A DNA stretch of 64,000 bases, from contig JAKARI010000006.1 of assembly GCA_021819245.1 (NCBI GenBank), forward strand, positions 1 to 64,000, given 5' to 3'. The stretch is from Pseudomonadota bacterium (GTDB taxonomy: Bacteria; Pseudomonadota; Gammaproteobacteria; Acidiferrobacterales; Acidiferrobacteraceae). How positions within the stretch are numbered: the stretch's first letter is position 1; every line of letters begins with the position of its first letter. The notes under the pieces were generated by a model. That model was given only the letters and a program-made list of their open reading frames with translations. It was not told the DNA's origin and searched no databases. Below are positions 1-64,000 of this stretch, in pieces. The translations under genes and the position numbers were made by a program.

Positions 1-2
1 TC

Positions 3-431
3 GGGCTTGGCATGGGGGGCATGGCGCTCACGCTGGTGTTGGCGGTGGGCCTTTTCTCGGTGCCCTTGGTCGGATCCCTCTGGGTGCTGGCGCTATGCTC
101 GGCGCTTTTTCTTATGACCGCCCTGGGTATGGGGCTTCTGATTTCGACAGTGGCAAAGAACCAGTTCGTGGCGGGAATGATCGCGCTGGTGGCAACCTAT
201 CTTCCCGCATTCATCCTGTCGGGGTTCATATTCGACATTCATTCGATGCCCTGGCCGATTCGCCTGATCACTCATTTAATCGCGGCCCGATATTTCGTGT
301 CGATACTGCAGACGTTGTTTCTCGCAGGCGATGTGTGGCCGGTTATTATTCGCAATTCCGCGGCGCTTATCGCCATAGCGGCAATATTTCTGGGAATCGT
401 GGCGCGCATTTCGCGCAAGAGGCTCGATTAA
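3..431 (+). CDS. ABC-2 type transporter permease, C-terminal part (5' end outside window)
   Basis: The reading frame is open from the window edge, so the first visible ATG at 12 is probably internal and the gene starts upstream. About 143 codons remain. They encode at least four hydrophobic segments and end in a short basic tail. The pattern, including the motif LSGFIFDIHSMPW before the last helices, is that of the C-terminal membrane half of ABC-2 family permeases (YhhJ/YbhS/YbhR type). The stop overlaps the next permease's start by one base (TAATG), so the two are co-translated and likely form a heterodimeric membrane domain. The ATPase and membrane-fusion genes expected in such exporters would lie upstream. 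Substrate unknown. Confidence 0.85.
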   Translation, partial: GLGMGGMALTLVLAVGLFSVPLVGSLWVLALCSALFLMTALGMGLLISTVAKNQFVAGMIALVATYLPAFILSGFIFDIHSMPWPIRLITHLIAARYFVSILQTLFLAGDVWPVIIRNSAALIAIAAIFLGIVARISRKRLD

Positions 432-1546
432 TGGAGTGGTATGGACGAGTACGGGCGCTAGTCGTGAAGGAGTTCCTGGCGCTTTTGCGCAATAAGGCAA
501 GCCGCACGGTCTTGATTGTGCCGCCCCTTGTCCAGCTTATTGTTTTTAGTTTTGCTGCAACATTCAATCTCCAGCATGTGCCGATCGTTATCTACAATCA
601 GGATCAGGGGGGCGCCTCGCGGCAATTGATCGCGCGATTCGCGGGGTCGCGCTACTTTTCTATTAAGGGCATGCTGACAAGTGATCGGCATCTTGCCGCC
701 ATGATAAACGATAAGGAGGCCCTGCTCGCCATTCATATCGGGCCCCGGTTTAGTCGTGACCTCCTGCTGCATAGGACCGCGAGGGTGGCAGTCGTCGTCG
801 ATGGCCGGAACTCGAATACGGCCGTTATTGCGCTAGGGGACGTGAATGCGGTCATTCAATCGTTCGACACCCGATGGGCGGCGACGCATGCCTGGCATGG
901 GGCGGAAGCGGTACTGGTCGAGCGGGCCTGGTTCAATCCGGACCTGCGATCGCGCTGGTTCATCGTTCCGGGGATCGTCGGGCTTTTGACGCTGGTAGTC
1001 GCCCTGCTCGTGACGGGGCTTTCCGTTGCGCGCGAAAGGGAGGCGGGGACTTTCGATCAGTTACTGGTGACCCCCTTTGCGCCGTGGGAGATCCTGGTGG
1101 GTAAGGCCGTGCCAGGATTTCTGATCGGTGGTCTCGAGGCGACGGTCATAATATTGATGGCGGTATTCGGTTTCGGCGTGCCGTTCATGGGTAGCATCCT
1201 GGCGCTTTATTTGGGTCTCATGCTCTTTTTGCTGGCAGCAATCGGTGTGGGTCTTGCGATCTCGTCGGCATCTGCGACCCAGCAGCAGGGCTTGCTTGGG
1301 GTGTTCCTCTTTATGGTCCCGGCGGTCATCCTGTCGGGATTCGCAACCCCCATCGCCAATATGCCGGTTGCGGTGCAATACTTCACGTACCTCAACCCAT
1401 TGCGCTATTTTCTGGTGATCCTGCGGGGGGTATTCCTGGAAGGCGACGGCATGGGCATTTTGTGGACGCAGTATGTGCCGCTCGCCCTCATAGGTCTTAT
1501 CACCATGGCGATCGCCACCTTCTTGTTCCGGCATCGCCTGACATAG
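431..1546 (+). CDS. ABC-2 type transporter permease
   Basis: 371 residues starting at ATG 431, which overlaps the previous permease's stop (TAATG); the longer frame upstream is a shadow of that gene. The layout is typical of ABC-2 permeases of the YhhJ/YbhR class: one N-terminal membrane helix at about residues 20-42 after a KEFLALLRNKASR motif, a large periplasmic loop (about 45-170), then five or six C-terminal helices. The AREREAGTFDQLLVTP motif sits just after the second helix and is characteristic of the family. Likely the second half of a drug or lipid exporter with the gene before it. It is the last gene of its operon, followed by a hairpin at 1561-1587. Substrate cannot be told from sequence. 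Confidence 0.9.
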   Translation: MEWYGRVRALVVKEFLALLRNKASRTVLIVPPLVQLIVFSFAATFNLQHVPIVIYNQDQGGASRQLIARFAGSRYFSIKGMLTSDRHLAAMINDKEALLAIHIGPRFSRDLLLHRTARVAVVVDGRNSNTAVIALGDVNAVIQSFDTRWAATHAWHGAEAVLVERAWFNPDLRSRWFIVPGIVGLLTLVVALLVTGLSVAREREAGTFDQLLVTPFAPWEILVGKAVPGFLIGGLEATVIILMAVFGFGVPFMGSILALYLGLMLFLLAAIGVGLAISSASATQQQGLLGVFLFMVPAVILSGFATPIANMPVAVQYFTYLNPLRYFLVILRGVFLEGDGMGILWTQYVPLALIGLITMAIATFLFRHRLT

Positions 1547-1560
1547 CGGGGCTGCCTGGC

Positions 1561-1587
1561 GCAGGGGTGGCGTCACGCGACCCCTGC
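1561..1587 (+). terminator. Hairpin after the ABC transporter operon
   Basis: An 8-bp perfect inverted repeat (GCAGGGGT ... ACCCCTGC) with a partly self-complementary loop starts 14 bases after the permease stop. No T-tract follows, so it may end transcription inefficiently or protect the 3' end instead. The rest of the gap up to the 4.5S RNA holds only GC-rich sequence with no supported gene. Confidence 0.4.
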
Positions 1588-1839
1588 AAACCGTCCGCGG
1601 GCGGCCGCGAAATCCGCGTGCGGCGCGCCGCGCCACGAGGTGTTTAGGGTCCCGGGATATCGATCGGGGGCAGCAAAACGGCACGCTCGAGCCGGTGGGA
1701 CGGGGCTTCGAGAGGGCTGCGCGGGCCCAGGGGCCGCCGTGGGGGTATCGGGCGTCTGGAGGGCGGGCATGAGGTTGGCTGGGTTGTCTCCATTATGTTA
1801 ACCTCGTGGCCCTGGATGGATTGTCCAGAGATTCCCAAT

Positions 1840-1955
1840 GGCGGTGACGGCCGACCCCCGCTGTGGCGATCGATCGTAAACCCGGTCAGGTCCGGAAGGA
1901 AGCAGCCGTAGCGATCCGGTCGGGTGCAGCGCCGGGCCGGCCCAAGCCGCCACCC
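1840..1955 (+). ncRNA. ffs: 4.5S RNA, bacterial signal recognition particle RNA
   Basis: The invariant SRP domain IV core GGTCAGGTCCGGAAGGAAGC lies at 1888-1907 and is the Ffh-binding site. It is flanked by complementary arms: GGCGG at 1840-1844 pairs with CCGCC near 1947-1951, and an inner GGCCG/CGGCC pair supports the rod-shaped fold. The length of about 115 nt matches gammaproteobacterial 4.5S RNA. The gene sits just upstream of dnaX, a common arrangement in this class. A possible -10 (TATGTT, 1794-1799) with a weak -35 (GAGGTT, 1771-1776) would give a precursor with a leader of about 35 nt for RNase P processing. The ends are estimated from pairing. Confidence 0.95.
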
Positions 1956-1975
1956 TTTTGGTTGCGAGGACCCTC

Positions 1976-3643
1976 ATGAGCTACCTGGTGCTGGCGCGTA
2001 AATGGCGTCCGCGCACATTCCCGGAGCTTTTGGGCCAGGATTCCGTCGTGCGTGCGCTGCGCTTTGCCTTGAGCGAAGGACGCGTTCATCACGCCTATCT
2101 TTTCAGCGGCATCCGGGGTGTCGGCAAGACCACGGTCGCGCGCCTTCTTGCCAAGGCCTTGAATTGCGAACGCGGCATGGGGCCCGACCCGTGCGGGGCG
2201 TGCTCGGCCTGCCAGGAGATCGATACCGGGCGGTTTGCGGATCTGATCGAGGTCGATGCGGCGTCGCGCACCAAGGTGGACGATACCCGCGAGCTCCTTG
2301 ATAACGTGCAGTATGCCCCGACACGCGGGCGCTACAAGGTGTACCTCATCGACGAGGTTCACATGCTGTCAGCGCACAGCTTCAATGCCCTCCTAAAGAC
2401 CCTGGAGGAGCCTCCACCGCACGTCAAATTCATTCTTGCCACCACCGATCCGCAAAAACTGCCGGTCACGGTGCTGTCGCGTTGCCAGAAATTCGCCTTG
2501 CGGCGCCTCACCGACACCCAGATTCGCGATCATGTCGCCATGATACTGCGCGAAGAGGGCCTGGAACACGACGATGACGCCCTGATGGCGCTGGCGCATG
2601 CCGCCGAAGGGAGCGTGCGCGACGCCTTGAGTCTGCTCGATCAGGCCATCGCCGCAGGCGGTGGCGCAGTGCGCGCCGAGGCGGTGCGCGCCATGCTGGG
2701 GACGGTGGCCCCGGATCTCGTGCACAGGGTGATGACGGCGCTCGCAGACGGCGATGGTGTGGCCCTGCTCGCGGCCGTTGACGAGGCGTATTCTCTGGGT
2801 GTGGCGCCGGATGTGTTTCTCAGCGATATCGTGCGCGCCTGTCATGACATCGCTGTCGCCCAGGCGCTGGCCGCGGACTCGGCGGACTCGTGGACGCGCG
2901 CCATGGCAGAGCGCCTGGCTCCGGAGGCGGTGCAGCTTTATTATGAGATCGGGTGTCTGGGGCGCCGTCAGATGGGCGTGGCGCCCGATCCCGAGACCGG
3001 GCTGCGTATGACGGTCTTGCGGATGCTCGCCTTTCGGCCATCGGGTAGCGAGGCCGGCGGCCTGCGCAGCACGACGCCCGGCGGGGCCTTGCAGCCCGCG
3101 CGCGACACGGACGCCAAGGGGCGCCGGGCACCGCCTGCCGCCGCGCCCTTAGACCCCGCGGGCGACTTGCCGACGTCTTGGGCTGCCCCTGCCGAGAGTG
3201 CCGCAAGCGAGGCGCCGCAATCGGCTGTGACGCCCGCGCCGGCGATAGCTGCATCCGATGGCGCGGTCCTGGAGCAGCTCGGGCTGACCGGCCTTATGAG
3301 GCATATCGTGATGAATGCGGTGCTTGATAAGAGCGATGATCGGGTAGTAGTAACCGTAGACCCGGAGGCCGGCAAGCTTTTGAACAAAGAGCGGGTCAAG
3401 ATGTTAAAGGAGGCGCTGTGCGCCTATTATAAGGACCCGATTGCCGTGGAGGTGACGGTGGCCCCGGTGACCGGTACGCCAAACCACCTGCGCCGGGAGG
3501 CCGAAGAGGCCGCGCGGCGCCAGGCCCGTGAGGCGCTCGCTGCCGATCCGGGGGTAGAGGCCTTGAAGCGAACGTTCAACGCCCGCGTAAACGAGGGTTC
3601 CATGCGACCGCGCAGCGGCACATCAGAGGAGCGAGGGACATGA
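1976..3643 (+). CDS. dnaX: DNA polymerase III subunit gamma/tau
   Basis: Clamp-loader ATPase that loads the beta clamp and, as tau, links polymerase cores. 555 residues from ATG 1976, chosen because [12 protein letters not shown] is the family's N-terminus; the in-frame TTG at 1958 would only add residues. The Walker A motif GIRGVGKTT is at about 45-53. A zinc-binding set C64-x8-C73-x2-C76-x2-C79 follows, and Walker B is LIDEVHML. The C-terminal third contains a Pro/Ala-rich linker and a shorter tau domain than in E. coli (643 residues). I see no A-rich slippery heptamer, so a frameshift-made gamma form is not evident. The stop overlaps ybaB by four bases (ATGA). Confidence 0.97.
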
Positions 3644-3960
3644 AGGGTGGGATAGGACAGATCATGAAGCAGGCGCAGGCCATGCAGGAGAATCTGCGCA
3701 AGGCGCAGTCGGAACTCGCGTCGCTCGAGGTCGAAGGACAGGCCGGTGGCGGGCTCGTCAAGGTCACGATGACCTGCCGTAACGATGTGCGCAAGGTGCG
3801 TCTGGACGAGTCCCTTCTGAAGGAGGATCGCGAGGTCGTCGAGGACCTTGTGGCGGCAGCCATGAATGATGCCGTGCGCAAGGCCGAGCAGATGAGCCAG
3901 GAGCGGCTGTCGGGCCTTACCGCTGGGCTCAACATTCCTGGCTTGAACCTCCCGTTTTGA
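3640..3960 (+). CDS. ybaB: Nucleoid-associated protein YbaB/EbfC family
   Basis: 106 residues, normal family length. Small dimeric DNA-binding protein with a helix-strand-helix fold. Recognised from the [14 protein letters not shown] start, the conserved [19 protein letters not shown] segment and the [10 protein letters not shown]-terminus. The start ATG at 3640 overlaps the dnaX stop. It lies between dnaX and recR as in most gammaproteobacteria, consistent with a role in nucleoid organisation or recombination repair. Confidence 0.95.
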
Positions 3961-4562
3961 TCTTGAGTGACGATACCAAGGCGCTGGAGGACTTAAAGCG
4001 CGCCTTGCGCCGCTTGCCCGGCATCGGTCCTAAGTCTGCGCAACGCATGGCGTTTCATCTATTGGGGCGCGACCGGGGCGCGGCCCGGGATATCGCCCAG
4101 GCCCTGCTGCGTGCCGTGGACCGCATAGGCCATTGCCAGCGATGCAACAACTTCAGTGAAACCGAGATCTGTGCCATTTGCCGTTCGGCGCGGCGCGACA
4201 TGGGGCTTTTGTGTGTCGTGGAATCGCCGGCGGATCTCGTGTCCCTCGAGCAGTCCGGGGCCTTTGGCGGCACCTATTTTGTGCTGATGGGGCACCTGTC
4301 CCCCCTGGATGGCATAGGCCCCGAGGAACTGGGCCTGGACAAGCTCGAGGCGCTGCTGGAAGGGGGTTCGGTGCGCGAGGTCATCCTGGCCACCAATGCC
4401 ACGGTCGAAGGCGAGGCCACGGCCCACTACATCGGAGAGATGGCGCGACGGCGCAATCTGCTGGCGACTCGCATCGCCTGTGGCGTGCCGATCGGAGGCG
4501 AGCTCGAGTACATTGATCGCGGTACGCTCGCGCGCGCATTCTCAGGGCGCCGCGAGGCCTAA
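3957..4562 (+). CDS. recR: Recombination mediator protein RecR
   Basis: 201 residues, standard length. RecR acts with RecF and RecO to load RecA onto gapped DNA. Order seen: helix-hairpin-helix ([16 protein letters not shown], about 18-33), C4 zinc finger (C60-x2-C63-x8-C72-x2-C75), then a Toprim domain ([11 protein letters not shown] onward) and the C-terminal [12 protein letters not shown] motif. The start is TTG, at 3957 (overlapping the ybaB stop as TTGA) or at 3963; no ATG is available before the conserved region. Co-transcribed with dnaX and ybaB. Confidence 0.95.
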
Positions 4563-4569
4563 GGGCAAC

Positions 4570-4902
4570 TCATATCCCGAGGGCGTCGATCTTCGCGGCG
4601 CATATGAAGTCGTTGTCGCTGAGTCCGCCGATGGCGTGGGTCTGATAGCGCACGACGCACTCGTTATACCCCACGCGCAGGTCCGGGTGATGGTCTTCGC
4701 GATGGGCGATGTAGGCGATCGCATTGACGAACGCCATCGTCTCGTAGAAGTTCGCAAAGCGAAAGTCGCGAACAAGGGCCGGGGCCGCCTCGTCGAGCGT
4801 CCACTGGGGGATCTGCGCCATGAGATCCCGGGCCTGCCGGAGGTCCATGGGCTCTACGCCCCCCTCGCAGGGGCGGCAGGATTGTTTGCGCAGTTCAGTC
4901 AT
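4570..4902 (-). CDS. phhB: 4a-hydroxytetrahydrobiopterin (pterin-4a-carbinolamine) dehydratase
   Basis: 110 residues, usual length. It dehydrates 4a-hydroxytetrahydropterin during pterin cofactor recycling. The family signature EDHHPDLRVGYN supplies the catalytic histidines, followed by VVRYQTHAIGGLSDND. The N-terminus with CRPCEGG is also typical of bacterial members, supporting ATG at 4902 over the internal ATG 18 codons later. It converges on recR with only seven bases between stops and is divergent from orn. No phenylalanine hydroxylase gene is nearby, so the in vivo partner is unknown; the symbol denotes the family. Confidence 0.9.
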   Translation of the reverse strand: MTELRKQSCRPCEGGVEPMDLRQARDLMAQIPQWTLDEAAPALVRDFRFANFYETMAFVNAIAYIAHREDHHPDLRVGYNECVVRYQTHAIGGLSDNDFICAAKIDALGI

Positions 4903-5113
4903 CGTTGCTCCTTAGCAGAGATGATGGGTTATGCGGGTATGGCTTCCCGAGGACGCGCGCGCCGGGTCTTTCAAGGATGCATCCCGGGCCTGGAAGGAGG
5001 GCCTGACACGGCGCGGCATGGGGTTTCGGTGCCATGTGGATGACACGATACACCCTTGAGGTCATTCGTGCGATTGGCTGTTTAAGCCCATGCAAGGCGC
5101 GCGGATCCGGCAT

Positions 5114-5141
5114 TTCGTGGGCGCGCGCGGCACCATATGCT
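5114..5141 (+). promoter_or_regulatory. Possible promoter for orn
   Basis: A -35-like TTCGTG (5114-5119) and a -10-like TATGCT (5136-5141) with 16-bp spacing lie about 60 bases before the orn start. This is consensus matching only. The divergent gap 4903-5202 otherwise shows GC-rich DNA with no gene. Confidence 0.35.
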
Positions 5142-5202
5142 AAAGTCTCTGGTGGTTATGCAGGCAACGCCAAACCTCACATAGGGCATGGAGCAAAACA
5201 GA

Positions 5203-5760
5203 ATGGCGCAAGACCCGAACGCGCTTGTATGGATCGATCTGGAAATGACCGGGCTGCGTCCGGATACCGACGCCATCATCGAGATTGCCACCGTGGTGAC
5301 TGATAGCGATCTCAACATCCTGGGCGAGGGTCCAGTGCTCGCCATTCATCAGCCTGAATCGATTTTGCAAGGCATGGATGACTGGAACCGCCGCACCCAT
5401 GGTAATTCGGGACTCATCGAGCGGATTCGTGCAACAACCGTCGATGCCTTGGAGGCCGAGCGCCAGACGCTTGCATTTCTCGAGCCCTTGGTGCCCAAGA
5501 ACCGCTCGCCGCTTTGCGGTAACAGCATCTGCCAGGACCGGCGTTTCCTGGCGCGTCTGATGCCGAGTTTGGAATCCTACGTCCATTACCGCAATCTCGA
5601 TGTGAGCAGCGTCAAAGAGCTTGTGCGGCGCTGGCGGCCGGAGCTATGCGCGGGCTTCGTCAAGCAAAATACCCACCGGGCCCTGGATGATATCCTCGAG
5701 TCGATCGCCGAGTTGCGGTATTACCGTCAGCATCTGTTTCCGGCCCATGGTGGCGGCTAG
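5203..5760 (+). CDS. orn: Oligoribonuclease
   Basis: 185 residues. A 3'-5' exonuclease that degrades RNA dinucleotides and c-di-GMP-derived pGpG. DEDDh motifs are present: WIDLEMTGL near the N-terminus, [11 protein letters not shown] in the middle, and [10 protein letters not shown] near the end. I prefer ATG 5203 ([17 protein letters not shown]) to ATG 5188 because it aligns with known N-termini and has a GGAG motif at 5190-5193 with good spacing. The next gene starts inside its last codons. Confidence 0.95.
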
Positions 5761-7150
5761 ATCCCCATCGCAACCCGTTTATGCGCCCGCGCCGCCGGCC
5801 TTGTGGATGGCGGGGGCGCCGGAGGCGAAGGCGGAGATGCGGGCCATAGACGGCCGCATGGCCGCCGGGGTCATGCGATTTGTGACGTATAGGTTCCCGG
5901 GACTTTGCCGGCTTGGGCTGCTCATAGGCGCGGGGGGCAATGGGCGCCAGGCGATGGCGCTTGCCGGGCGCTATCGCGAGACCGGGATTCAGGTCACCCT
6001 TGTGCGTCCGGGGGATACGATCGATGCCGAGGGGCTGCGCGCATGCGATGTGCTGATCGATGGCTTGATAGGGACGGGTCTGCACGGCCCCTTGTCTGCA
6101 CCCTACCGCGAGCAGATCGGCCGGGCGCATGCGAGTGGGCGCCCCATTGTCGCGCTCGATGCCCCGACCGGGCTCGATCTTGGCACCGGCCATGGGCAAC
6201 CCGGTGCCATGCGCGCGGACTATACGCTGTTTTGCGGGGGCGCGAAGATCGGTGCGTTGACCGGCGCCGGCCGCGCGTTGTGCGGCACGACCGCAACGAT
6301 CGACGTCGGTCGTCCCTATCCGGCCGGTTACCTGCGCGCCCTGGTACCCGGTGATCGCGATCTCTGCGCACTGCTTGCGCCACGGCCGGCCACCATGCAC
6401 AAGGGGGATGCCGGCACGCTCGTGGTCGTCGGCGGGGGCATGGGGATGCCGGGGGCCGTGCGGCTCGCCGCCCTGGCGGCCTATCGCGCCGGGACGGGGT
6501 TGGTCGTGGCGGGCGTGCATGAAGACAATGCCGGGGTCCTGGCGGCGGCGTTTCCCGAGTGCATGGCGTTTGGAGTGTCTTCGCCGGCGCTGCCGTGGGG
6601 GCGGGCGCAGGCCTTGCTGGTGGGCCCCGGGCTCGGCCGCGGGGACTGGGCGCGGGACGCCTGGCAGCAGGCCCGGGGCCTGGGGCAGGCCATGGTCGTC
6701 GATGGCGATGGCCTTTACTGGTTGGCGCACGCCCCGGAATCCCGCAAAGACTGGGTCCTGACCCCGCATGAGGGCGAGGCGGCGCGGTTGCTTGGGGTCA
6801 CGCGCGCGGAGGTGGCCGCGGATCGCCCGCGTGCGGCCGTCGAATTGCAGCGCCGTTATGGCGGGGTCTGTGTCCTCAAGGGCGCGGGCACCCTGGTGGC
6901 AGGCGGGGATATCCTGTGGTTGTGCCCATTTGGCAATCCCGGGATGGCCACGGCCGGCATGGGTGACGTCCTGGCGGGGACCATCGCCGGCCTCATGGCG
7001 CAGGGCCTCTCGGGCCTTTCGGCGGCGCGCCTCGGGACCTTTGTGCATGCGCGCGCCGGCGATCTCGCCGTTGCAGGCGGACCGCCACGCGGCCTTCTGG
7101 CCTCGGACGTGGCCTCTGAGCTGCGCGCCGTCCTGGGGGGGCTGTGTTGA
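5747..7150 (+). CDS. nnr: Bifunctional NAD(P)H-hydrate epimerase / ADP-dependent dehydratase, with a degenerate epimerase part
   Basis: 467 residues, overlapping orn by 14 bases (ATG 5747; GTG 5750 also possible). Repairs hydrated NADH and NADPH. The C-terminal dehydratase (about 205-467) is intact by eye: [20 protein letters not shown] nucleotide-binding start, [11 protein letters not shown], and [16 protein letters not shown]. The N-terminal epimerase (about 25-200) is recognisable by [15 protein letters not shown] and ALDAPTGLD. However, the usual NNGGDG loop reads GGNGRQA, and the domain is shorter than usual (family total is about 500). The epimerase activity is therefore doubtful. Lies in the orn-nnr-tsaE-amiC run. 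Confidence 0.88.
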
Positions 7151-7596
7151 CCGTGGCGCTGCCCGACCTGTCCCAGACTGCGCGCCTCGGGCGCGCGCTC
7201 GCGCGCGCCCTGCGCGCTGGCGATCAGGTCGTCTTGCGTGGCGACCTGGGCTCTGGCAAGACGGCATTGGCCGGTGCGGTGATTCAGGCGCTCGGCGCCC
7301 AGGGGCCGGTGAAAAGCCCGACTTATACGCTGGTCGAAGAGTACGAGTTGGGGGGGCTTAGGGTCGTGCATGCCGATCTGTACCGGCTGCGGATGCCGGC
7401 GGAACTGGAAGGGCTCGGCTGGTGGGATTACCAGGATGACCGCACAATCATCCTCGTGGAATGGCCCGAGCGCGCGCACGGTCTTTTGCGGCCCGATGTT
7501 GACGTTTGGCTTACCGTCACCGATCATGACAGACAGGCGCATTTGCAGGGGATATCACCACGGGGAGGGGATGTGGTGGACAGTGTAAGGCCGTGA
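7144..7596 (+). CDS. tsaE: tRNA threonylcarbamoyladenosine biosynthesis ATPase TsaE
   Basis: 150 residues, normal length. TsaE works with TsaB and TsaD in making t6A at position 37 of ANN-decoding tRNAs. Walker A is GDLGSGKTAL (about 36-45). The SPTYTLVEEY and HADLYRL motifs and the IILVEWPER segment are family hallmarks. GTG at 7144 overlaps the nnr stop; TTG at 7147 is an alternative. Translational coupling with both neighbours is likely. Confidence 0.93.
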   Translation: MLTVALPDLSQTARLGRALARALRAGDQVVLRGDLGSGKTALAGAVIQALGAQGPVKSPTYTLVEEYELGGLRVVHADLYRLRMPAELEGLGWWDYQDDRTIILVEWPERAHGLLRPDVDVWLTVTDHDRQAHLQGISPRGGDVVDSVRP

Positions 7597-8930
7597 GAGC
7601 GCGTTGGTTTGTGATGGTGATGGCGGGATGGCTCTGGGGGGCCGTCGCTGCTCAGGCCGCGATCCGTATTGGCCAGCCGCTGGTACGTGTCGGTCCGCAC
7701 GCGGTGATCGTGCGCCTCTCGAGCGACGCGCATGTGGTGTGGCGATCCTTTTCCTTGAGCGATCCTGCGCGTGTCGTCGTCGATCTGCGGGGCGTGGTAC
7801 TGCCGGGTGGGCGCGCGCTGTGGCCGGAACATGCGCCCCCCTTGCGGGATATTCGCGCGTTTACCCACCGCAACGGCATGGTGCGCCTGGTATTTGATCT
7901 CACCTCCAAGGCGTCCTATGCCCTCAATTCCCTGCCCGGGGGCCTGACGCTATCCCTGGCTACGGGCGGCGCGCGGTCCTTCGCTGCGGCGCCCCGTCCC
8001 GCCCCCGCGGATCCTGCCCCAGCCCTCAGGGGCCCTGCGCATCTGGCCCCCATATCGGCGCCGGTTGCGCCCCCGGACATCGTCATCGCAGTGGATCCGG
8101 GTCACGGAGGGATCGATACCGGGGCCTGCGGGATCGACGGTATCTGCGAGAAGAATGTCGTGCTGCGCATCGGCCGCGATCTCGCTGCCCTGATCGATGC
8201 CACCCCCGGGTTTCATGCCTTCATGACGCGCACCGGCGATTATTACGTGCCGTTAAGGGAGCGCACGGCCCTGGCCGAGGAGCACCACGCCGCGGCCTTC
8301 ATCTCCATCCACGCCAATGCCCTGCCGGACCCGGAGGGTCTGGATATTCGCGGTGCGGAGGTTTTTATGTTGTCCCAGCATGGCGTAAGCCGCGAGGCCC
8401 GCTGGCTGGCGCGGAGCGAAAACTCGGCCGATGGGGGCGGCGGTCCCCGTTTTGGGGCCGGCAGCGGTTTTTTGCACAACATCCTTCTCAACATGACGCA
8501 AAATGGCACGCGCAGGGCAAGTTATGACCTTGCGAGGGACGTCTTGCGGGCCCTGCACACCATAGGGCCTGTGCATGTCGATCATGTCGAAAAGGCGAAT
8601 TTCGAGGTGTTGCTGTCGCCCACGATACCCTCGATCTTGATAGAGACCGCCTTCATTTCGAACCCTCACGAGGCATTGCGCCTCAATAACCCGGCCCACG
8701 ATGAGCAGATCGCGCACGCCATCTGGGAGGGGGTCATGCGGGATGCGCCGCGCCTTAGGGCGCGTCTCGGCATGACCCCGGGTCCGCGTCTTTATATCGT
8801 GCGTGAGGGGGAGACGCTATCGGGTATTGCCCAGCGGTTCCATGTATCGATCGCCGCCTTGCGCGCGGCCAATGGCCTGCATGGAGGAATCCTGCAGGCT
8901 GGGGCGTCGCTCAGAATCCCGTCGGGATGA
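7593..8930 (+). CDS. amiC: N-acetylmuramoyl-L-alanine amidase, AMIN-Amidase_3-LysM
   Basis: 445 residues from GTG 7593, overlapping the tsaE stop (GTGA). A signal peptide (about 1-22, ending AAQA) directs export to the periplasm. An AMIN domain (about 25-125) would target the septum. A Pro/Ala linker leads to the zinc amidase domain (about 160-385: VDPGHGGIDTG, ISIHANA, and a late ETAFISN with the catalytic Glu). A C-terminal LysM repeat follows (about 398-443). It cleaves the peptide from MurNAc during daughter-cell separation. An AmiB assignment is equally possible because the symbol cannot be settled from sequence. Confidence 0.92.
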   Translation: MRARWFVMVMAGWLWGAVAAQAAIRIGQPLVRVGPHAVIVRLSSDAHVVWRSFSLSDPARVVVDLRGVVLPGGRALWPEHAPPLRDIRAFTHRNGMVRLVFDLTSKASYALNSLPGGLTLSLATGGARSFAAAPRPAPADPAPALRGPAHLAPISAPVAPPDIVIAVDPGHGGIDTGACGIDGICEKNVVLRIGRDLAALIDATPGFHAFMTRTGDYYVPLRERTALAEEHHAAAFISIHANALPDPEGLDIRGAEVFMLSQHGVSREARWLARSENSADGGGGPRFGAGSGFLHNILLNMTQNGTRRASYDLARDVLRALHTIGPVHVDHVEKANFEVLLSPTIPSILIETAFISNPHEALRLNNPAHDEQIAHAIWEGVMRDAPRLRARLGMTPGPRLYIVREGETLSGIAQRFHVSIAALRAANGLHGGILQAGASLRIPSG

Positions 8931-8982
8931 TGATTGTCATGGGTCCAAGCAGTCCAACATAGTGAGCCTGAGGACGGGTGTC

Positions 8983-10428
8983 TTGAGCAGCTGGTTTCGC
9001 ACCAAGGATATTGGAGGGCCGCGGGCTGATACGGGGTTGCACCGCTGTCTGACCACGATGGACCTGATTTTTCTCGGGATAGGCGGCATCATAGGGGCGG
9101 GAATCTTCGTGCTGACGGGTATAGCCGCGGCGCGCGATGCCGGCCCCGCCATCATCCTGTCGTTTTTGATCTCGGGTCTGGCATGCACCTTTACGGCGCT
9201 GTCGTACGCGGAATTGGCCGCGGCCGTCGGCGGGAGCGGAAGCGCCTACGGCTATGCCTATGCGGGCTTGGGCGAGATCGTCGCCTGGACCGTAGGGTGG
9301 GATCTGGTTTTGGAGTATGGCGTGGCGACCGCGGCCGTGGCGATTGGGTGGTCCGGCTATGTCAATAATGCGCTGGCGGCCGTCGGCCTTCATTTGCCGC
9401 TTGCCTTTACGAAGGTCAATATCTATGCGGTGGCGGCGTGGGTGCTTGCCATGATCCACCACCCGATTCCCGCGGCGATTGCCAGGCACGCGGCCACCGG
9501 GGGGTTCATGAATGTCCCGGCGGCGGCCATCATTTTGGTGCTCAGTCTCGTGCTGGCCGCCGGTGTCCGGCAAAGCGCGGCCTTAAATGGGCTCATGGTC
9601 GTGGTCAAGCTTGCGGTGATCGGGCTTTTCATCGCGGTCGCCGCATTTCATGTGACCCCGGGCAACTGGCACCCCTTCATGCCCTTCGGGTGGCCGGGGG
9701 TGATGCGCGGCGCAGCGCTCATCTTTTTTGCGTATATCGGTTTCGATGCCGTCTCGACCGCCGCCGAGGAGACGCGCGACCCGCGGCATTCCCTGCCGAT
9801 CGGCATCATCGTCTCGCTACTCGTCTGTACCGTGATCTATATCCTGGTCTCGGGACTGCTTACGAGCATAGTGCCTTATTTCACGCTCGATACGGCCTCT
9901 CCGGTGGCCCAGTCCATGCTCGATCTCGGGCATCCGCTGGTCGCCCTTTTGATAGGCGTAGGTGCGATCGTGGGCCTTACGAGCGTCATGCTGGTGCTGT
10001 TTTATGGGCTTACGCGCATCTTTCTTGCCATGGCGCGTGACGGGCTTTTGCCGTCGTCGTTTGCCGCCGTGCATGCGCGCACGCGCACGCCGGTGCGCGT
10101 CATTCTGATCTGCGGTGTGGTCATGGCCTTGATCGCGGGACTGACCCCCATCGACTATGTGGCCGAGCTCGTGAATATCGGCACCCTGGCCGCGTTTACC
10201 ATCGTGTGCGCCGGCGTCATCGTGCTGCGTTACACCAAGCCTGATCTGCCGCGGCCCTTTCGCGCCCCGGGCAGCCCGGTCGTCCCGGTGCTTGGCATGG
10301 GCTTTTGCCTCTACCTTATGACGAACCTGCCGCTTGTGACGTGGATACGGTTCGTGGTGTGGTTTGTGATAGGCCTTGCCATCTACCTTGCCTACGGGCG
10401 CTCGCACAGCCGCCTGGCGGCGAAGTAG
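8983..10428 (+). CDS. APC-family amino acid permease
   Basis: About 481 residues with some 12 hydrophobic helices. The first helix carries GIGGIIGAGIFVLTG, the substrate-binding unwound segment of the APC superfamily, and AAEETRDPRHSLP follows helix 6. This resembles the cationic amino acid/YfnA-like group. The start is uncertain: TTG 8983 is preceded by GAGG (8970-8973), while GTG 8962 lacks a ribosome site; a much longer upstream frame overlaps amiC and is a shadow. In many relatives mutL follows amiC, so a transporter here is a lineage-specific arrangement. Substrate unknown. Confidence 0.88.
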   Translation: MSSWFRTKDIGGPRADTGLHRCLTTMDLIFLGIGGIIGAGIFVLTGIAAARDAGPAIILSFLISGLACTFTALSYAELAAAVGGSGSAYGYAYAGLGEIVAWTVGWDLVLEYGVATAAVAIGWSGYVNNALAAVGLHLPLAFTKVNIYAVAAWVLAMIHHPIPAAIARHAATGGFMNVPAAAIILVLSLVLAAGVRQSAALNGLMVVVKLAVIGLFIAVAAFHVTPGNWHPFMPFGWPGVMRGAALIFFAYIGFDAVSTAAEETRDPRHSLPIGIIVSLLVCTVIYILVSGLLTSIVPYFTLDTASPVAQSMLDLGHPLVALLIGVGAIVGLTSVMLVLFYGLTRIFLAMARDGLLPSSFAAVHARTRTPVRVILICGVVMALIAGLTPIDYVAELVNIGTLAAFTIVCAGVIVLRYTKPDLPRPFRAPGSPVVPVLGMGFCLYLMTNLPLVTWIRFVVWFVIGLAIYLAYGRSHSRLAAK

Positions 10429-10500
10429 GCGACGGGATAAGGCATGAGGGCGCCGGCGGGCGCGCGCTCTGGCGCAAGATCGAAGATCAAGCTTGCTCTG

Positions 10501-13149
10501 CTAGCGGGCCGCCAGGGCCGTCCCATCGAGGCGCGCACGAATGGCCTCGGCGAGCGCCGTCAGGCGTCCCGAGGCGCCCTGGCCGAAGGGCTTGCCGCGT
10601 TCATCGGTCAGGAAAAACACATCCTCGGCGCGTTCGCCGAAGGTTGCGACCTTGGCGTTTACGATGCGCGTGCCCCCGGCAAGGAGCGCCAGGGCCAATT
10701 GATGAAGCAGTCCGGGGCGGTCCTGGGCGATGACCTCCATGACCGTAAGTTGGCCGTTGGCGGTCGACGAAAAGCGCACCTCGGTGGCGATGGGAAAGTT
10801 TTTCAGGGCGCGAGGCGGGGCGCGCGCGGGGATCTCGCGAAATCCCGCGGCCATGTCGGCGCGCACCTGTTCACGCATTTGCTTAAGCTCGTGGGGAAGC
10901 GGAGGTTTGCCGTCGGCCGTGAGTACCACGAAGCAGTCCAGGGCATAGCTTGAGGCCATATGGATGCGCGCATCGACGATCGAGAGATTCAGGCGCTCTA
11001 GGCTGCCCGTGAGCACGGCGAAGAGCTCGTCGCTCAAGGGACTGAAGATGAGGAACTCGACCGCGGCGTGATCGGGACGCACGCGCACCTCGACAACTGG
11101 CAGCTCCGACGACCCGTGGCCGGCGATGGCGCAGGCGTGCCAGGCCAGGGCCTCGGCGTCGTGGCGCAGGAAGTAGTCGGCATCCATGCGCGCCCAGTGC
11201 TGCTCTATGGCCTCGCGCGGGGCGCAATCCCTGGCGCGTTCCAGGGCCTCGCGGCGCGCGTCGGCGATGCGTGCGTCGATGGCAATGGCCTCGCCGATAC
11301 CGCGCCGCAGGATGCGCGTGGCATCCCGGTAGAGGCCGGAGAGCAATTGCCCCTTCCAGTCGTTCCACACGTTCGGGCCGGTCCCGCGGATATCCGCCAC
11401 GGTCAGGATATAGAGGTTGTCTAGGTGTTCGCGGTCACCCACGAGCCGCGCAAACCCTGCGACGACTTCGGGATCCGAGATATCGGCGTGTTGCGCGGTC
11501 CAGGACATCACGAGGTGGTGGCGTACGAGCCAGGCGACGAACTCGCTGTCATACTCGCTCAACCCGAGCCGTTGGCAGAAGGCGCGGGCCTCGGTCTCCC
11601 CGAGCCGTGAATGATCGCCACCGCGCCCCTTGGCGATGTCGTGGAACAAGGCTGCCAGATACAGGCGCTCAGGCTTGGCAAGTCCGCGGGCGATCTCGCT
11701 TGCCGCCGGCAGTTCGGCCTGGAATTCCGGCTGCATGATGCGCCGGACATTTCGCAAGACGAATAGGCTATGTTCGTCGACCGTGTAGACATGAAAGAGG
11801 TCATGTTGCATCTGGCCTACGATCTTGCCGAAGGCGGGGATATAGGCGCCGAGGACCCCGTAGGCATTCATGCGCCGCAATGCCTTGGTGACCCCCGACG
11901 GCGCGCGCATAATGGCCAGGAACGCCGATTGATTGGCCGGATCCTGGCGGAAGGCCCCGTCGATCACGGACAGATGGCCGCGCAACAGGCGAATGGTGGC
12001 GGCGCGTACCCCCTGGAGTTCGGGATGCTCCTGCAAGACCCGGAACAGGCCGAGGATGGCGCGAGGGTGTTTTGCGAACACATGCGCATCGACCGTTTCG
12101 ACGAAACCATTGCGGGCGCGAAACCATGGACCAAGCGGCCTTATGACCGGGCGTTGCGGGCCTCGCAGGGCTTCCGCGAAATGCTGAAGCAGGATCTCGT
12201 TGAGAAGCTGAACCTGCTTGACCGTGCGATAGTAGCGTTTCATGAACTGTTCGACGGCGAGCCGGCCGGGGCGGTCTATATAGCCCATCTGCCGGGCCAG
12301 GGTTTGCTGGTGATCGAAGAGCAGGCGGTCCTCACGCCGCCGGGCGAGGAGATGGGCGCCACTGCGGGTCTGCCAGAGAAAATTGCGCGCGTCGATGAGC
12401 GTACGGTATTCGCGGTCATCGAGGAAACCGACCTTGACCAGGTCATGGAGATCGGAGGAACCGAAGTGGCGTTGCGCGACCCAGCCGATCATATGGATGT
12501 CGCGTAGTCCCCCGGGGCCCTCCTTGATGTTGGGCTCCAGGTTATAGCCGGTGTCGTCGTAGCGCGCGCTGCGGGCCCGCTGCTCGGCCAGTTTGGCCTC
12601 GAAGAAGCGCGCACTAGGCCAGAGGGCAGGTGAGGCCAGACTATGCACGAGGCGCGCGAGCAGCGCCTCGTCGCCGATCAGTAGGCGCGCCTCCATGAGG
12701 TTGGTCATGACCGTGACGTCGGAGCGCGCGACCCGAAGGCAATCGGTGAGCGACCGGACGCTATGCCCCACGGTAAGCCCGATATCCCAGAGAAAGCGCA
12801 GAAAGGGCTCGGCGAAGGCGCGGGTCTTGGTGTACCGTGAACTGTCCTGAAGCAGCAGCAGGTCGATATCGGAGGCCGGGTGGAGTTCGCCGCGCCCATA
12901 GCCCCCGACCGCGACCAGCGCCACCGACACGCCCTCGGGAAGCAGGGATTCATACTTGATATAGGCCCGGCGCAGGACATCGTCGATCAGCGCCGTGCGC
13001 AGGTGGAGGGCCTGGATGCCAAGCCCCCGGCGTCGGCGCGGCAGTTCGGTATCGTGCACCGCGCGCAGGCGCGCGTCCCCGGCCCGCAGGGTCTCACGAA
13101 ATCGCGCGACGTCGGGATCGGGGGCCGGCATTATGGCCTTGGTCGCCAT
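10501..13149 (-). CDS. glnD: [Protein-PII] uridylyltransferase / uridylyl-removing enzyme
   Basis: 882 residues, normal length. Senses glutamine and uridylylates or deuridylylates PII. Domains in order: nucleotidyltransferase (GGYGRGELHPASDIDLLLL region, about 95-115), a helical linker, an HD hydrolase domain (LFHDIAKGRGGDHS, about 465-480) and two C-terminal ACT domains (around 690-790 and 800-880) that bind glutamine. The map gene lies 10 bases upstream on the same strand, as in many gammaproteobacteria, so the two form a map-glnD operon. Confidence 0.97.
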   Translation of the reverse strand: MATKAIMPAPDPDVARFRETLRAGDARLRAVHDTELPRRRRGLGIQALHLRTALIDDVLRRAYIKYESLLPEGVSVALVAVGGYGRGELHPASDIDLLLLQDSSRYTKTRAFAEPFLRFLWDIGLTVGHSVRSLTDCLRVARSDVTVMTNLMEARLLIGDEALLARLVHSLASPALWPSARFFEAKLAEQRARSARYDDTGYNLEPNIKEGPGGLRDIHMIGWVAQRHFGSSDLHDLVKVGFLDDREYRTLIDARNFLWQTRSGAHLLARRREDRLLFDHQQTLARQMGYIDRPGRLAVEQFMKRYYRTVKQVQLLNEILLQHFAEALRGPQRPVIRPLGPWFRARNGFVETVDAHVFAKHPRAILGLFRVLQEHPELQGVRAATIRLLRGHLSVIDGAFRQDPANQSAFLAIMRAPSGVTKALRRMNAYGVLGAYIPAFGKIVGQMQHDLFHVYTVDEHSLFVLRNVRRIMQPEFQAELPAASEIARGLAKPERLYLAALFHDIAKGRGGDHSRLGETEARAFCQRLGLSEYDSEFVAWLVRHHLVMSWTAQHADISDPEVVAGFARLVGDREHLDNLYILTVADIRGTGPNVWNDWKGQLLSGLYRDATRILRRGIGEAIAIDARIADARREALERARDCAPREAIEQHWARMDADYFLRHDAEALAWHACAIAGHGSSELPVVEVRVRPDHAAVEFLIFSPLSDELFAVLTGSLERLNLSIVDARIHMASSYALDCFVVLTADGKPPLPHELKQMREQVRADMAAGFREIPARAPPRALKNFPIATEVRFSSTANGQLTVMEVIAQDRPGLLHQLALALLAGGTRIVNAKVATFGERAEDVFFLTDERGKPFGQGASGRLTALAEAIRARLDGTALAAR

Positions 13150-13159
13150 GGCGCGCCTT

Positions 13160-13927
13160 TCAGATGATCTCGTCGCGGCGCAGCGTCAGGACTTCATATC
13201 CCGAGGGCGTAACCAGCACGGTGTGTTCCCATTGGGCGGAAAGGCCATGGTCCCGGGTGACGACCGTCCAGTTATCCGGAAGCAGCTTCACGCCGGCGCC
13301 GCGTTGGTTGATCATAGGCTCAATCGTGAAGATCATGCCCGGCTCCAGGGCAACGCCGGTCCCCGGCCGCCCATAATGCAGGACCTGCGGGTCTTCATGA
13401 AAGGCGCGGCCTATGCCGTGTCCGCAGTATTCGCGCACCACGGAGTAGTGCTGGGCCTCGGCATGTGTCTGAATGGCGTGGCCGATGTCGCCCAAATGGA
13501 TGCCCGGGCGCACGAGCCGTATGCCGCGCAGCAGGCATTCGTAGGTGACCTCGGTCAGGCGGCGGGCGGCGATCGACGGTTCCCCCGCATAGAACATGCG
13601 GCTCGTATCGCCATGGTAGCCGTCTTTGATCACGGTGATGTCGATATTGACGATGTCGCCCGGCCGCAATACGCGCTCGCCCGGGATGCCATGACAGACC
13701 TGGTGGTTGACGGACGTGCAGATGGAACGCGGGAAGCCCCGGTAATGGAGCGGGGCCGGGACCGCCTTTTGCGTGTTTACGATATAGTCGTGACAGATCT
13801 CGTCGAGTTCACCGGTTGTGATGCCGGGGACCACGTGGGGCGCGATCATCTCGAGGACATCGGCGGCCAGCCGTCCGGCGACGCGCATTTTGTGGATTTC
13901 GGCTTCGGTCTTGATCGTGATGGGCAT
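13160..13927 (-). CDS. map: Methionine aminopeptidase, type I
   Basis: 255 residues. Removes the initiator methionine from nascent proteins. The five metal ligands are visible: the two Asp in VNIDITVIKDGYHGDTSR, His in GHGIGRAFHE, Glu in FTIEPMI and Glu in WEHTVLV. Divergent from rpsB, the standard arrangement, and first gene of the map-glnD operon. Confidence 0.97.
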   Translation of the reverse strand: MPITIKTEAEIHKMRVAGRLAADVLEMIAPHVVPGITTGELDEICHDYIVNTQKAVPAPLHYRGFPRSICTSVNHQVCHGIPGERVLRPGDIVNIDITVIKDGYHGDTSRMFYAGEPSIAARRLTEVTYECLLRGIRLVRPGIHLGDIGHAIQTHAEAQHYSVVREYCGHGIGRAFHEDPQVLHYGRPGTGVALEPGMIFTIEPMINQRGAGVKLLPDNWTVVTRDHGLSAQWEHTVLVTPSGYEVLTLRRDEII

Positions 13928-14074
13928 CAGGGGTCTTAAGGGAGGTCGGCGATGGGTGTCGGGGTATTGTCCGTTGTCCGGGCCCGGTATTCAACCTGGG
14001 GGACTCCTGCCGAGACGTCCTGGTGCGCCCCGCTCTGGTTACGGGGCCCGCGCTCGTGGTAGCATGCGGCCACG

Positions 14075-14108
14075 CGAGGACCGTCCTCGTGTCCTCAAGT
14101 TTTTGAGG
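14075..14108 (+). promoter_or_regulatory. Two adjacent hairpins in the rpsB leader
   Basis: CGAGGA-CCG-TCCTCG (14075-14089) is followed at once by CCTCAA-GTTT-TTGAGG (14093-14108), about 100 bases before rpsB. No T-tract follows, so they do not look like terminators. In other gammaproteobacteria the rpsB leader folds into an S2-binding autoregulatory structure; this is the natural candidate here, by analogy only. A -10-like TAGCAT lies upstream near 14060. Confidence 0.4.
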
Positions 14109-14210
14109 CATTATCGCACGCAGGTCGTCACGGCGTTCGGGTGCTGAGGGCCATGGGCCTTGAGTCGGCGACCGGGACCTGCGGTGGACAAACCCGTTGG
14201 GAGACATACC

Positions 14211-15119
14211 ATGGCTAGCGTCACAATGCGTGAAATGCTGGAGGCCGGGGTCCATTTCGGACATCAGACCCGCTTCTGGCACCCGAAAATGCGCCCCTAT
14301 ATCTTTGGCGAGCGCAACAATATCCACATCATCAATCTGGAGAAGTCGCTGCCGATGTTGAATGAGGCGGCGGCGTTCGTGCGCAAGTTGGCGGCGAATA
14401 AGGGGACCGTCCTTTTCGTCGGCACCAAGCGGCAGGCGGCGGAGATCGTACGTGCCGAGGCCATGCGCGCCGGCAGCCCCTATGTGGATCATCGCTGGCT
14501 GGGCGGCATGCTGACGAATTACAAGACCGTGCGCCGCTCCATTGAGCGCTTAAAGCGGCTCGAGGAGCTGCTCGCCGAGGGTGGCGGGGCCGAGAAGATG
14601 TCCAAGAAGGAGACGCTCAATCTCGAGCGCGAGCGCGCCAAGCTCGATCGTAGCCTGAGCGGTATCAAAGACATGCCGAGCCTGCCGGACGCGCTGTTTG
14701 TGATCGATGTGGGCCATGAATACATTGCCGTAAGCGAGGCCAACAAGCTCAAGATCCCGGTGCTCGCGGTGGTCGACTCCAACTGCAAGACCGACGGCGT
14801 AGACTACGTCATACCGGGAAATGATGATGCGAGCCGGGCGATCACCCTGTACGCCCGGGTCATCGCTGATGCGATTCTGGAAGGGCGGGGTTCGGCCGTG
14901 ATCCTCCCGGATGCGAGCGATGAGGAGTTCGTCGAGGTCAAGGAAGAGCCGGCAACGCGTACGCCGGCGCGCAAGAAATCGGCGGCCGGCTATGCGGGTT
15001 ATGCCGGCGAGACGGAGGGTGATTCCGATGGGCCTGCGGCAGATACCCGCAAGTCACGCCCCAAGGGTCGGGAAGGGGCCGGGGCGCGGCCCGCGCGCGG
15101 CGGCCGGGCCAGGCCGTGA
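14211..15119 (+). CDS. rpsB: Small ribosomal subunit protein uS2, with C-terminal extension
   Basis: 302 residues from ATG 14211 ([13 protein letters not shown], family N-terminus, with GGGAGA before it). The core (about 1-235) carries [33 protein letters not shown] and [10 protein letters not shown]. Typical S2 has about 240 residues. The last 65 or so are low complexity, rich in Lys, Arg, Gly, Pro and Ala, and probably disordered. Heads the rpsB-tsf-pyrH-frr translation and nucleotide cluster. Confidence 0.97.
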
Positions 15120-15147
15120 CGGCGCAATAACGGACGAAAGAGAGGCG

Positions 15148-15170
15148 AAAGGGGGGGATACCCCCCTTTT
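15148..15170 (+). terminator. Attenuator-like hairpin between rpsB and tsf
   Basis: A 9-bp stem (AAAGGGGGG with CCCCCCTTT) and a 4-base loop lie between the two genes. Only one T follows beyond those that pair. It probably lowers read-through from rpsB into tsf or stabilises the rpsB mRNA end. Confidence 0.5.
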
Positions 15171-15191
15171 GCATGCGTGCGAGGACAGAAT

Positions 15192-16073
15192 ATGGCAATT
15201 TCAGCGGCACAAGTGAAGGAACTGCGGGAACGGACCGGCCTGGGCATGATGGAATGCAAGGCGGCGCTCACCGAGACCTCCGGGGATATGGAGGCGGCGA
15301 TCGATCTTTTGCGCAAGAAGGCCGGCGCCAAGGTCGACAAGAAGGCCCACCGCGTGGCCGCCGAGGGGGCGATCGGGGCCCATGTCGATGCGCGCGGCCA
15401 AGTGGGCGCGCTGGTGGAGGTCAATAGCGAGACGGATTTCGTGGCCAAAGACGAGCGCTTTGTGGCCTTCGCCCAGACCCTTGCGGCGCTGGTCGCAGAC
15501 CATAATCCGGCAAGTGTCGAGGCCTTGTCGGGGATGGCCTACCCGGGCGGCGGCACCGTGGCCGAGGCCCGTGCCGCGCTCATCGCCCAGTTTGGGGAAA
15601 ACATGACGGTGCGGCGTTTCGTGCGCCTCGATGCCGAAGGCGGCGTGCTCGGATACTACGTGCACGGGCGGCGTATCGGTGTGCTCGTGTCGCTGGTCGG
15701 CGGGGGTGCGGCGCTGGCGCGTGATCTTGCTATGCATATCGCCGCGAATAAGCCCGCCTATGTCCGGCCGGAAGAGGTTCCGGCCGATGTCGTGGCCCGT
15801 GAAAAGGCGATCTATGTCGCCCAGGCCGAGGGCTCGGGAAAGCCCCCGGAGATTATCGAGAAGATGGTCATGGGCAAGGTCCGGAAGTATCTCGATGACA
15901 TCACGCTCGTAGGCCAGGCCTTCGTCAAAGACCCCGAGACCACGGTCGCCACGCAGCTGAAGAAGGCCGGGGCCGAGGCCAAGCGCTTCTTCCGCCTCGA
16001 GGTGGGGGAAGGGATCGAACGCGAGGCCAGCAACTTCGCGTCGGAAGTGATGTCACAGGTCAAGGGAAGCTGA
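15192..16073 (+). CDS. tsf: Elongation factor Ts
   Basis: 293 residues from ATG 15192 with GAGGACA upstream. It exchanges GDP for GTP on EF-Tu. The N-terminal UBA-like helices (VKELRERTGLGMMECKAAL) and the NSETDFVAKDERF motif that contacts EF-Tu are present, with the usual core and C-terminal module. Co-transcribed with rpsB past a short hairpin. Confidence 0.97.
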   Translation: MAISAAQVKELRERTGLGMMECKAALTETSGDMEAAIDLLRKKAGAKVDKKAHRVAAEGAIGAHVDARGQVGALVEVNSETDFVAKDERFVAFAQTLAALVADHNPASVEALSGMAYPGGGTVAEARAALIAQFGENMTVRRFVRLDAEGGVLGYYVHGRRIGVLVSLVGGGAALARDLAMHIAANKPAYVRPEEVPADVVAREKAIYVAQAEGSGKPPEIIEKMVMGKVRKYLDDITLVGQAFVKDPETTVATQLKKAGAEAKRFFRLEVGEGIEREASNFASEVMSQVKGS

Positions 16074-16076
16074 TCC

Positions 16077-16799
16077 ATGGCGCGGTACCGGCGCGTGCTC
16101 CTGAAATTGAGTGGCGAGGCCCTGATGGGCGCGGCGGGTTACGGTATCGATCCGGAGATCCTGAAGGCCACGGCCGCAGCGGTCGCCGAGGGCGCTTGCG
16201 GCACCGGCATTGCCATCGTGGTCGGTGGCGGGAATATCTTCCGGGGGGTGTCGAGTTCGGCGCGCGACATGGACCGGGCGCAGGCCGACCTCATGGGGAT
16301 GCTCGCGACCATCATGAACGCGCTGGCACTGGTCGAGGCATTGCGGGCGCGCGGTGTGACCGCCCATGTGCAGTCGGCGCTTGCGGTCGGGACCGCAGTG
16401 CCCGCTTTTGACCGGCGCCAGACCCTGGAGTGCCTGGAGCGGGGCGAGGTCGTGGTGTTCGCGGCCGGTACTGGCAACCCGTTTTTTACCACGGATACCG
16501 CGGCGAGCCTGCGTGCCCTGGAAGTCGGCGCGGAGATCATGCTGAAGGCCACCAAGGTCGATGGCGTGTATTCAGCGGATCCCAAGAGCGACCCGGGCGC
16601 GGTACGCTATCGGCGCCTGGGATATGACGATGTGCTGGCGCGTCGCCTCGGGGTGATGGACGCCACGGCAATCGCACTGTTGCGGGAATTTCGTGTGCCC
16701 CTGCGCGTGTTCGATATGACGTCGCCCGGGGCCCTGGCGCGTATTCTCGCTGGCGCCGACGAAGGGACATTAGTCGAGGAAGGAGCGCGGTGTGAGTGA
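16077..16799 (+). CDS. pyrH: UMP kinase
   Basis: 240 residues, typical. Hexameric kinase that makes UDP from UMP with ATP. Recognised by [13 protein letters not shown] at the N-terminus, [10 protein letters not shown], the [15 protein letters not shown] phosphate-binding segment and [13 protein letters not shown]. Starts three bases after tsf and overlaps frr by eight bases. Confidence 0.97.
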
Positions 16800-17349
16800 G
16801 GATCTCAAAAAAGACGTCCATGCGCGCATGGCCAAGTCCGTCGAGGCCCTGAAGGCCGAGCTCGGCCGGATTCGAACGGGGCGCGCCAATACCGCGCTTC
16901 TAGACCATGTCATGGTCGATTACTATGGCACCAAGACGGCCCTCTCGAAGGTCGCCAACATCACTGTGGCCGATGCCCGCAATCTGGTCGTAAGCCCCTG
17001 GGAAAAGGGTATGGTCGCGCCCATCGAGCGTGCGATTCTGGAGTCGGGGCTTGGTTTCAACCCGGTGACATCGGGCATGACCATCCGCATTCCCATGCCG
17101 CCGCTTACTGAAGAGCGTCGCCGGGAACTCGGCAAGGTGGCGCGCAGCGAGGGCGAGAACGCCAAAATCGCAGTGCGCAACATCCGTCGCGATACGAATA
17201 ATCATTTGAAGGATCAGGTCAAGAAGAAGCTGCTCCCGGAAGACGAGGAGAAGCGTCTGGTCGAGTCTGTGCAAAAGGCCACCGACCAGTTCATCGCCGA
17301 AATCGATAAGCTGGTCGCGGCCAAGGAACATGACATCCTGGAGATCTAA
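16792..17349 (+). CDS. frr: Ribosome recycling factor
   Basis: 185 residues, exactly the usual length. With EF-G it splits post-termination ribosomes. The [13 protein letters not shown] motif, [16 protein letters not shown] and RNIRRDTN segments are diagnostic. Start GTG 16792 lies within the end of pyrH, with an AGGAG-like site just upstream, implying translational coupling. Confidence 0.97.
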
Positions 17350-17382
17350 CCAGAGGCGCGGAAACGCGCCTATACTCGCGCC

Positions 17383-18141
17383 ATGAAGATGACGGATCAG
17401 AGTCCTATAACAGGAGGCGTGCCCGCGCATGTCGCGGTGATCATGGACGGCAATGGCCGCTGGGCCAAGGCGCGCGGACAGGCCCGTATCCAGGGGCATC
17501 GCAAGGGCGTGGAGACCGTTCGCGAGCTGGTCGCGTCATGCGCCGAGAAAGGCATCGGGGCGCTTACGCTCTTTGCCTTTAGCAGCGAGAACTGGCGCCG
17601 GCCGCGGCTCGAGGTGCGTTTACTGCGCCAGCTGTTCCTGGTAGCGCTCGAGCGCGAGATTGCAAAGCTCCATGATAACGATATCCAGTTCCGCGCCATC
17701 GGCGATATCGCCGCTTTCGGGCCCGACATCGCGCGCCGGGTGCGGGAGGCCGAGACGCTGACTGCGGGCAACCGCCGCCTGCGTCTGACCATTGCGGCCA
17801 ATTATGGCGGGCGGTGGGATATCGCTCAGGCGTGCGCGCGGGTCGCCGAGGAGGTGCGGGCAGGCCGGTTGGCGCCCGGCGAGATCAGCCCTGAGACCTT
17901 GGAGCCCTATCTCAGCATGCCCGGCCTGCCGGAGCCCGATCTTTTTATCCGCACCGGCGGTGAACAGCGCATCAGCAATTTCCTGCTCTGGCAGCTCGCG
18001 TACACCGAGCTCTATTTTACGCCAGTCCTATGGCCCGACTTTGATCGCAAGCAGTTTGATCTTGCGCTCGCGTCCTTCGCCGGGCGGCAGCGCCGGTTCG
18101 GGCGCACGGGGGATCAGGTCGAGGCGGCGTGGCGTGCTTAA
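17383..18141 (+). CDS. uppS: Isoprenyl transferase (undecaprenyl diphosphate synthase)
   Basis: 252 residues. A cis-prenyltransferase making the C55 lipid carrier for peptidoglycan and LPS. The catalytic VIMDGNGRWAKARG region is near the N-terminus, with LTLFAFSSENWRRP, NYGGRWDI and the C-terminal DLFIRTGGEQRISNFLLWQ substrate motif. First gene of the envelope-lipid part of the cluster; cdsA begins inside its end. Confidence 0.97.
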   Translation: MKMTDQSPITGGVPAHVAVIMDGNGRWAKARGQARIQGHRKGVETVRELVASCAEKGIGALTLFAFSSENWRRPRLEVRLLRQLFLVALEREIAKLHDNDIQFRAIGDIAAFGPDIARRVREAETLTAGNRRLRLTIAANYGGRWDIAQACARVAEEVRAGRLAPGEISPETLEPYLSMPGLPEPDLFIRTGGEQRISNFLLWQLAYTELYFTPVLWPDFDRKQFDLALASFAGRQRRFGRTGDQVEAAWRA

Positions 18142-18940
18142 GGAGCGGCTGCTGACGGCGCTTCTTGCGGGCGTCGCGCTGCTCGTCGGTCTCTGGTTTC
18201 TGAACACCATCGGGGTTGCGGTTTTGTTGGGCGTGGTCACCTTGCTTGCCGCCTTCGAGTGGGCGGCGCTTGTGGGGTTGGGGTCAAGGACCAGGCTTGT
18301 ATTTGTGGTGCTGATCCTGTTCCTGGGCCTGGCAAGCTTGCGGCTTTCGCTTTCGGCGGTGATCCTGGCGGCGATCGTATGGTGGGTCTGGGCGGCGGGC
18401 GAGGTATTCGTGTTTCGTGACCAAGTGAGCCCCTTATGGCGCTATGCGCCGGTGAAATATTTGTCGGGCGCGCTGGTACTGGTGCCGGCTTGGCGTGGAT
18501 GTGTCGCGCTGAAGTCCCAGGATCCATCGCGACCGGCACTGCTCATCTGGCTGCTCATCATGGTATGGACCGCCGATAGCGTGGCCTACTTTGCCGGGCG
18601 CGCCCTGGGTCGCCACCGCCTCGCGCCGCGGGTCAGCCCGGGCAAGAGTGTGGAAGGCGCGCTCGCGGGGATCATGGGGGCGGCGGCGGCCGGCGGTATC
18701 GGCGCCCTCTGGGTGGGGGTTTCAGGGCTTACCGTGGGGACCGGTCTTGTATTAGGCGTGGCCATCGCCATGGCCTCGATCGTAGGCGACCTGCTCGAAA
18801 GCAAGGCCAAGCGCTTGGCGGCGGTCAAGGATTCGGGGCGGCTGTTGCCAGGCCACGGGGGCATTTTGGATCGTATTGACGCCTTGACGGCGGCGATCCC
18901 ACTATTCGTTTGGACCATGCGCTACCTGGGGGTTCGATGA
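18134..18940 (+). CDS. cdsA: Phosphatidate cytidylyltransferase (CDP-diacylglycerol synthase)
   Basis: 268 residues from GTG 18134, overlapping uppS by eight bases; the much longer frame upstream is a shadow. A polytopic inner-membrane enzyme with about eight hydrophobic segments that makes CDP-diacylglycerol from phosphatidate and CTP. The C-terminal signature is present: [12 protein letters not shown], then [26 protein letters not shown]. Confidence 0.96.
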
Positions 18941-20160
18941 GGCAAGAGGGGCATCCGGGGCGCGAGACCGTTCAGGGCCTGGCGGTATTAGGGGCCACTG
19001 GCTCCATAGGGGTCAGTACCCTAAAGGTCGTGGCGCTGCACCCGGAGCGTTTCCGGGTCGTGGCCTTGAGCGCCTACGGGCGTGCCGAGGAGCTGCGGGC
19101 CTTGTGCGAGACATGGCGCCCGGCGCTCGCGGCCATCCACACGCCGGAGGCGGCGCGCCAGATCGCGCAGTCGCTGGCCGATGGTCATACCGAAGTGCTG
19201 TCGGGACCCGCCGCGCTCGAGCGGCTGGTCTGCGATCCGCGCGTGACCACCGTGGTGTGCGGTATCGTCGGGGCTGCGGGCCTCAAGTCGGCATGGGCGG
19301 CGGTGGCCGCTGGCAAGCGCGTGTTGTTTGCCAACAAGGAACCGCTGGTCATGTCCGGCCATCTGCTGATGGCCCTGGCGCGGCGCAGTGGCGCGCAACT
19401 CCTGCCGCTCGATAGCGAGCATAATGCGGTTTTTCAATGCCTGCCCCAGGCGCGCGCAGGGTTGGGTACGGCCGGGGTGCGGCGCATCGTGCTCACCTGT
19501 TCAGGGGGCCCGTTTCGTACGACGCCGGCTAGCGAGTTCGCCACCATAACCCCCGAGCAGGCCTGCGCCCATCCACGCTGGAGCATGGGCCGCAAGATCT
19601 CGGTGGATTCGGCCACCCTGATGAATAAGGGCCTGGAGCTGATCGAGGCCTGCCGGTTGTTCGAGGCCACACCTGATCAGGTCGATGTCGTCATTCATCC
19701 GCAAAGCATCATTCATTCGCTGGTGGAATATGTCGATGGCTCCACGCTCGCGCAGCTTGGCAATCCTGACATGCGTACCCCCATTGCCCATGCCCTGGCA
19801 TTTCCCGATCGTATCGAGGCCGGGGTCGCGCGCCTCGATCTATCGGCTGTGGGCCGGCTGGACTTCGAGGCCCCGGACGAGGATCGTTTCCCGTGCCTTC
19901 GGCTTGCACGCGAGGCCGCGGTATCCGGCGCCAGTGCCCCCACGGTTTTGAACGCCGCCAACGAGGTCGCAGTCGAGGCCTTCCTCGCGCGAAATCTGCC
20001 GTTCGCCGCCATTCCCCATGTCATAGAATCGGTCCTCGAGGCGCGGGCCGTGGTGCCGGCCGAGAGTATCGAGGCCATACTGGAAGAGGATCGCTTGGCT
20101 CGAGAGTGTGCGCGCCGGATCATCGACGGGTATCGCGCAAAGGGGGTTTCGGCGTGTTGA
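18937..20160 (+). CDS. dxr: 1-deoxy-D-xylulose 5-phosphate reductoisomerase
   Basis: 407 residues from ATG 18937, overlapping the cdsA stop (ATGA). Second step of the MEP isoprenoid pathway, feeding UppS. NADPH-binding [10 protein letters not shown] near the N-terminus, [11 protein letters not shown], the metal and substrate motif [20 protein letters not shown] and [14 protein letters not shown] all match the family. Confidence 0.97.
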
Positions 20161-21521
20161 CGGAAATCGGCTATAGCCTGCTTGGTTTCGTGCTCGCCAT
20201 TGGCATCCTGATTGTGGTGCATGAGTTCGGGCACTTCATCGTGGCACGCAGCCTCGGGGTCAAGGTACTGCGGTTTTCCGTGGGGTTCGGCAAGCCGATC
20301 TTTCTGCGCCGCGCGGGCGCCGATGCCACGGAATACGTGCTGGCGGCGGTGCCGCTGGGCGGCTATGTGAAGATGCTAGACGAGAATGAAGGGGAGGTGG
20401 CGCCGGCCGAGCTCCACCGGGCATTCAATCGTCAGCCCTTATGGAAGCGGACCGCCATCGTGCTGGCCGGCCCCGGATTCAATTTCTTGTTTGCGATCCT
20501 GGCCTACTGGGTCGTATTCGTCACTGGTGTCCCCGGTCTCAAGCCCATCATCGGCAAGGTCGTACCGCATTCGCCGGCACAGGCGGCCGGTCTGCGCGCA
20601 GGCGATCTGATCACGCGTATCAATGGCCGGCGTGTGCAGAGCTTCGGACAGGATCGGTTATATCTCTTTCAGGAGGCCCTGGAACACGCCAAGGTGCGCG
20701 TGCAGGTGCTCACCAAAAGCGGTCATAAGCGTCTCTTGATCCTCAATCTGCACAATGTTCATGCGCGTGAGCTTGGCGCGGGTCACCTGGGCGCGGCGCT
20801 CGGGATCAGCGGTTGGCAGCCCAAGCTTGTACCGCGCATCGCCGAGGTCGAGGCGCATACACCGGCTGCTCGCGGGGGATTGCGGGTGGGGGACCTCATT
20901 ACACGCATCGGCGCGCAGACGATTACCAATTGGGCGGAGGTTGCGCGTATCGTGCGCGCCCACCCCCTTAAGCCCTTGCGATTTGATGTGCGTCATCATG
21001 GGCATGTGCGGCAATTGATCATCACGCCGAAAGCCGTTAAGGTGGGCCCTAAGCGCATAGGCCAGATTGGTGCGGGGATCCGTGTTCCCACGTTACCGCC
21101 GGGCCTGCAGGTTGTGGTGCGATTGGGTCCGTTGGCAGCATTCAAGACCGCCTTGGATGATACGTGGCTCATGACGCGCCTGACCGTCGAGATGCTAGGC
21201 AAGATGTTGATGTTGGAGGTCTCGCCGAAGGGTATCAGCGGTCCTATCACGATCGCGCAGTACGCGGGCTATTCGGTACAGGTGGGTTTCACAAGCTTCC
21301 TGATGTTTCTCGGGGTCGTCAGCATCAGTCTCGGGGTCCTGAACCTGATGCCGGTGCCCATCCTTGATGGGGGGCATGTGTTGTTCTATGTGATCGAGTG
21401 GGTCAAGGGAGGACCCATCTCCGAGAAGGTGGTTGGGTGGGGACAACGGGTCGGCGTGACCTTATTGTTGGGGCTCATGGTGCTCGCCTTCTATAACGAC
21501 ATTACACGCATTCTGGGATAA
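20154..21521 (+). CDS. rseP: Site-2 intramembrane metalloprotease RseP
   Basis: 455 residues from GTG 20154 (TTG 20157 also possible), overlapping dxr. Membrane zinc protease that releases sigma-E by cutting RseA. HEFGHF is in the first helix (about 22-27), [10 protein letters not shown] in the second, two PDZ domains (about 125-205 and 215-290), and the C-terminal [13 protein letters not shown] provides the third zinc ligand. Its position before bamA matches its role in sensing outer-membrane protein stress. Confidence 0.96.
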
Positions 21522-21543
21522 GAAAAGAGGCGGGCTTCACGCA

Positions 21544-23835
21544 ATGAATAAATGGTTGACGGCGCTCTGTCTGACGGGCGCGCTCATGGGAGAGGCCCAG
21601 GCTGCTCCCTTTGTGATCTCTCATATCGAAGTCACGGGCCTAAAGCGTATTTCGCTCGCCACGGTCATGACCTATCTCCCGTTACGGGTCGGTGAGACGC
21701 TGACTGGCTCGCGTGCCGAACGCGCCATTCAGACCCTGTTTAAAACCGGGTTCTTTCGCGATGTGAAGCTCATGGAGCAGGGTGATACGCTGATCGTGGC
21801 GGTGAGCGAGCGCCCGGCGATCGCGCGCATTACGATTACCGGGACGCATGTCATAAAACCCAAGAAGCTGCTGAAATCCCTGGCGGAGATGGGATTTGCA
21901 AAGGGGCGCGTGTTCAACCGCGCGTTGCTGCGCGAGACCAAGGAGGCGCTGCGGCGCCAGTACTTCAATCGCGGATATTACGCGGTGCGCGTGGTGACAG
22001 CCGTCAAGCCATTGCCGCGCGACCGGGTGGCTGTGAGTATCGGGGTGACCGAGGGCAAGATCGCGCGCATCAAGCAGATCACCATCGTCGGCAACCATCG
22101 ATTCAAGGAGGGCCGCCTCCTCGGCCGCTTCAAGCTCGGCCCCCCGAATCTGTTTAGCTTTTTCACCGGTAATGACCACTACTCGCGCCAGAAGCTCGAG
22201 GCTGACCTCGAGAACCTGCAGAATTTCTATCTAAACCGCGGATATCTGCGATTTCGGCTGCTGTCGACAGTCGTTGCCATCACGCCCGACAAAGACTGGA
22301 TTTATGTGACCGAGAATGTGCGCGAGGGCCATGTCTACCGCATCTCGCACTTGAGTTTCGCCGGGCATGAGGTGCTGGCACCCGCCATGCTCGCGCACCT
22401 CATGCGCATAAAGGCAGGCCAGGTCTTTTCGCGCGAGCGGATCGTCAAAGGTACGCACCGCATTACCACCAAGCTTGGCAACCGCGGCTATGCGTTCGCG
22501 AATGTGCGCGTGGTACCGAAGGTGAACCGCAAGGATCACACCATTGCGCTGACGTTTTTCGTGAAACCTGGCCAACGGGTGTATGTCCGCGAGATCCGAT
22601 TCTTTGGAAACACCGTTACGCAAGATGCGGTATTGCGCCGGGCCATGCGCCAATACGAGGGCGCATGGTTTTCCGCAAAGCGCATCAAGCAATCGGTGAC
22701 GATGATAAGGCGGCTTGGGTTTTTCACAGACGTGCGCGTCACCACACCGCCGGTCTCCGGGCATCCCAATGAGGTGGACGTCGATGTGCATGTCAAGGAG
22801 CGCCCCACCGGGAGCATCACCGCGGGTCTCGGGTATTCCGACCTCTACGGCATTTTTATCAACGGGTCTGTGACCTACCAGGATGTCCTCGGCACCGGCA
22901 GGCAGGTCTCGGTGACGGCCGATACGTCGGTGGCCTATAAAGATATCAACCTGACCTACGTCAATCCGTATTACACCAGTTCCGGAATCAGCCGCGGGTT
23001 CAATATCTACGACAGCTCGTTTAACGCCGCGGCCGCCTATACCGCCGCCTATAACGAGAGCACGGTCGGGGCGGGGGTATTCTATGGGATCCCGATCGGC
23101 GTCAATCGCGCCATCAATATCGGGCTTGCGGTCGAGCGGGTCAATATCGGCGTCAACTCGACCAGTGCCTATGTGGCGCAGCAGTTTGTGGCCAATCACG
23201 GGTCGATCAACGATATCATCAAGGCGACGTTCGGCTGGTCACGCAATACCTTGAACAACGCCATCTTCCCCACGAGCGGGACCTACCAGCAGCTGAGCGG
23301 GGAGATCGGCCTGCCGGGCGGTAGCCTCGAGTATTACCGCATGTCGTATCTGGCGAGTGTGTTTTTCCCGTTCGGGCGCCAATACAGCCTGAAGCTGAGC
23401 AACGAATGGAGTTACGGAAACGGCTACGGGAATACGCATAGCCTGCCGTTTTTCAAGAACTTTTATGCTGGTGGCGCCCAATCCGTGCGGGGCTATCAAA
23501 ACGAATCCCTGGGTCCGCGCGACATCCTGCCGCCCTACGATCCGATCGGCGGCAACAAGCGCGTGCTGGCGAGCGCGGAGTTCTTTTTCCCGGTGCCCGG
23601 CACGAGTCCGCACAACCGCTCCATGCGCCTGTCGACGTTCATAGATGCCGGTCAGGTGTACGGCCCGGGCCAGCGCATCGATTTCAGCCAGATCCGCACC
23701 TCATTTGGCATAGCTTTCGACTGGTTCTCGCCGATTGCGCCGCTTAGCATTAGTATTGCCCGGCCGCTCAACGCCCAACCGGGCGACCAGACCCGCGCTG
23801 TCCAGTTTACCTTGGGCACGCTCTTTATGTATTAG
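21544..23835 (+). CDS. bamA: Outer membrane protein assembly factor BamA
   Basis: 763 residues. A signal peptide (about 1-21, ending AQA) is followed by five POTRA repeats (about 22-420) and a 16-strand Omp85 barrel. The conserved lid motif appears as SVRGYQNESLGPRD. The protein ends in FTLGTLFMY, with a terminal aromatic residue as expected for barrels. Catalyses insertion of outer-membrane proteins. The usual downstream chaperone gene skp is missing; lpxD follows after 79 bases. Confidence 0.97.
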   Translation: MNKWLTALCLTGALMGEAQAAPFVISHIEVTGLKRISLATVMTYLPLRVGETLTGSRAERAIQTLFKTGFFRDVKLMEQGDTLIVAVSERPAIARITITGTHVIKPKKLLKSLAEMGFAKGRVFNRALLRETKEALRRQYFNRGYYAVRVVTAVKPLPRDRVAVSIGVTEGKIARIKQITIVGNHRFKEGRLLGRFKLGPPNLFSFFTGNDHYSRQKLEADLENLQNFYLNRGYLRFRLLSTVVAITPDKDWIYVTENVREGHVYRISHLSFAGHEVLAPAMLAHLMRIKAGQVFSRERIVKGTHRITTKLGNRGYAFANVRVVPKVNRKDHTIALTFFVKPGQRVYVREIRFFGNTVTQDAVLRRAMRQYEGAWFSAKRIKQSVTMIRRLGFFTDVRVTTPPVSGHPNEVDVDVHVKERPTGSITAGLGYSDLYGIFINGSVTYQDVLGTGRQVSVTADTSVAYKDINLTYVNPYYTSSGISRGFNIYDSSFNAAAAYTAAYNESTVGAGVFYGIPIGVNRAINIGLAVERVNIGVNSTSAYVAQQFVANHGSINDIIKATFGWSRNTLNNAIFPTSGTYQQLSGEIGLPGGSLEYYRMSYLASVFFPFGRQYSLKLSNEWSYGNGYGNTHSLPFFKNFYAGGAQSVRGYQNESLGPRDILPPYDPIGGNKRVLASAEFFFPVPGTSPHNRSMRLSTFIDAGQVYGPGQRIDFSQIRTSFGIAFDWFSPIAPLSISIARPLNAQPGDQTRAVQFTLGTLFMY

Positions 23836-23914
23836 ATGCACTAGCGGGAAGCGGCGCCGGTGACTAGGCTTCGAAACGGGAAGGCGGGCGGAGGCGGGCG
23901 CGACCCGGGCAGAC

Positions 23915-24955
23915 ATGGCGTATACATTACGGGAATTGGCGGACGCGGTTGGGGCGACGTTGCGCGGGAAGGGGGAGGCCGAGATCGACGCCGTGGCGCC
24001 GCTCGATCGTGCCGGTCCCCGGCACGTGGCCTATTGCGCGCAGGCGCGCTATCGCGGGTTGATTGCGAAAAGCCAGGCCGGCGCCCTGATTCTCCACCCC
24101 GATGACGGCGATGTGTTCCCGGGGAATCGGCTTTTGTGCGATGATCCGCGGGGCGCCTTCGCGCGTATCGCCCGCCTGCTTCATCCCCCGGGGGCCATTG
24201 AGCCGGGCCGCCATCCAAGCGCCGTCATTCACGAAAGCGCCGACGTGGCCGATAGTGCGAGCGTCGGGCCGCACGCGGTGATCGAGGCGCATGCGCGTGT
24301 CGGACATCGGGTATTCATCGGCCCGGGGGCGGTCGTGGGCGAGGGTTGTGTCGTGGGGGCGGGCACGCGTATAGAGGCGCGTGCCGTGATCATGCGCGAT
24401 TGCGTGATAGGCGAGCGCTGCGTGATATCGCCGGGTGCCGTGATAGGCGGCGAGGGGTTTGGGTATGCCCGTGATGCGCAGGGGCGCTGGCTCAAGGTGC
24501 CGCAACTCGGGCGCGTGGTCATAGGCAACGATGTCGATATCGGGGCCAATACGACGATAGACCGCGGGGCATTGGGAGATACCGTGATCGCAGATGGCGT
24601 AAAGCTCGATAACCTGATTCAGATCGCTCATAACGTGCAAGTGGGTGAACATACGGCGATGGCCGGGTGTGTGGGCGTCGCCGGGAGCGCGGTCATCGGC
24701 AAGCGTTGCCTCATAGCGGGGGGGGCGGGAATCATGGGACATATCACCGTCGGGGACGACGTCGAGGTGACGGCCATGTCCTTTCTTAAGAGTTCGGTGA
24801 CAGGTCCAGGGCGGTACTCTTCGAGCCTGCCCGCGGCCGATGCCGATCTGTGGGCGCGCAATCTGGGGCGTTTTCGCCACCTGGATGAATTGGCACGGCG
24901 CCTGCGCCGTGTCGAGCACATGATAAAGCAGATCTTGTCAGGGGGAAGACATTGA
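23915..24955 (+). CDS. lpxD: UDP-3-O-(3-hydroxyacyl)glucosamine N-acyltransferase
   Basis: 346 residues. Third step of lipid A synthesis. An N-terminal uridine-binding domain (about 1-100) is followed by a long left-handed beta-helix of hexapeptide repeats (about 105-290) containing the catalytic His in LIQIAHNVQVG, and a C-terminal helix ending HMIKQI. Overlaps fabZ by four bases. Confidence 0.97.
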   Translation: MAYTLRELADAVGATLRGKGEAEIDAVAPLDRAGPRHVAYCAQARYRGLIAKSQAGALILHPDDGDVFPGNRLLCDDPRGAFARIARLLHPPGAIEPGRHPSAVIHESADVADSASVGPHAVIEAHARVGHRVFIGPGAVVGEGCVVGAGTRIEARAVIMRDCVIGERCVISPGAVIGGEGFGYARDAQGRWLKVPQLGRVVIGNDVDIGANTTIDRGALGDTVIADGVKLDNLIQIAHNVQVGEHTAMAGCVGVAGSAVIGKRCLIAGGAGIMGHITVGDDVEVTAMSFLKSSVTGPGRYSSSLPAADADLWARNLGRFRHLDELARRLRRVEHMIKQILSGGRH

Positions 24956-25398
24956 ATACGTTTGACATTCAAGAGGTGTTGAAGCACCTCCCGCACCGCT
25001 ACCCCTTTCTCTTGGTCGACCGGGTACTGCACTGTGTCCCCAACGAGTCGCTGGTAGCCATCAAGAACGTCACGATCAACGAGCCGTTCTTTCAGGGGCA
25101 TTTTCCCGAGTATCCGGTCATGCCGGGCGTGATGGTGATCGAGGCCATGGCCCAGGCCTGCGCCATTTTATCATTTAGGACGCTCGGCAAGCTGCCGGCC
25201 GATGGCGGCATCTACCTGTTTGTGGGAATCGACAAGGCGCGCTTCAAGCGACAAGTGGGGCCGGGCGACCAGCTGCGGCTTGATGTCAAGCTTACGCGCA
25301 AGATGCAGAGCATATGGCGTTTCGAGGCAACGGCTACGGTGGATGAGGCCGTATGCTCGACGGCCGAGCTCATGTGCACCTATAAGGAGATGGCATGA
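24952..25398 (+). CDS. fabZ: 3-hydroxyacyl-[acyl-carrier-protein] dehydratase FabZ
   Basis: 148 residues, start TTG 24952 overlapping the lpxD stop. Hot-dog dehydratase of fatty-acid elongation that competes with LpxA for hydroxyacyl-ACP. LPHRYPFLLVDRV and FFQGHFPEYPVMPGV contain the catalytic His and the region of the catalytic Glu. Between lpxD and lpxA as usual, overlapping lpxA by four bases. Confidence 0.97.
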   Translation: MNTFDIQEVLKHLPHRYPFLLVDRVLHCVPNESLVAIKNVTINEPFFQGHFPEYPVMPGVMVIEAMAQACAILSFRTLGKLPADGGIYLFVGIDKARFKRQVGPGDQLRLDVKLTRKMQSIWRFEATATVDEAVCSTAELMCTYKEMA

Positions 25399-26165
25399 TT
25401 CACCCGCACGCTCTCGTTGATCCGCGGGCGGAGATCGGCGCCGGTGTCGAGATCGGGCCGTTTACCGTCATTGGACCCGAGGTAGTGATCGGAGCGGGGA
25501 CGTGGATAGGGCCGCATGTCGTGATTCAGGGGCCGACGAGGATAGGCTGTGACAACAAGATCTTTCAATTCGCCTCGCTCGGGGAGGTGCCGCAGGACCT
25601 GAAGTACCGCGGCGAGCGCACAACCCTTGAGATCGGCGATCGCAACGTGTTTCGGGAGTTTTGTACGGTCAATCGTGGCACGGGCGGCGGCGGCGGCGTC
25701 ACGAGCATCGGCCACGACAATTTGTTCATGGCCTATGTGCATATCGCCCACGACTGCCGGATTGCCGATCATACGGTATTTGCCAATTGCGCAAGCCTTG
25801 CCGGGCATGTGTATGTCGGGAGCCATGCGGTGCTGGGTGGATTTACCGGCATCCACCAGTTTTGCCGGGTCGGGGATCATTGCATGACCGGGGCCGCCAC
25901 CGTGGCGGTCCAGGACATCCCGCCCTATGTGCTCACGGCCGGCAATTCGGCGCGCCCCTATGGAATCAACGTGACCGGCCTAAAGCGCAGGGGCTTTCCC
26001 GCGGAGCGCATCCATGCCTTGAAAAAGGCCTACAAGATCATTTACAAATCGGGGCTAAGGCTCGATGAGGCGATTGCCAGGATCGAGGAGCTGGCGCCCG
26101 AGTACCCGGATCTTGATGTCATGGTGCGCTTCCTTAAGATCGAGGGCCGGGGCATCATCCGATAA
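25395..26165 (+). CDS. lpxA: UDP-N-acetylglucosamine O-acyltransferase
   Basis: 256 residues. First acylation of lipid A synthesis. A left-handed beta-helix of hexapeptide repeats (about 1-185) is followed by a helical C-terminal domain. The catalytic His region (NLFMAYVHIAHDCR) and FTGIHQFCRVG are present. Shares one base with lpxB (TAATG). Confidence 0.97.
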   Translation: MIHPHALVDPRAEIGAGVEIGPFTVIGPEVVIGAGTWIGPHVVIQGPTRIGCDNKIFQFASLGEVPQDLKYRGERTTLEIGDRNVFREFCTVNRGTGGGGGVTSIGHDNLFMAYVHIAHDCRIADHTVFANCASLAGHVYVGSHAVLGGFTGIHQFCRVGDHCMTGAATVAVQDIPPYVLTAGNSARPYGINVTGLKRRGFPAERIHALKKAYKIIYKSGLRLDEAIARIEELAPEYPDLDVMVRFLKIEGRGIIR

Positions 26166-27337
26166 TGGTCCTGCGCGTGGGCATTGTGGCCGGCGAGGCG
26201 TCGGGCGATATGCTCGGCGCGGGGCTCATGAGGGCGATGAAGGCGGCCACGCCCTGCGTTTTTGAGGGCATATGCGGGCCGGCGATGATCGCTCAAGGGG
26301 GCGTGAGCCAGTTTCCCATGGAGGCTTTATCGGTCATGGGTATCTCGGAGGTAGTCGGCCGCCTGGGGGAACTCATGCGGATCCGCCGCGAACTCATCGC
26401 GTACTTTCGCAAGGTGCGCCCGGATGTCATGATCGGGATCGACGCGCCGGATTTCACCCTGGCGCTCGAACGGGCATTGAAGCGAGACGGCATTCCCGCG
26501 GTGCATTACGTGAGTCCGACCGTGTGGGCGTGGCGGCGCTACCGGGTGCGTACCGTGGCGGCGAGCACCGACCGATTGCTGACGCTGTTTCCCTTCGAGC
26601 CCGGCTATTACGCCGGCAAGGCCGATGCCGTATTCGTGGGCCATCCGCTGGCAGACGCCATAGAGGCAGAGCCTTCCGCGCGCAAGGCGCGCGCTGAATT
26701 GCGCATGGAGGGCGAAGGGCCGGTGATCGCGCTGCTCCCCGGAAGCCGGGTGACTGAACTGCATGCCCATGCCGCGCTGTTCGTAAAGACCGCGCAGCGT
26801 CTGGCGCTCCGTTACCCCGAATGCCGGTTTATCGCGCCGTTTGTCAATCGCGAGACCCTTGCCATCTTCGATGCCGCCCTGACCGAGCATAAGGCCTTCG
26901 ACCTGCCGATCACGCGCATTCACGGCCATGCCCGACTGGCGATGGCCGCCGCCGACGTCGTGCTGGTAGCCTCCGGGACGGCCACCCTGGAGGCCGCCCT
27001 GATCGGGCGCCCCATGGCCGTGGTGTACCGGCTTTCGCCCATGACGTATTGGTTCGCGCGTCTGTTGACGCATACCCGATACGTATCGTTGCCGAACCTG
27101 CTCCTTGGGCGCGGCGTGGTGCCGGAGCTTTTGCAGGATGCGGCGACCGCCGACGGTCTGGTGGGTGTCACAGACGAGCTTTTGCGCAGTCCCGAGCGCC
27201 GGTCGGAGATGATAGAGGCGTTTGCCGAGCTGCGCGAGCAGTTGGGGCGCGGCGCGAATGAGCGCGCGGCATCGGCGGTCCTGGAATTGGTGCGCGCGCG
27301 GTCCAAGACACCGGCGGCCCTGTCATGCGCATCGTAG
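26165..27337 (+). CDS. lpxB: Lipid-A-disaccharide synthase
   Basis: 390 residues. A GT-B fold transferase joining UDP-2,3-diacylglucosamine and lipid [14 protein letters not shown] at the N-terminus, [27 protein letters not shown] and the donor-binding [11 protein letters not shown] are all visible. Overlaps rnhB by 13 bases. Confidence 0.97.
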
Positions 27338-27894
27338 CGGGCATCGACGAGGTGGGCATGGGCCCGCTCGCCGGGCCGGTGGTGGCGGCAGCCGTGGTTC
27401 TGGGCCCGCGGCATGGGCTTTCCGGCCTTAGGGATTCGAAACAGTTGACGGAACGCGGGCGCGAGCGCTTGGCAGGGGAGATCCGTGCGCGCGCCCAGGC
27501 CTGGGCGCTGGGTCGGGCGGAGGCCGCCGAGGTGGACCGCCTGAATGTCCTGCGGGCGGCCTGGCTTGCCATGCGCCGGGCCGTCGATAACCTCACCTTG
27601 ACCCTGGATCTGGCCCTGGTAGACGGCGTGCATGTGCCGGCCCTGCCGTGCCCGGCGCGTGCCATCGTGCGCGGGGATGCCCGCGTGCCCATGATCTCCG
27701 CGGCATCGATCATAGCCAAGGTCGCGCGCGATGCCGAGATGCGCAATTGGGATGCGGTCTACCCGGAATATGGCTTTGCGGCGCACAAGGGCTATGGGAC
27801 CGCCCGCCATCTCGAGGCCTTGGCGCGTCTGGGCGCATGTCCGTTGCATCGCGTGAGTTTCGCGCCCGTGCGCGATGCGCGCCGCGGGCCCTAA
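27325..27894 (+). CDS. rnhB: Ribonuclease HII
   Basis: 189 residues. Cleaves RNA in RNA-DNA hybrids and at single ribonucleotides. The catalytic [13 protein letters not shown] at the N-terminus holds the Asp-Glu pair, and [13 protein letters not shown] and the late [13 protein letters not shown] follow. Lies between lpxB and dnaE, the canonical order. Confidence 0.96.
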
Positions 27895-27906
27895 GGGAGG
27901 GCGGGC

Positions 27907-31347
<3,441 letters not shown>

Positions 31348-31350
31348 GGC

Positions 31351-32310
31351 ATGAATCAAAATTACCTCGATTTCGAACAGTCGATAGCCGATCTCGAGGC
31401 CAAGATCGACGCCTTGCGGTTCCTGGATTCGAGTTCGGGCGTCAATATCAACGAGGAGATCGCGCGGCTGCGGGCCAAGAGCCACCGCCTGACCCAGTCG
31501 ATCTTCGCCTCGCTTACAGCCTGGCAGGTATCGCAGCTTGCGCGCCACCCGCAGCGCCCCTATGCCCTCGATTATATTTCACGGATATTCCAGGACTTCG
31601 AGGAGCTGCATGGCGACAGGCTTTTTTCCGATGATCCGGCTATCGTCAGCGGAGTCGCCCGCCTCGAAGGCACGCCGGTGGCGGTCATAGGCCATCAAAA
31701 AGGCCGGGACACACGCGAAAAGGTCCGGCGCAATTTTGGAATGCCGCGGCCGGAGGGTTACCGCAAGGCCCTGCGGGTCATGCGGTTGGCCGAGCGGTTT
31801 CGCATGCCGCTCGTGACCCTGATAGACACCATGGGCGCCTATCCGGGCGTGGGCGCCGAGGAGCGGGGCCAAAGCGAGGCCATAGCCCGCAATCTCTTTG
31901 TGATGGCCGCCCTAAAGACCCCCATTGTAAGCGCGGTCATCGGCGAGGGCGGGTCGGGCGGGGCGCTTGCCATTGGCGTCTGTGACCATATGCTGATGCT
32001 CCAGTATTCGACCTATTCGGTGATCAGCCCCGAAGGTTGCGCATCGATACTCTGGAAGAGCGCCGATAAGGCGACGCTGGCCGCCGAGGCCCTGGGGATC
32101 ACAGCCGAGAGCCTAAAGCGCCTGGGGCTCATTGACGAGATCATAGCCGAGCCGCTCGGCGGCGCTCATCGCGACTATGATGGCGCGGCCAACGGTCTAA
32201 AGGAGGCCCTGCGGCGCGCGGTATCCGATCTTGCGTCGTTGCCCATGGATGATCTGCTCACGCGCCGGAAGCTTCGCCTGCGCCAGTACGGACATTTTGA
32301 AGAACGTTAA
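31351..32310 (+). CDS. accA: Acetyl-CoA carboxylase carboxyltransferase subunit alpha
   Basis: 319 residues, standard. With AccD it transfers the carboxyl group from biotin to acetyl-CoA. [16 protein letters not shown] and [16 protein letters not shown] are diagnostic, and the N-terminal helix [14 protein letters not shown] matches. Begins three bases after dnaE. Confidence 0.97.
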
Positions 32311-33625
32311 ATTCTCTTCCGAATATGTGGCGCGGGCACTCGGCAGGCTCGGGGTGGACGCATCGGACGAAATTCTCATAGCGGTAAGTGGCGGCACAGA
32401 CTCGCTTGCGCTGCTGCATGCCGTATGCGGTCTTGGATGGAGTTTTGTGCGCGCCGTCCATATCAATCATGGCCTGCAGCCGCAGGCCGGCGCGTGGGGT
32501 AGGCAGGTGTGCGATGCCGCGGCGGCGATGGGCGTGCCGTGCGAGGTCGTGGCGGTGACCGTGGTGCGCACCAAAAGCGGACCGGAGGCTGATGCACGCG
32601 CGGCCCGCTACCGGGCGCTGGCCGCTTATATGCGCCCCCGGGAGGTCGTGATGACGGCGCATCATGCCAACGATCAGGCCGAGACCGTGCTTTTGCGCCT
32701 GATGCGCGGAACGGGACCCGCCGGGCTTTCCGGCATGGCGGCCATCCGCCCGTTTGGGGCCGGACGGCTGGCGCGACCCGTGCTTGACCTGCCCAAGGCC
32801 GCGCTCGTGGCCTACGCGGCCCGGCATGCATTGGCCGCAGTCCAGGACCCCAGCAATGACGATAGGCGGTATGCCCGCAACTATGTCCGGCATGTATTGA
32901 TACCGGCTATCACCGCGCGCTGGCCGCAGGGGCTTTACGCCATAAACCGCGCGGCCCGCCACGCGCGTGCCGATACCGACCTGCTTTCTCAGTATGTGGC
33001 ACGCGATGTGGCGGCGTGTACGGCCCCCGGCGGGGCCTTGCAGCTGCCGGCGCTGCGTGCGCTCGGATCCGCGGTCCAGGGACCGGTTGTGCGCGCGTGG
33101 CTGGCCGGACGGGGAGGACCGCCTATGAGTGAGGCCAAGGTCGCCGAGGTGCTCTCGGCGCTCGCCGTGGTTCCCCGAAGTCGCCGACAAGTGTTACGCT
33201 TGGGACCGGCGGGGGCCTTGCTCCGTTACCGCGACCAGGTGGTCTGGGAGCCAGGGGCCGAGGTGGCCCCTGGGGGCCCTGTGCGTGAGGTCTGGGCGCC
33301 GCCCTTTGCCGATCTGGCATTAGGCGACGGGCGGCGCTTGCGGGCGCTCGCGGGCCTAGGGCAAGGTATCGCGGTCTCGCGCATCGCAGGCGGTCCGCTT
33401 ACGGTGGCGACCCGGACCTTTGGACAAAAGGTCTTTGTGCCCGGCCGGGGTCACCGGGATGTGAAGCGGCTTTTGCAGGAGATGGGTATCGCCCCATGGG
33501 ACAGGCCGCGTGTCATCTTGATATGCGCAGGCGAGGTCTTGATCGCAGTCGCTGACCATTGGGTGTGCGCGCCGTGGCAGGCGCGGCCGGATGAACCGGG
33601 TCTTGTCTTTCATATCGAGTCGTGA
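32297..33625 (+). CDS. tilS: tRNA(Ile)-lysidine synthase
   Basis: About 442 residues. Converts C34 to lysidine in tRNA-Ile(CAU). The PP-loop [32 protein letters not shown] and [12 protein letters not shown] motifs define the N-terminal ATP-pyrophosphatase domain; TilS substrate-binding domains follow. The start is uncertain: TTG 32297 (LKNVKFSS) overlaps accA by 14 bases, but no clear ribosome site is visible. The frame extending further into accA is not credible. Confidence 0.9.
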
Positions 33626-33674
33626 CGGGCTGATCGAGGAGGTTATGCCAAGTGGGACCAACTGACAGCGGTAA

Positions 33675-36208
<2,534 letters not shown>

Positions 36209-36228
36209 AAACGACAAGGGATTTTTAG

Positions 36229-37524
<1,296 letters not shown>

Positions 37525-37539
37525 GCCGATGGGCCTAAT

Positions 37540-37884
37540 ATGAGGCCCATGAAGAGATGGATCGGCCCGCTCGCCTTGGTGTTATGCGTCATGACCCAGT
37601 CTGTGCTCTGGTTTGGGCGCGGCGGGGTGGTCGCGGTCATGCACCGCGAACGCCATATCCACGCTTTGTCGCGTGCCAATGCCGCGCTGCTAAAGACCGA
37701 CGAGCGGCTTACGGCCGTGGTCAGAAGCCTGAGGCGCGGGCGCGGGGCCATCGAGGCGCAGGCGCGATCGGGACTGGGGATGATCAAAAAGGGCGAGACC
37801 TTCTACGAGATTGTCCCCGGCAGCCCCCCGTCCACGCAGACGGCGCGCGTGTTTCGCAATCAGCAGCTTGCGGCGAGAGGGTAG
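37540..37884 (+). CDS. ftsB: Cell division protein FtsB
   Basis: 114 residues (ATG 37540; ATG 37549 possible). Bitopic divisome protein: a short cytoplasmic N-terminus, one membrane helix (about 9-29), a coiled coil (about 35-75), then the conserved GMIKKGETFYEIV motif. Follows eno as in most gammaproteobacteria, though ispD does not follow. Its last 25 bases overlap the 3' end of ygfZ on the other strand. Confidence 0.93.
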   Translation: MRPMKRWIGPLALVLCVMTQSVLWFGRGGVVAVMHRERHIHALSRANAALLKTDERLTAVVRSLRRGRGAIEAQARSGLGMIKKGETFYEIVPGSPPSTQTARVFRNQQLAARG

Positions 37885-38888
37885 GGCAGATCGCGAAAGG
37901 CAAGCGGCACATCCCCCCACAGGACGATGCCGGCGTCGTGGCTGCTGATCTGAATCACCGCCAAAAGGTCGACGGCCCCGTCGGGCCCGATCTGGGCATC
38001 GACGACGGTGCCGGCGGGTTGCCCTGGGAGGTTCGGGGCCGCGAGTGTGGCGCCAGGCGGCGGCAGGGGGGTATCTGGCGGCAGGGACGCGAGATACATG
38101 CGCTGTTTCAGGCGCCCCAGGTAATGCGTGCGCGCCACGATCTCCTGTCCCGGGTAACACCCCTTGCGGAAGTGGATCCCCCCTAAAAGATCAAGGTTTG
38201 CCATCTGCGGCACGAAGGCCTCGGTGGTCTCCGCGCCTATGGTCGGCAGGCCCGCCTGAATGTCGAGCCAGGCCCAGGCCCGGGTGCCCACGCGTGTCGT
38301 CTCGCGCAGGCGCGAGGGCAGGAGGCGCAGCGCCGATTCCGGCCCCATGAGCAGGTAGCGGGGCGCGCGCCCGGGGATCGCCATGACCGTGATGTCGCCT
38401 GCGGTCGTGGCCTCGGGCAGGGTTGGGGCCGGCAGACCGGCGGTGGCAAGGCTGCGCGCGGCGTCGGGTCCGGACAGGCCGATGAGGGCCCAATCGGGGA
38501 CCGCCGCGATCGTGACCTGGGCGCGCAGGACATACAGGCCCAGGCGCTTTTGCACGCTGGCTGCAAGGGCCGCAGGTAAGAGCAGAAAGAACTCATCTGC
38601 GCGGCGCACGACCCGAAACACGGTGATCATGCGCCCCTGCGCCGTGCAGTAGGCGTCGAGCTGGCTTGCGGCGCCGAGGCTCTGGATATCGTTGCTGAAC
38701 TGGCCGTGGAGAAAGGCCTTGGCGTCGGCGCCGGTCGCGCGCAGGATCGCCATATGGGTGAGTGGGCTCCACACCGTGTCGTGCGCGGCGGCCCGCGCCT
38801 CGGCGCGCCGATCCCCATAGTCGGCAACTGTGCCCTGTTCCAGAAGGCCGCCTTCCTCGATCAGTTCCGCCTTCCATTCCTTCTGCAT
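37860..38888 (-). CDS. ygfZ: Folate-binding protein YgfZ (Fe-S cluster maintenance)
   Basis: 342 residues. A GcvT-like tetrahydrofolate-binding protein needed for some Fe-S enzymes and tRNA thiolation. The diagnostic KGCYPGQEIVARTHYLGRLK motif is present at about 230-250, as is the HGQFSNDIQ segment near residue 65. Convergent and overlapping with ftsB; divergent from the sdh operon, whose SdhB subunit needs three Fe-S clusters. Confidence 0.94.
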   Translation of the reverse strand: MQKEWKAELIEEGGLLEQGTVADYGDRRAEARAAAHDTVWSPLTHMAILRATGADAKAFLHGQFSNDIQSLGAASQLDAYCTAQGRMITVFRVVRRADEFFLLLPAALAASVQKRLGLYVLRAQVTIAAVPDWALIGLSGPDAARSLATAGLPAPTLPEATTAGDITVMAIPGRAPRYLLMGPESALRLLPSRLRETTRVGTRAWAWLDIQAGLPTIGAETTEAFVPQMANLDLLGGIHFRKGCYPGQEIVARTHYLGRLKQRMYLASLPPDTPLPPPGATLAAPNLPGQPAGTVVDAQIGPDGAVDLLAVIQISSHDAGIVLWGDVPLAFRDLPYPLAASC

Positions 38889-38905
38889 GATTCGCCCCCT
38901 ATAAT
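38877..38905 (+). promoter_or_regulatory. Probable promoter of the sdh operon
   Basis: A perfect -10 TATAAT (38900-38905) with TTCCTT (38877-38882) 17 bases upstream overlaps the ygfZ start region. The predicted transcript would begin near 38912, about 58 bases before sdhC. The near-palindromic -10 could also serve ygfZ on the other strand. Confidence 0.5.
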
Positions 38906-38969
38906 ACCGGCATGCGCCCGCCGCATCGCGATCATATCAAAAACCGCTGTCAGGACTAGGGGAGGCTCA

Positions 38970-39344
38970 ATGTCTGGCACGCATCCGCAAGACCTCGGTC
39001 TCGTGACCTTGCGCCTGCCGGTGGGGGCCTATGCCTCCATTTTGCATCGCATCACGGGCATTCTCTTGACCGGTGCGGTGGTACTTGGCGTCGTACTCCT
39101 GCGAGACTCCCTTCAGGGCGCGGGCGCCTTTCGGCAGGTGGCCGGCCGGATAGGGGGTCCCTGGGGGCATGTGATCGGGCCGCTCGCGGTATGGGCCGCC
39201 GCCCAGCATCTCTTCGGCGGCATGCGCCATCTGGCGCACGATGCCGGATGGGGGTTTGGGCGCGATCGCTCGCGCGCAGCCGCCCTTACAGTCATCGTCC
39301 TCGCACTTTTCGCCGGGCTCGGGGCGCTCTGGGCATGGCCGTGA
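38970..39344 (+). CDS. sdhC: Succinate dehydrogenase cytochrome b556 subunit
   Basis: 124 residues with three membrane helices from ATG 38970, preceded by GGGGAGG. Anchors SdhAB and helps bind heme b and ubiquinone. [11 protein letters not shown] is the family's first-helix motif, and [13 protein letters not shown] carries the heme-ligand His. First gene of sdhCDAB. Confidence 0.94.
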
Positions 39345-39685
39345 GCGACCGCAGTATCGGCAGTCGCCGAGCCGGGAGCGGGGCCTATCTGCTCGTGCGT
39401 GCAAGCGCTGTCATGATCGCCGGCGGGGCGCTCGCATTCGCCGCCCTGATGGCCGATCTGCCGCGCTGGGGCTACGGTCCGTGGCAGGCGCTCTTTCATG
39501 GGACGGCGGCGCGCATTCTCGTGGTGGGGTGGCTCGCGGCCGTGGCGCTGCATGCCTATCTTGGATGCGATTCGATTCTGAAAGACTATGTCCAGAGCGC
39601 CTGGGCGCGCCTTGTCGGCCTCATGGTGATCGCGACCCTCTTACTCGTGCTGGTCGCTTATGGCGTGGTGGCGGTATGGGCGTAG
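39335..39685 (+). CDS. sdhD: Succinate dehydrogenase hydrophobic membrane anchor subunit
   Basis: 116 residues, three helices. The motif [15 protein letters not shown] in the second helix region matches the His and Asp-Tyr quinone/heme site of SdhD. Start ATG 39335 overlaps sdhC by ten bases; GTG 39341 (GTGA overlap) is an alternative. Its end overlaps sdhA by ten bases. Confidence 0.9.
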
Positions 39686-41448
39686 GCACGCGGCTTGCGC
39701 GCCGTCAGTTCGACTGCCTGGTGCTGGGCGCGGGCGGGGCCGGCCTGCGGGCCGCCTTGCAGCTCGCCGAAGGGGAGGCCCATGTGGCGGTTGTGTCCAA
39801 GGTCTTTCCGACACGCTCGCACACCGTGGCGGCACAAGGCGGGGTGAATGCGGCGCTTGGCAATGTCGTGCCGGATTCCTGGCATTGGCACATGTACGAT
39901 ACGGTCAAGGGCGGGGATTATCTCGGCGATCAGGATGCCATCGAGTATCTATGCCGGGCGGCGAGCCGGCTCGTCATCGAGCTCGAGCATTATGGCGTGC
40001 CGTTTTCCCGTATCGATGATGGGCGGATCTATCAGCGCAAATTCGGGGGCCAGAGCCAGAATTTCGGAGGCGAGCAGGCGGCACGCACATGCGCGGCCGC
40101 CGATCGCACGGGTCATGCCATCCTGCACGCCCTCTATCAGCAGAACATGCGCGCCAAGACCCATTTTTTCGATGAGTTTTTTGCGATCGATCTCTTGCGC
40201 GACGCCTCCGGGAATACCCTGGGCGCCCTGGTCCTGGAGATCGAGACCGGTGAGCTGCTCGTGATCGAGAGCAAGACGACGCTGATCGCGACCGGCGGCG
40301 CCGGGCGCATGTACCGGACCAGCACCAATGCCCTGATCAATACCGGCGACGGGCTGGCCATCGCGCTGCGGGCCGGCCTTCCCTTGCAGGACATGGAGTT
40401 CATTCAGTTCCACCCCACCGGGCTTGCCGGGATCGGGGTCTTGATCACCGAGGGCGCCCGGGGCGAGGGGGGGTATCTCGTCAACGGCCGCGGCGAGCGC
40501 TTTATGGAGCGTTACGCGCCGCATGCCCGGGATCTGGCCAGCCGCGATGTGGTAAGCCGGGCGATTCACATCGAGGTGTCAGAGGGACGCGGCTGCGGGC
40601 CGCGCGCCGATCATGTGGAATTGAAGCTCGATCATCTGGGCGATGATGTCATTCGCAAGCGCCTGCCGGGCATACGGGATACCGTGCTGCGCTTTGCCCA
40701 TATCGATCCATCGCGCGCGCCGATCCCGGTCTATCCGACGGCTCACTACATCATGGGCGGCATCCCCACCAACCGTTTCGGACAGGTCGTGGCGCCCGAG
40801 CGCCATGGCCCGGAGGAGCCGCAGCCCGGGCTCTATGCGGTCGGCGAGTGCGCGTGCGTGTCGGTGCATGGCGCCAACCGCCTGGGCGGCAATTCCCTGC
40901 TCGACATCATCGTGTTTGGGCGGGCTGCCGGCAATCATATGCTCGCCGCGTTGAAGGAGCAGCGTTACCATAAGCCCCTGCCGGGGGAGGCCGTGGAGCG
41001 CGCGCTCGAGCGGGTGCAGCGCTGGGAGCGCCCGGGAGACGAGTCCGTGGGTGCGCTCGGCCTGGAGCTGCGGCAGGTCATGGAGCGCTATTGCGGGGTG
41101 TTTCGCACGCAGGATGTGTTAGACGAGGGGGTGCGGCGGGTGCGCGAGATCCGCGAGCGGCTCGCCCATGCCGGGCTGCGTGATCACAGCCGGGTCTTCA
41201 ATACGGCGCGCATCGAGGCCTTGGAGCTGGAGAATCTCGTCGAGGTGGCGCTCGCGACCGTGGTATCGGCGGCGGCGCGTCACGAGAGCCGCGGGGCGCA
41301 TTCACGCGTGGATTATCCCGAGCGCAACGACAATCGCTGGTTGAAGCACACCCTCTATTTGCGGGCAGGCGAGACGATAGACTATAAGCCGGTACGCATG
41401 AAGCCGTTGACGGTCGACTCGTTTCCGCCGGTGGCGCGTGTGTACTAA
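39676..41448 (+). CDS. sdhA: Succinate dehydrogenase flavoprotein subunit
   Basis: 590 residues from ATG 39676. Oxidises succinate to fumarate using covalent [18 protein letters not shown] is the dinucleotide-binding fold, [17 protein letters not shown] contains the FAD-linked His, and [17 protein letters not shown] and [13 protein letters not shown] are conserved active-site segments. Length and domains are normal; the longer frame upstream is a shadow. Confidence 0.98.
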
Positions 41449-41459
41449 GAAGGAGGCCC

Positions 41460-43683
<2,224 letters not shown>

Positions 43684-43701
43684 AGGGCGGGCCTTAAGAC
43701 G

Positions 43702-43735
43702 GCCCGGCCGCAAGACCGGGGTCTTGCGGCCGGGC
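43702..43735. terminator. 15-bp perfect hairpin between serS and doxX
   Basis: A 15-bp perfect stem with a four-base CGGG loop lies between the convergent genes. No T-tract on either side, so it could act as a bidirectional barrier or an mRNA 3' stabiliser. Confidence 0.5.
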
Positions 43736-43753
43736 GCGGGGATGCACGGTCGA

Positions 43754-44158
43754 TCAGGACTTGCCGCGCTTTAAGTAGGCGTCCAGGCTCAGGCAGCCGG
43801 CCCCGTTGACCGCAAGCACCATGAGGCCGCCGGTGAAGCTCACCTCGGCGAGCGCCATGATCTGATCGGTCATGGTCGACAGATCCTGGTGGAAGATGAC
43901 GATGGCGGCGATCGAGAAAAGCGCAAGCAGCGCGGCCGCCCAGCGCGTCCACAGGCCCGCCATGACCGCAAACCCCCCGAGGAGCTCCACGGCGATCACG
44001 ATCGGCAGCAGCCCGCCCGGGACCCCGTAGTGGACCATGTAGGCCCGCGTTCCTGCATAGTTTTCGATCTTGCCGATGGCGGCAAAGACGAAGATGAACG
44101 CCAGAAATATGCGCCCGATGAGATCAATGACTGAAAGCCCCTTATTATTGTTCGACAT
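43754..44158 (-). CDS. DoxX family membrane protein
   Basis: 134 residues with four membrane helices. LIGRIFLAFIFVFAAIGKI and the later GLWTRWAAALLALF and SFTGGLMVLAVNG segments are typical of the DoxX/YphA family. In thermoacidophilic archaea DoxX-like proteins belong to thiosulfate:quinone oxidoreductase, but most bacterial members are uncharacterised and nothing nearby supports a sulfur role. Single gene with AGGAGG just upstream. Confidence 0.85.
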   Translation of the reverse strand: MSNNNKGLSVIDLIGRIFLAFIFVFAAIGKIENYAGTRAYMVHYGVPGGLLPIVIAVELLGGFAVMAGLWTRWAAALLALFSIAAIVIFHQDLSTMTDQIMALAEVSFTGGLMVLAVNGAGCLSLDAYLKRGKS

Positions 44159-44173
44159 CGTGGAGTCCTCCTA

Positions 44174-44188
44174 GCGGGATCATCCCGC
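44174..44188. promoter_or_regulatory. Palindrome upstream of doxX
   Basis: GCGGGAT-C-ATCCCGC is a perfect 7-bp inverted repeat 15 bases before the doxX start. It could be an operator or a small leader hairpin. No regulator is identifiable. Confidence 0.35.
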
Positions 44189-44280
44189 GGGCAACAGCCT
44201 AGAATGGTTTCAAGGGCCTGTCCAGACTGACGCGCCCCCGGGTGGAGTTAGCGGCACCGAGACGGTATCCTAGCGGCCCA

Positions 44281-44368
44281 GGAGAGGTGGCAGAGCGGTC
44301 GAATGCGGCGGTCTTGAAAACCGTTGAAGGGCAACCTTCCGGGGGTTCGAATCCCTCCCTCTCCGCCA
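44281..44368 (+). tRNA. tRNA-Ser (anticodon UGA)
   Basis: 88 nt including the encoded CCA. The acceptor stem GGAGAGG pairs with CCTCTCC, followed by discriminator G and CCA. The anticodon loop CTTGAAA within GGT...ACC places UGA in the centre. The long variable arm and the GGTTCGAATCC T-arm are typical of class II tRNA-Ser. Its 3' end begins the direct repeat found again at 45514. Confidence 0.97.
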
Positions 44369-44476
44369 TCTTGCAAACGATCACAAGCGCGGGGCGCGGC
44401 CCTACCCCGACCCGCCGACAGCCGGCCGCCATCGCGGCGTAGGGGCCGGGTTTTGCGGGGCCCCCTGCGGCCAGCC
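44341..44476 (+). repeat. Direct repeat, copy A (tRNA-Ser 3' end plus 108 bases)
   Basis: From the T-arm of tRNA-Ser through a GC-rich segment with a GGGGCC/GGCCCC hairpin. It matches 45514-45647 nearly base for base; differences are a 2-base deletion in the tRNA acceptor end, one C/T change and small changes around 44440. Confidence 0.93.
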
Positions 44477-44803
44477 AAAGACAGCACCCCTGGTACGAGG
44501 CTTTCTCACCACGCGGTCCCATGCAGACGGGGTGACGGGACCGGCACGCCCTGGCCCGCGTAAGCCCCCTGGGGCACGAGGCGAGACTGTCGTGCGGGCA
44601 TCGTCGGTATTTCGTCGGATCTTTTCAGGCCGCCTAATGTGGGCAAGGCATGGCTGCGTTCGCGATGTGGCTTATCGTTCTTTGGTGATACCCGATGGAT
44701 TGCCATCGCCTCGATGATCGAGAAAGTGTATATGGGGTGGGAGCGTGTCATGAAGCGCATCGCCGTCGGTGGCTACTACCAACTCCACTGAACTCCGCGT
44801 GCC
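44477..44803. other. Non-coding remnant stretch between repeat A and the toxin gene
   Basis: No supported gene. It contains a copy of part of the HEPN pseudogene (44693-44778); the rest resembles nothing I can name. Confidence 0.5.
44693..44778 (+). pseudogene. Fragment of HEPN (HepT-like) gene
   Basis: This segment matches 46406-46496 with a single substitution (T for C near 44727) and a 6-base deletion after CGCCGTCG. It encodes the RWIAIASMIEK-type helix of the HEPN protein but nothing flanks it that would complete the gene. A displaced partial duplicate. Confidence 0.85.
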
Positions 44804-45088
44804 TTACTTCTGCGATGGCCATTGCCTGGCCGCGTGCAGGACGCGCAGGACGCGCACCAGATTACCAGCCACGTCATAGATCAGGACGTAATTGTGATGC
44901 GTTACCAGTTCGCGGGTGCCAGTGATACGGCCGGGCCGACCAAGGTCGGGATGATCGACTAAGAGGCCAGCCTTTTCTGCAAACAGTTCATCAAGGGCTA
45001 GCGCGACGGCCGGGTTGTCGGCCTCGATGTGGTCATAGATTTCGTCGCGGTCTTGCGTTGCCTCGGGTGTCCAAAACAGCTCTATCAT
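44804..45088 (-). CDS. ParE/RelE superfamily toxin
   Basis: 94 residues, normal. The WTPEATQDRDEIYDHIEADNP start, LVDHPDLGRPGRI and HHNYVLIYDVAGNLVRVLRVLHAARQWP end match type II toxins of the ParE/RelE fold. ParE types inhibit gyrase and RelE types cleave mRNA; the sequence alone does not decide. Overlaps its antitoxin gene by four bases. The pair sits between the two tRNA-derived repeats. Confidence 0.9.
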   Translation of the reverse strand: MIELFWTPEATQDRDEIYDHIEADNPAVALALDELFAEKAGLLVDHPDLGRPGRITGTRELVTHHNYVLIYDVAGNLVRVLRVLHAARQWPSQK

Positions 45089-45375
45089 TCGCCGGATGCT
45101 TCAAGCCGGTGGCGCGTTGCTGCCCGCTTGGCCGCGAACTCGGCTTCGACATCGACCGATGAAATCAGGTTGCCGGAGTTGGCTGAGTCCAGGCCGATTT
45201 GCACCTGGCGACGGAACCAGGCGTCATGCTCTGACACCTCCTGTTGCTGGCGCACGAAGTCGCGCATGAAGTCGCGCAGTAGTTGCGCGGCGTTGCGGTC
45301 ACGGGCCTTGGCTGCGGTGGAGAATTCAGTTTTCAGAGCCTTATCGACCCGGAAAGTAAAGGTTGCTTCGCTCAT
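45085..45375 (-). CDS. RelB/ParD-like (ribbon-helix-helix) antitoxin
   Basis: 96 residues from ATG 45375 with GAGGAC upstream. The N-terminal TFTFRVDKALKTEFSTAA followed by a helix is a ribbon-helix-helix DNA-binding motif. The acidic C-terminus would neutralise the toxin encoded just downstream. Longer frames reaching 45603 or 45835 run through the repeat and are not real. Confidence 0.88.
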   Translation of the reverse strand: MSEATFTFRVDKALKTEFSTAAKARDRNAAQLLRDFMRDFVRQQQEVSEHDAWFRRQVQIGLDSANSGNLISSVDVEAEFAAKRAATRHRLEASGE

Positions 45376-45403
45376 GGTGTTGTCCTCGTGTGTTGCAAGA
45401 TAA

Positions 45404-45416
45404 GTGCATGGTAGCA
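45404..45416. promoter_or_regulatory. Possible toxin-antitoxin operator
   Basis: GTGC-ATGGT-AGCAC-like inverted repeat upstream of the antitoxin start; on the minus strand a -10-like TTATCT lies between it and the ribosome site. Such palindromes are where these antitoxins usually bind. Confidence 0.35.
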
Positions 45417-45462
45417 CATTGCGCGATGCGCCCCCAACCAGGCGCAAACCTCCGGTTGCTTG

Positions 45463-45481
45463 GGCAACATTTTGGCAACAT
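45463..45481 (+). repeat. Tandem GGCAACAT motifs near repeat B
   Basis: Two copies of GGCAACAT spaced by three T's lie 33 bases before repeat B. Short direct repeats of this kind occur as integrase arm sites near attachment sites, so this may be a relic of an integrated element. No integrase gene is present. Confidence 0.35.
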
Positions 45482-45513
45482 GGCTTTGTAATCCCGTATC
45501 CATGTGGCATGTT

Positions 45514-45647
45514 GGGGGTTCGAATCCCTCTCTCCGCCATCTTGCAAACGATCACAAGCGCGGGGCGCGGTCCTACCCCGACCCGCCGACAGCCGGCCGC
45601 CATCGCGGGCTAGGGGCCGGGTTTTGCGGGGCCCCCTGCGGCCAGCC
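45514..45647 (+). repeat. Direct repeat, copy B (partial tRNA-Ser 3' end plus flank)
   Basis: Repeats 44341-44476. The tRNA part is only the T-arm and the acceptor 3' half (with two bases missing) and cannot make a tRNA. Distance between copies is 1,173 bases, and the toxin-antitoxin pair lies between. Confidence 0.93.
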
Positions 45648-45734
45648 GGAAGAGTGCGTCGACCTCGGCATTCTGCCAGATCTCTTCGCGCTCGTGGCGG
45701 CCAAAGCGCGACCTTTTGGCCATTGCCCGTGTGT
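45639..45734 (-). pseudogene. 96-bp fragment of the RIO-type kinase gene
   Basis: Identical by eye to 47486-47581, inside the kinase gene below and in the same orientation. It overlaps repeat B by nine bases (CGGCCAGCC), which is the microhomology at the junction. Confidence 0.93.
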
Positions 45735-45979
45735 GCTGCAGGATGCGACGCCTTGATTAGTTCCCGACTATGGGCCCGTTGCATAGGGGCCACTTCACTC
45801 TCATCCTGACTCCAAAGGCCGACACGATCCGGCAATGCCGGGGTGCCCCTATAAATGCAAGGATGGTGGCTCAGGATTCGTTTCCACTGCCTGGGGCGCT
45901 ATGCGACATGGCAAGCCAAGGGGATGATGCAATAGGGGTCGCCTTCGTTTTCCCGATCGCGCTTCGCTAAAATAACATT

Positions 45980-46274
45980 ATGGATAGCTCGTCTCATACG
46001 CTTTTTGATCGGATCTGCGCCGACCGACCCCTTGAGCGGCGGGCGCTTGCGCAAGCGCGCGCGAAGTGCTCGATTGGCTGGCGCATCAGGGGGTCACGGC
46101 CCGCGTGATCGGGTCCTTGGCCAGCGGGCGATTTGGGCTGTATTCGGATGTCGATTTTTGATCACCCATCTGGCTTACCCTGAGCAGCGATACGCGCTCG
46201 AGGCCGGCGTGGAGGACCGGATGGGCCAAATCCCTTTTGACGTGATCTACCAAGATGAGGTGGATTGGTCATGA
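45980..46274 (+). pseudogene. MNT-type nucleotidyltransferase antitoxin gene, frameshifted
   Basis: Reading across frames gives LFDRICADRP... then EVLDWLAHQGV, GSLASGRFGLYSDVDF, LITHLAYPEQR and DVIYQDEVDW. GS-x-x-SGR-x-x-x-x-SDVDF is the minimal nucleotidyltransferase motif of MntA-like antitoxins. Two shifts break it: an extra GC in a GC repeat near 46055-46063, and one missing T in the T5 run at 46155-46159. Its stop overlaps the HEPN start by four bases, the normal MntA-HepT coupling. Confidence 0.82.
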
Positions 46275-46770
46275 ATCATGTGGCCTTAGGCGCCCTGATA
46301 GCGCGTGATGAGGCGAGTATTGAAAAGGAAATGGCCCTTCTCGAGAGGGCGCTCGCGATCTCGGCTCACGATATGCGAGCCCTTTCCCCGGTCTTGGATG
46401 ATGTTCGATGGATTGCCATCGCCTCGATGATCGAGAAAGCGTATATGGGGTGGGAGCGTGTCATGAAGCGCATCGCCGTCGATGTCGATGGCTACTGCCC
46501 GCAGGGGGGACTCCTGGCGCCGGGATCTGGTGGAGCCAATGGGTATGGCTGTCGGTAGGCGTCCGGCCGTTTTTACGGAGGCGACCCTGGCTTGAGATCC
46601 ATGCCCTGCGCTTCTTTCGTCATCGGGAACGAAATCTCTACGGGGCCGATGTGGAACAGGAGCGGACACGAGATATCGCCATCCGGGCACGGCGGGCATG
46701 GGACCTCTGGAAGGCGGACCTTGAGCGCTTTCTGACTGTCTTGGGGGGCCGCGAGCCCCCCGCAATCTCG
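46271..46770 (+). pseudogene. HEPN (HepT-like) toxin gene, frameshifted
   Basis: ATG 46271 opens a HEPN-like helical protein (LIARDEASIEKEMALLERAL, then RWIAIASMIEKAYMGWERVM). After residue 80 or so the frame is lost near a G6 run (46504-46509), continues in another frame (LVEPMGMAVGRRPAV), and shifts again near 46595 to EIHALRFFRHRERNLYG, which carries the RNase-type R-x(4)-H region. The end is approximate. Probably inactive unless frames are restored. Confidence 0.8.
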
Positions 46771-46925
46771 CATCATGCGTGGGGCGGCGCCTCCTTGACC
46801 CGCGGGGGGTGGCCGCCTTGGCTCGCCATGGCCGCAATCAGAGGTGCAGGCCCCGTTTTTGCCCCCCGGATCCTATTGGGGGCGCACGCGTGTTCCCAAT
46901 GCGGCCCTTGCGGCGTATGTGAAGG

Positions 46926-47843
46926 TCAATCAGCGCGGCCTTCTTCGGCGCGCGCGGCCAGACGCGCCTGGCGATGCTCTTCTTCGCGGCGTACGGCATC
47001 GATCTCGCGCAAGACCTGGGCGATATCGGGAGGGGTTGCGTCAGGCTGATAGATTCCCGTCAAGGGGGTGTCTGGCTTAAGGTCGCGGGCCTGATGAAGC
47101 GCCCACATTTCGCGCCCGTAATCGGTTGTCGCAAGCGCAGGCGCAAAGCGCCCCAAGTAGGCCGCGAGATGATCGATGTCGCGCACGAAAAAGGCTGCGG
47201 CATTATTGTTGGCGGCGGCATCGAGATGTTGCGGCAGGTCGATGATGACCGGGCCATGGGTGTCTAGGAGGACGTTGTATTCGCTCAAGTCGCCATGGAC
47301 GATGCCCGCACAGAGCATGCGCGCCACATCACGCATGAGGGCGGCATGGATGGCAACTGCTTCAGTGGCCGTGAGGGTCAGGTCGGAAAGCCGCGGCGCC
47401 GGGTTTCCGGCGGCGTCTACGATGAGCTCCATAAGCAGCACGCCGTCGATGCACAGATAGGGTTTGGGGACCCGCGCCCCGGCATCGGCCAGCCGGAAGA
47501 GTGCGTCGACCTCGGCATTCTGCCAGATCTCTTCGCGCTCGTGGCGGCCAAAGCGCGACCTTTTGGCCATTGCCCGTGTGCGCCGGCTGTCGCGGACCGT
47601 GCGCCCCTCCTCGTAGAGTCCGGCCTGACGGAAGCCCCGTTGGCGGGCCTCCTTGTACACCTTGGCGCAGCGCACGCCCTCTGCGGTCGCGACGACAAAG
47701 AGGTCGGCCTCCTTGCCGCTTCGCAGAGGCTGGATCACATGGTCGATGAGACCATCTTCCAGCAGGGGTGCCAAGGTCTTGGGGATGCGCAAAGTCGGCT
47801 TACCGCGCCCTGGGCCCCGAGGGGCGCAGGAACTGACGGCCAA
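46926..47843 (-). CDS. RIO-type serine/threonine protein kinase
   Basis: About 305 residues. Atypical kinase of the bacterial RIO1 group (PA4780-like). PLRSGKEADLFVV (nucleotide loop with invariant Lys after it in CAKVYKE), the catalytic HGDLSEYNVLL and the metal-binding IIDLPQ are present. Start uncertain: TTG 47843 is the only extension; no ATG precedes the conserved region. Convergent with the HEPN remnant; a 96-bp copy of its middle lies at 45639. Target unknown. Confidence 0.88.
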   Translation of the reverse strand: MAVSSCAPRGPGRGKPTLRIPKTLAPLLEDGLIDHVIQPLRSGKEADLFVVATAEGVRCAKVYKEARQRGFRQAGLYEEGRTVRDSRRTRAMAKRSRFGRHEREEIWQNAEVDALFRLADAGARVPKPYLCIDGVLLMELIVDAAGNPAPRLSDLTLTATEAVAIHAALMRDVARMLCAGIVHGDLSEYNVLLDTHGPVIIDLPQHLDAAANNNAAAFFVRDIDHLAAYLGRFAPALATTDYGREMWALHQARDLKPDTPLTGIYQPDATPPDIAQVLREIDAVRREEEHRQARLAARAEEGRAD

Positions 47844-48224
47844 TGATAACGATCATACAACTATGCTACACGAGAGGGTTGAGGGGTGATAGGGCGCGGG
47901 TCCTGCCCCGCAGCCCGCAGGCGCAGTCCTAACAGGCGAGGCAAGGCATGGCCCGGGCACGGGGTGCGCGCGGATTGAGAGTCTCGGCAATGTGCCTACA
48001 CAATCGTGCATGGGGGGATAAATTGCGCGAATGATGCCCTGGCCCTGAGGTGTCTTTAAGCGGCCTGCGCGGTGCGCATACGCGCCATCTTTGTGATTGG
48101 CGCCTACGCGGGCCTTATGATTACAATGGCCCCCATCGAGGACGAGTGCCGCTCATGGCGGGGCCGTGCGGGGTGTCTGGTGTGCGCACAGGGAATCCTT
48201 ATCACAGAGAAAAGGTGGTGAACG
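47844..48224. other. Intergenic region between kinase and unknown gene
   Basis: Divergent promoter region. ATGAT-AACG-ATCAT palindrome near 47845-47860 and a TATGAT -10-like box on the minus strand could serve the kinase. On the plus strand AT-richer DNA near 48090-48125 contains TTGTGA and TATGAT/TACAAT elements. No gene seen. Confidence 0.45.
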
Positions 48225-49388
48225 ATGCAGGTTGGTCCCAGAGAAATCACGAATCCATTCCGCCCGATTCCCCTCGAAGTTCCGGATGGGATGAAGCCAA
48301 ACGAATTTTTCAATAGCACAGAAAATCTCAACGATCTCACGGAAAATAACGGCCTCCTAAAGAACCCGGAAGGCCTGCTCCTCTACAGAAAGGCCATTGC
48401 CCACAGCAACGAGTTCGATACATCCATCATCTACAACACCGCACGCAGCATTCTCGATCCGCTCGGGCGCCCCGCGCGCCGCACGCAGGTACCGGACAAC
48501 GTAAAAAACGTCTGGAACCGGATGAACGAGGTCATAATCGCCTACATGCTCGAGCGCTATCCGGATCCCGAACAGCACCTAGTGCTGTCGGGTGAGGCCA
48601 GTCTCGACGCGACCTGGCCGCTTACGTCGCCGGGGGTGCCGAGCATCCGCATGCTGCACAACCACTTCATTGTGTTCGACAAGGCGCGGCTGCAGGAATC
48701 CGACATGGCCGACCCGGAGAACCCAAACCTTACTGATGGCGGACAGAACTCGCTTTTTCAGGCCTACATGCGCAATGTCTATCTGGAATTCTTCGCGGGA
48801 CTCGATCTCGAAATATTAAAGACCTGTGAACATGGTTCCTGCAAGATCGCGTTGACGGGGTACCCGCAGGGTCTGCCGAGCTGGGAGGTCCAGGGCGGCG
48901 TGGAGTCGCTGAAGAAGGTCCGGTTCTGGAAGGAGTACGACACGATCCTCAAGGGTTTTATAGACTTCTATAGAACCTTCTTCGGCCAGGTCTCGACGCG
49001 CAACGCGCCCATGCCGCGCGACATCTATTTTCCGGCGCTGGTGGAAGACAAGCTGCTTTTCAACAGCAATTTCCTAAAGACCGCGAAGATGGTCCGTGAC
49101 CACTGCATCAGCGACGCGCGTTACGCGAATGCGATCCGCTGGCAGCCGGCATTCAAGCAGCTCATTTATCGTAATGACAAGGGTAAGCTCATTGTCACCA
49201 TCAGCCAGAACTCGATTGGCAACGCGATCACCGAGCTTTTGGGTGTCGTGGTCAAGCGGGTGCCGGATGCCGAAGGGTATGCGCGCGCCGAGCCCGCCCT
49301 GCTTGAGAAGCTTTTCGAGGTCCGCCGCCGTCTTGTGGAGCTCGATCTCGGCGAGGCGATCGCCACCAAGCACTGGGGCACACAATAA
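48225..49388 (+). CDS. Conserved-looking protein of unknown function, 387 residues
   Basis: ATG 48225 with AGGTGG before it. I do not recognise the family. No signal peptide or membrane helix; looks soluble. Notable features are an asparagine- and glutamate-rich N-terminus (about 25-55), the histidine cluster RMLHNHFIVF (about 143-152), CEHGSC (about 200-205) and a basic, helical C-terminus. The His and Cys clusters could bind metal. The first 200 bases are less GC-rich than neighbouring genes, hinting at acquisition. Flanked by non-coding stretches of more than 350 bases on both sides, so it is monocistronic. Confidence 0.85.
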   Translation: MQVGPREITNPFRPIPLEVPDGMKPNEFFNSTENLNDLTENNGLLKNPEGLLLYRKAIAHSNEFDTSIIYNTARSILDPLGRPARRTQVPDNVKNVWNRMNEVIIAYMLERYPDPEQHLVLSGEASLDATWPLTSPGVPSIRMLHNHFIVFDKARLQESDMADPENPNLTDGGQNSLFQAYMRNVYLEFFAGLDLEILKTCEHGSCKIALTGYPQGLPSWEVQGGVESLKKVRFWKEYDTILKGFIDFYRTFFGQVSTRNAPMPRDIYFPALVEDKLLFNSNFLKTAKMVRDHCISDARYANAIRWQPAFKQLIYRNDKGKLIVTISQNSIGNAITELLGVVVKRVPDAEGYARAEPALLEKLFEVRRRLVELDLGEAIATKHWGTQ

Positions 49389-49841
49389 GGCGCCAGGATC
49401 GGTTTCAGAAGACCGGCGGGGGCCCAGGGGACACCAGCCACGAGGCACGACCGGCTAGGCCTGGTGGGCCGCCCTGACAGCGGCTTTACGCGATGGACCG
49501 GTAGCCGCAAGGGGCCACCTTCCACCGATCCGGATCGCTGCGTTGTGTCAACGCCTCGCGGCAGGCGTTGACAAGCCCTGGAACGGACTGCTACAAAGCC
49601 GCCATCGCGGCACGACCGCTTACTTCGGAGGGCCCGCTACCCAATGGGTAGTAGTTGCCATACAGCCAAGGCCTGAAGGTAGACCCGCTTCGCATCATGC
49701 CGAACCGCGGTTGCCTTCGGGCATACCGTGGGTTCGAGACCGCCACCGCAGTCCCGCCCCACCCCAGTCGAATCGTAGAGACGAGGCTCGCTCGCCGCAG
49801 GGTGCGCGCGAGCCGGTTTCGTGACATGTAGGGATGCGCTC
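49389..49841. other. Hairpin-rich intergenic region
   Basis: No convincing ORF. Successive inverted repeats: CGATCC-GGATCG near 49526, an 11-bp perfect stem TGTCAACGCCT/AGGCGTTGACA (49546-49573), GCCGC-CATC-GCGGC near 49599, CTACCC-AAT-GGGTAG near 49637, and TGCC-TTCG-GGCA near 49712. May be a structured RNA, a long leader of the next gene, or a degraded element. Confidence 0.5.
49546..49573. repeat. 11-bp perfect inverted repeat
   Basis: TGTCAACGCCT, six-base loop, AGGCGTTGACA. The longest of the hairpins in this region, with no T-tract after it. Confidence 0.7.
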
Positions 49842-51299
49842 ATGCAAGTGCATGTTCTCCAGGCGTTACGGGCGGCGCTTTTGCGCGCCAAGGCCGCGCA
49901 GGCGCGGCTCAATGAGCGGCGCGCGGCCGTTAAGGCGCGAAGCGGCGAAGCCGATGAGGTGGTGGTGCCGGAGGCGCTGCTCATCCGTGTGCAGGACCGC
50001 CTGCGCATCGCACGGTTACGCAAAGGGCCCAGCACCTTGGGGCGCCGGCTGGCGCTGTGGCTGGCGCTGGTTGGGCCGGGTCTGCTTGTCATGCTCGGCG
50101 ATAATGATGCAGGCGGCGTCATCACCTACGCCCAGACCGGCGCGACGTATGGTCTTGGGGTGTTCCTGCCCATCATGATCCCGCTGGGGGTCATAGCCTA
50201 TTTCGTGCAGGAGATGACCATACGCCTGGGGGCGGTCACGCGCCGCGGGCATGCCGAACTCATCTGGAAGCGCTATGGGGCGTTTTGGGGGATATTCTCG
50301 ATTGCAGACCTCGTCATCGCCAACGTCCTGACGCTCATGACCGAGTTTATCGGCGTGCGCGTCGGCGGCGACATATTTGGCCTGTCGCACTGGCTTACGG
50401 TGCCGGTGACGCTCATGTTCGTCGCTTTCGTGCTCGTGTTTCTGCGCTACTGGACCTGGGAGCGCATCGCGCTTTTCATCGCCGTCTTGAATCTCATATT
50501 CGTTCCTCTGGCGCTTTTGTCGCATCCGGATTGGGCGGCGGTGGGGCGCGCCTTCGTGGGCGGACATTGGATAGTGCCTGGGGGCCTGCTGTCGTCGGGA
50601 TTTCTCGTGATGCTGTCGGCCAATATCGGGACGACGATTGCCCCGTGGCAGCTCTTCTTTCAGCAGTCGTGTATCGTCGACAAGGGTCTTTTGCCTCAGG
50701 ACATCAAGGCCAGCCGGCGCGACCTCATGCTCGGGGTCGGCGGAATGGTGGTCGTGGCCATGGCCATCATTATACTGACCGGACAGCACCTGCATGCGCT
50801 CGCCCATGCCGGGGACCTGAATGTCGAGGGGATCCTTGCGGCCCTCAGGGGCCATGTGGGGGCTTGGGCGACGGACCTTTTTGCGCTTGGCTTGATGGAG
50901 GCAGGTCTCATCGCCGCGATCGTGATTACCGCGAGCACCGCCTGGGCCATGGGGGAGGCGCTCAATCTCCCCCGATCCCTGAATGATGCCCCGCGCAGGG
51001 CCTGGGCCTTCTATGCGCCGGCGGTCATGGGGTCCGCGGTGGCCGCGGGGGTCGTCATGCTGCCCCATGTGCCGCTTGGCTTTCTCAACATCACAGTCCA
51101 GGTGATCGCCACCATCTTCATGCCGGCGGCCATGCTGTTTCTCCTGATGTTGGTCAATGATGCCGAGCTTATGGGGTCGTTCGTCAATAGCCGCAATCGC
51201 AATATCGGCGCGATTGTGATCATGGTGCTCTTGATCGTCTGTAATGCCCTTTATGGGCTCACCACGGTATTTCCGCATGTATTCGGAGGTGCGAATTGA
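49842..51299 (+). CDS. Nramp-like divalent metal ion transporter, atypical metal-site motifs
   Basis: About 485 residues from ATG 49842 (GTAGGGA upstream); GTG 49821 also possible. Eleven or so membrane helices after a soluble basic N-terminus of about 65. Helix 1 reads GPGLLVMLGDNDAGGV where canonical Mn/Fe Nramps have DPGN, and helix 6 reads SANIGTTIAPWQLFFQQS where they have a Met-Pro-His motif. This matches a divergent Nramp-related group whose ion is not securely known. The next small gene overlaps its stop. Confidence 0.85.
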   Translation: MQVHVLQALRAALLRAKAAQARLNERRAAVKARSGEADEVVVPEALLIRVQDRLRIARLRKGPSTLGRRLALWLALVGPGLLVMLGDNDAGGVITYAQTGATYGLGVFLPIMIPLGVIAYFVQEMTIRLGAVTRRGHAELIWKRYGAFWGIFSIADLVIANVLTLMTEFIGVRVGGDIFGLSHWLTVPVTLMFVAFVLVFLRYWTWERIALFIAVLNLIFVPLALLSHPDWAAVGRAFVGGHWIVPGGLLSSGFLVMLSANIGTTIAPWQLFFQQSCIVDKGLLPQDIKASRRDLMLGVGGMVVVAMAIIILTGQHLHALAHAGDLNVEGILAALRGHVGAWATDLFALGLMEAGLIAAIVITASTAWAMGEALNLPRSLNDAPRRAWAFYAPAVMGSAVAAGVVMLPHVPLGFLNITVQVIATIFMPAAMLFLLMLVNDAELMGSFVNSRNRNIGAIVIMVLLIVCNALYGLTTVFPHVFGGAN

Positions 51300-51487
51300 A
51301 ACGGGTCGAACAGGTCGATAATGCCGAGCTTGCGCGCCTCTTGCGCGAGGAGGGCTGGGATAGGCCTTTGCCCGAGGTCGTGCCGCGCCCTCTCAAGGCC
51401 TGGCAGCAGTGGGTGTTCTGGGGGCTGCGTCTCTATATCGTCGTCATGCTGATGATTGTGATCTGGGCGTTTTCTCATAGCGGCTAG
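51296..51487 (+). CDS. Small single-helix membrane protein downstream of the Nramp-like gene
   Basis: 63 residues, TTG start at 51296 overlapping the transporter's stop (TTGA). N-terminal 40 residues are charged and cytoplasmic-looking (NAELARLLREEGWDRPLPE), followed by one membrane helix (about 42-60). Unrecognised. The coupling suggests an accessory or regulatory subunit of the transporter. Confidence 0.75.
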   Translation: MKRVEQVDNAELARLLREEGWDRPLPEVVPRPLKAWQQWVFWGLRLYIVVMLMIVIWAFSHSG

Positions 51488-51610
51488 ACCTGATATCCGC
51501 GGCCGCGCGCCAAGCGGCCTGCTATGGGTCTTGGCCCCTGGCCGGTGACGCGAGCCATAGGGATGGGTGGCAATTCACTGCCCCGGGTCTTAAGCGGCCG
51601 GCTGCCCGTC

Positions 51611-52141
51611 TCAGGTCGGGATCGACTGCGCGAGCCACCAGGCGCCGCCGCCCCAGGTCCCTACCCATAAGGCCGCGCCGAGTGCGCTCCAGATGGCAAA
51701 CGCGCGAAACCCCATCTCCGCGCTCCCCGCGATATAGCCCTGAAGCTGCCGCAAAGGCACGATATAGCGCCCCATGATGACGATCAGGGCGCCATAGCGC
51801 CGGAACAAGATGTGCACGCGGTCGACCATGGCGGGTTTTACCCCCACATATTTCCCGTATCGCAGGAGGCCTTGGTGTCCATAGCGGGCCCCCAACCCAT
51901 AGGCGACATAGGCGCCAAGCACCGCGGCGAGCAGCGCAAGCAAGAGCACCTCCGCAATATCAAACGCACCCTTGGCGGCAAGAAAGCCGGCTGTGACGAC
52001 GATCGCCTCCCCGGGGGCAAATACCACCCCCATGTTCTCGATAAAAAGGACCACCACCAGGCCCCAGAGCCCGTAGCGGTGCATGACCGGCATGGCGATA
52101 TGAATGAGATGCGCGAGGGTCGTGAGAAACCAATGGCTCAT
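51611..52141 (-). CDS. DedA family membrane protein
   Basis: 176 residues from ATG 52141; the longer frame upstream is a shadow. Four or five membrane segments. FIENMGVVFAPGEAIVV, GYVAYGLGARYG-type segment and GRYIVPLRQLQGYIAG, with the conserved basic residues, define the DedA group linked to phospholipid recycling (undecaprenyl phosphate or phosphatidylethanolamine flipping). Divergent from the TonB receptor. Confidence 0.9.
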   Translation of the reverse strand: MSHWFLTTLAHLIHIAMPVMHRYGLWGLVVVLFIENMGVVFAPGEAIVVTAGFLAAKGAFDIAEVLLLALLAAVLGAYVAYGLGARYGHQGLLRYGKYVGVKPAMVDRVHILFRRYGALIVIMGRYIVPLRQLQGYIAGSAEMGFRAFAIWSALGAALWVGTWGGGAWWLAQSIPT

Positions 52142-52499
52142 AAGGGGGGAGTAAACCCTGTTTGACGGATTCCGGCGGCGAGGCGCGGTTCGGTGCCTGA
52201 CCGCCGTCTTCCTGAATTGAAGGCCCAAGGCCTGAAGGCCCGTCTGGCCCAGCCCACGGCCCAGGGGCGCCTCGTTCCCGTGGCCCCGGGCCGGCCGCGC
52301 AGGGGGCCTGTTGCGCCACGCCTGTCTTGCAGGGCGATTATGGCATGGAGCCGGCCGCCCGTCTTGTGCGCGCAGTGAGGGCGGCCGTGCCTGCATCGAC
52401 CGCACTCGATGTGCCATCAATGTGTCATCGCCCGGTCACGATCGCTGCCGAACATGTCGCCCAGAAGGCACATATCACATGTCCCGGGGAGGGCATCTT
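52142..52499. other. Divergent promoter region of dedA and TonB receptor
   Basis: GC-rich with several GGCC-rich inverted repeats (for example around 52220-52260). I see no riboswitch consensus and no convincing promoter pair. Confidence 0.4.
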
Positions 52500-54929
52500 A
52501 TGGTGGTCAGTGCAGGCATCGCAAGGCGGGCCAGGAAAGGGTCTGGGCTCGGGCCGGGGGGTTATGCCCGTCTATCAGGCGCGATGCTCGCGGCGTTCTC
52601 GATGGTGTGGGGGGCGGCCCGTGCCGTTGATGTCGCATCCCCCGCCCAGCCGCCGGGCGCGGCTTCGGGTATCGATATCGGTGCGGTGCATGCGCAGGCA
52701 CACGAATCGGCCTCCCGTAAGGCACTCAAGAAGACCGACAAGAGGCTTACCGCCAAGCGGATATTCCGGAGCGCGCAGTCCGAGCTCGTGATTGGCCGTC
52801 ATGAGTTAGAGGCCGCGGGCCCGGTGGGTGGCGCGGCGCAGGCGCTTGCGCAATCGCCCGGTGTGCGCGTGGTCAGTACCGGGGCCGTGGGTGCGCAACG
52901 GGCGGCCATCAGTGTCAATGGCATAGAACAGGGGTGGGGTGGCCTGCAGGGGCTGACAGCCAATGGCCTGCTGGCGGTGACCTTCGATGGCGTGCCGATG
53001 AACAACCCCGGATCCGGGCTCTGGGCGACACCCCAGATCCCCGAGATGTCCCTGATCTCGGGCATTAACGTGATCTATGGGCCAGGCGACCCCGATAGCC
53101 GATGGTACGACAGCCTGGGGGGCACGATCGGGTTTATCCCCGTGCAGCCGACCAAGCGCGCCGGTGCCGATTTTGGTGTGACATTCGGCGACTACGGCAC
53201 GCAAGGCTTTCATTTCGCGATGCGTACCGGCTTGCATGACGGCTATTCGGCGGTCCTGGCGGCGGGCACCACCCAGTCGAACGATTATATCCAGTCGCAG
53301 GAGGATGGCTTCGCCAATCCCAGCCATGATCAGGCGATTTTCGGCAAGGTGGTGAAGCTCCTCGCGCATGGCAGCGTGGGGCTGGGGGCGTATGTGGCGC
53401 AGTCGCAGTCGTATCGTCCGGCCTTCATACCGCTTACGCCGATCGCAGGGCTTACAGTAAATGGTTTTACCAGCACGGGTGCCAGCATTCCGGGGCCGCT
53501 TTATAGCGAAACCACATCCGGGTATTACGGTGGCATACCGTTTAGCATATGGCATAAGCAGGTCGTCAATGCCACATATCTCGTTTATATGCCGGTGGAT
53601 CTGGAGTTTTCACCGATTACCACATTTCACGATACGCTCTGGTATCGTCACGGCAATCGCCTGCATAACCACTATAATGACTTCAATCAGGGCGCGGACA
53701 ACCTGTTCGAGTACAACAACCCCCACACCGCGACCATGGGTGACAAGGCCGTTTTTGATTTCGCGCTCCCCCGCAACAGGGTCGCCGTGGGCGGCTATTA
53801 TCTTTATAGCGTCTATAACACACGCAATGCCTTTTACAATCCGCAAGTCACAAGTCCGTCCGGTATCGCGTATACCTATTCGTACCCTGCCGATTATCGC
53901 AGTGGGTACTTCTATCAGAATTTCGCCGCGGCCTTCCTACAAGACCGCATCGCGATCGTGCGGGGCCTGAGCGCAACGCCAGGGGTCCGGGTGGCCTATT
54001 TCGGTACGACCTACGCGAATAACGCGGCGACGGATTTTCCCCAGGCCAACCCCGCCTATGACCCAGAGACCCAGCCCGACAGCTCAACGACCTTCGTCAA
54101 GGCCGAGCCCTCACTCGATATTCGCTATCAATGGACTCGAAATCTCTCACTCTATGCCCAGACCTCGACAGCCTATCAGAATCCGGAGGTCGGTGGAGGC
54201 GGGGGCCCGTATCAGCAGCTGCCATCATCGGCGCTGGTCCCGACGGAGGGCCGCTATGATACGGCGGGGGTGCATGTGCTCGTCAGGCACAGCGGGGCGG
54301 CACGCGACTTCAGGCTCAATCTCGACTACTACCACCTGTCTGTCACCAATCAGTTCATCACCGTGACGACCAGCAATGGCAGTGCCATAGAGGCCACGGG
54401 CGACAGCCTCTATCAGGGCGTCAATCTTTCATCCCAGGACAACCCGATAGGCGGCCTCCATGTGTTCGGGAATCTCGGCTATGAGCGCGCGCATTACGTC
54501 AATTACACGACAGGCGGCGTGGCCTTTGCCGGTCTTGCCGTCCCCTATGTACCAAAGGAGACATTGACGGCCGGCGCCTCCTATCGATATTTCGATCGCG
54601 GGATCGTCTATGATCCCAAGCTTTGGACGACCTTTACCGGGAGCCAGAATATCTTTAACAACCAATCCGGAACGCCGTCGTCGCAGACGCTTCCTGCCTA
54701 CAATATCTGGAACGCCTCATTCGGTGTGACCGTGCCGGTGGGGACCACGGGCGGGCACGCCGATAAGATGCAGATCGTGTTGTCGGTGCTCAACCTTCTG
54801 AACAAGCGCTTCAACGAGTACGCCTACGTCACGTCCGGCGGCTATCTCGGGGGCAATAGCGCGGGGGCAACACTGGGCTATCCCGGGGCCCCGCGCACGT
54901 ATTACGTGTCGGCGAACTTTCACTTTTGA
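52500..54929 (+). CDS. TonB-dependent outer-membrane receptor
   Basis: About 809 residues from ATG 52500, which has GGGAGGG upstream; ATG 52479 is an alternative. An N-terminal export signal with a long basic region precedes Ala-rich helix and AAR-AVD cleavage area. The plug domain (about 90-215: LAQSPGVRVVSTG, FDGVPMNNPGSGLW, VIYGPGDPDSRWYDSLGG) and a 22-strand barrel follow, ending YYVSANFHF with the terminal Phe. The Tyr- and Asn-rich barrel is normal. Substrate unknown: no siderophore, B12 or exbBD genes are close. Confidence 0.93.
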   Translation: MVVSAGIARRARKGSGLGPGGYARLSGAMLAAFSMVWGAARAVDVASPAQPPGAASGIDIGAVHAQAHESASRKALKKTDKRLTAKRIFRSAQSELVIGRHELEAAGPVGGAAQALAQSPGVRVVSTGAVGAQRAAISVNGIEQGWGGLQGLTANGLLAVTFDGVPMNNPGSGLWATPQIPEMSLISGINVIYGPGDPDSRWYDSLGGTIGFIPVQPTKRAGADFGVTFGDYGTQGFHFAMRTGLHDGYSAVLAAGTTQSNDYIQSQEDGFANPSHDQAIFGKVVKLLAHGSVGLGAYVAQSQSYRPAFIPLTPIAGLTVNGFTSTGASIPGPLYSETTSGYYGGIPFSIWHKQVVNATYLVYMPVDLEFSPITTFHDTLWYRHGNRLHNHYNDFNQGADNLFEYNNPHTATMGDKAVFDFALPRNRVAVGGYYLYSVYNTRNAFYNPQVTSPSGIAYTYSYPADYRSGYFYQNFAAAFLQDRIAIVRGLSATPGVRVAYFGTTYANNAATDFPQANPAYDPETQPDSSTTFVKAEPSLDIRYQWTRNLSLYAQTSTAYQNPEVGGGGGPYQQLPSSALVPTEGRYDTAGVHVLVRHSGAARDFRLNLDYYHLSVTNQFITVTTSNGSAIEATGDSLYQGVNLSSQDNPIGGLHVFGNLGYERAHYVNYTTGGVAFAGLAVPYVPKETLTAGASYRYFDRGIVYDPKLWTTFTGSQNIFNNQSGTPSSQTLPAYNIWNASFGVTVPVGTTGGHADKMQIVLSVLNLLNKRFNEYAYVTSGGYLGGNSAGATLGYPGAPRTYYVSANFHF

Positions 54930-55065
54930 GGCGCGAGCGTCGCGAGTGTCCGGTCCAGGGCCCCGGTGGCCCCATGAGGCTGGGCTCGGCCCTGCGGTCA
55001 GCGACGGCCGCCGGTCCGGAATCGGCGGAGGGCAAGAACCCGCCGCGGCCCAGGGATCATCGTGG

Positions 55066-55920
55066 CTAACGGAAGACGACCGTGCGTTGGCCGTGGATCA
55101 GGACGCGGTCGTCGAGATGATAACCAAGCCCGCGCGCCAGCACGGTCTTTTCGATGTCGCGGCCGTAACGCACGAGATCCGAGGGGTCGTCGGAGTGGTC
55201 GACGCGCACCACGTCTTGCTCGATGATGGGACCGTCGTCGAGGTTCGACGTCACATAGTGGCAGGTCGCGCCGACGAGCTTGACGCCCCGCTCATAGGCC
55301 TGATGGTAGGGCTTGGCGCCCTTGAAGCTCGGCAGGAAGCCGTGGTGGATGTTGATGATGCGCGTGGGGTAGCGCCGGCATAGGGCGTCTGGAAGGATCT
55401 GCATATAGCGCGCGAGCACCATGACATCCCCCTGCGCCGCCTCGAAGAGCTCGGCGATCCGGGCGAAGGCCGCCGCCTTATCGTGCGGGGCGACCGGCAC
55501 ATGATGAAAGGGGATGCCGTGCCATTCCACGAAACCCCGGTGCGTGTCGTGATTGGATATCACGCACGGGATCTCGATGTCCCATTCCCGCGCCTGCCAG
55601 CGCGCCAAAAGGTCGTAGAGGCAGTGGCCAAGCTGGGACACGAGGATCACGACACGTTTTTTGTAGGCGCTGTCGACCACCCGCCAATCCATGGCAAATT
55701 CCGCGGCAATCGGGGCAAGCTGTGTGCGGAAGGCCGCGACATCGAAGGGCAGGGAGTCGGCGAGGATCTCCTGGCGCATGAAAAACCGGCGGCCTTCCGG
55801 GTCGGAGTGATGGTTCGCCTCCGTGATCCAGCCGCCGTGGGCGGCGATAAGGCCGCTGACTGCGGCGACGATGCCGACGCGATCGGGACAGGAGAGCGTC
55901 AGCGTATAGCGGCGCGGCAT
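55066..55920 (-). CDS. purU: Formyltetrahydrofolate deformylase
   Basis: 284 residues. Hydrolyses 10-formyl-THF to THF and formate, balancing one-carbon pools. N-terminal ACT domain (LTLSCPDRVGIVAAVSGLIA) and a formyltransferase-like domain with SNHDTHRGF, NIHHGFLPSFKGAKPYHQA and LDDGPIIEQDVVRVDH, which contain the catalytic Asn-His-Asp set. Convergent with the TonB receptor. Confidence 0.96.
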   Translation of the reverse strand: MPRRYTLTLSCPDRVGIVAAVSGLIAAHGGWITEANHHSDPEGRRFFMRQEILADSLPFDVAAFRTQLAPIAAEFAMDWRVVDSAYKKRVVILVSQLGHCLYDLLARWQAREWDIEIPCVISNHDTHRGFVEWHGIPFHHVPVAPHDKAAAFARIAELFEAAQGDVMVLARYMQILPDALCRRYPTRIINIHHGFLPSFKGAKPYHQAYERGVKLVGATCHYVTSNLDDGPIIEQDVVRVDHSDDPSDLVRYGRDIEKTVLARGLGYHLDDRVLIHGQRTVVFR

Positions 55921-56196
55921 CCGGGGCTCCGGGGCTTGGTGGTCGCGCTATTCTGACATTCCCGGGCCTTGGAACGGAAGGCTAAAGTCCCGCCCCGAGC
56001 CGACCCCGTCATGTGGGGGTCTCGCGCCGATCAGGGTGTCATCGGGTCGCGGGTGTGCCGGCTCCGGCTGGCGTCGATGGAAGGCCGGCGGCCCCGCGTT
56101 CGTATCCGTAGCGCCAAAGGCGGGAGGCTGGGTGTGCGGCGCAGGCCTTGGTATCATGTCCGCTGCGGCCCATCGCCGCGATCCGGTGAGGAATTC

Positions 56197-56616
56197 ATGA
56201 AGAAACACGGGGGACCACGGCGTCCAGGGGATGATCTCAATGGCGGGCGGCTTGACGCCATCGTGGCGCGCGCCCATAAGGAGGCGAAGACGCGCATGCT
56301 CGGTTACCGCGAGCAGTCACTGCGGCTGCATCCGCATGTCTGCGCGCGCTGCGGCCGTGCGTTCGATCGCAGTCACCTCCATGAACTGACCGTGCACCAC
56401 AAGGATCACAATCACGACAATAACCCCCCCGACGGCAGCAATTGGGAGAATCTCTGCCTGTATTGCCATGATTGGGAGCATCAGAAGTATTCGTACGCGG
56501 TGACCGGGGCCTACGCGGACTTCGGGCTGACGAACGTACCCGCATCGCCCACAGACGCCACACACAACCCGTTTGCGGGCCTGAAGGAGGCGCTTTCTCA
56601 AAAGCGTAAAGACTGA
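56197..56616 (+). CDS. yajD: HNH nuclease YajD family
   Basis: 139 residues from ATG 56197 (GTGAGGAATTC before it). A beta-beta-alpha metal HNH domain: CARCGR, then LTVHHKDHNHDNNP and NLCLYCHDWEH give the Cys pairs and the catalytic His. YajD-type proteins are widespread and poorly characterised putative endonucleases. Convergent with the cold-shock gene. The 276-base gap before it shows no gene. Confidence 0.88.
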   Translation: MKKHGGPRRPGDDLNGGRLDAIVARAHKEAKTRMLGYREQSLRLHPHVCARCGRAFDRSHLHELTVHHKDHNHDNNPPDGSNWENLCLYCHDWEHQKYSYAVTGAYADFGLTNVPASPTDATHNPFAGLKEALSQKRKD

Positions 56617-56639
56617 CCACCGGGGCGGAAGGCGCCCCA

Positions 56640-56673
56640 AAGAAAAACCGGCGGCCCCCGAAGGGACCGCCGG
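56640..56673 (-). terminator. Rho-independent terminator of the cold-shock gene
   Basis: On the minus strand a CCGGCGGTCCC-TTCG-GGGGCCGCCGG stem-loop is followed by TTTTTCTTT. A classical intrinsic terminator with a UUCG loop, about 30 bases after the csp stop. Confidence 0.9.
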
Positions 56674-56704
56674 CAGGTCTACGACGGGCTGTCGGCCCTT
56701 GAGC

Positions 56705-56908
56705 TTAGGCCGGGGTGACCTGAGTGGCCTGAAGACCCTTGGGTCCCTTCTCGACCTGGTAGGTCACGGCCTGACCTTCGGCCAAGGTCTTGAATCCCGA
56801 GCCGGTGATCGCCGAGAAGTGCACGAATACGTCGGCGCTCCCGTCCGAGGGAGAAATAAAACCGAAACCCTTTGCTTCATTGAACCACTTCACTGTTCCT
56901 GTTGCCAT
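56705..56908 (-). CDS. Cold-shock protein (CspA family)
   Basis: 67 residues, single OB fold. The RNP1 (KGFGFI) and RNP2 (VFVHF) motifs bind single-stranded RNA and DNA. The 5' region upstream to about 57000 could be a long leader as in many csp mRNAs. Which paralogue it is cannot be told. Confidence 0.96.
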
Positions 56909-57256
56909 TCTGGTAGTGCCTCGATGTGTATGTAAGAACTAATCCCCGTTATCCGGGTATAATTGCAGGATCGTAAGGAAGATGTACGGGAAATTGCCGG
57001 GTGACACTTCGTGTAACATCCTAAAGAGAAGCTGCAATGGCGATACGCTACGCTAGTTCTGCGGCCCTTGCAACAGGGGGCAGGAGCGCATAGCCATTGG
57101 CGTATAGGGGGGCAGGGACGGGGGTTTACGCCGTCTGGCTCGGGGTCCGGCGGGAATTTAAGGAACTTCCCTGAAACCGGGGGGACACAATCACTGGTAG
57201 GTCCTTGAAGCCACTCGGCTGGTAGCGGAATTCATAGAGAAAATGAAGGGGATGGC
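56909..57256. other. Divergent region between csp and the glucan locus
   Basis: Contains CCCCG-TTAT-CGGGG-like hairpin near 56944-56957 in the csp leader and a TATAAT (56958-56963). A GGAACTT at 57162-57168 matches the sigma-E -35 core, but no clear -10 follows. No gene seen. Confidence 0.4.
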
Positions 57257-57625
57257 GTGATAATCGACGAGCGAGCGCACAAACGGGTGCGTAGGATTTC
57301 GCTCGATGTGGCCGAGCCTGCGGAGATTCAGGAGAGAGTGCGGGTCTATCTCGCAGTCCTCGGAGTCGGTCAGGCCGCGGCCGAGGAGTGGGCCCGGCAG
57401 GCGTGCGAAGGGGTTACGAGCGCCGGTGAGGCGTTTATGCGGCTGCGCGAGAGATTGGTTGCAGACCTTGCGGCCCGCGCCCCCCATGTCACGGATGACC
57501 CGGAGTGTGCCGCGCTCGCGCGCCTTTCGGTCTGGCTGCACGCGGACCCCGCGAAGCTTGCCGCGCTGCCCCTTGCGCCACCGCTCACGCGCCAGCCGAT
57601 GGCGTCGGAGCGGGTACGTTCATGA
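57257..57625 (+). CDS. Separate N-terminal region of glucosyltransferase OpgH
   Basis: 122 residues from GTG 57257 with GAAGGGGAT upstream. No membrane helix; soluble and helical. Its end (LAALPLAPPLTRQPM) resembles the segment ending in RSSMFPDPWR that precedes the first membrane helix of E. coli OpgH, and the next gene starts where the membrane part would begin, with an ATGA overlap. I infer that it is the cytoplasmic regulatory N-terminus of OpgH encoded separately. The similarity is short, so this needs a profile search. Confidence 0.65.
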   Translation: MIIDERAHKRVRRISLDVAEPAEIQERVRVYLAVLGVGQAAAEEWARQACEGVTSAGEAFMRLRERLVADLAARAPHVTDDPECAALARLSVWLHADPAKLAALPLAPPLTRQPMASERVRS

Positions 57626-59739
57626 GTGGCGCCACACGACGGGGACCGGCCTCGCGTCATGGTGGGATGTGGCGAGGCCTTTTGTTGGGGCTTCTGGTCC
57701 TGATACCGGGCGTTGTGGCCGGCGAGTTTCTGCTCGAGGTGCTCCCGCACCCCGGTTATACCGGCCTAAACGACGCGCTTGCGATAGTATTCGGATTCCT
57801 GTTCGGATGGATATCGATCGGCCTTTGGATATCGCTTGCCGGGGCGGTGTTGCTGCTGTTTCGAACGCGATCGCGCCTTATGGCGCCGGCCTCCACGACC
57901 GGTGACGCGCGCGTCGCGCTGGTCGTCCCGGTGTTTCGCGAGGACCCGCATGCGGTGTGCGCGCGGGTAGAGAGCGTATATCGGTCCCTGGAGGCCGCAG
58001 GGCGGCTTACGCAATGCGATTTCTTCCTGCTAAGCGACAGCAACGATGCCGACGCCTGGGTGGAGGAGGAGGTCGCGTGGGCAGGATTGCGCGCCCGATT
58101 GGGAATCGAGGCGCGCGTCTACTACCGCCGCCGGCACATCAATATCAAGCGCAAGAGCGGCAATATCGCGGACTTCTGCCGGCGCTGGGGGTCCCAATAC
58201 CGTTATATGGTGGTACTCGACGCCGATAGCCTCATGACCGGCGAGGTCTTGGGGCGGCTCGTTGATCTCATGGAGCATAACCCCTCGGTGGGGCTGATTC
58301 AGACCTTGCCGGCGGCTATTCACCAGGACACCCTGTTTGGGCGTATCCAGCAGTTTGCGAGCCGGTTGTACGGCCCGGTGTTCGCCGCCGGCCTGCATTT
58401 CTGGCATATGGGCGAGGGCCATTATTGGGGCCATAACGCTATCGTCCGCGTGGCGCCTTTCATGCGCCATTGCGCGTTGCCGCGGCTGCCCGGTTCCGGT
58501 GCATTCGGCGGCGAGATCATGAGCCACGATTTTGTGGAGGCGGCGTTGCTGCGCCGCGCCGGATGGGAGGTGTGGCTGGAGCCCGGGCTCGAGGGCAGCT
58601 ATGAGGAGACCCCGCCGACCTTGCTCGATGAGTTGAAGCGCGACCGGCGCTGGGCGCAAGGCAATATTCAGCACACGCGGCTCATTTTTGCCCGGGGATT
58701 TGTGCCGCTGCATCGGGCGGTATTCGTAAACGGGATCATGTCCTACGGGTCATCGCTCTTGTGGCTTGCGTTTTTGCTGCTATCGAGCACCGAGGTGGTC
58801 TTGCATGTTTTGGTCCCGCCGCGCTATTTCCCGCATGCCCATGTCTTGTTTCCGGTGTGGCCCGTGTGGCATCCGCAATGGGCGGCGACCCTGTTTTGGT
58901 TTACGCTAGCGATCCTGTTCATTCCTAAACTCATGTCGATTGCGCTTGCCATCATAAACCGCCGCACGCGCGGTTTCGGGGGGGTGGCGCACCTGCTCGC
59001 CGGGGTGCTAGCCGAGAGTCTGGTATCGGCGCTGCTTGCGCCGGTGCGCATGCTCTTTCATACGATGTTCGTCATCTCTGTACTGATGGGGCGCAAGACC
59101 CCATGGGGCCCACAGGTGCGTGGCAATGCCAGCACGGGCTGGCGGGAGGCGGTGCGCTATCACGGCCCCGGTACGGCGCTGGCGATCGCCTGGGGAGGGC
59201 TGATCTATGGTCTTAGCCCCGCGTACTTCTGGTGGCTTCTGCCGGTCATGGGCGCCTGGGTGGCGGCGATACCGCTGTCGGTATGGCTAAGCCGCGTGGG
59301 GCCAGGCCAAGCGGCGCGGCGTCTCGGGCTTTTTGTGACACCCGAGGAGGCCCATCCGCCGGCGCTCATGCGTCTTTATCAGGAGGCCCTCGCAGCGCCT
59401 GGCTTTACGCGCTGCACCGCAGCCCGGGGGTTCCTTGCGGCTATCGTTGACCCGGGGGTAAACGCGCTGCACTGCGCGCTCTTGCGCCCCTCCGACAGCC
59501 GTCATGAGGGGACGGTATTGAGCCGCCAGCAGTTGATCCTGGCGGCCATAAAGGATGGGCCGGCGGCGCTTGACGCCACCGAGCGGTTGCGGCTTTTGAG
59601 TGATCGTGACAGCACCGCGGCGCTGCACTGGCAGGTGTGGGCGTTGCGCGCGCCGCGTGCGCGGTATTGGCTTGCGGACAATATCACGATGACGACCGTC
59701 GAGCAGCCGACGCCGCCGATCGCTCAGGTTCATCATTAA
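57622..59739 (+). CDS. opgH: Osmoregulated periplasmic glucan glucosyltransferase OpgH (catalytic and membrane part)
   Basis: 705 residues against about 850 in E. coli; it lacks the long cytoplasmic N-terminus. Family 2 processive glucosyltransferase that makes and exports beta-1,2-glucan backbones. Two N-terminal helices, then VPVFREDPHAV, YYRRRHINIKRKSGNIADFCRRWGS-type region (seen as KRKSGNIADFCRRWGSQY), the Asp motif VLDADSLM, SHDFVEAALLRRAGW, and the R-x-x-R-W motif in DRRWAQGN. Several helices follow. ATG 57622 overlaps the small gene before it (ATGA). opgG comes next, the reverse of the E. coli opgG-opgH order. Confidence 0.93.
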   Translation: MSGATRRGPASRHGGMWRGLLLGLLVLIPGVVAGEFLLEVLPHPGYTGLNDALAIVFGFLFGWISIGLWISLAGAVLLLFRTRSRLMAPASTTGDARVALVVPVFREDPHAVCARVESVYRSLEAAGRLTQCDFFLLSDSNDADAWVEEEVAWAGLRARLGIEARVYYRRRHINIKRKSGNIADFCRRWGSQYRYMVVLDADSLMTGEVLGRLVDLMEHNPSVGLIQTLPAAIHQDTLFGRIQQFASRLYGPVFAAGLHFWHMGEGHYWGHNAIVRVAPFMRHCALPRLPGSGAFGGEIMSHDFVEAALLRRAGWEVWLEPGLEGSYEETPPTLLDELKRDRRWAQGNIQHTRLIFARGFVPLHRAVFVNGIMSYGSSLLWLAFLLLSSTEVVLHVLVPPRYFPHAHVLFPVWPVWHPQWAATLFWFTLAILFIPKLMSIALAIINRRTRGFGGVAHLLAGVLAESLVSALLAPVRMLFHTMFVISVLMGRKTPWGPQVRGNASTGWREAVRYHGPGTALAIAWGGLIYGLSPAYFWWLLPVMGAWVAAIPLSVWLSRVGPGQAARRLGLFVTPEEAHPPALMRLYQEALAAPGFTRCTAARGFLAAIVDPGVNALHCALLRPSDSRHEGTVLSRQQLILAAIKDGPAALDATERLRLLSDRDSTAALHWQVWALRAPRARYWLADNITMTTVEQPTPPIAQVHH

Positions 59740-59776
59740 GTGGATGGCGCATGATGCAATATATCAAGGGGGGGTT

Positions 59777-61516
59777 GTGAGTAAGCACGGTATCTGGCCG
59801 CTGGTTATCTTGAGTACCGCCGTGACCTTGGGCGGCTGCGCCACCACGGGCGCCGTGCGCCAGGTCAGGATTGAGGCCCAGGCCGCCGATGCCAGGGGCC
59901 GGCAGGCGCTGGCGGCGGTAAAGGCCCTGCGCCAAAAGCGCCAGTCGTCCGATCAGGCGCTCGCGCAGACCCTCGCCCGCATCACGCAGGAGCAAGGGCG
60001 GCTTCTTGCGGATATCAGGCGGCTGCGGGCGCGGGAGCGGCGGCCGGCGCCGCCAAAGGGCGTCATGCGGCCCGCGATGATATCCAAGGCCGCTGCCAAT
60101 GCCTTTTTTGGGCAGGTCGTGGCGCGTGCCCGGGCGCTAGCCGCCGCCCCCTATAAGGCGCCGGGCGAGGTGCCCAAGGTCCTGCAGCAGCTCGATTTCT
60201 CGCAATACAGCAAGATCTCCTACGTCGGCCGCGTCCCCGGGTGGCCGGCCGGCCGGCCATTTCATATCCAGCTGTATCCCGCCGGCTATCTCTTTACATG
60301 GCCGGAAAAGATCCGGGTCATCGCCGGTGCGCACAGGTTCGTTCCGCATTTACCCGTTACCGCAGCCGGTGATCCTGCGCTCGCGGCGCGCCTGCCCAAG
60401 GATATCCCCCCGGCCGGCTTTAGCGCCTATACGGGTTTTGGCAGGGGTCCTGCGGTCGACGAGTTTTTGTCATTTCTCGGGGCGAGCTATTTCCGCGCGG
60501 TCGGGGCCGGGCAGTCCTGGGGCCTGTCGGCGCGTGGAGTGGCGGTCGATACGGCGCTTGCCCACCGCGCCGAAGAGTTCCCGTATTTCCGGGAATTCTG
60601 GTTATTCGTGGCGCATAAGGGTGCGCATGATCTCGCGTTTTGCGCATTGCTCGACAGCCCGAGCCTGACGGGCGCATACCGCTTTGTGGTTCATCCTGGC
60701 GCCGACACCGTGGTTGATGTGAAGGAGGTATTGTTCGAGCGCACGCATGTCAGGCGCCTGGGTATAGCCCCGCTTACCAGCATGTTTCTGCAGGGCCGAT
60801 TCAGCCAACATCGCTTTGACCCCTTGATTCGGTCGGCACACGATTCCGATGGCATGGCCGTGGCCTTGCCCGGGAACGGGCGGCTGTGGTGGCCGCTGCG
60901 TGATCCCAAACGCATTGCCCTCTATCGTTTCCCAGAGGTCAACCCAGCTGGGTTCGGGCTTATGCAGAGGGCGCGCCGCGCCGGCGATTATCGCGCCTAC
61001 GGCATGCATTATGAGCGGCGCCCGAATGCCTGGGTCACGCCGGAGGGCAACTGGGGCCCCGGGCATCTGGTCTTGGTCGAATTGCCGACCGATAGCCAGA
61101 CCAATGACAATATCTCGGTGTTCTGGGTGCCGAAGGGCCAGCCGCCCGCGCTTTCCCCCATGACCTTCCATTACCGGATCGACTGGTCCGGCGCTAATCC
61201 GCGCGGTATCCATATCGGTTACGTCAGCGCCTGGCGCCACGCCCGCCGCGTACCGCACGGCGAGACCTATGTCATCGATTTCGCGGGGGCGGTGCTTGCG
61301 CGTTTCGATCCGGCGGCGCTTACCCCCGTCGTGCATGTCTTTGGCCCGGCCCGCGCGGTCACTCCCTGGCTTACCCGCAATGCCGCCGGCGACATCCGCA
61401 TGCAGTTTGGCGTCGTGCGTACCGGTTCAGGGCCGGTCACCATTCATGCGGCACTCCTGCATGGCGCCAAACGCGTGACCGAGACCTGGGCCAATGCCCT
61501 GCCGATGGCGCGATGA
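59777..61516 (+). CDS. opgG: Glucan biosynthesis protein OpgG, predicted lipoprotein with coiled coil
   Basis: 579 residues from GTG 59777, with a G-rich ribosome site. The lipobox LGGC (about 19-22) after a short hydrophobic stretch predicts lipid attachment; +2 is Ala, so outer-membrane sorting is expected. Residues 30-85 form a Gln/Ala/Arg-rich coiled coil not seen in E. coli OpgG. The MdoG domain (about 110-575) is clear: DFSQYSKISYVGR, FEVNPAGFG-type (FPEVNPAGFGLMQR), RRPNAWVTPEGNWG, and VLVELPTDSQTNDNI. OpgG-type proteins make beta-1,6 branches on glucans in the periplasm. Confidence 0.92.
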   Translation: MSKHGIWPLVILSTAVTLGGCATTGAVRQVRIEAQAADARGRQALAAVKALRQKRQSSDQALAQTLARITQEQGRLLADIRRLRARERRPAPPKGVMRPAMISKAAANAFFGQVVARARALAAAPYKAPGEVPKVLQQLDFSQYSKISYVGRVPGWPAGRPFHIQLYPAGYLFTWPEKIRVIAGAHRFVPHLPVTAAGDPALAARLPKDIPPAGFSAYTGFGRGPAVDEFLSFLGASYFRAVGAGQSWGLSARGVAVDTALAHRAEEFPYFREFWLFVAHKGAHDLAFCALLDSPSLTGAYRFVVHPGADTVVDVKEVLFERTHVRRLGIAPLTSMFLQGRFSQHRFDPLIRSAHDSDGMAVALPGNGRLWWPLRDPKRIALYRFPEVNPAGFGLMQRARRAGDYRAYGMHYERRPNAWVTPEGNWGPGHLVLVELPTDSQTNDNISVFWVPKGQPPALSPMTFHYRIDWSGANPRGIHIGYVSAWRHARRVPHGETYVIDFAGAVLARFDPAALTPVVHVFGPARAVTPWLTRNAAGDIRMQFGVVRTGSGPVTIHAALLHGAKRVTETWANALPMAR

Positions 61517-61603
61517 GGGGTCGGCGCCGCACCAAGGGCGGCGGGTGACGCGCGAGCGCGGCTCACCAGGGGCGTGCCGCCCGCGCGGCCGGGATGGGTA
61601 GGG

Positions 61604-61632
61604 ATTGCCGGGATCGCGCAGCCCCGGGCAAT
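61604..61632. terminator. Hairpin downstream of opgG
   Basis: ATTGCC (61604-61609) pairs with GGCAAT (61627-61632), with an inner G/C stretch giving a bulged stem. The sequence after it is not T-rich. Possible weak terminator; the surrounding gap 61517-61801 shows no gene. Confidence 0.35.
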
Positions 61633-61801
61633 GGTCTAAACTTTACGCGAGATCGCGACGGTCTGGCGGCGTGCGAGCCCCCTGAAGGTGCCGCTGTGAT
61701 CCGACAGGGGGATGAAGGCCGCGGCATCCTGAAGGGCCTTCTGCGGCCGCGGCGCTTCCCAGGACATAGTGCGGTGACCAGAGGGGGCGTATGAGGGGCG
61801 T

Positions 61802-62374
61802 ATGGTAAAGGACCGAGTCGGGCCGGCGCGGGGTGGAATCGCGCGTCGCATCGTGGCGGCGGCCGTGATGGGGCTGCTCGTGGCGGGCATGGCGCGGCCA
61901 CCGCTGCCGCGGCCCTCCCTGTTTGGCGTGCCGCTGCAGACCGCGACCCGCGGCGCGCTCACCCGGGCCCTTTCGCGTGCGCACCTGACCCTGGTCCCCG
62001 GCGGCCGGCACCAGTGGTATGACCTCTATAACGTCAACGGGGCCCTGAAACACGCGAGCCGGCTGGCCGTGAGCTATACGCACGGCGGGCGTTTCGCCAA
62101 GGCCGTTTATATTTTTCCTAGTTTTATCAGCACCAAGCGCTTCGGCTACGTGCTCAAGATTGTGCGCGCCAAGTACGGGCCGCCGTCGCATATGACCGGA
62201 GAGGCGGATATCGGCCGGGTGCGGGCACGCTGGAAGCTGGCGGACGGTTTCGAGATCATCGTTAAGCGCGGCTGGCCGAATCCGACAACCTACATGGTCA
62301 TAGAAAATCACCTGACCTTGCAGCGCATGAAGGCCGAACAGAGGAAGGCCATGGCCAATAGCGGCGCATTTTAG
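61802..62374 (+). CDS. Uncharacterised exported protein
   Basis: 190 residues from ATG 61802. An N-terminal basic region followed by a hydrophobic stretch (about 17-31) suggests a signal peptide or anchor. The rest is basic with KYGPPSHMTGEADIGRVRARWKL and no motif I recognise. Next to the glucan locus but separated by about 285 bases, so likely a separate unit. Confidence 0.7.
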   Translation: MVKDRVGPARGGIARRIVAAAVMGLLVAGMARPPLPRPSLFGVPLQTATRGALTRALSRAHLTLVPGGRHQWYDLYNVNGALKHASRLAVSYTHGGRFAKAVYIFPSFISTKRFGYVLKIVRAKYGPPSHMTGEADIGRVRARWKLADGFEIIVKRGWPNPTTYMVIENHLTLQRMKAEQRKAMANSGAF

Positions 62375-62593
62375 GAGGGCCGTGCTCGAGCCCATTGCGT
62401 AATGCGGTCTTTGGCCGCATAATGCGCGCTCAGGATGGCTAATGTCTGTAGTGTTGTCGATATCAAGATCGTAACCCGCAGTGTCCGACCTCCGTCAGTC
62501 GTTACCCTAATCCCGTCATAACCATCGCCGCCTTGAGGGTGCCGATGGCGTGCGGCCGCGCGCCGCTTCCCTAGGTGTTTTTCAGGAGTCTCC

Positions 62594-63931
62594 ATGTCTT
62601 TTGCGTCATTGAATTTGATCCCCCCGTTGCTGAGCGCCCTTAAGGCCGCTGGCTATGAACAGCCGACCCCGATTCAGATAGCCGCGATCCCGGCGGTGCT
62701 CGCCGGCCGCGACGTCATGGCCTGCGCTCAGACCGGGACCGGCAAGACCGCAGCGTTTCTGCTCCCGACCTTGCAGCGCCTGGAGGCGCGCCGCGCGCCC
62801 GCTGGCCGTGGCCCGCGGGCGCTGGTGCTCACCCCCACGCGCGAGCTCGCGACCCAGGTCAGGGACGCGGCGTCCGTTTACGCCAAGGAGTTGCATCATG
62901 TGCGCCTGGGGACGATCGTGGGCGGGGTCCCTTATCCGCCGCAGCAAAAGCTCCTCATGCGGCCGCTCGACGTGTTGGTGGCGACCCCGGGGCGGTTTCT
63001 GGACCATATGGAGCGCGGGCGCATCGATTTCACGCGCCTTGAGGTCGTGATTCTGGATGAGGCCGACCGCATGCTCGATATGGGCTTTCTCGCGGATGTC
63101 GAGCGCATCATGGCGGCGACCCCGGCAACGCGCCAGACGGTGATGTTCTCGGCGACCTTCGAGGGCCGTATCGCCACCCTGGCCGGCCGCTTGCTGAAAG
63201 ATCCCGAGCGCATTCGCATCGCGCCCACCGAGGCGCAGAACGCAAAGATCGTCCAGCATGTCCACTATGTGAGCGATATTGCGCAAAAGAAGGCCATGCT
63301 GATGGCCTTGCTCAAGGAAGGCGCCATGGGCCAGGCGATCGTATTTACGGGGACCAAGCATGGTGCCGATCGCTTGGCCACGGCCATCGGCCAGAATGGA
63401 CACACCGCAGCCGCCTTGCACGGCGATATGCGCCAAGGGGCACGCAATCGTACGCTCGCGCAGTTCCGTGCCGGTGCGGTGCAGGTATTGGTCGCGACCG
63501 ATGTCGCCGCGCGCGGCATCGATGTCGCTGCGATCTCGCACGTCTTTAATTACGATCTGCCGCGTTCCGCGGAAGACTATGTGCATCGCATAGGCCGTAC
63601 CGGACGGGCTGGGCAAAGTGGTCTCGCCGTGTCGTTTGCGACGCGTGCCGAGCATGGCGCCTTAAAGCGCATCGAGAGATTTACCGGCCAGCCGATCGCG
63701 GCGCGCGGCCTGACCGGTTTCCCGGTCACGGAGCCGCCGGCGCACGAGGCGAAGGGCCCGGCACCGGCCGGCCGGAGGATGGCGCGATCCAGGGACCGCA
63801 ATCGCACCGGTCGGCCCGGCGGCCCGGCCCGCGACGGACGCGGTCTTGCGCATCGGTCCCCGCACCGGGATGGGGAAGGGCGTGGCCCGGCGGCGCGGGC
63901 GCGCCTCGAGTCGGCCGGTGGCGAGTCCTAG
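62594..63931 (+). CDS. rhlE: DEAD-box RNA helicase, RhlE type
   Basis: 445 residues. Q-motif PTPIQIAAIP, Walker A AQTGTGKT, PTRELATQ, the DEAD box, SAT, then helicase C with RGIDV and HRIGRTGRAG. The last 80 residues are basic and Arg/Gly-rich, usual for RNA binding in RhlE. An AGGAG ribosome site lies upstream in a 219-base leader (62375-62593) that contains an ATGCGG/CCGCAT hairpin at 62402-62420. Confidence 0.95.
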   Translation: MSFASLNLIPPLLSALKAAGYEQPTPIQIAAIPAVLAGRDVMACAQTGTGKTAAFLLPTLQRLEARRAPAGRGPRALVLTPTRELATQVRDAASVYAKELHHVRLGTIVGGVPYPPQQKLLMRPLDVLVATPGRFLDHMERGRIDFTRLEVVILDEADRMLDMGFLADVERIMAATPATRQTVMFSATFEGRIATLAGRLLKDPERIRIAPTEAQNAKIVQHVHYVSDIAQKKAMLMALLKEGAMGQAIVFTGTKHGADRLATAIGQNGHTAAALHGDMRQGARNRTLAQFRAGAVQVLVATDVAARGIDVAAISHVFNYDLPRSAEDYVHRIGRTGRAGQSGLAVSFATRAEHGALKRIERFTGQPIAARGLTGFPVTEPPAHEAKGPAPAGRRMARSRDRNRTGRPGGPARDGRGLAHRSPHRDGEGRGPAARARLESAGGES

Positions 63932-64000
63932 GTTTTCGGGGGCGTCGTTCTCTGGCGGGCTTAGGCCTCTTGGAGGGTCCGTTCAGCAGGTTTTTGCCAA
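63932..64000. other. Window end, nothing identified
   Basis: Non-coding as far as can be seen; no terminator with a T-tract within the window. Confidence 0.4.

Follow-up and report, generated by a model that had tools for sequence, protein, structure and literature searches.

Why does an acid-loving gammaproteobacterium of the Acidiferrobacteraceae carry its glucan synthase OpgH in two genes? OpgH is the textbook example of a metabolic enzyme with a second job, the control of cell size, which it performs through its N-terminal domain. In the DNA studied here (the window: 64,000 nucleotides from a genome of 2.25 Mb), a soluble 122-residue protein, ORF1, is encoded on the forward strand at 57257..57625, from a GTG start at 57257 to a TGA stop at 57623-57625. 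The ATG of opgH lies at 57622, and this gene (57622..59739, forward strand) encodes a 705-residue membrane glucosyltransferase that, compared with its relatives, has no N-terminal region of its own. The sequence-only reading had described this arrangement, and its coordinates, lengths and four-base ATGA overlap all hold. The 705-residue protein is an OpgH/MdoH. It scores 858 bits with the NCBIfam model NF003958 (curated cut-off, 419), it also matches GT2 families and its gene adjoins opgG (MdoG; 59744..61516, forward strand; PF04349, E=6e-127), the third gene of the cluster.

Some features of the surroundings were also recorded. The N-terminus of OpgG is lipoprotein-like (LGGC) and continues into an alanine-rich coiled coil resembling Lpp/OprI, with a similar start in relatives; OpgG matches NF040598 at E=3e-5, under the cut-off of that model. 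Upstream of the cluster, the open reading frame at 55969-56616 carries a CxxC...HH...NLxxLCxxCH pattern which, by eye, recalls a YajD-type HNH nuclease, and a long one at 52311-54929 resembles, again by eye, a TonB-dependent outer-membrane receptor.

The relationship of ORF1 to the N-termini of one-piece OpgHs was examined with two profiles, neither containing any sequence from ORF1's own family. One was built from five OpgHs of another family of the same order, in which the domain and OpgH share one continuous reading frame (L013, L015, L016, L019, L020). The other drew on 47 distantly related fused OpgHs, among them those of E. coli and Pseudomonas. Searched against the 1365 open reading frames of the window, both ranked ORF1 first, at E=4.4e-17 (next match, 1.6) and E=4.9e-4 (next match, 0.21), respectively. 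When the 47-member profile was searched against the 24,921 open reading frames of all loci, every match with E<0.9 beyond the training set was either an OpgH or the reading frame directly upstream of one. Iterated profiles partly contain their own matches; the independent homology test is that of the two fused-N-terminus profiles against the window. The alignment agrees: the ORF1 tail, PPLTRQPMASERVRS, pairs with MPEAKRSSMFPDPWRTN of E. coli OpgH, the segment preceding the first helix. The likeness that the sequence-only reading had seen at this end of ORF1 is thus borne out, and sequence comparison supports homology between ORF1 and the N-terminus of OpgH. The tail (57566..57622, forward strand) carries a PPLxRQxMASER motif, in which R112 and M115 are invariant across 22 aligned rows; R27, Y31, L32, L35, A59 and L63 are invariant in the helical part. 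Against Pfam and NCBIfam, none of 22 members of the domain family exceeded a curated cut-off, the DUF1110 match (E=0.008) also lying below it. The reading of ORF1 as a part of OpgH gives this family of short hypothetical proteins, which these models do not cover, a name and a testable function.

ORF1 evolves as a protein-coding gene. Read in its own frame, it gives dN/dS values of 0.14-0.45, which indicate purifying selection, and its two alternative frames show the opposite pattern; for OpgH, dN/dS is 0.08-0.12. AlphaFold predicts that ORF1 folds independently, with five helices (residues 21-35, 39-50, 56-74, 86-94 and 98-102) in a folded part spanning residues 21-102 (57317..57562, forward strand). 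Mean pLDDT is 91-96 in blocks across residues 21-100, and the tail is loose with low pLDDT. A Foldseek search with this fold returned no match under E=2.4. Kinship to the helical N-domain of the FtsY/SRP GTPases was considered and set aside, the Z-scores (at most 5.9) being in the range of common helical bundles. Searching by sequence, we found no solved OpgH structure.

Other genomes share the split. In a comparison sample of about 200 relatives, every genome of the family with an intact 5′ end has it, 13 with ATGA, one with TGATG (L011) and one with GTGA (L023). Outside the family, it was found in several gammaproteobacterial families, Ectothiorhodospiraceae, Lysobacteraceae and delta-type metagenome bins. 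At least 37 surveyed loci beyond the family, duplicates excluded, have a significant separate N-domain reading frame directly upstream of a short OpgH, most of them with ATGA-type coupling. Additional separate upstream reading frames were seen by eye at loci where the profile match is not significant, Verrucomicrobia among them. At six loci from Verrucomicrobia and some proteobacteria (L064, L069, L072, L073, L111, L112), the separate reading frame beside opgH has a probable transmembrane helix at its end, which would suit a membrane-anchored partner. The domain is tied to opgH. It occurs in 22 of 96 relatives, each time in single copy and always at opgH, beside it or fused to it; it occurs in none of the 68 without an OpgH-grade match. 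Given this pattern and the ATGA coupling, the suggestion that a separate subunit could be exchanged or regulated independently finds no support. Two congeners (G007, G012) have neither opgH nor ORF1; their assemblies are incomplete, and the observation is consistent with loss as a unit.

Which of the two forms is older was addressed with a bootstrapped tree of 95 OpgH cores over 490 columns, in which some row labels were assigned by eye and the overall root is not fixed. OpgHs with a C-terminal extension form a clade with 100/100 support. Within this long-OpgH clade the separate form is basal, and the fused forms (E. coli/Pseudomonas, Desulfobacteraceae and those of the neighbouring family) are nested. 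With a separate ancestor, three fusions suffice; a fused ancestor requires five changes, a number that rises to ten when fissions are the sole event permitted. The preferred order reverses only when a fusion costs about five times as much as a fission. The basal position of the separate form and the count of three fusions against ten fissions therefore suggest that E. coli OpgH is the derived, fused form. The two-gene OpgH is probably the older state, and the one-piece enzyme of E. coli a later fusion. The description of this locus as a split OpgH thus stands in that the frames are truly separate and are kept so by relatives; it does not stand in so far as it implies a broken OpgH.

The same comparisons bear on whether the two frames could be an artefact, a recoding site or a relic. 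A sequencing frameshift joining the frames, which the sequence-only reading had named as a possible source of the split, is excluded because all intact genomes of the family, one assembled in a single contig included, carry the same split. A programmed -1 frameshift at the overlap, yielding in addition a full-length fused OpgH, would agree with the position of opgH in the -1 frame relative to ORF1 and with an opgH frame that stays open for 41 codons upstream. However, the 60 bases at the end of ORF1 contain no slippery heptamer, and such a site is absent from the window and from most relatives alike. Moreover, L011 has TGATG, and other split loci show gaps of up to 284 bases and different frame relations. 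Without a slippery site and with such variable spacing, programmed frameshifting was rejected as highly improbable. Lastly, the split could be a degenerate, possibly non-functional remnant of a formerly fused gene. Gene fissions do occur, and since some OpgHs, that of Caulobacter included, entirely lack the helical domain, this domain is not universally needed. Against such decay stand dN/dS values far below 1 that are specific to the frame, the retention of the split throughout the family wherever the 5′ end is intact, and the nesting of fused forms inside split ones on the tree. We give this explanation hardly any credence.

The junction itself suggests how two separate products would be made. 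From the sequence, the ATGA overlap (57622..57625, forward strand) likely couples translation of ORF1 and opgH by termination-reinitiation. A GGAG at 57607..57610 (forward strand), within the conserved SER codons, is a possible ribosome site for opgH; several relatives have AGAG. A stop/start offset of -1 (ATGA, GTGA or TTGA) is found in 23 of 38 split loci, the others including the gapped arrangements mentioned above.

Where ORF1 might act is indicated by an extension at the C-terminus of OpgH (about residues 590-705; 59389..59736, forward strand). This extension is present in 88 of 91 loci with an N-domain, fused or separate, versus 51 of 101 without a significant domain match (Fisher p=5e-14, which is indicative only because the loci are related). 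According to a published comparison of predicted models, the N-terminal and C-terminal extensions of E. coli OpgH come together as a single enlargement of the cytoplasmic domain, which Caulobacter OpgH does not have (PMC11389396). From the co-occurrence and this joint fold, we infer that ORF1 most likely docks on the C-terminal extension, its probable docking partner, and that the two proteins operate jointly as the synthase. In our model of a naturally fused relative (L041; pTM 0.83), the linker and motif have pLDDT below 50, too low for a contact of the tail to be claimed.

We therefore favor, with a probability of roughly 0.7, a reading in which ORF1 is a partner subunit that OpgH cannot do without, coupled to it in translation and acting much as OpgI does in Rhodobacter. 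The operon ORF1-opgH-opgG would yield a two-subunit glucan synthase, in which OpgH would polymerise glucose from UDP-glucose and then carry the product across the inner membrane. ORF1, a small cytoplasmic five-helix protein, would place its PPLxRQxMASER tail where fused OpgHs have the residues preceding their first transmembrane helix, near the C-terminal extension. Termination at the TGA and restart at the overlapping ATG would keep the two proteins in step. Physical binding of ORF1 to OpgH and a need for ORF1 in activity are presumed here; ORF1 would probably be required for OpgH stability or activity, as OpgI is for OpgH in Rhodobacter. Indeed, Cogez in 2002 reportedly found opgG, opgI and opgH each to be needed in R. 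sphaeroides for synthesis of the glucan backbone. The R. sphaeroides operon is given as opgGIH-opgC (Cogez 2002, as cited in PMC10514313), and the opgI-opgH pair of this species complements an E. coli strain deleted for opgH (PMC10514313).

OpgI and ORF1 are alike in being small separate genes directly before opgH. They differ in that the OpgI-like protein of Sulfitobacter (56 residues), which stands in for that of R. sphaeroides, has no helical domain. Its motif PPAAPLAMPRQTLER resembles the ORF1 tail, though the likeness is not significant. A profile of the N-terminal motif of short-clade OpgHs finds the Sulfitobacter protein (1.7e-6) and does not find ORF1, and profile-profile comparison of the ORF1 tail with the OpgI-type motif, again using the Sulfitobacter stand-in, gave a probability of 0.2%, which does not establish homology.

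ORF1 could instead be mainly a free division regulator that leaves the enzyme, binds FtsZ and reports UDP-glucose status. On their own, residues 1-138 of E. coli OpgH bind FtsZ and prevent it from assembling, and residues 83-101, EAKRSSMFPDPWRTNPVGR, are sufficient for the division block (PMC3723540); the latter overlap the best-conserved stretch of the ORF1 tail. However, ORF1 does not retain W94, the aromatic part of this peptide, and inhibition is not abolished when those 18 residues are deleted from E. coli OpgH (PMC3723540). The domain is also strictly linked to opgH and lost with it, which fits a part of the enzyme better than an independent regulator. We consider a mainly free regulator unlikely, while control of FtsZ by ORF1 is possible from its sequence. 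That the tail motif is so widespread among OpgHs suggests, first of all, that it serves the synthase. Returning to ORF1 as a synthase subunit, one may tentatively go further, at somewhat less than even odds: the cell-size domain of E. coli would descend from an ancient separate synthase subunit through at least three fusions, and its FtsZ peptide would have been recruited from a docking surface. This extension also takes the subunit as present across many bacterial lineages. If the N-domain is indeed a fused partner subunit, its first job lies in the synthase, and genomes with a separate domain are natural constructs for telling residues that serve glucan synthesis from those that serve division.

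Relative to known systems, the two-gene arrangement looks like a new variant of OpgH, and the direction of change, with E. coli derived, looks the more interesting point. We found no description of a two-gene OpgH in the open literature searched. E. coli OpgH (MdoH) belongs to the same catalytic family, and its likeness to the present pair extends to the profile matches of fused N-termini with ORF1 and to the alignment of the tail with the 83-101 region. It differs in having the N-domain fused rather than in a separate gene, in helices that are less well conserved than here, and in its W94 and the stretch that links the motif to the first helix, neither of which ORF1 keeps. The gene order is H-G here and G-H in E. 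coli. Among solved structures, the best match of the model of the fused relative L041 was BcsA. BcsA and other processive GT2 synthases are polymerising, translocating enzymes of the same kind, but the OpgH system has neither PilZ nor BcsB, and the fold searches gave no clear structural relative for the helical domain of the ORF1 type. In another acidophile, Acidithiobacillus ferrooxidans, a reading frame of unknown function lies between mdoG and mdoH (PMC6070983); judged from that paper's mention, it resembles ORF1 in being separate and directly beside mdoH. Finally, in some short-clade OpgHs without an N-domain (L116, L169 and L170; also L124, L167 and L168), a PPxxPxxMPxQxL-like motif, similar to that of the Sulfitobacter protein, stands at the C-terminus and not at the N-terminus, a placement that, as a lead, would fit a peptide acting from either end or in trans.
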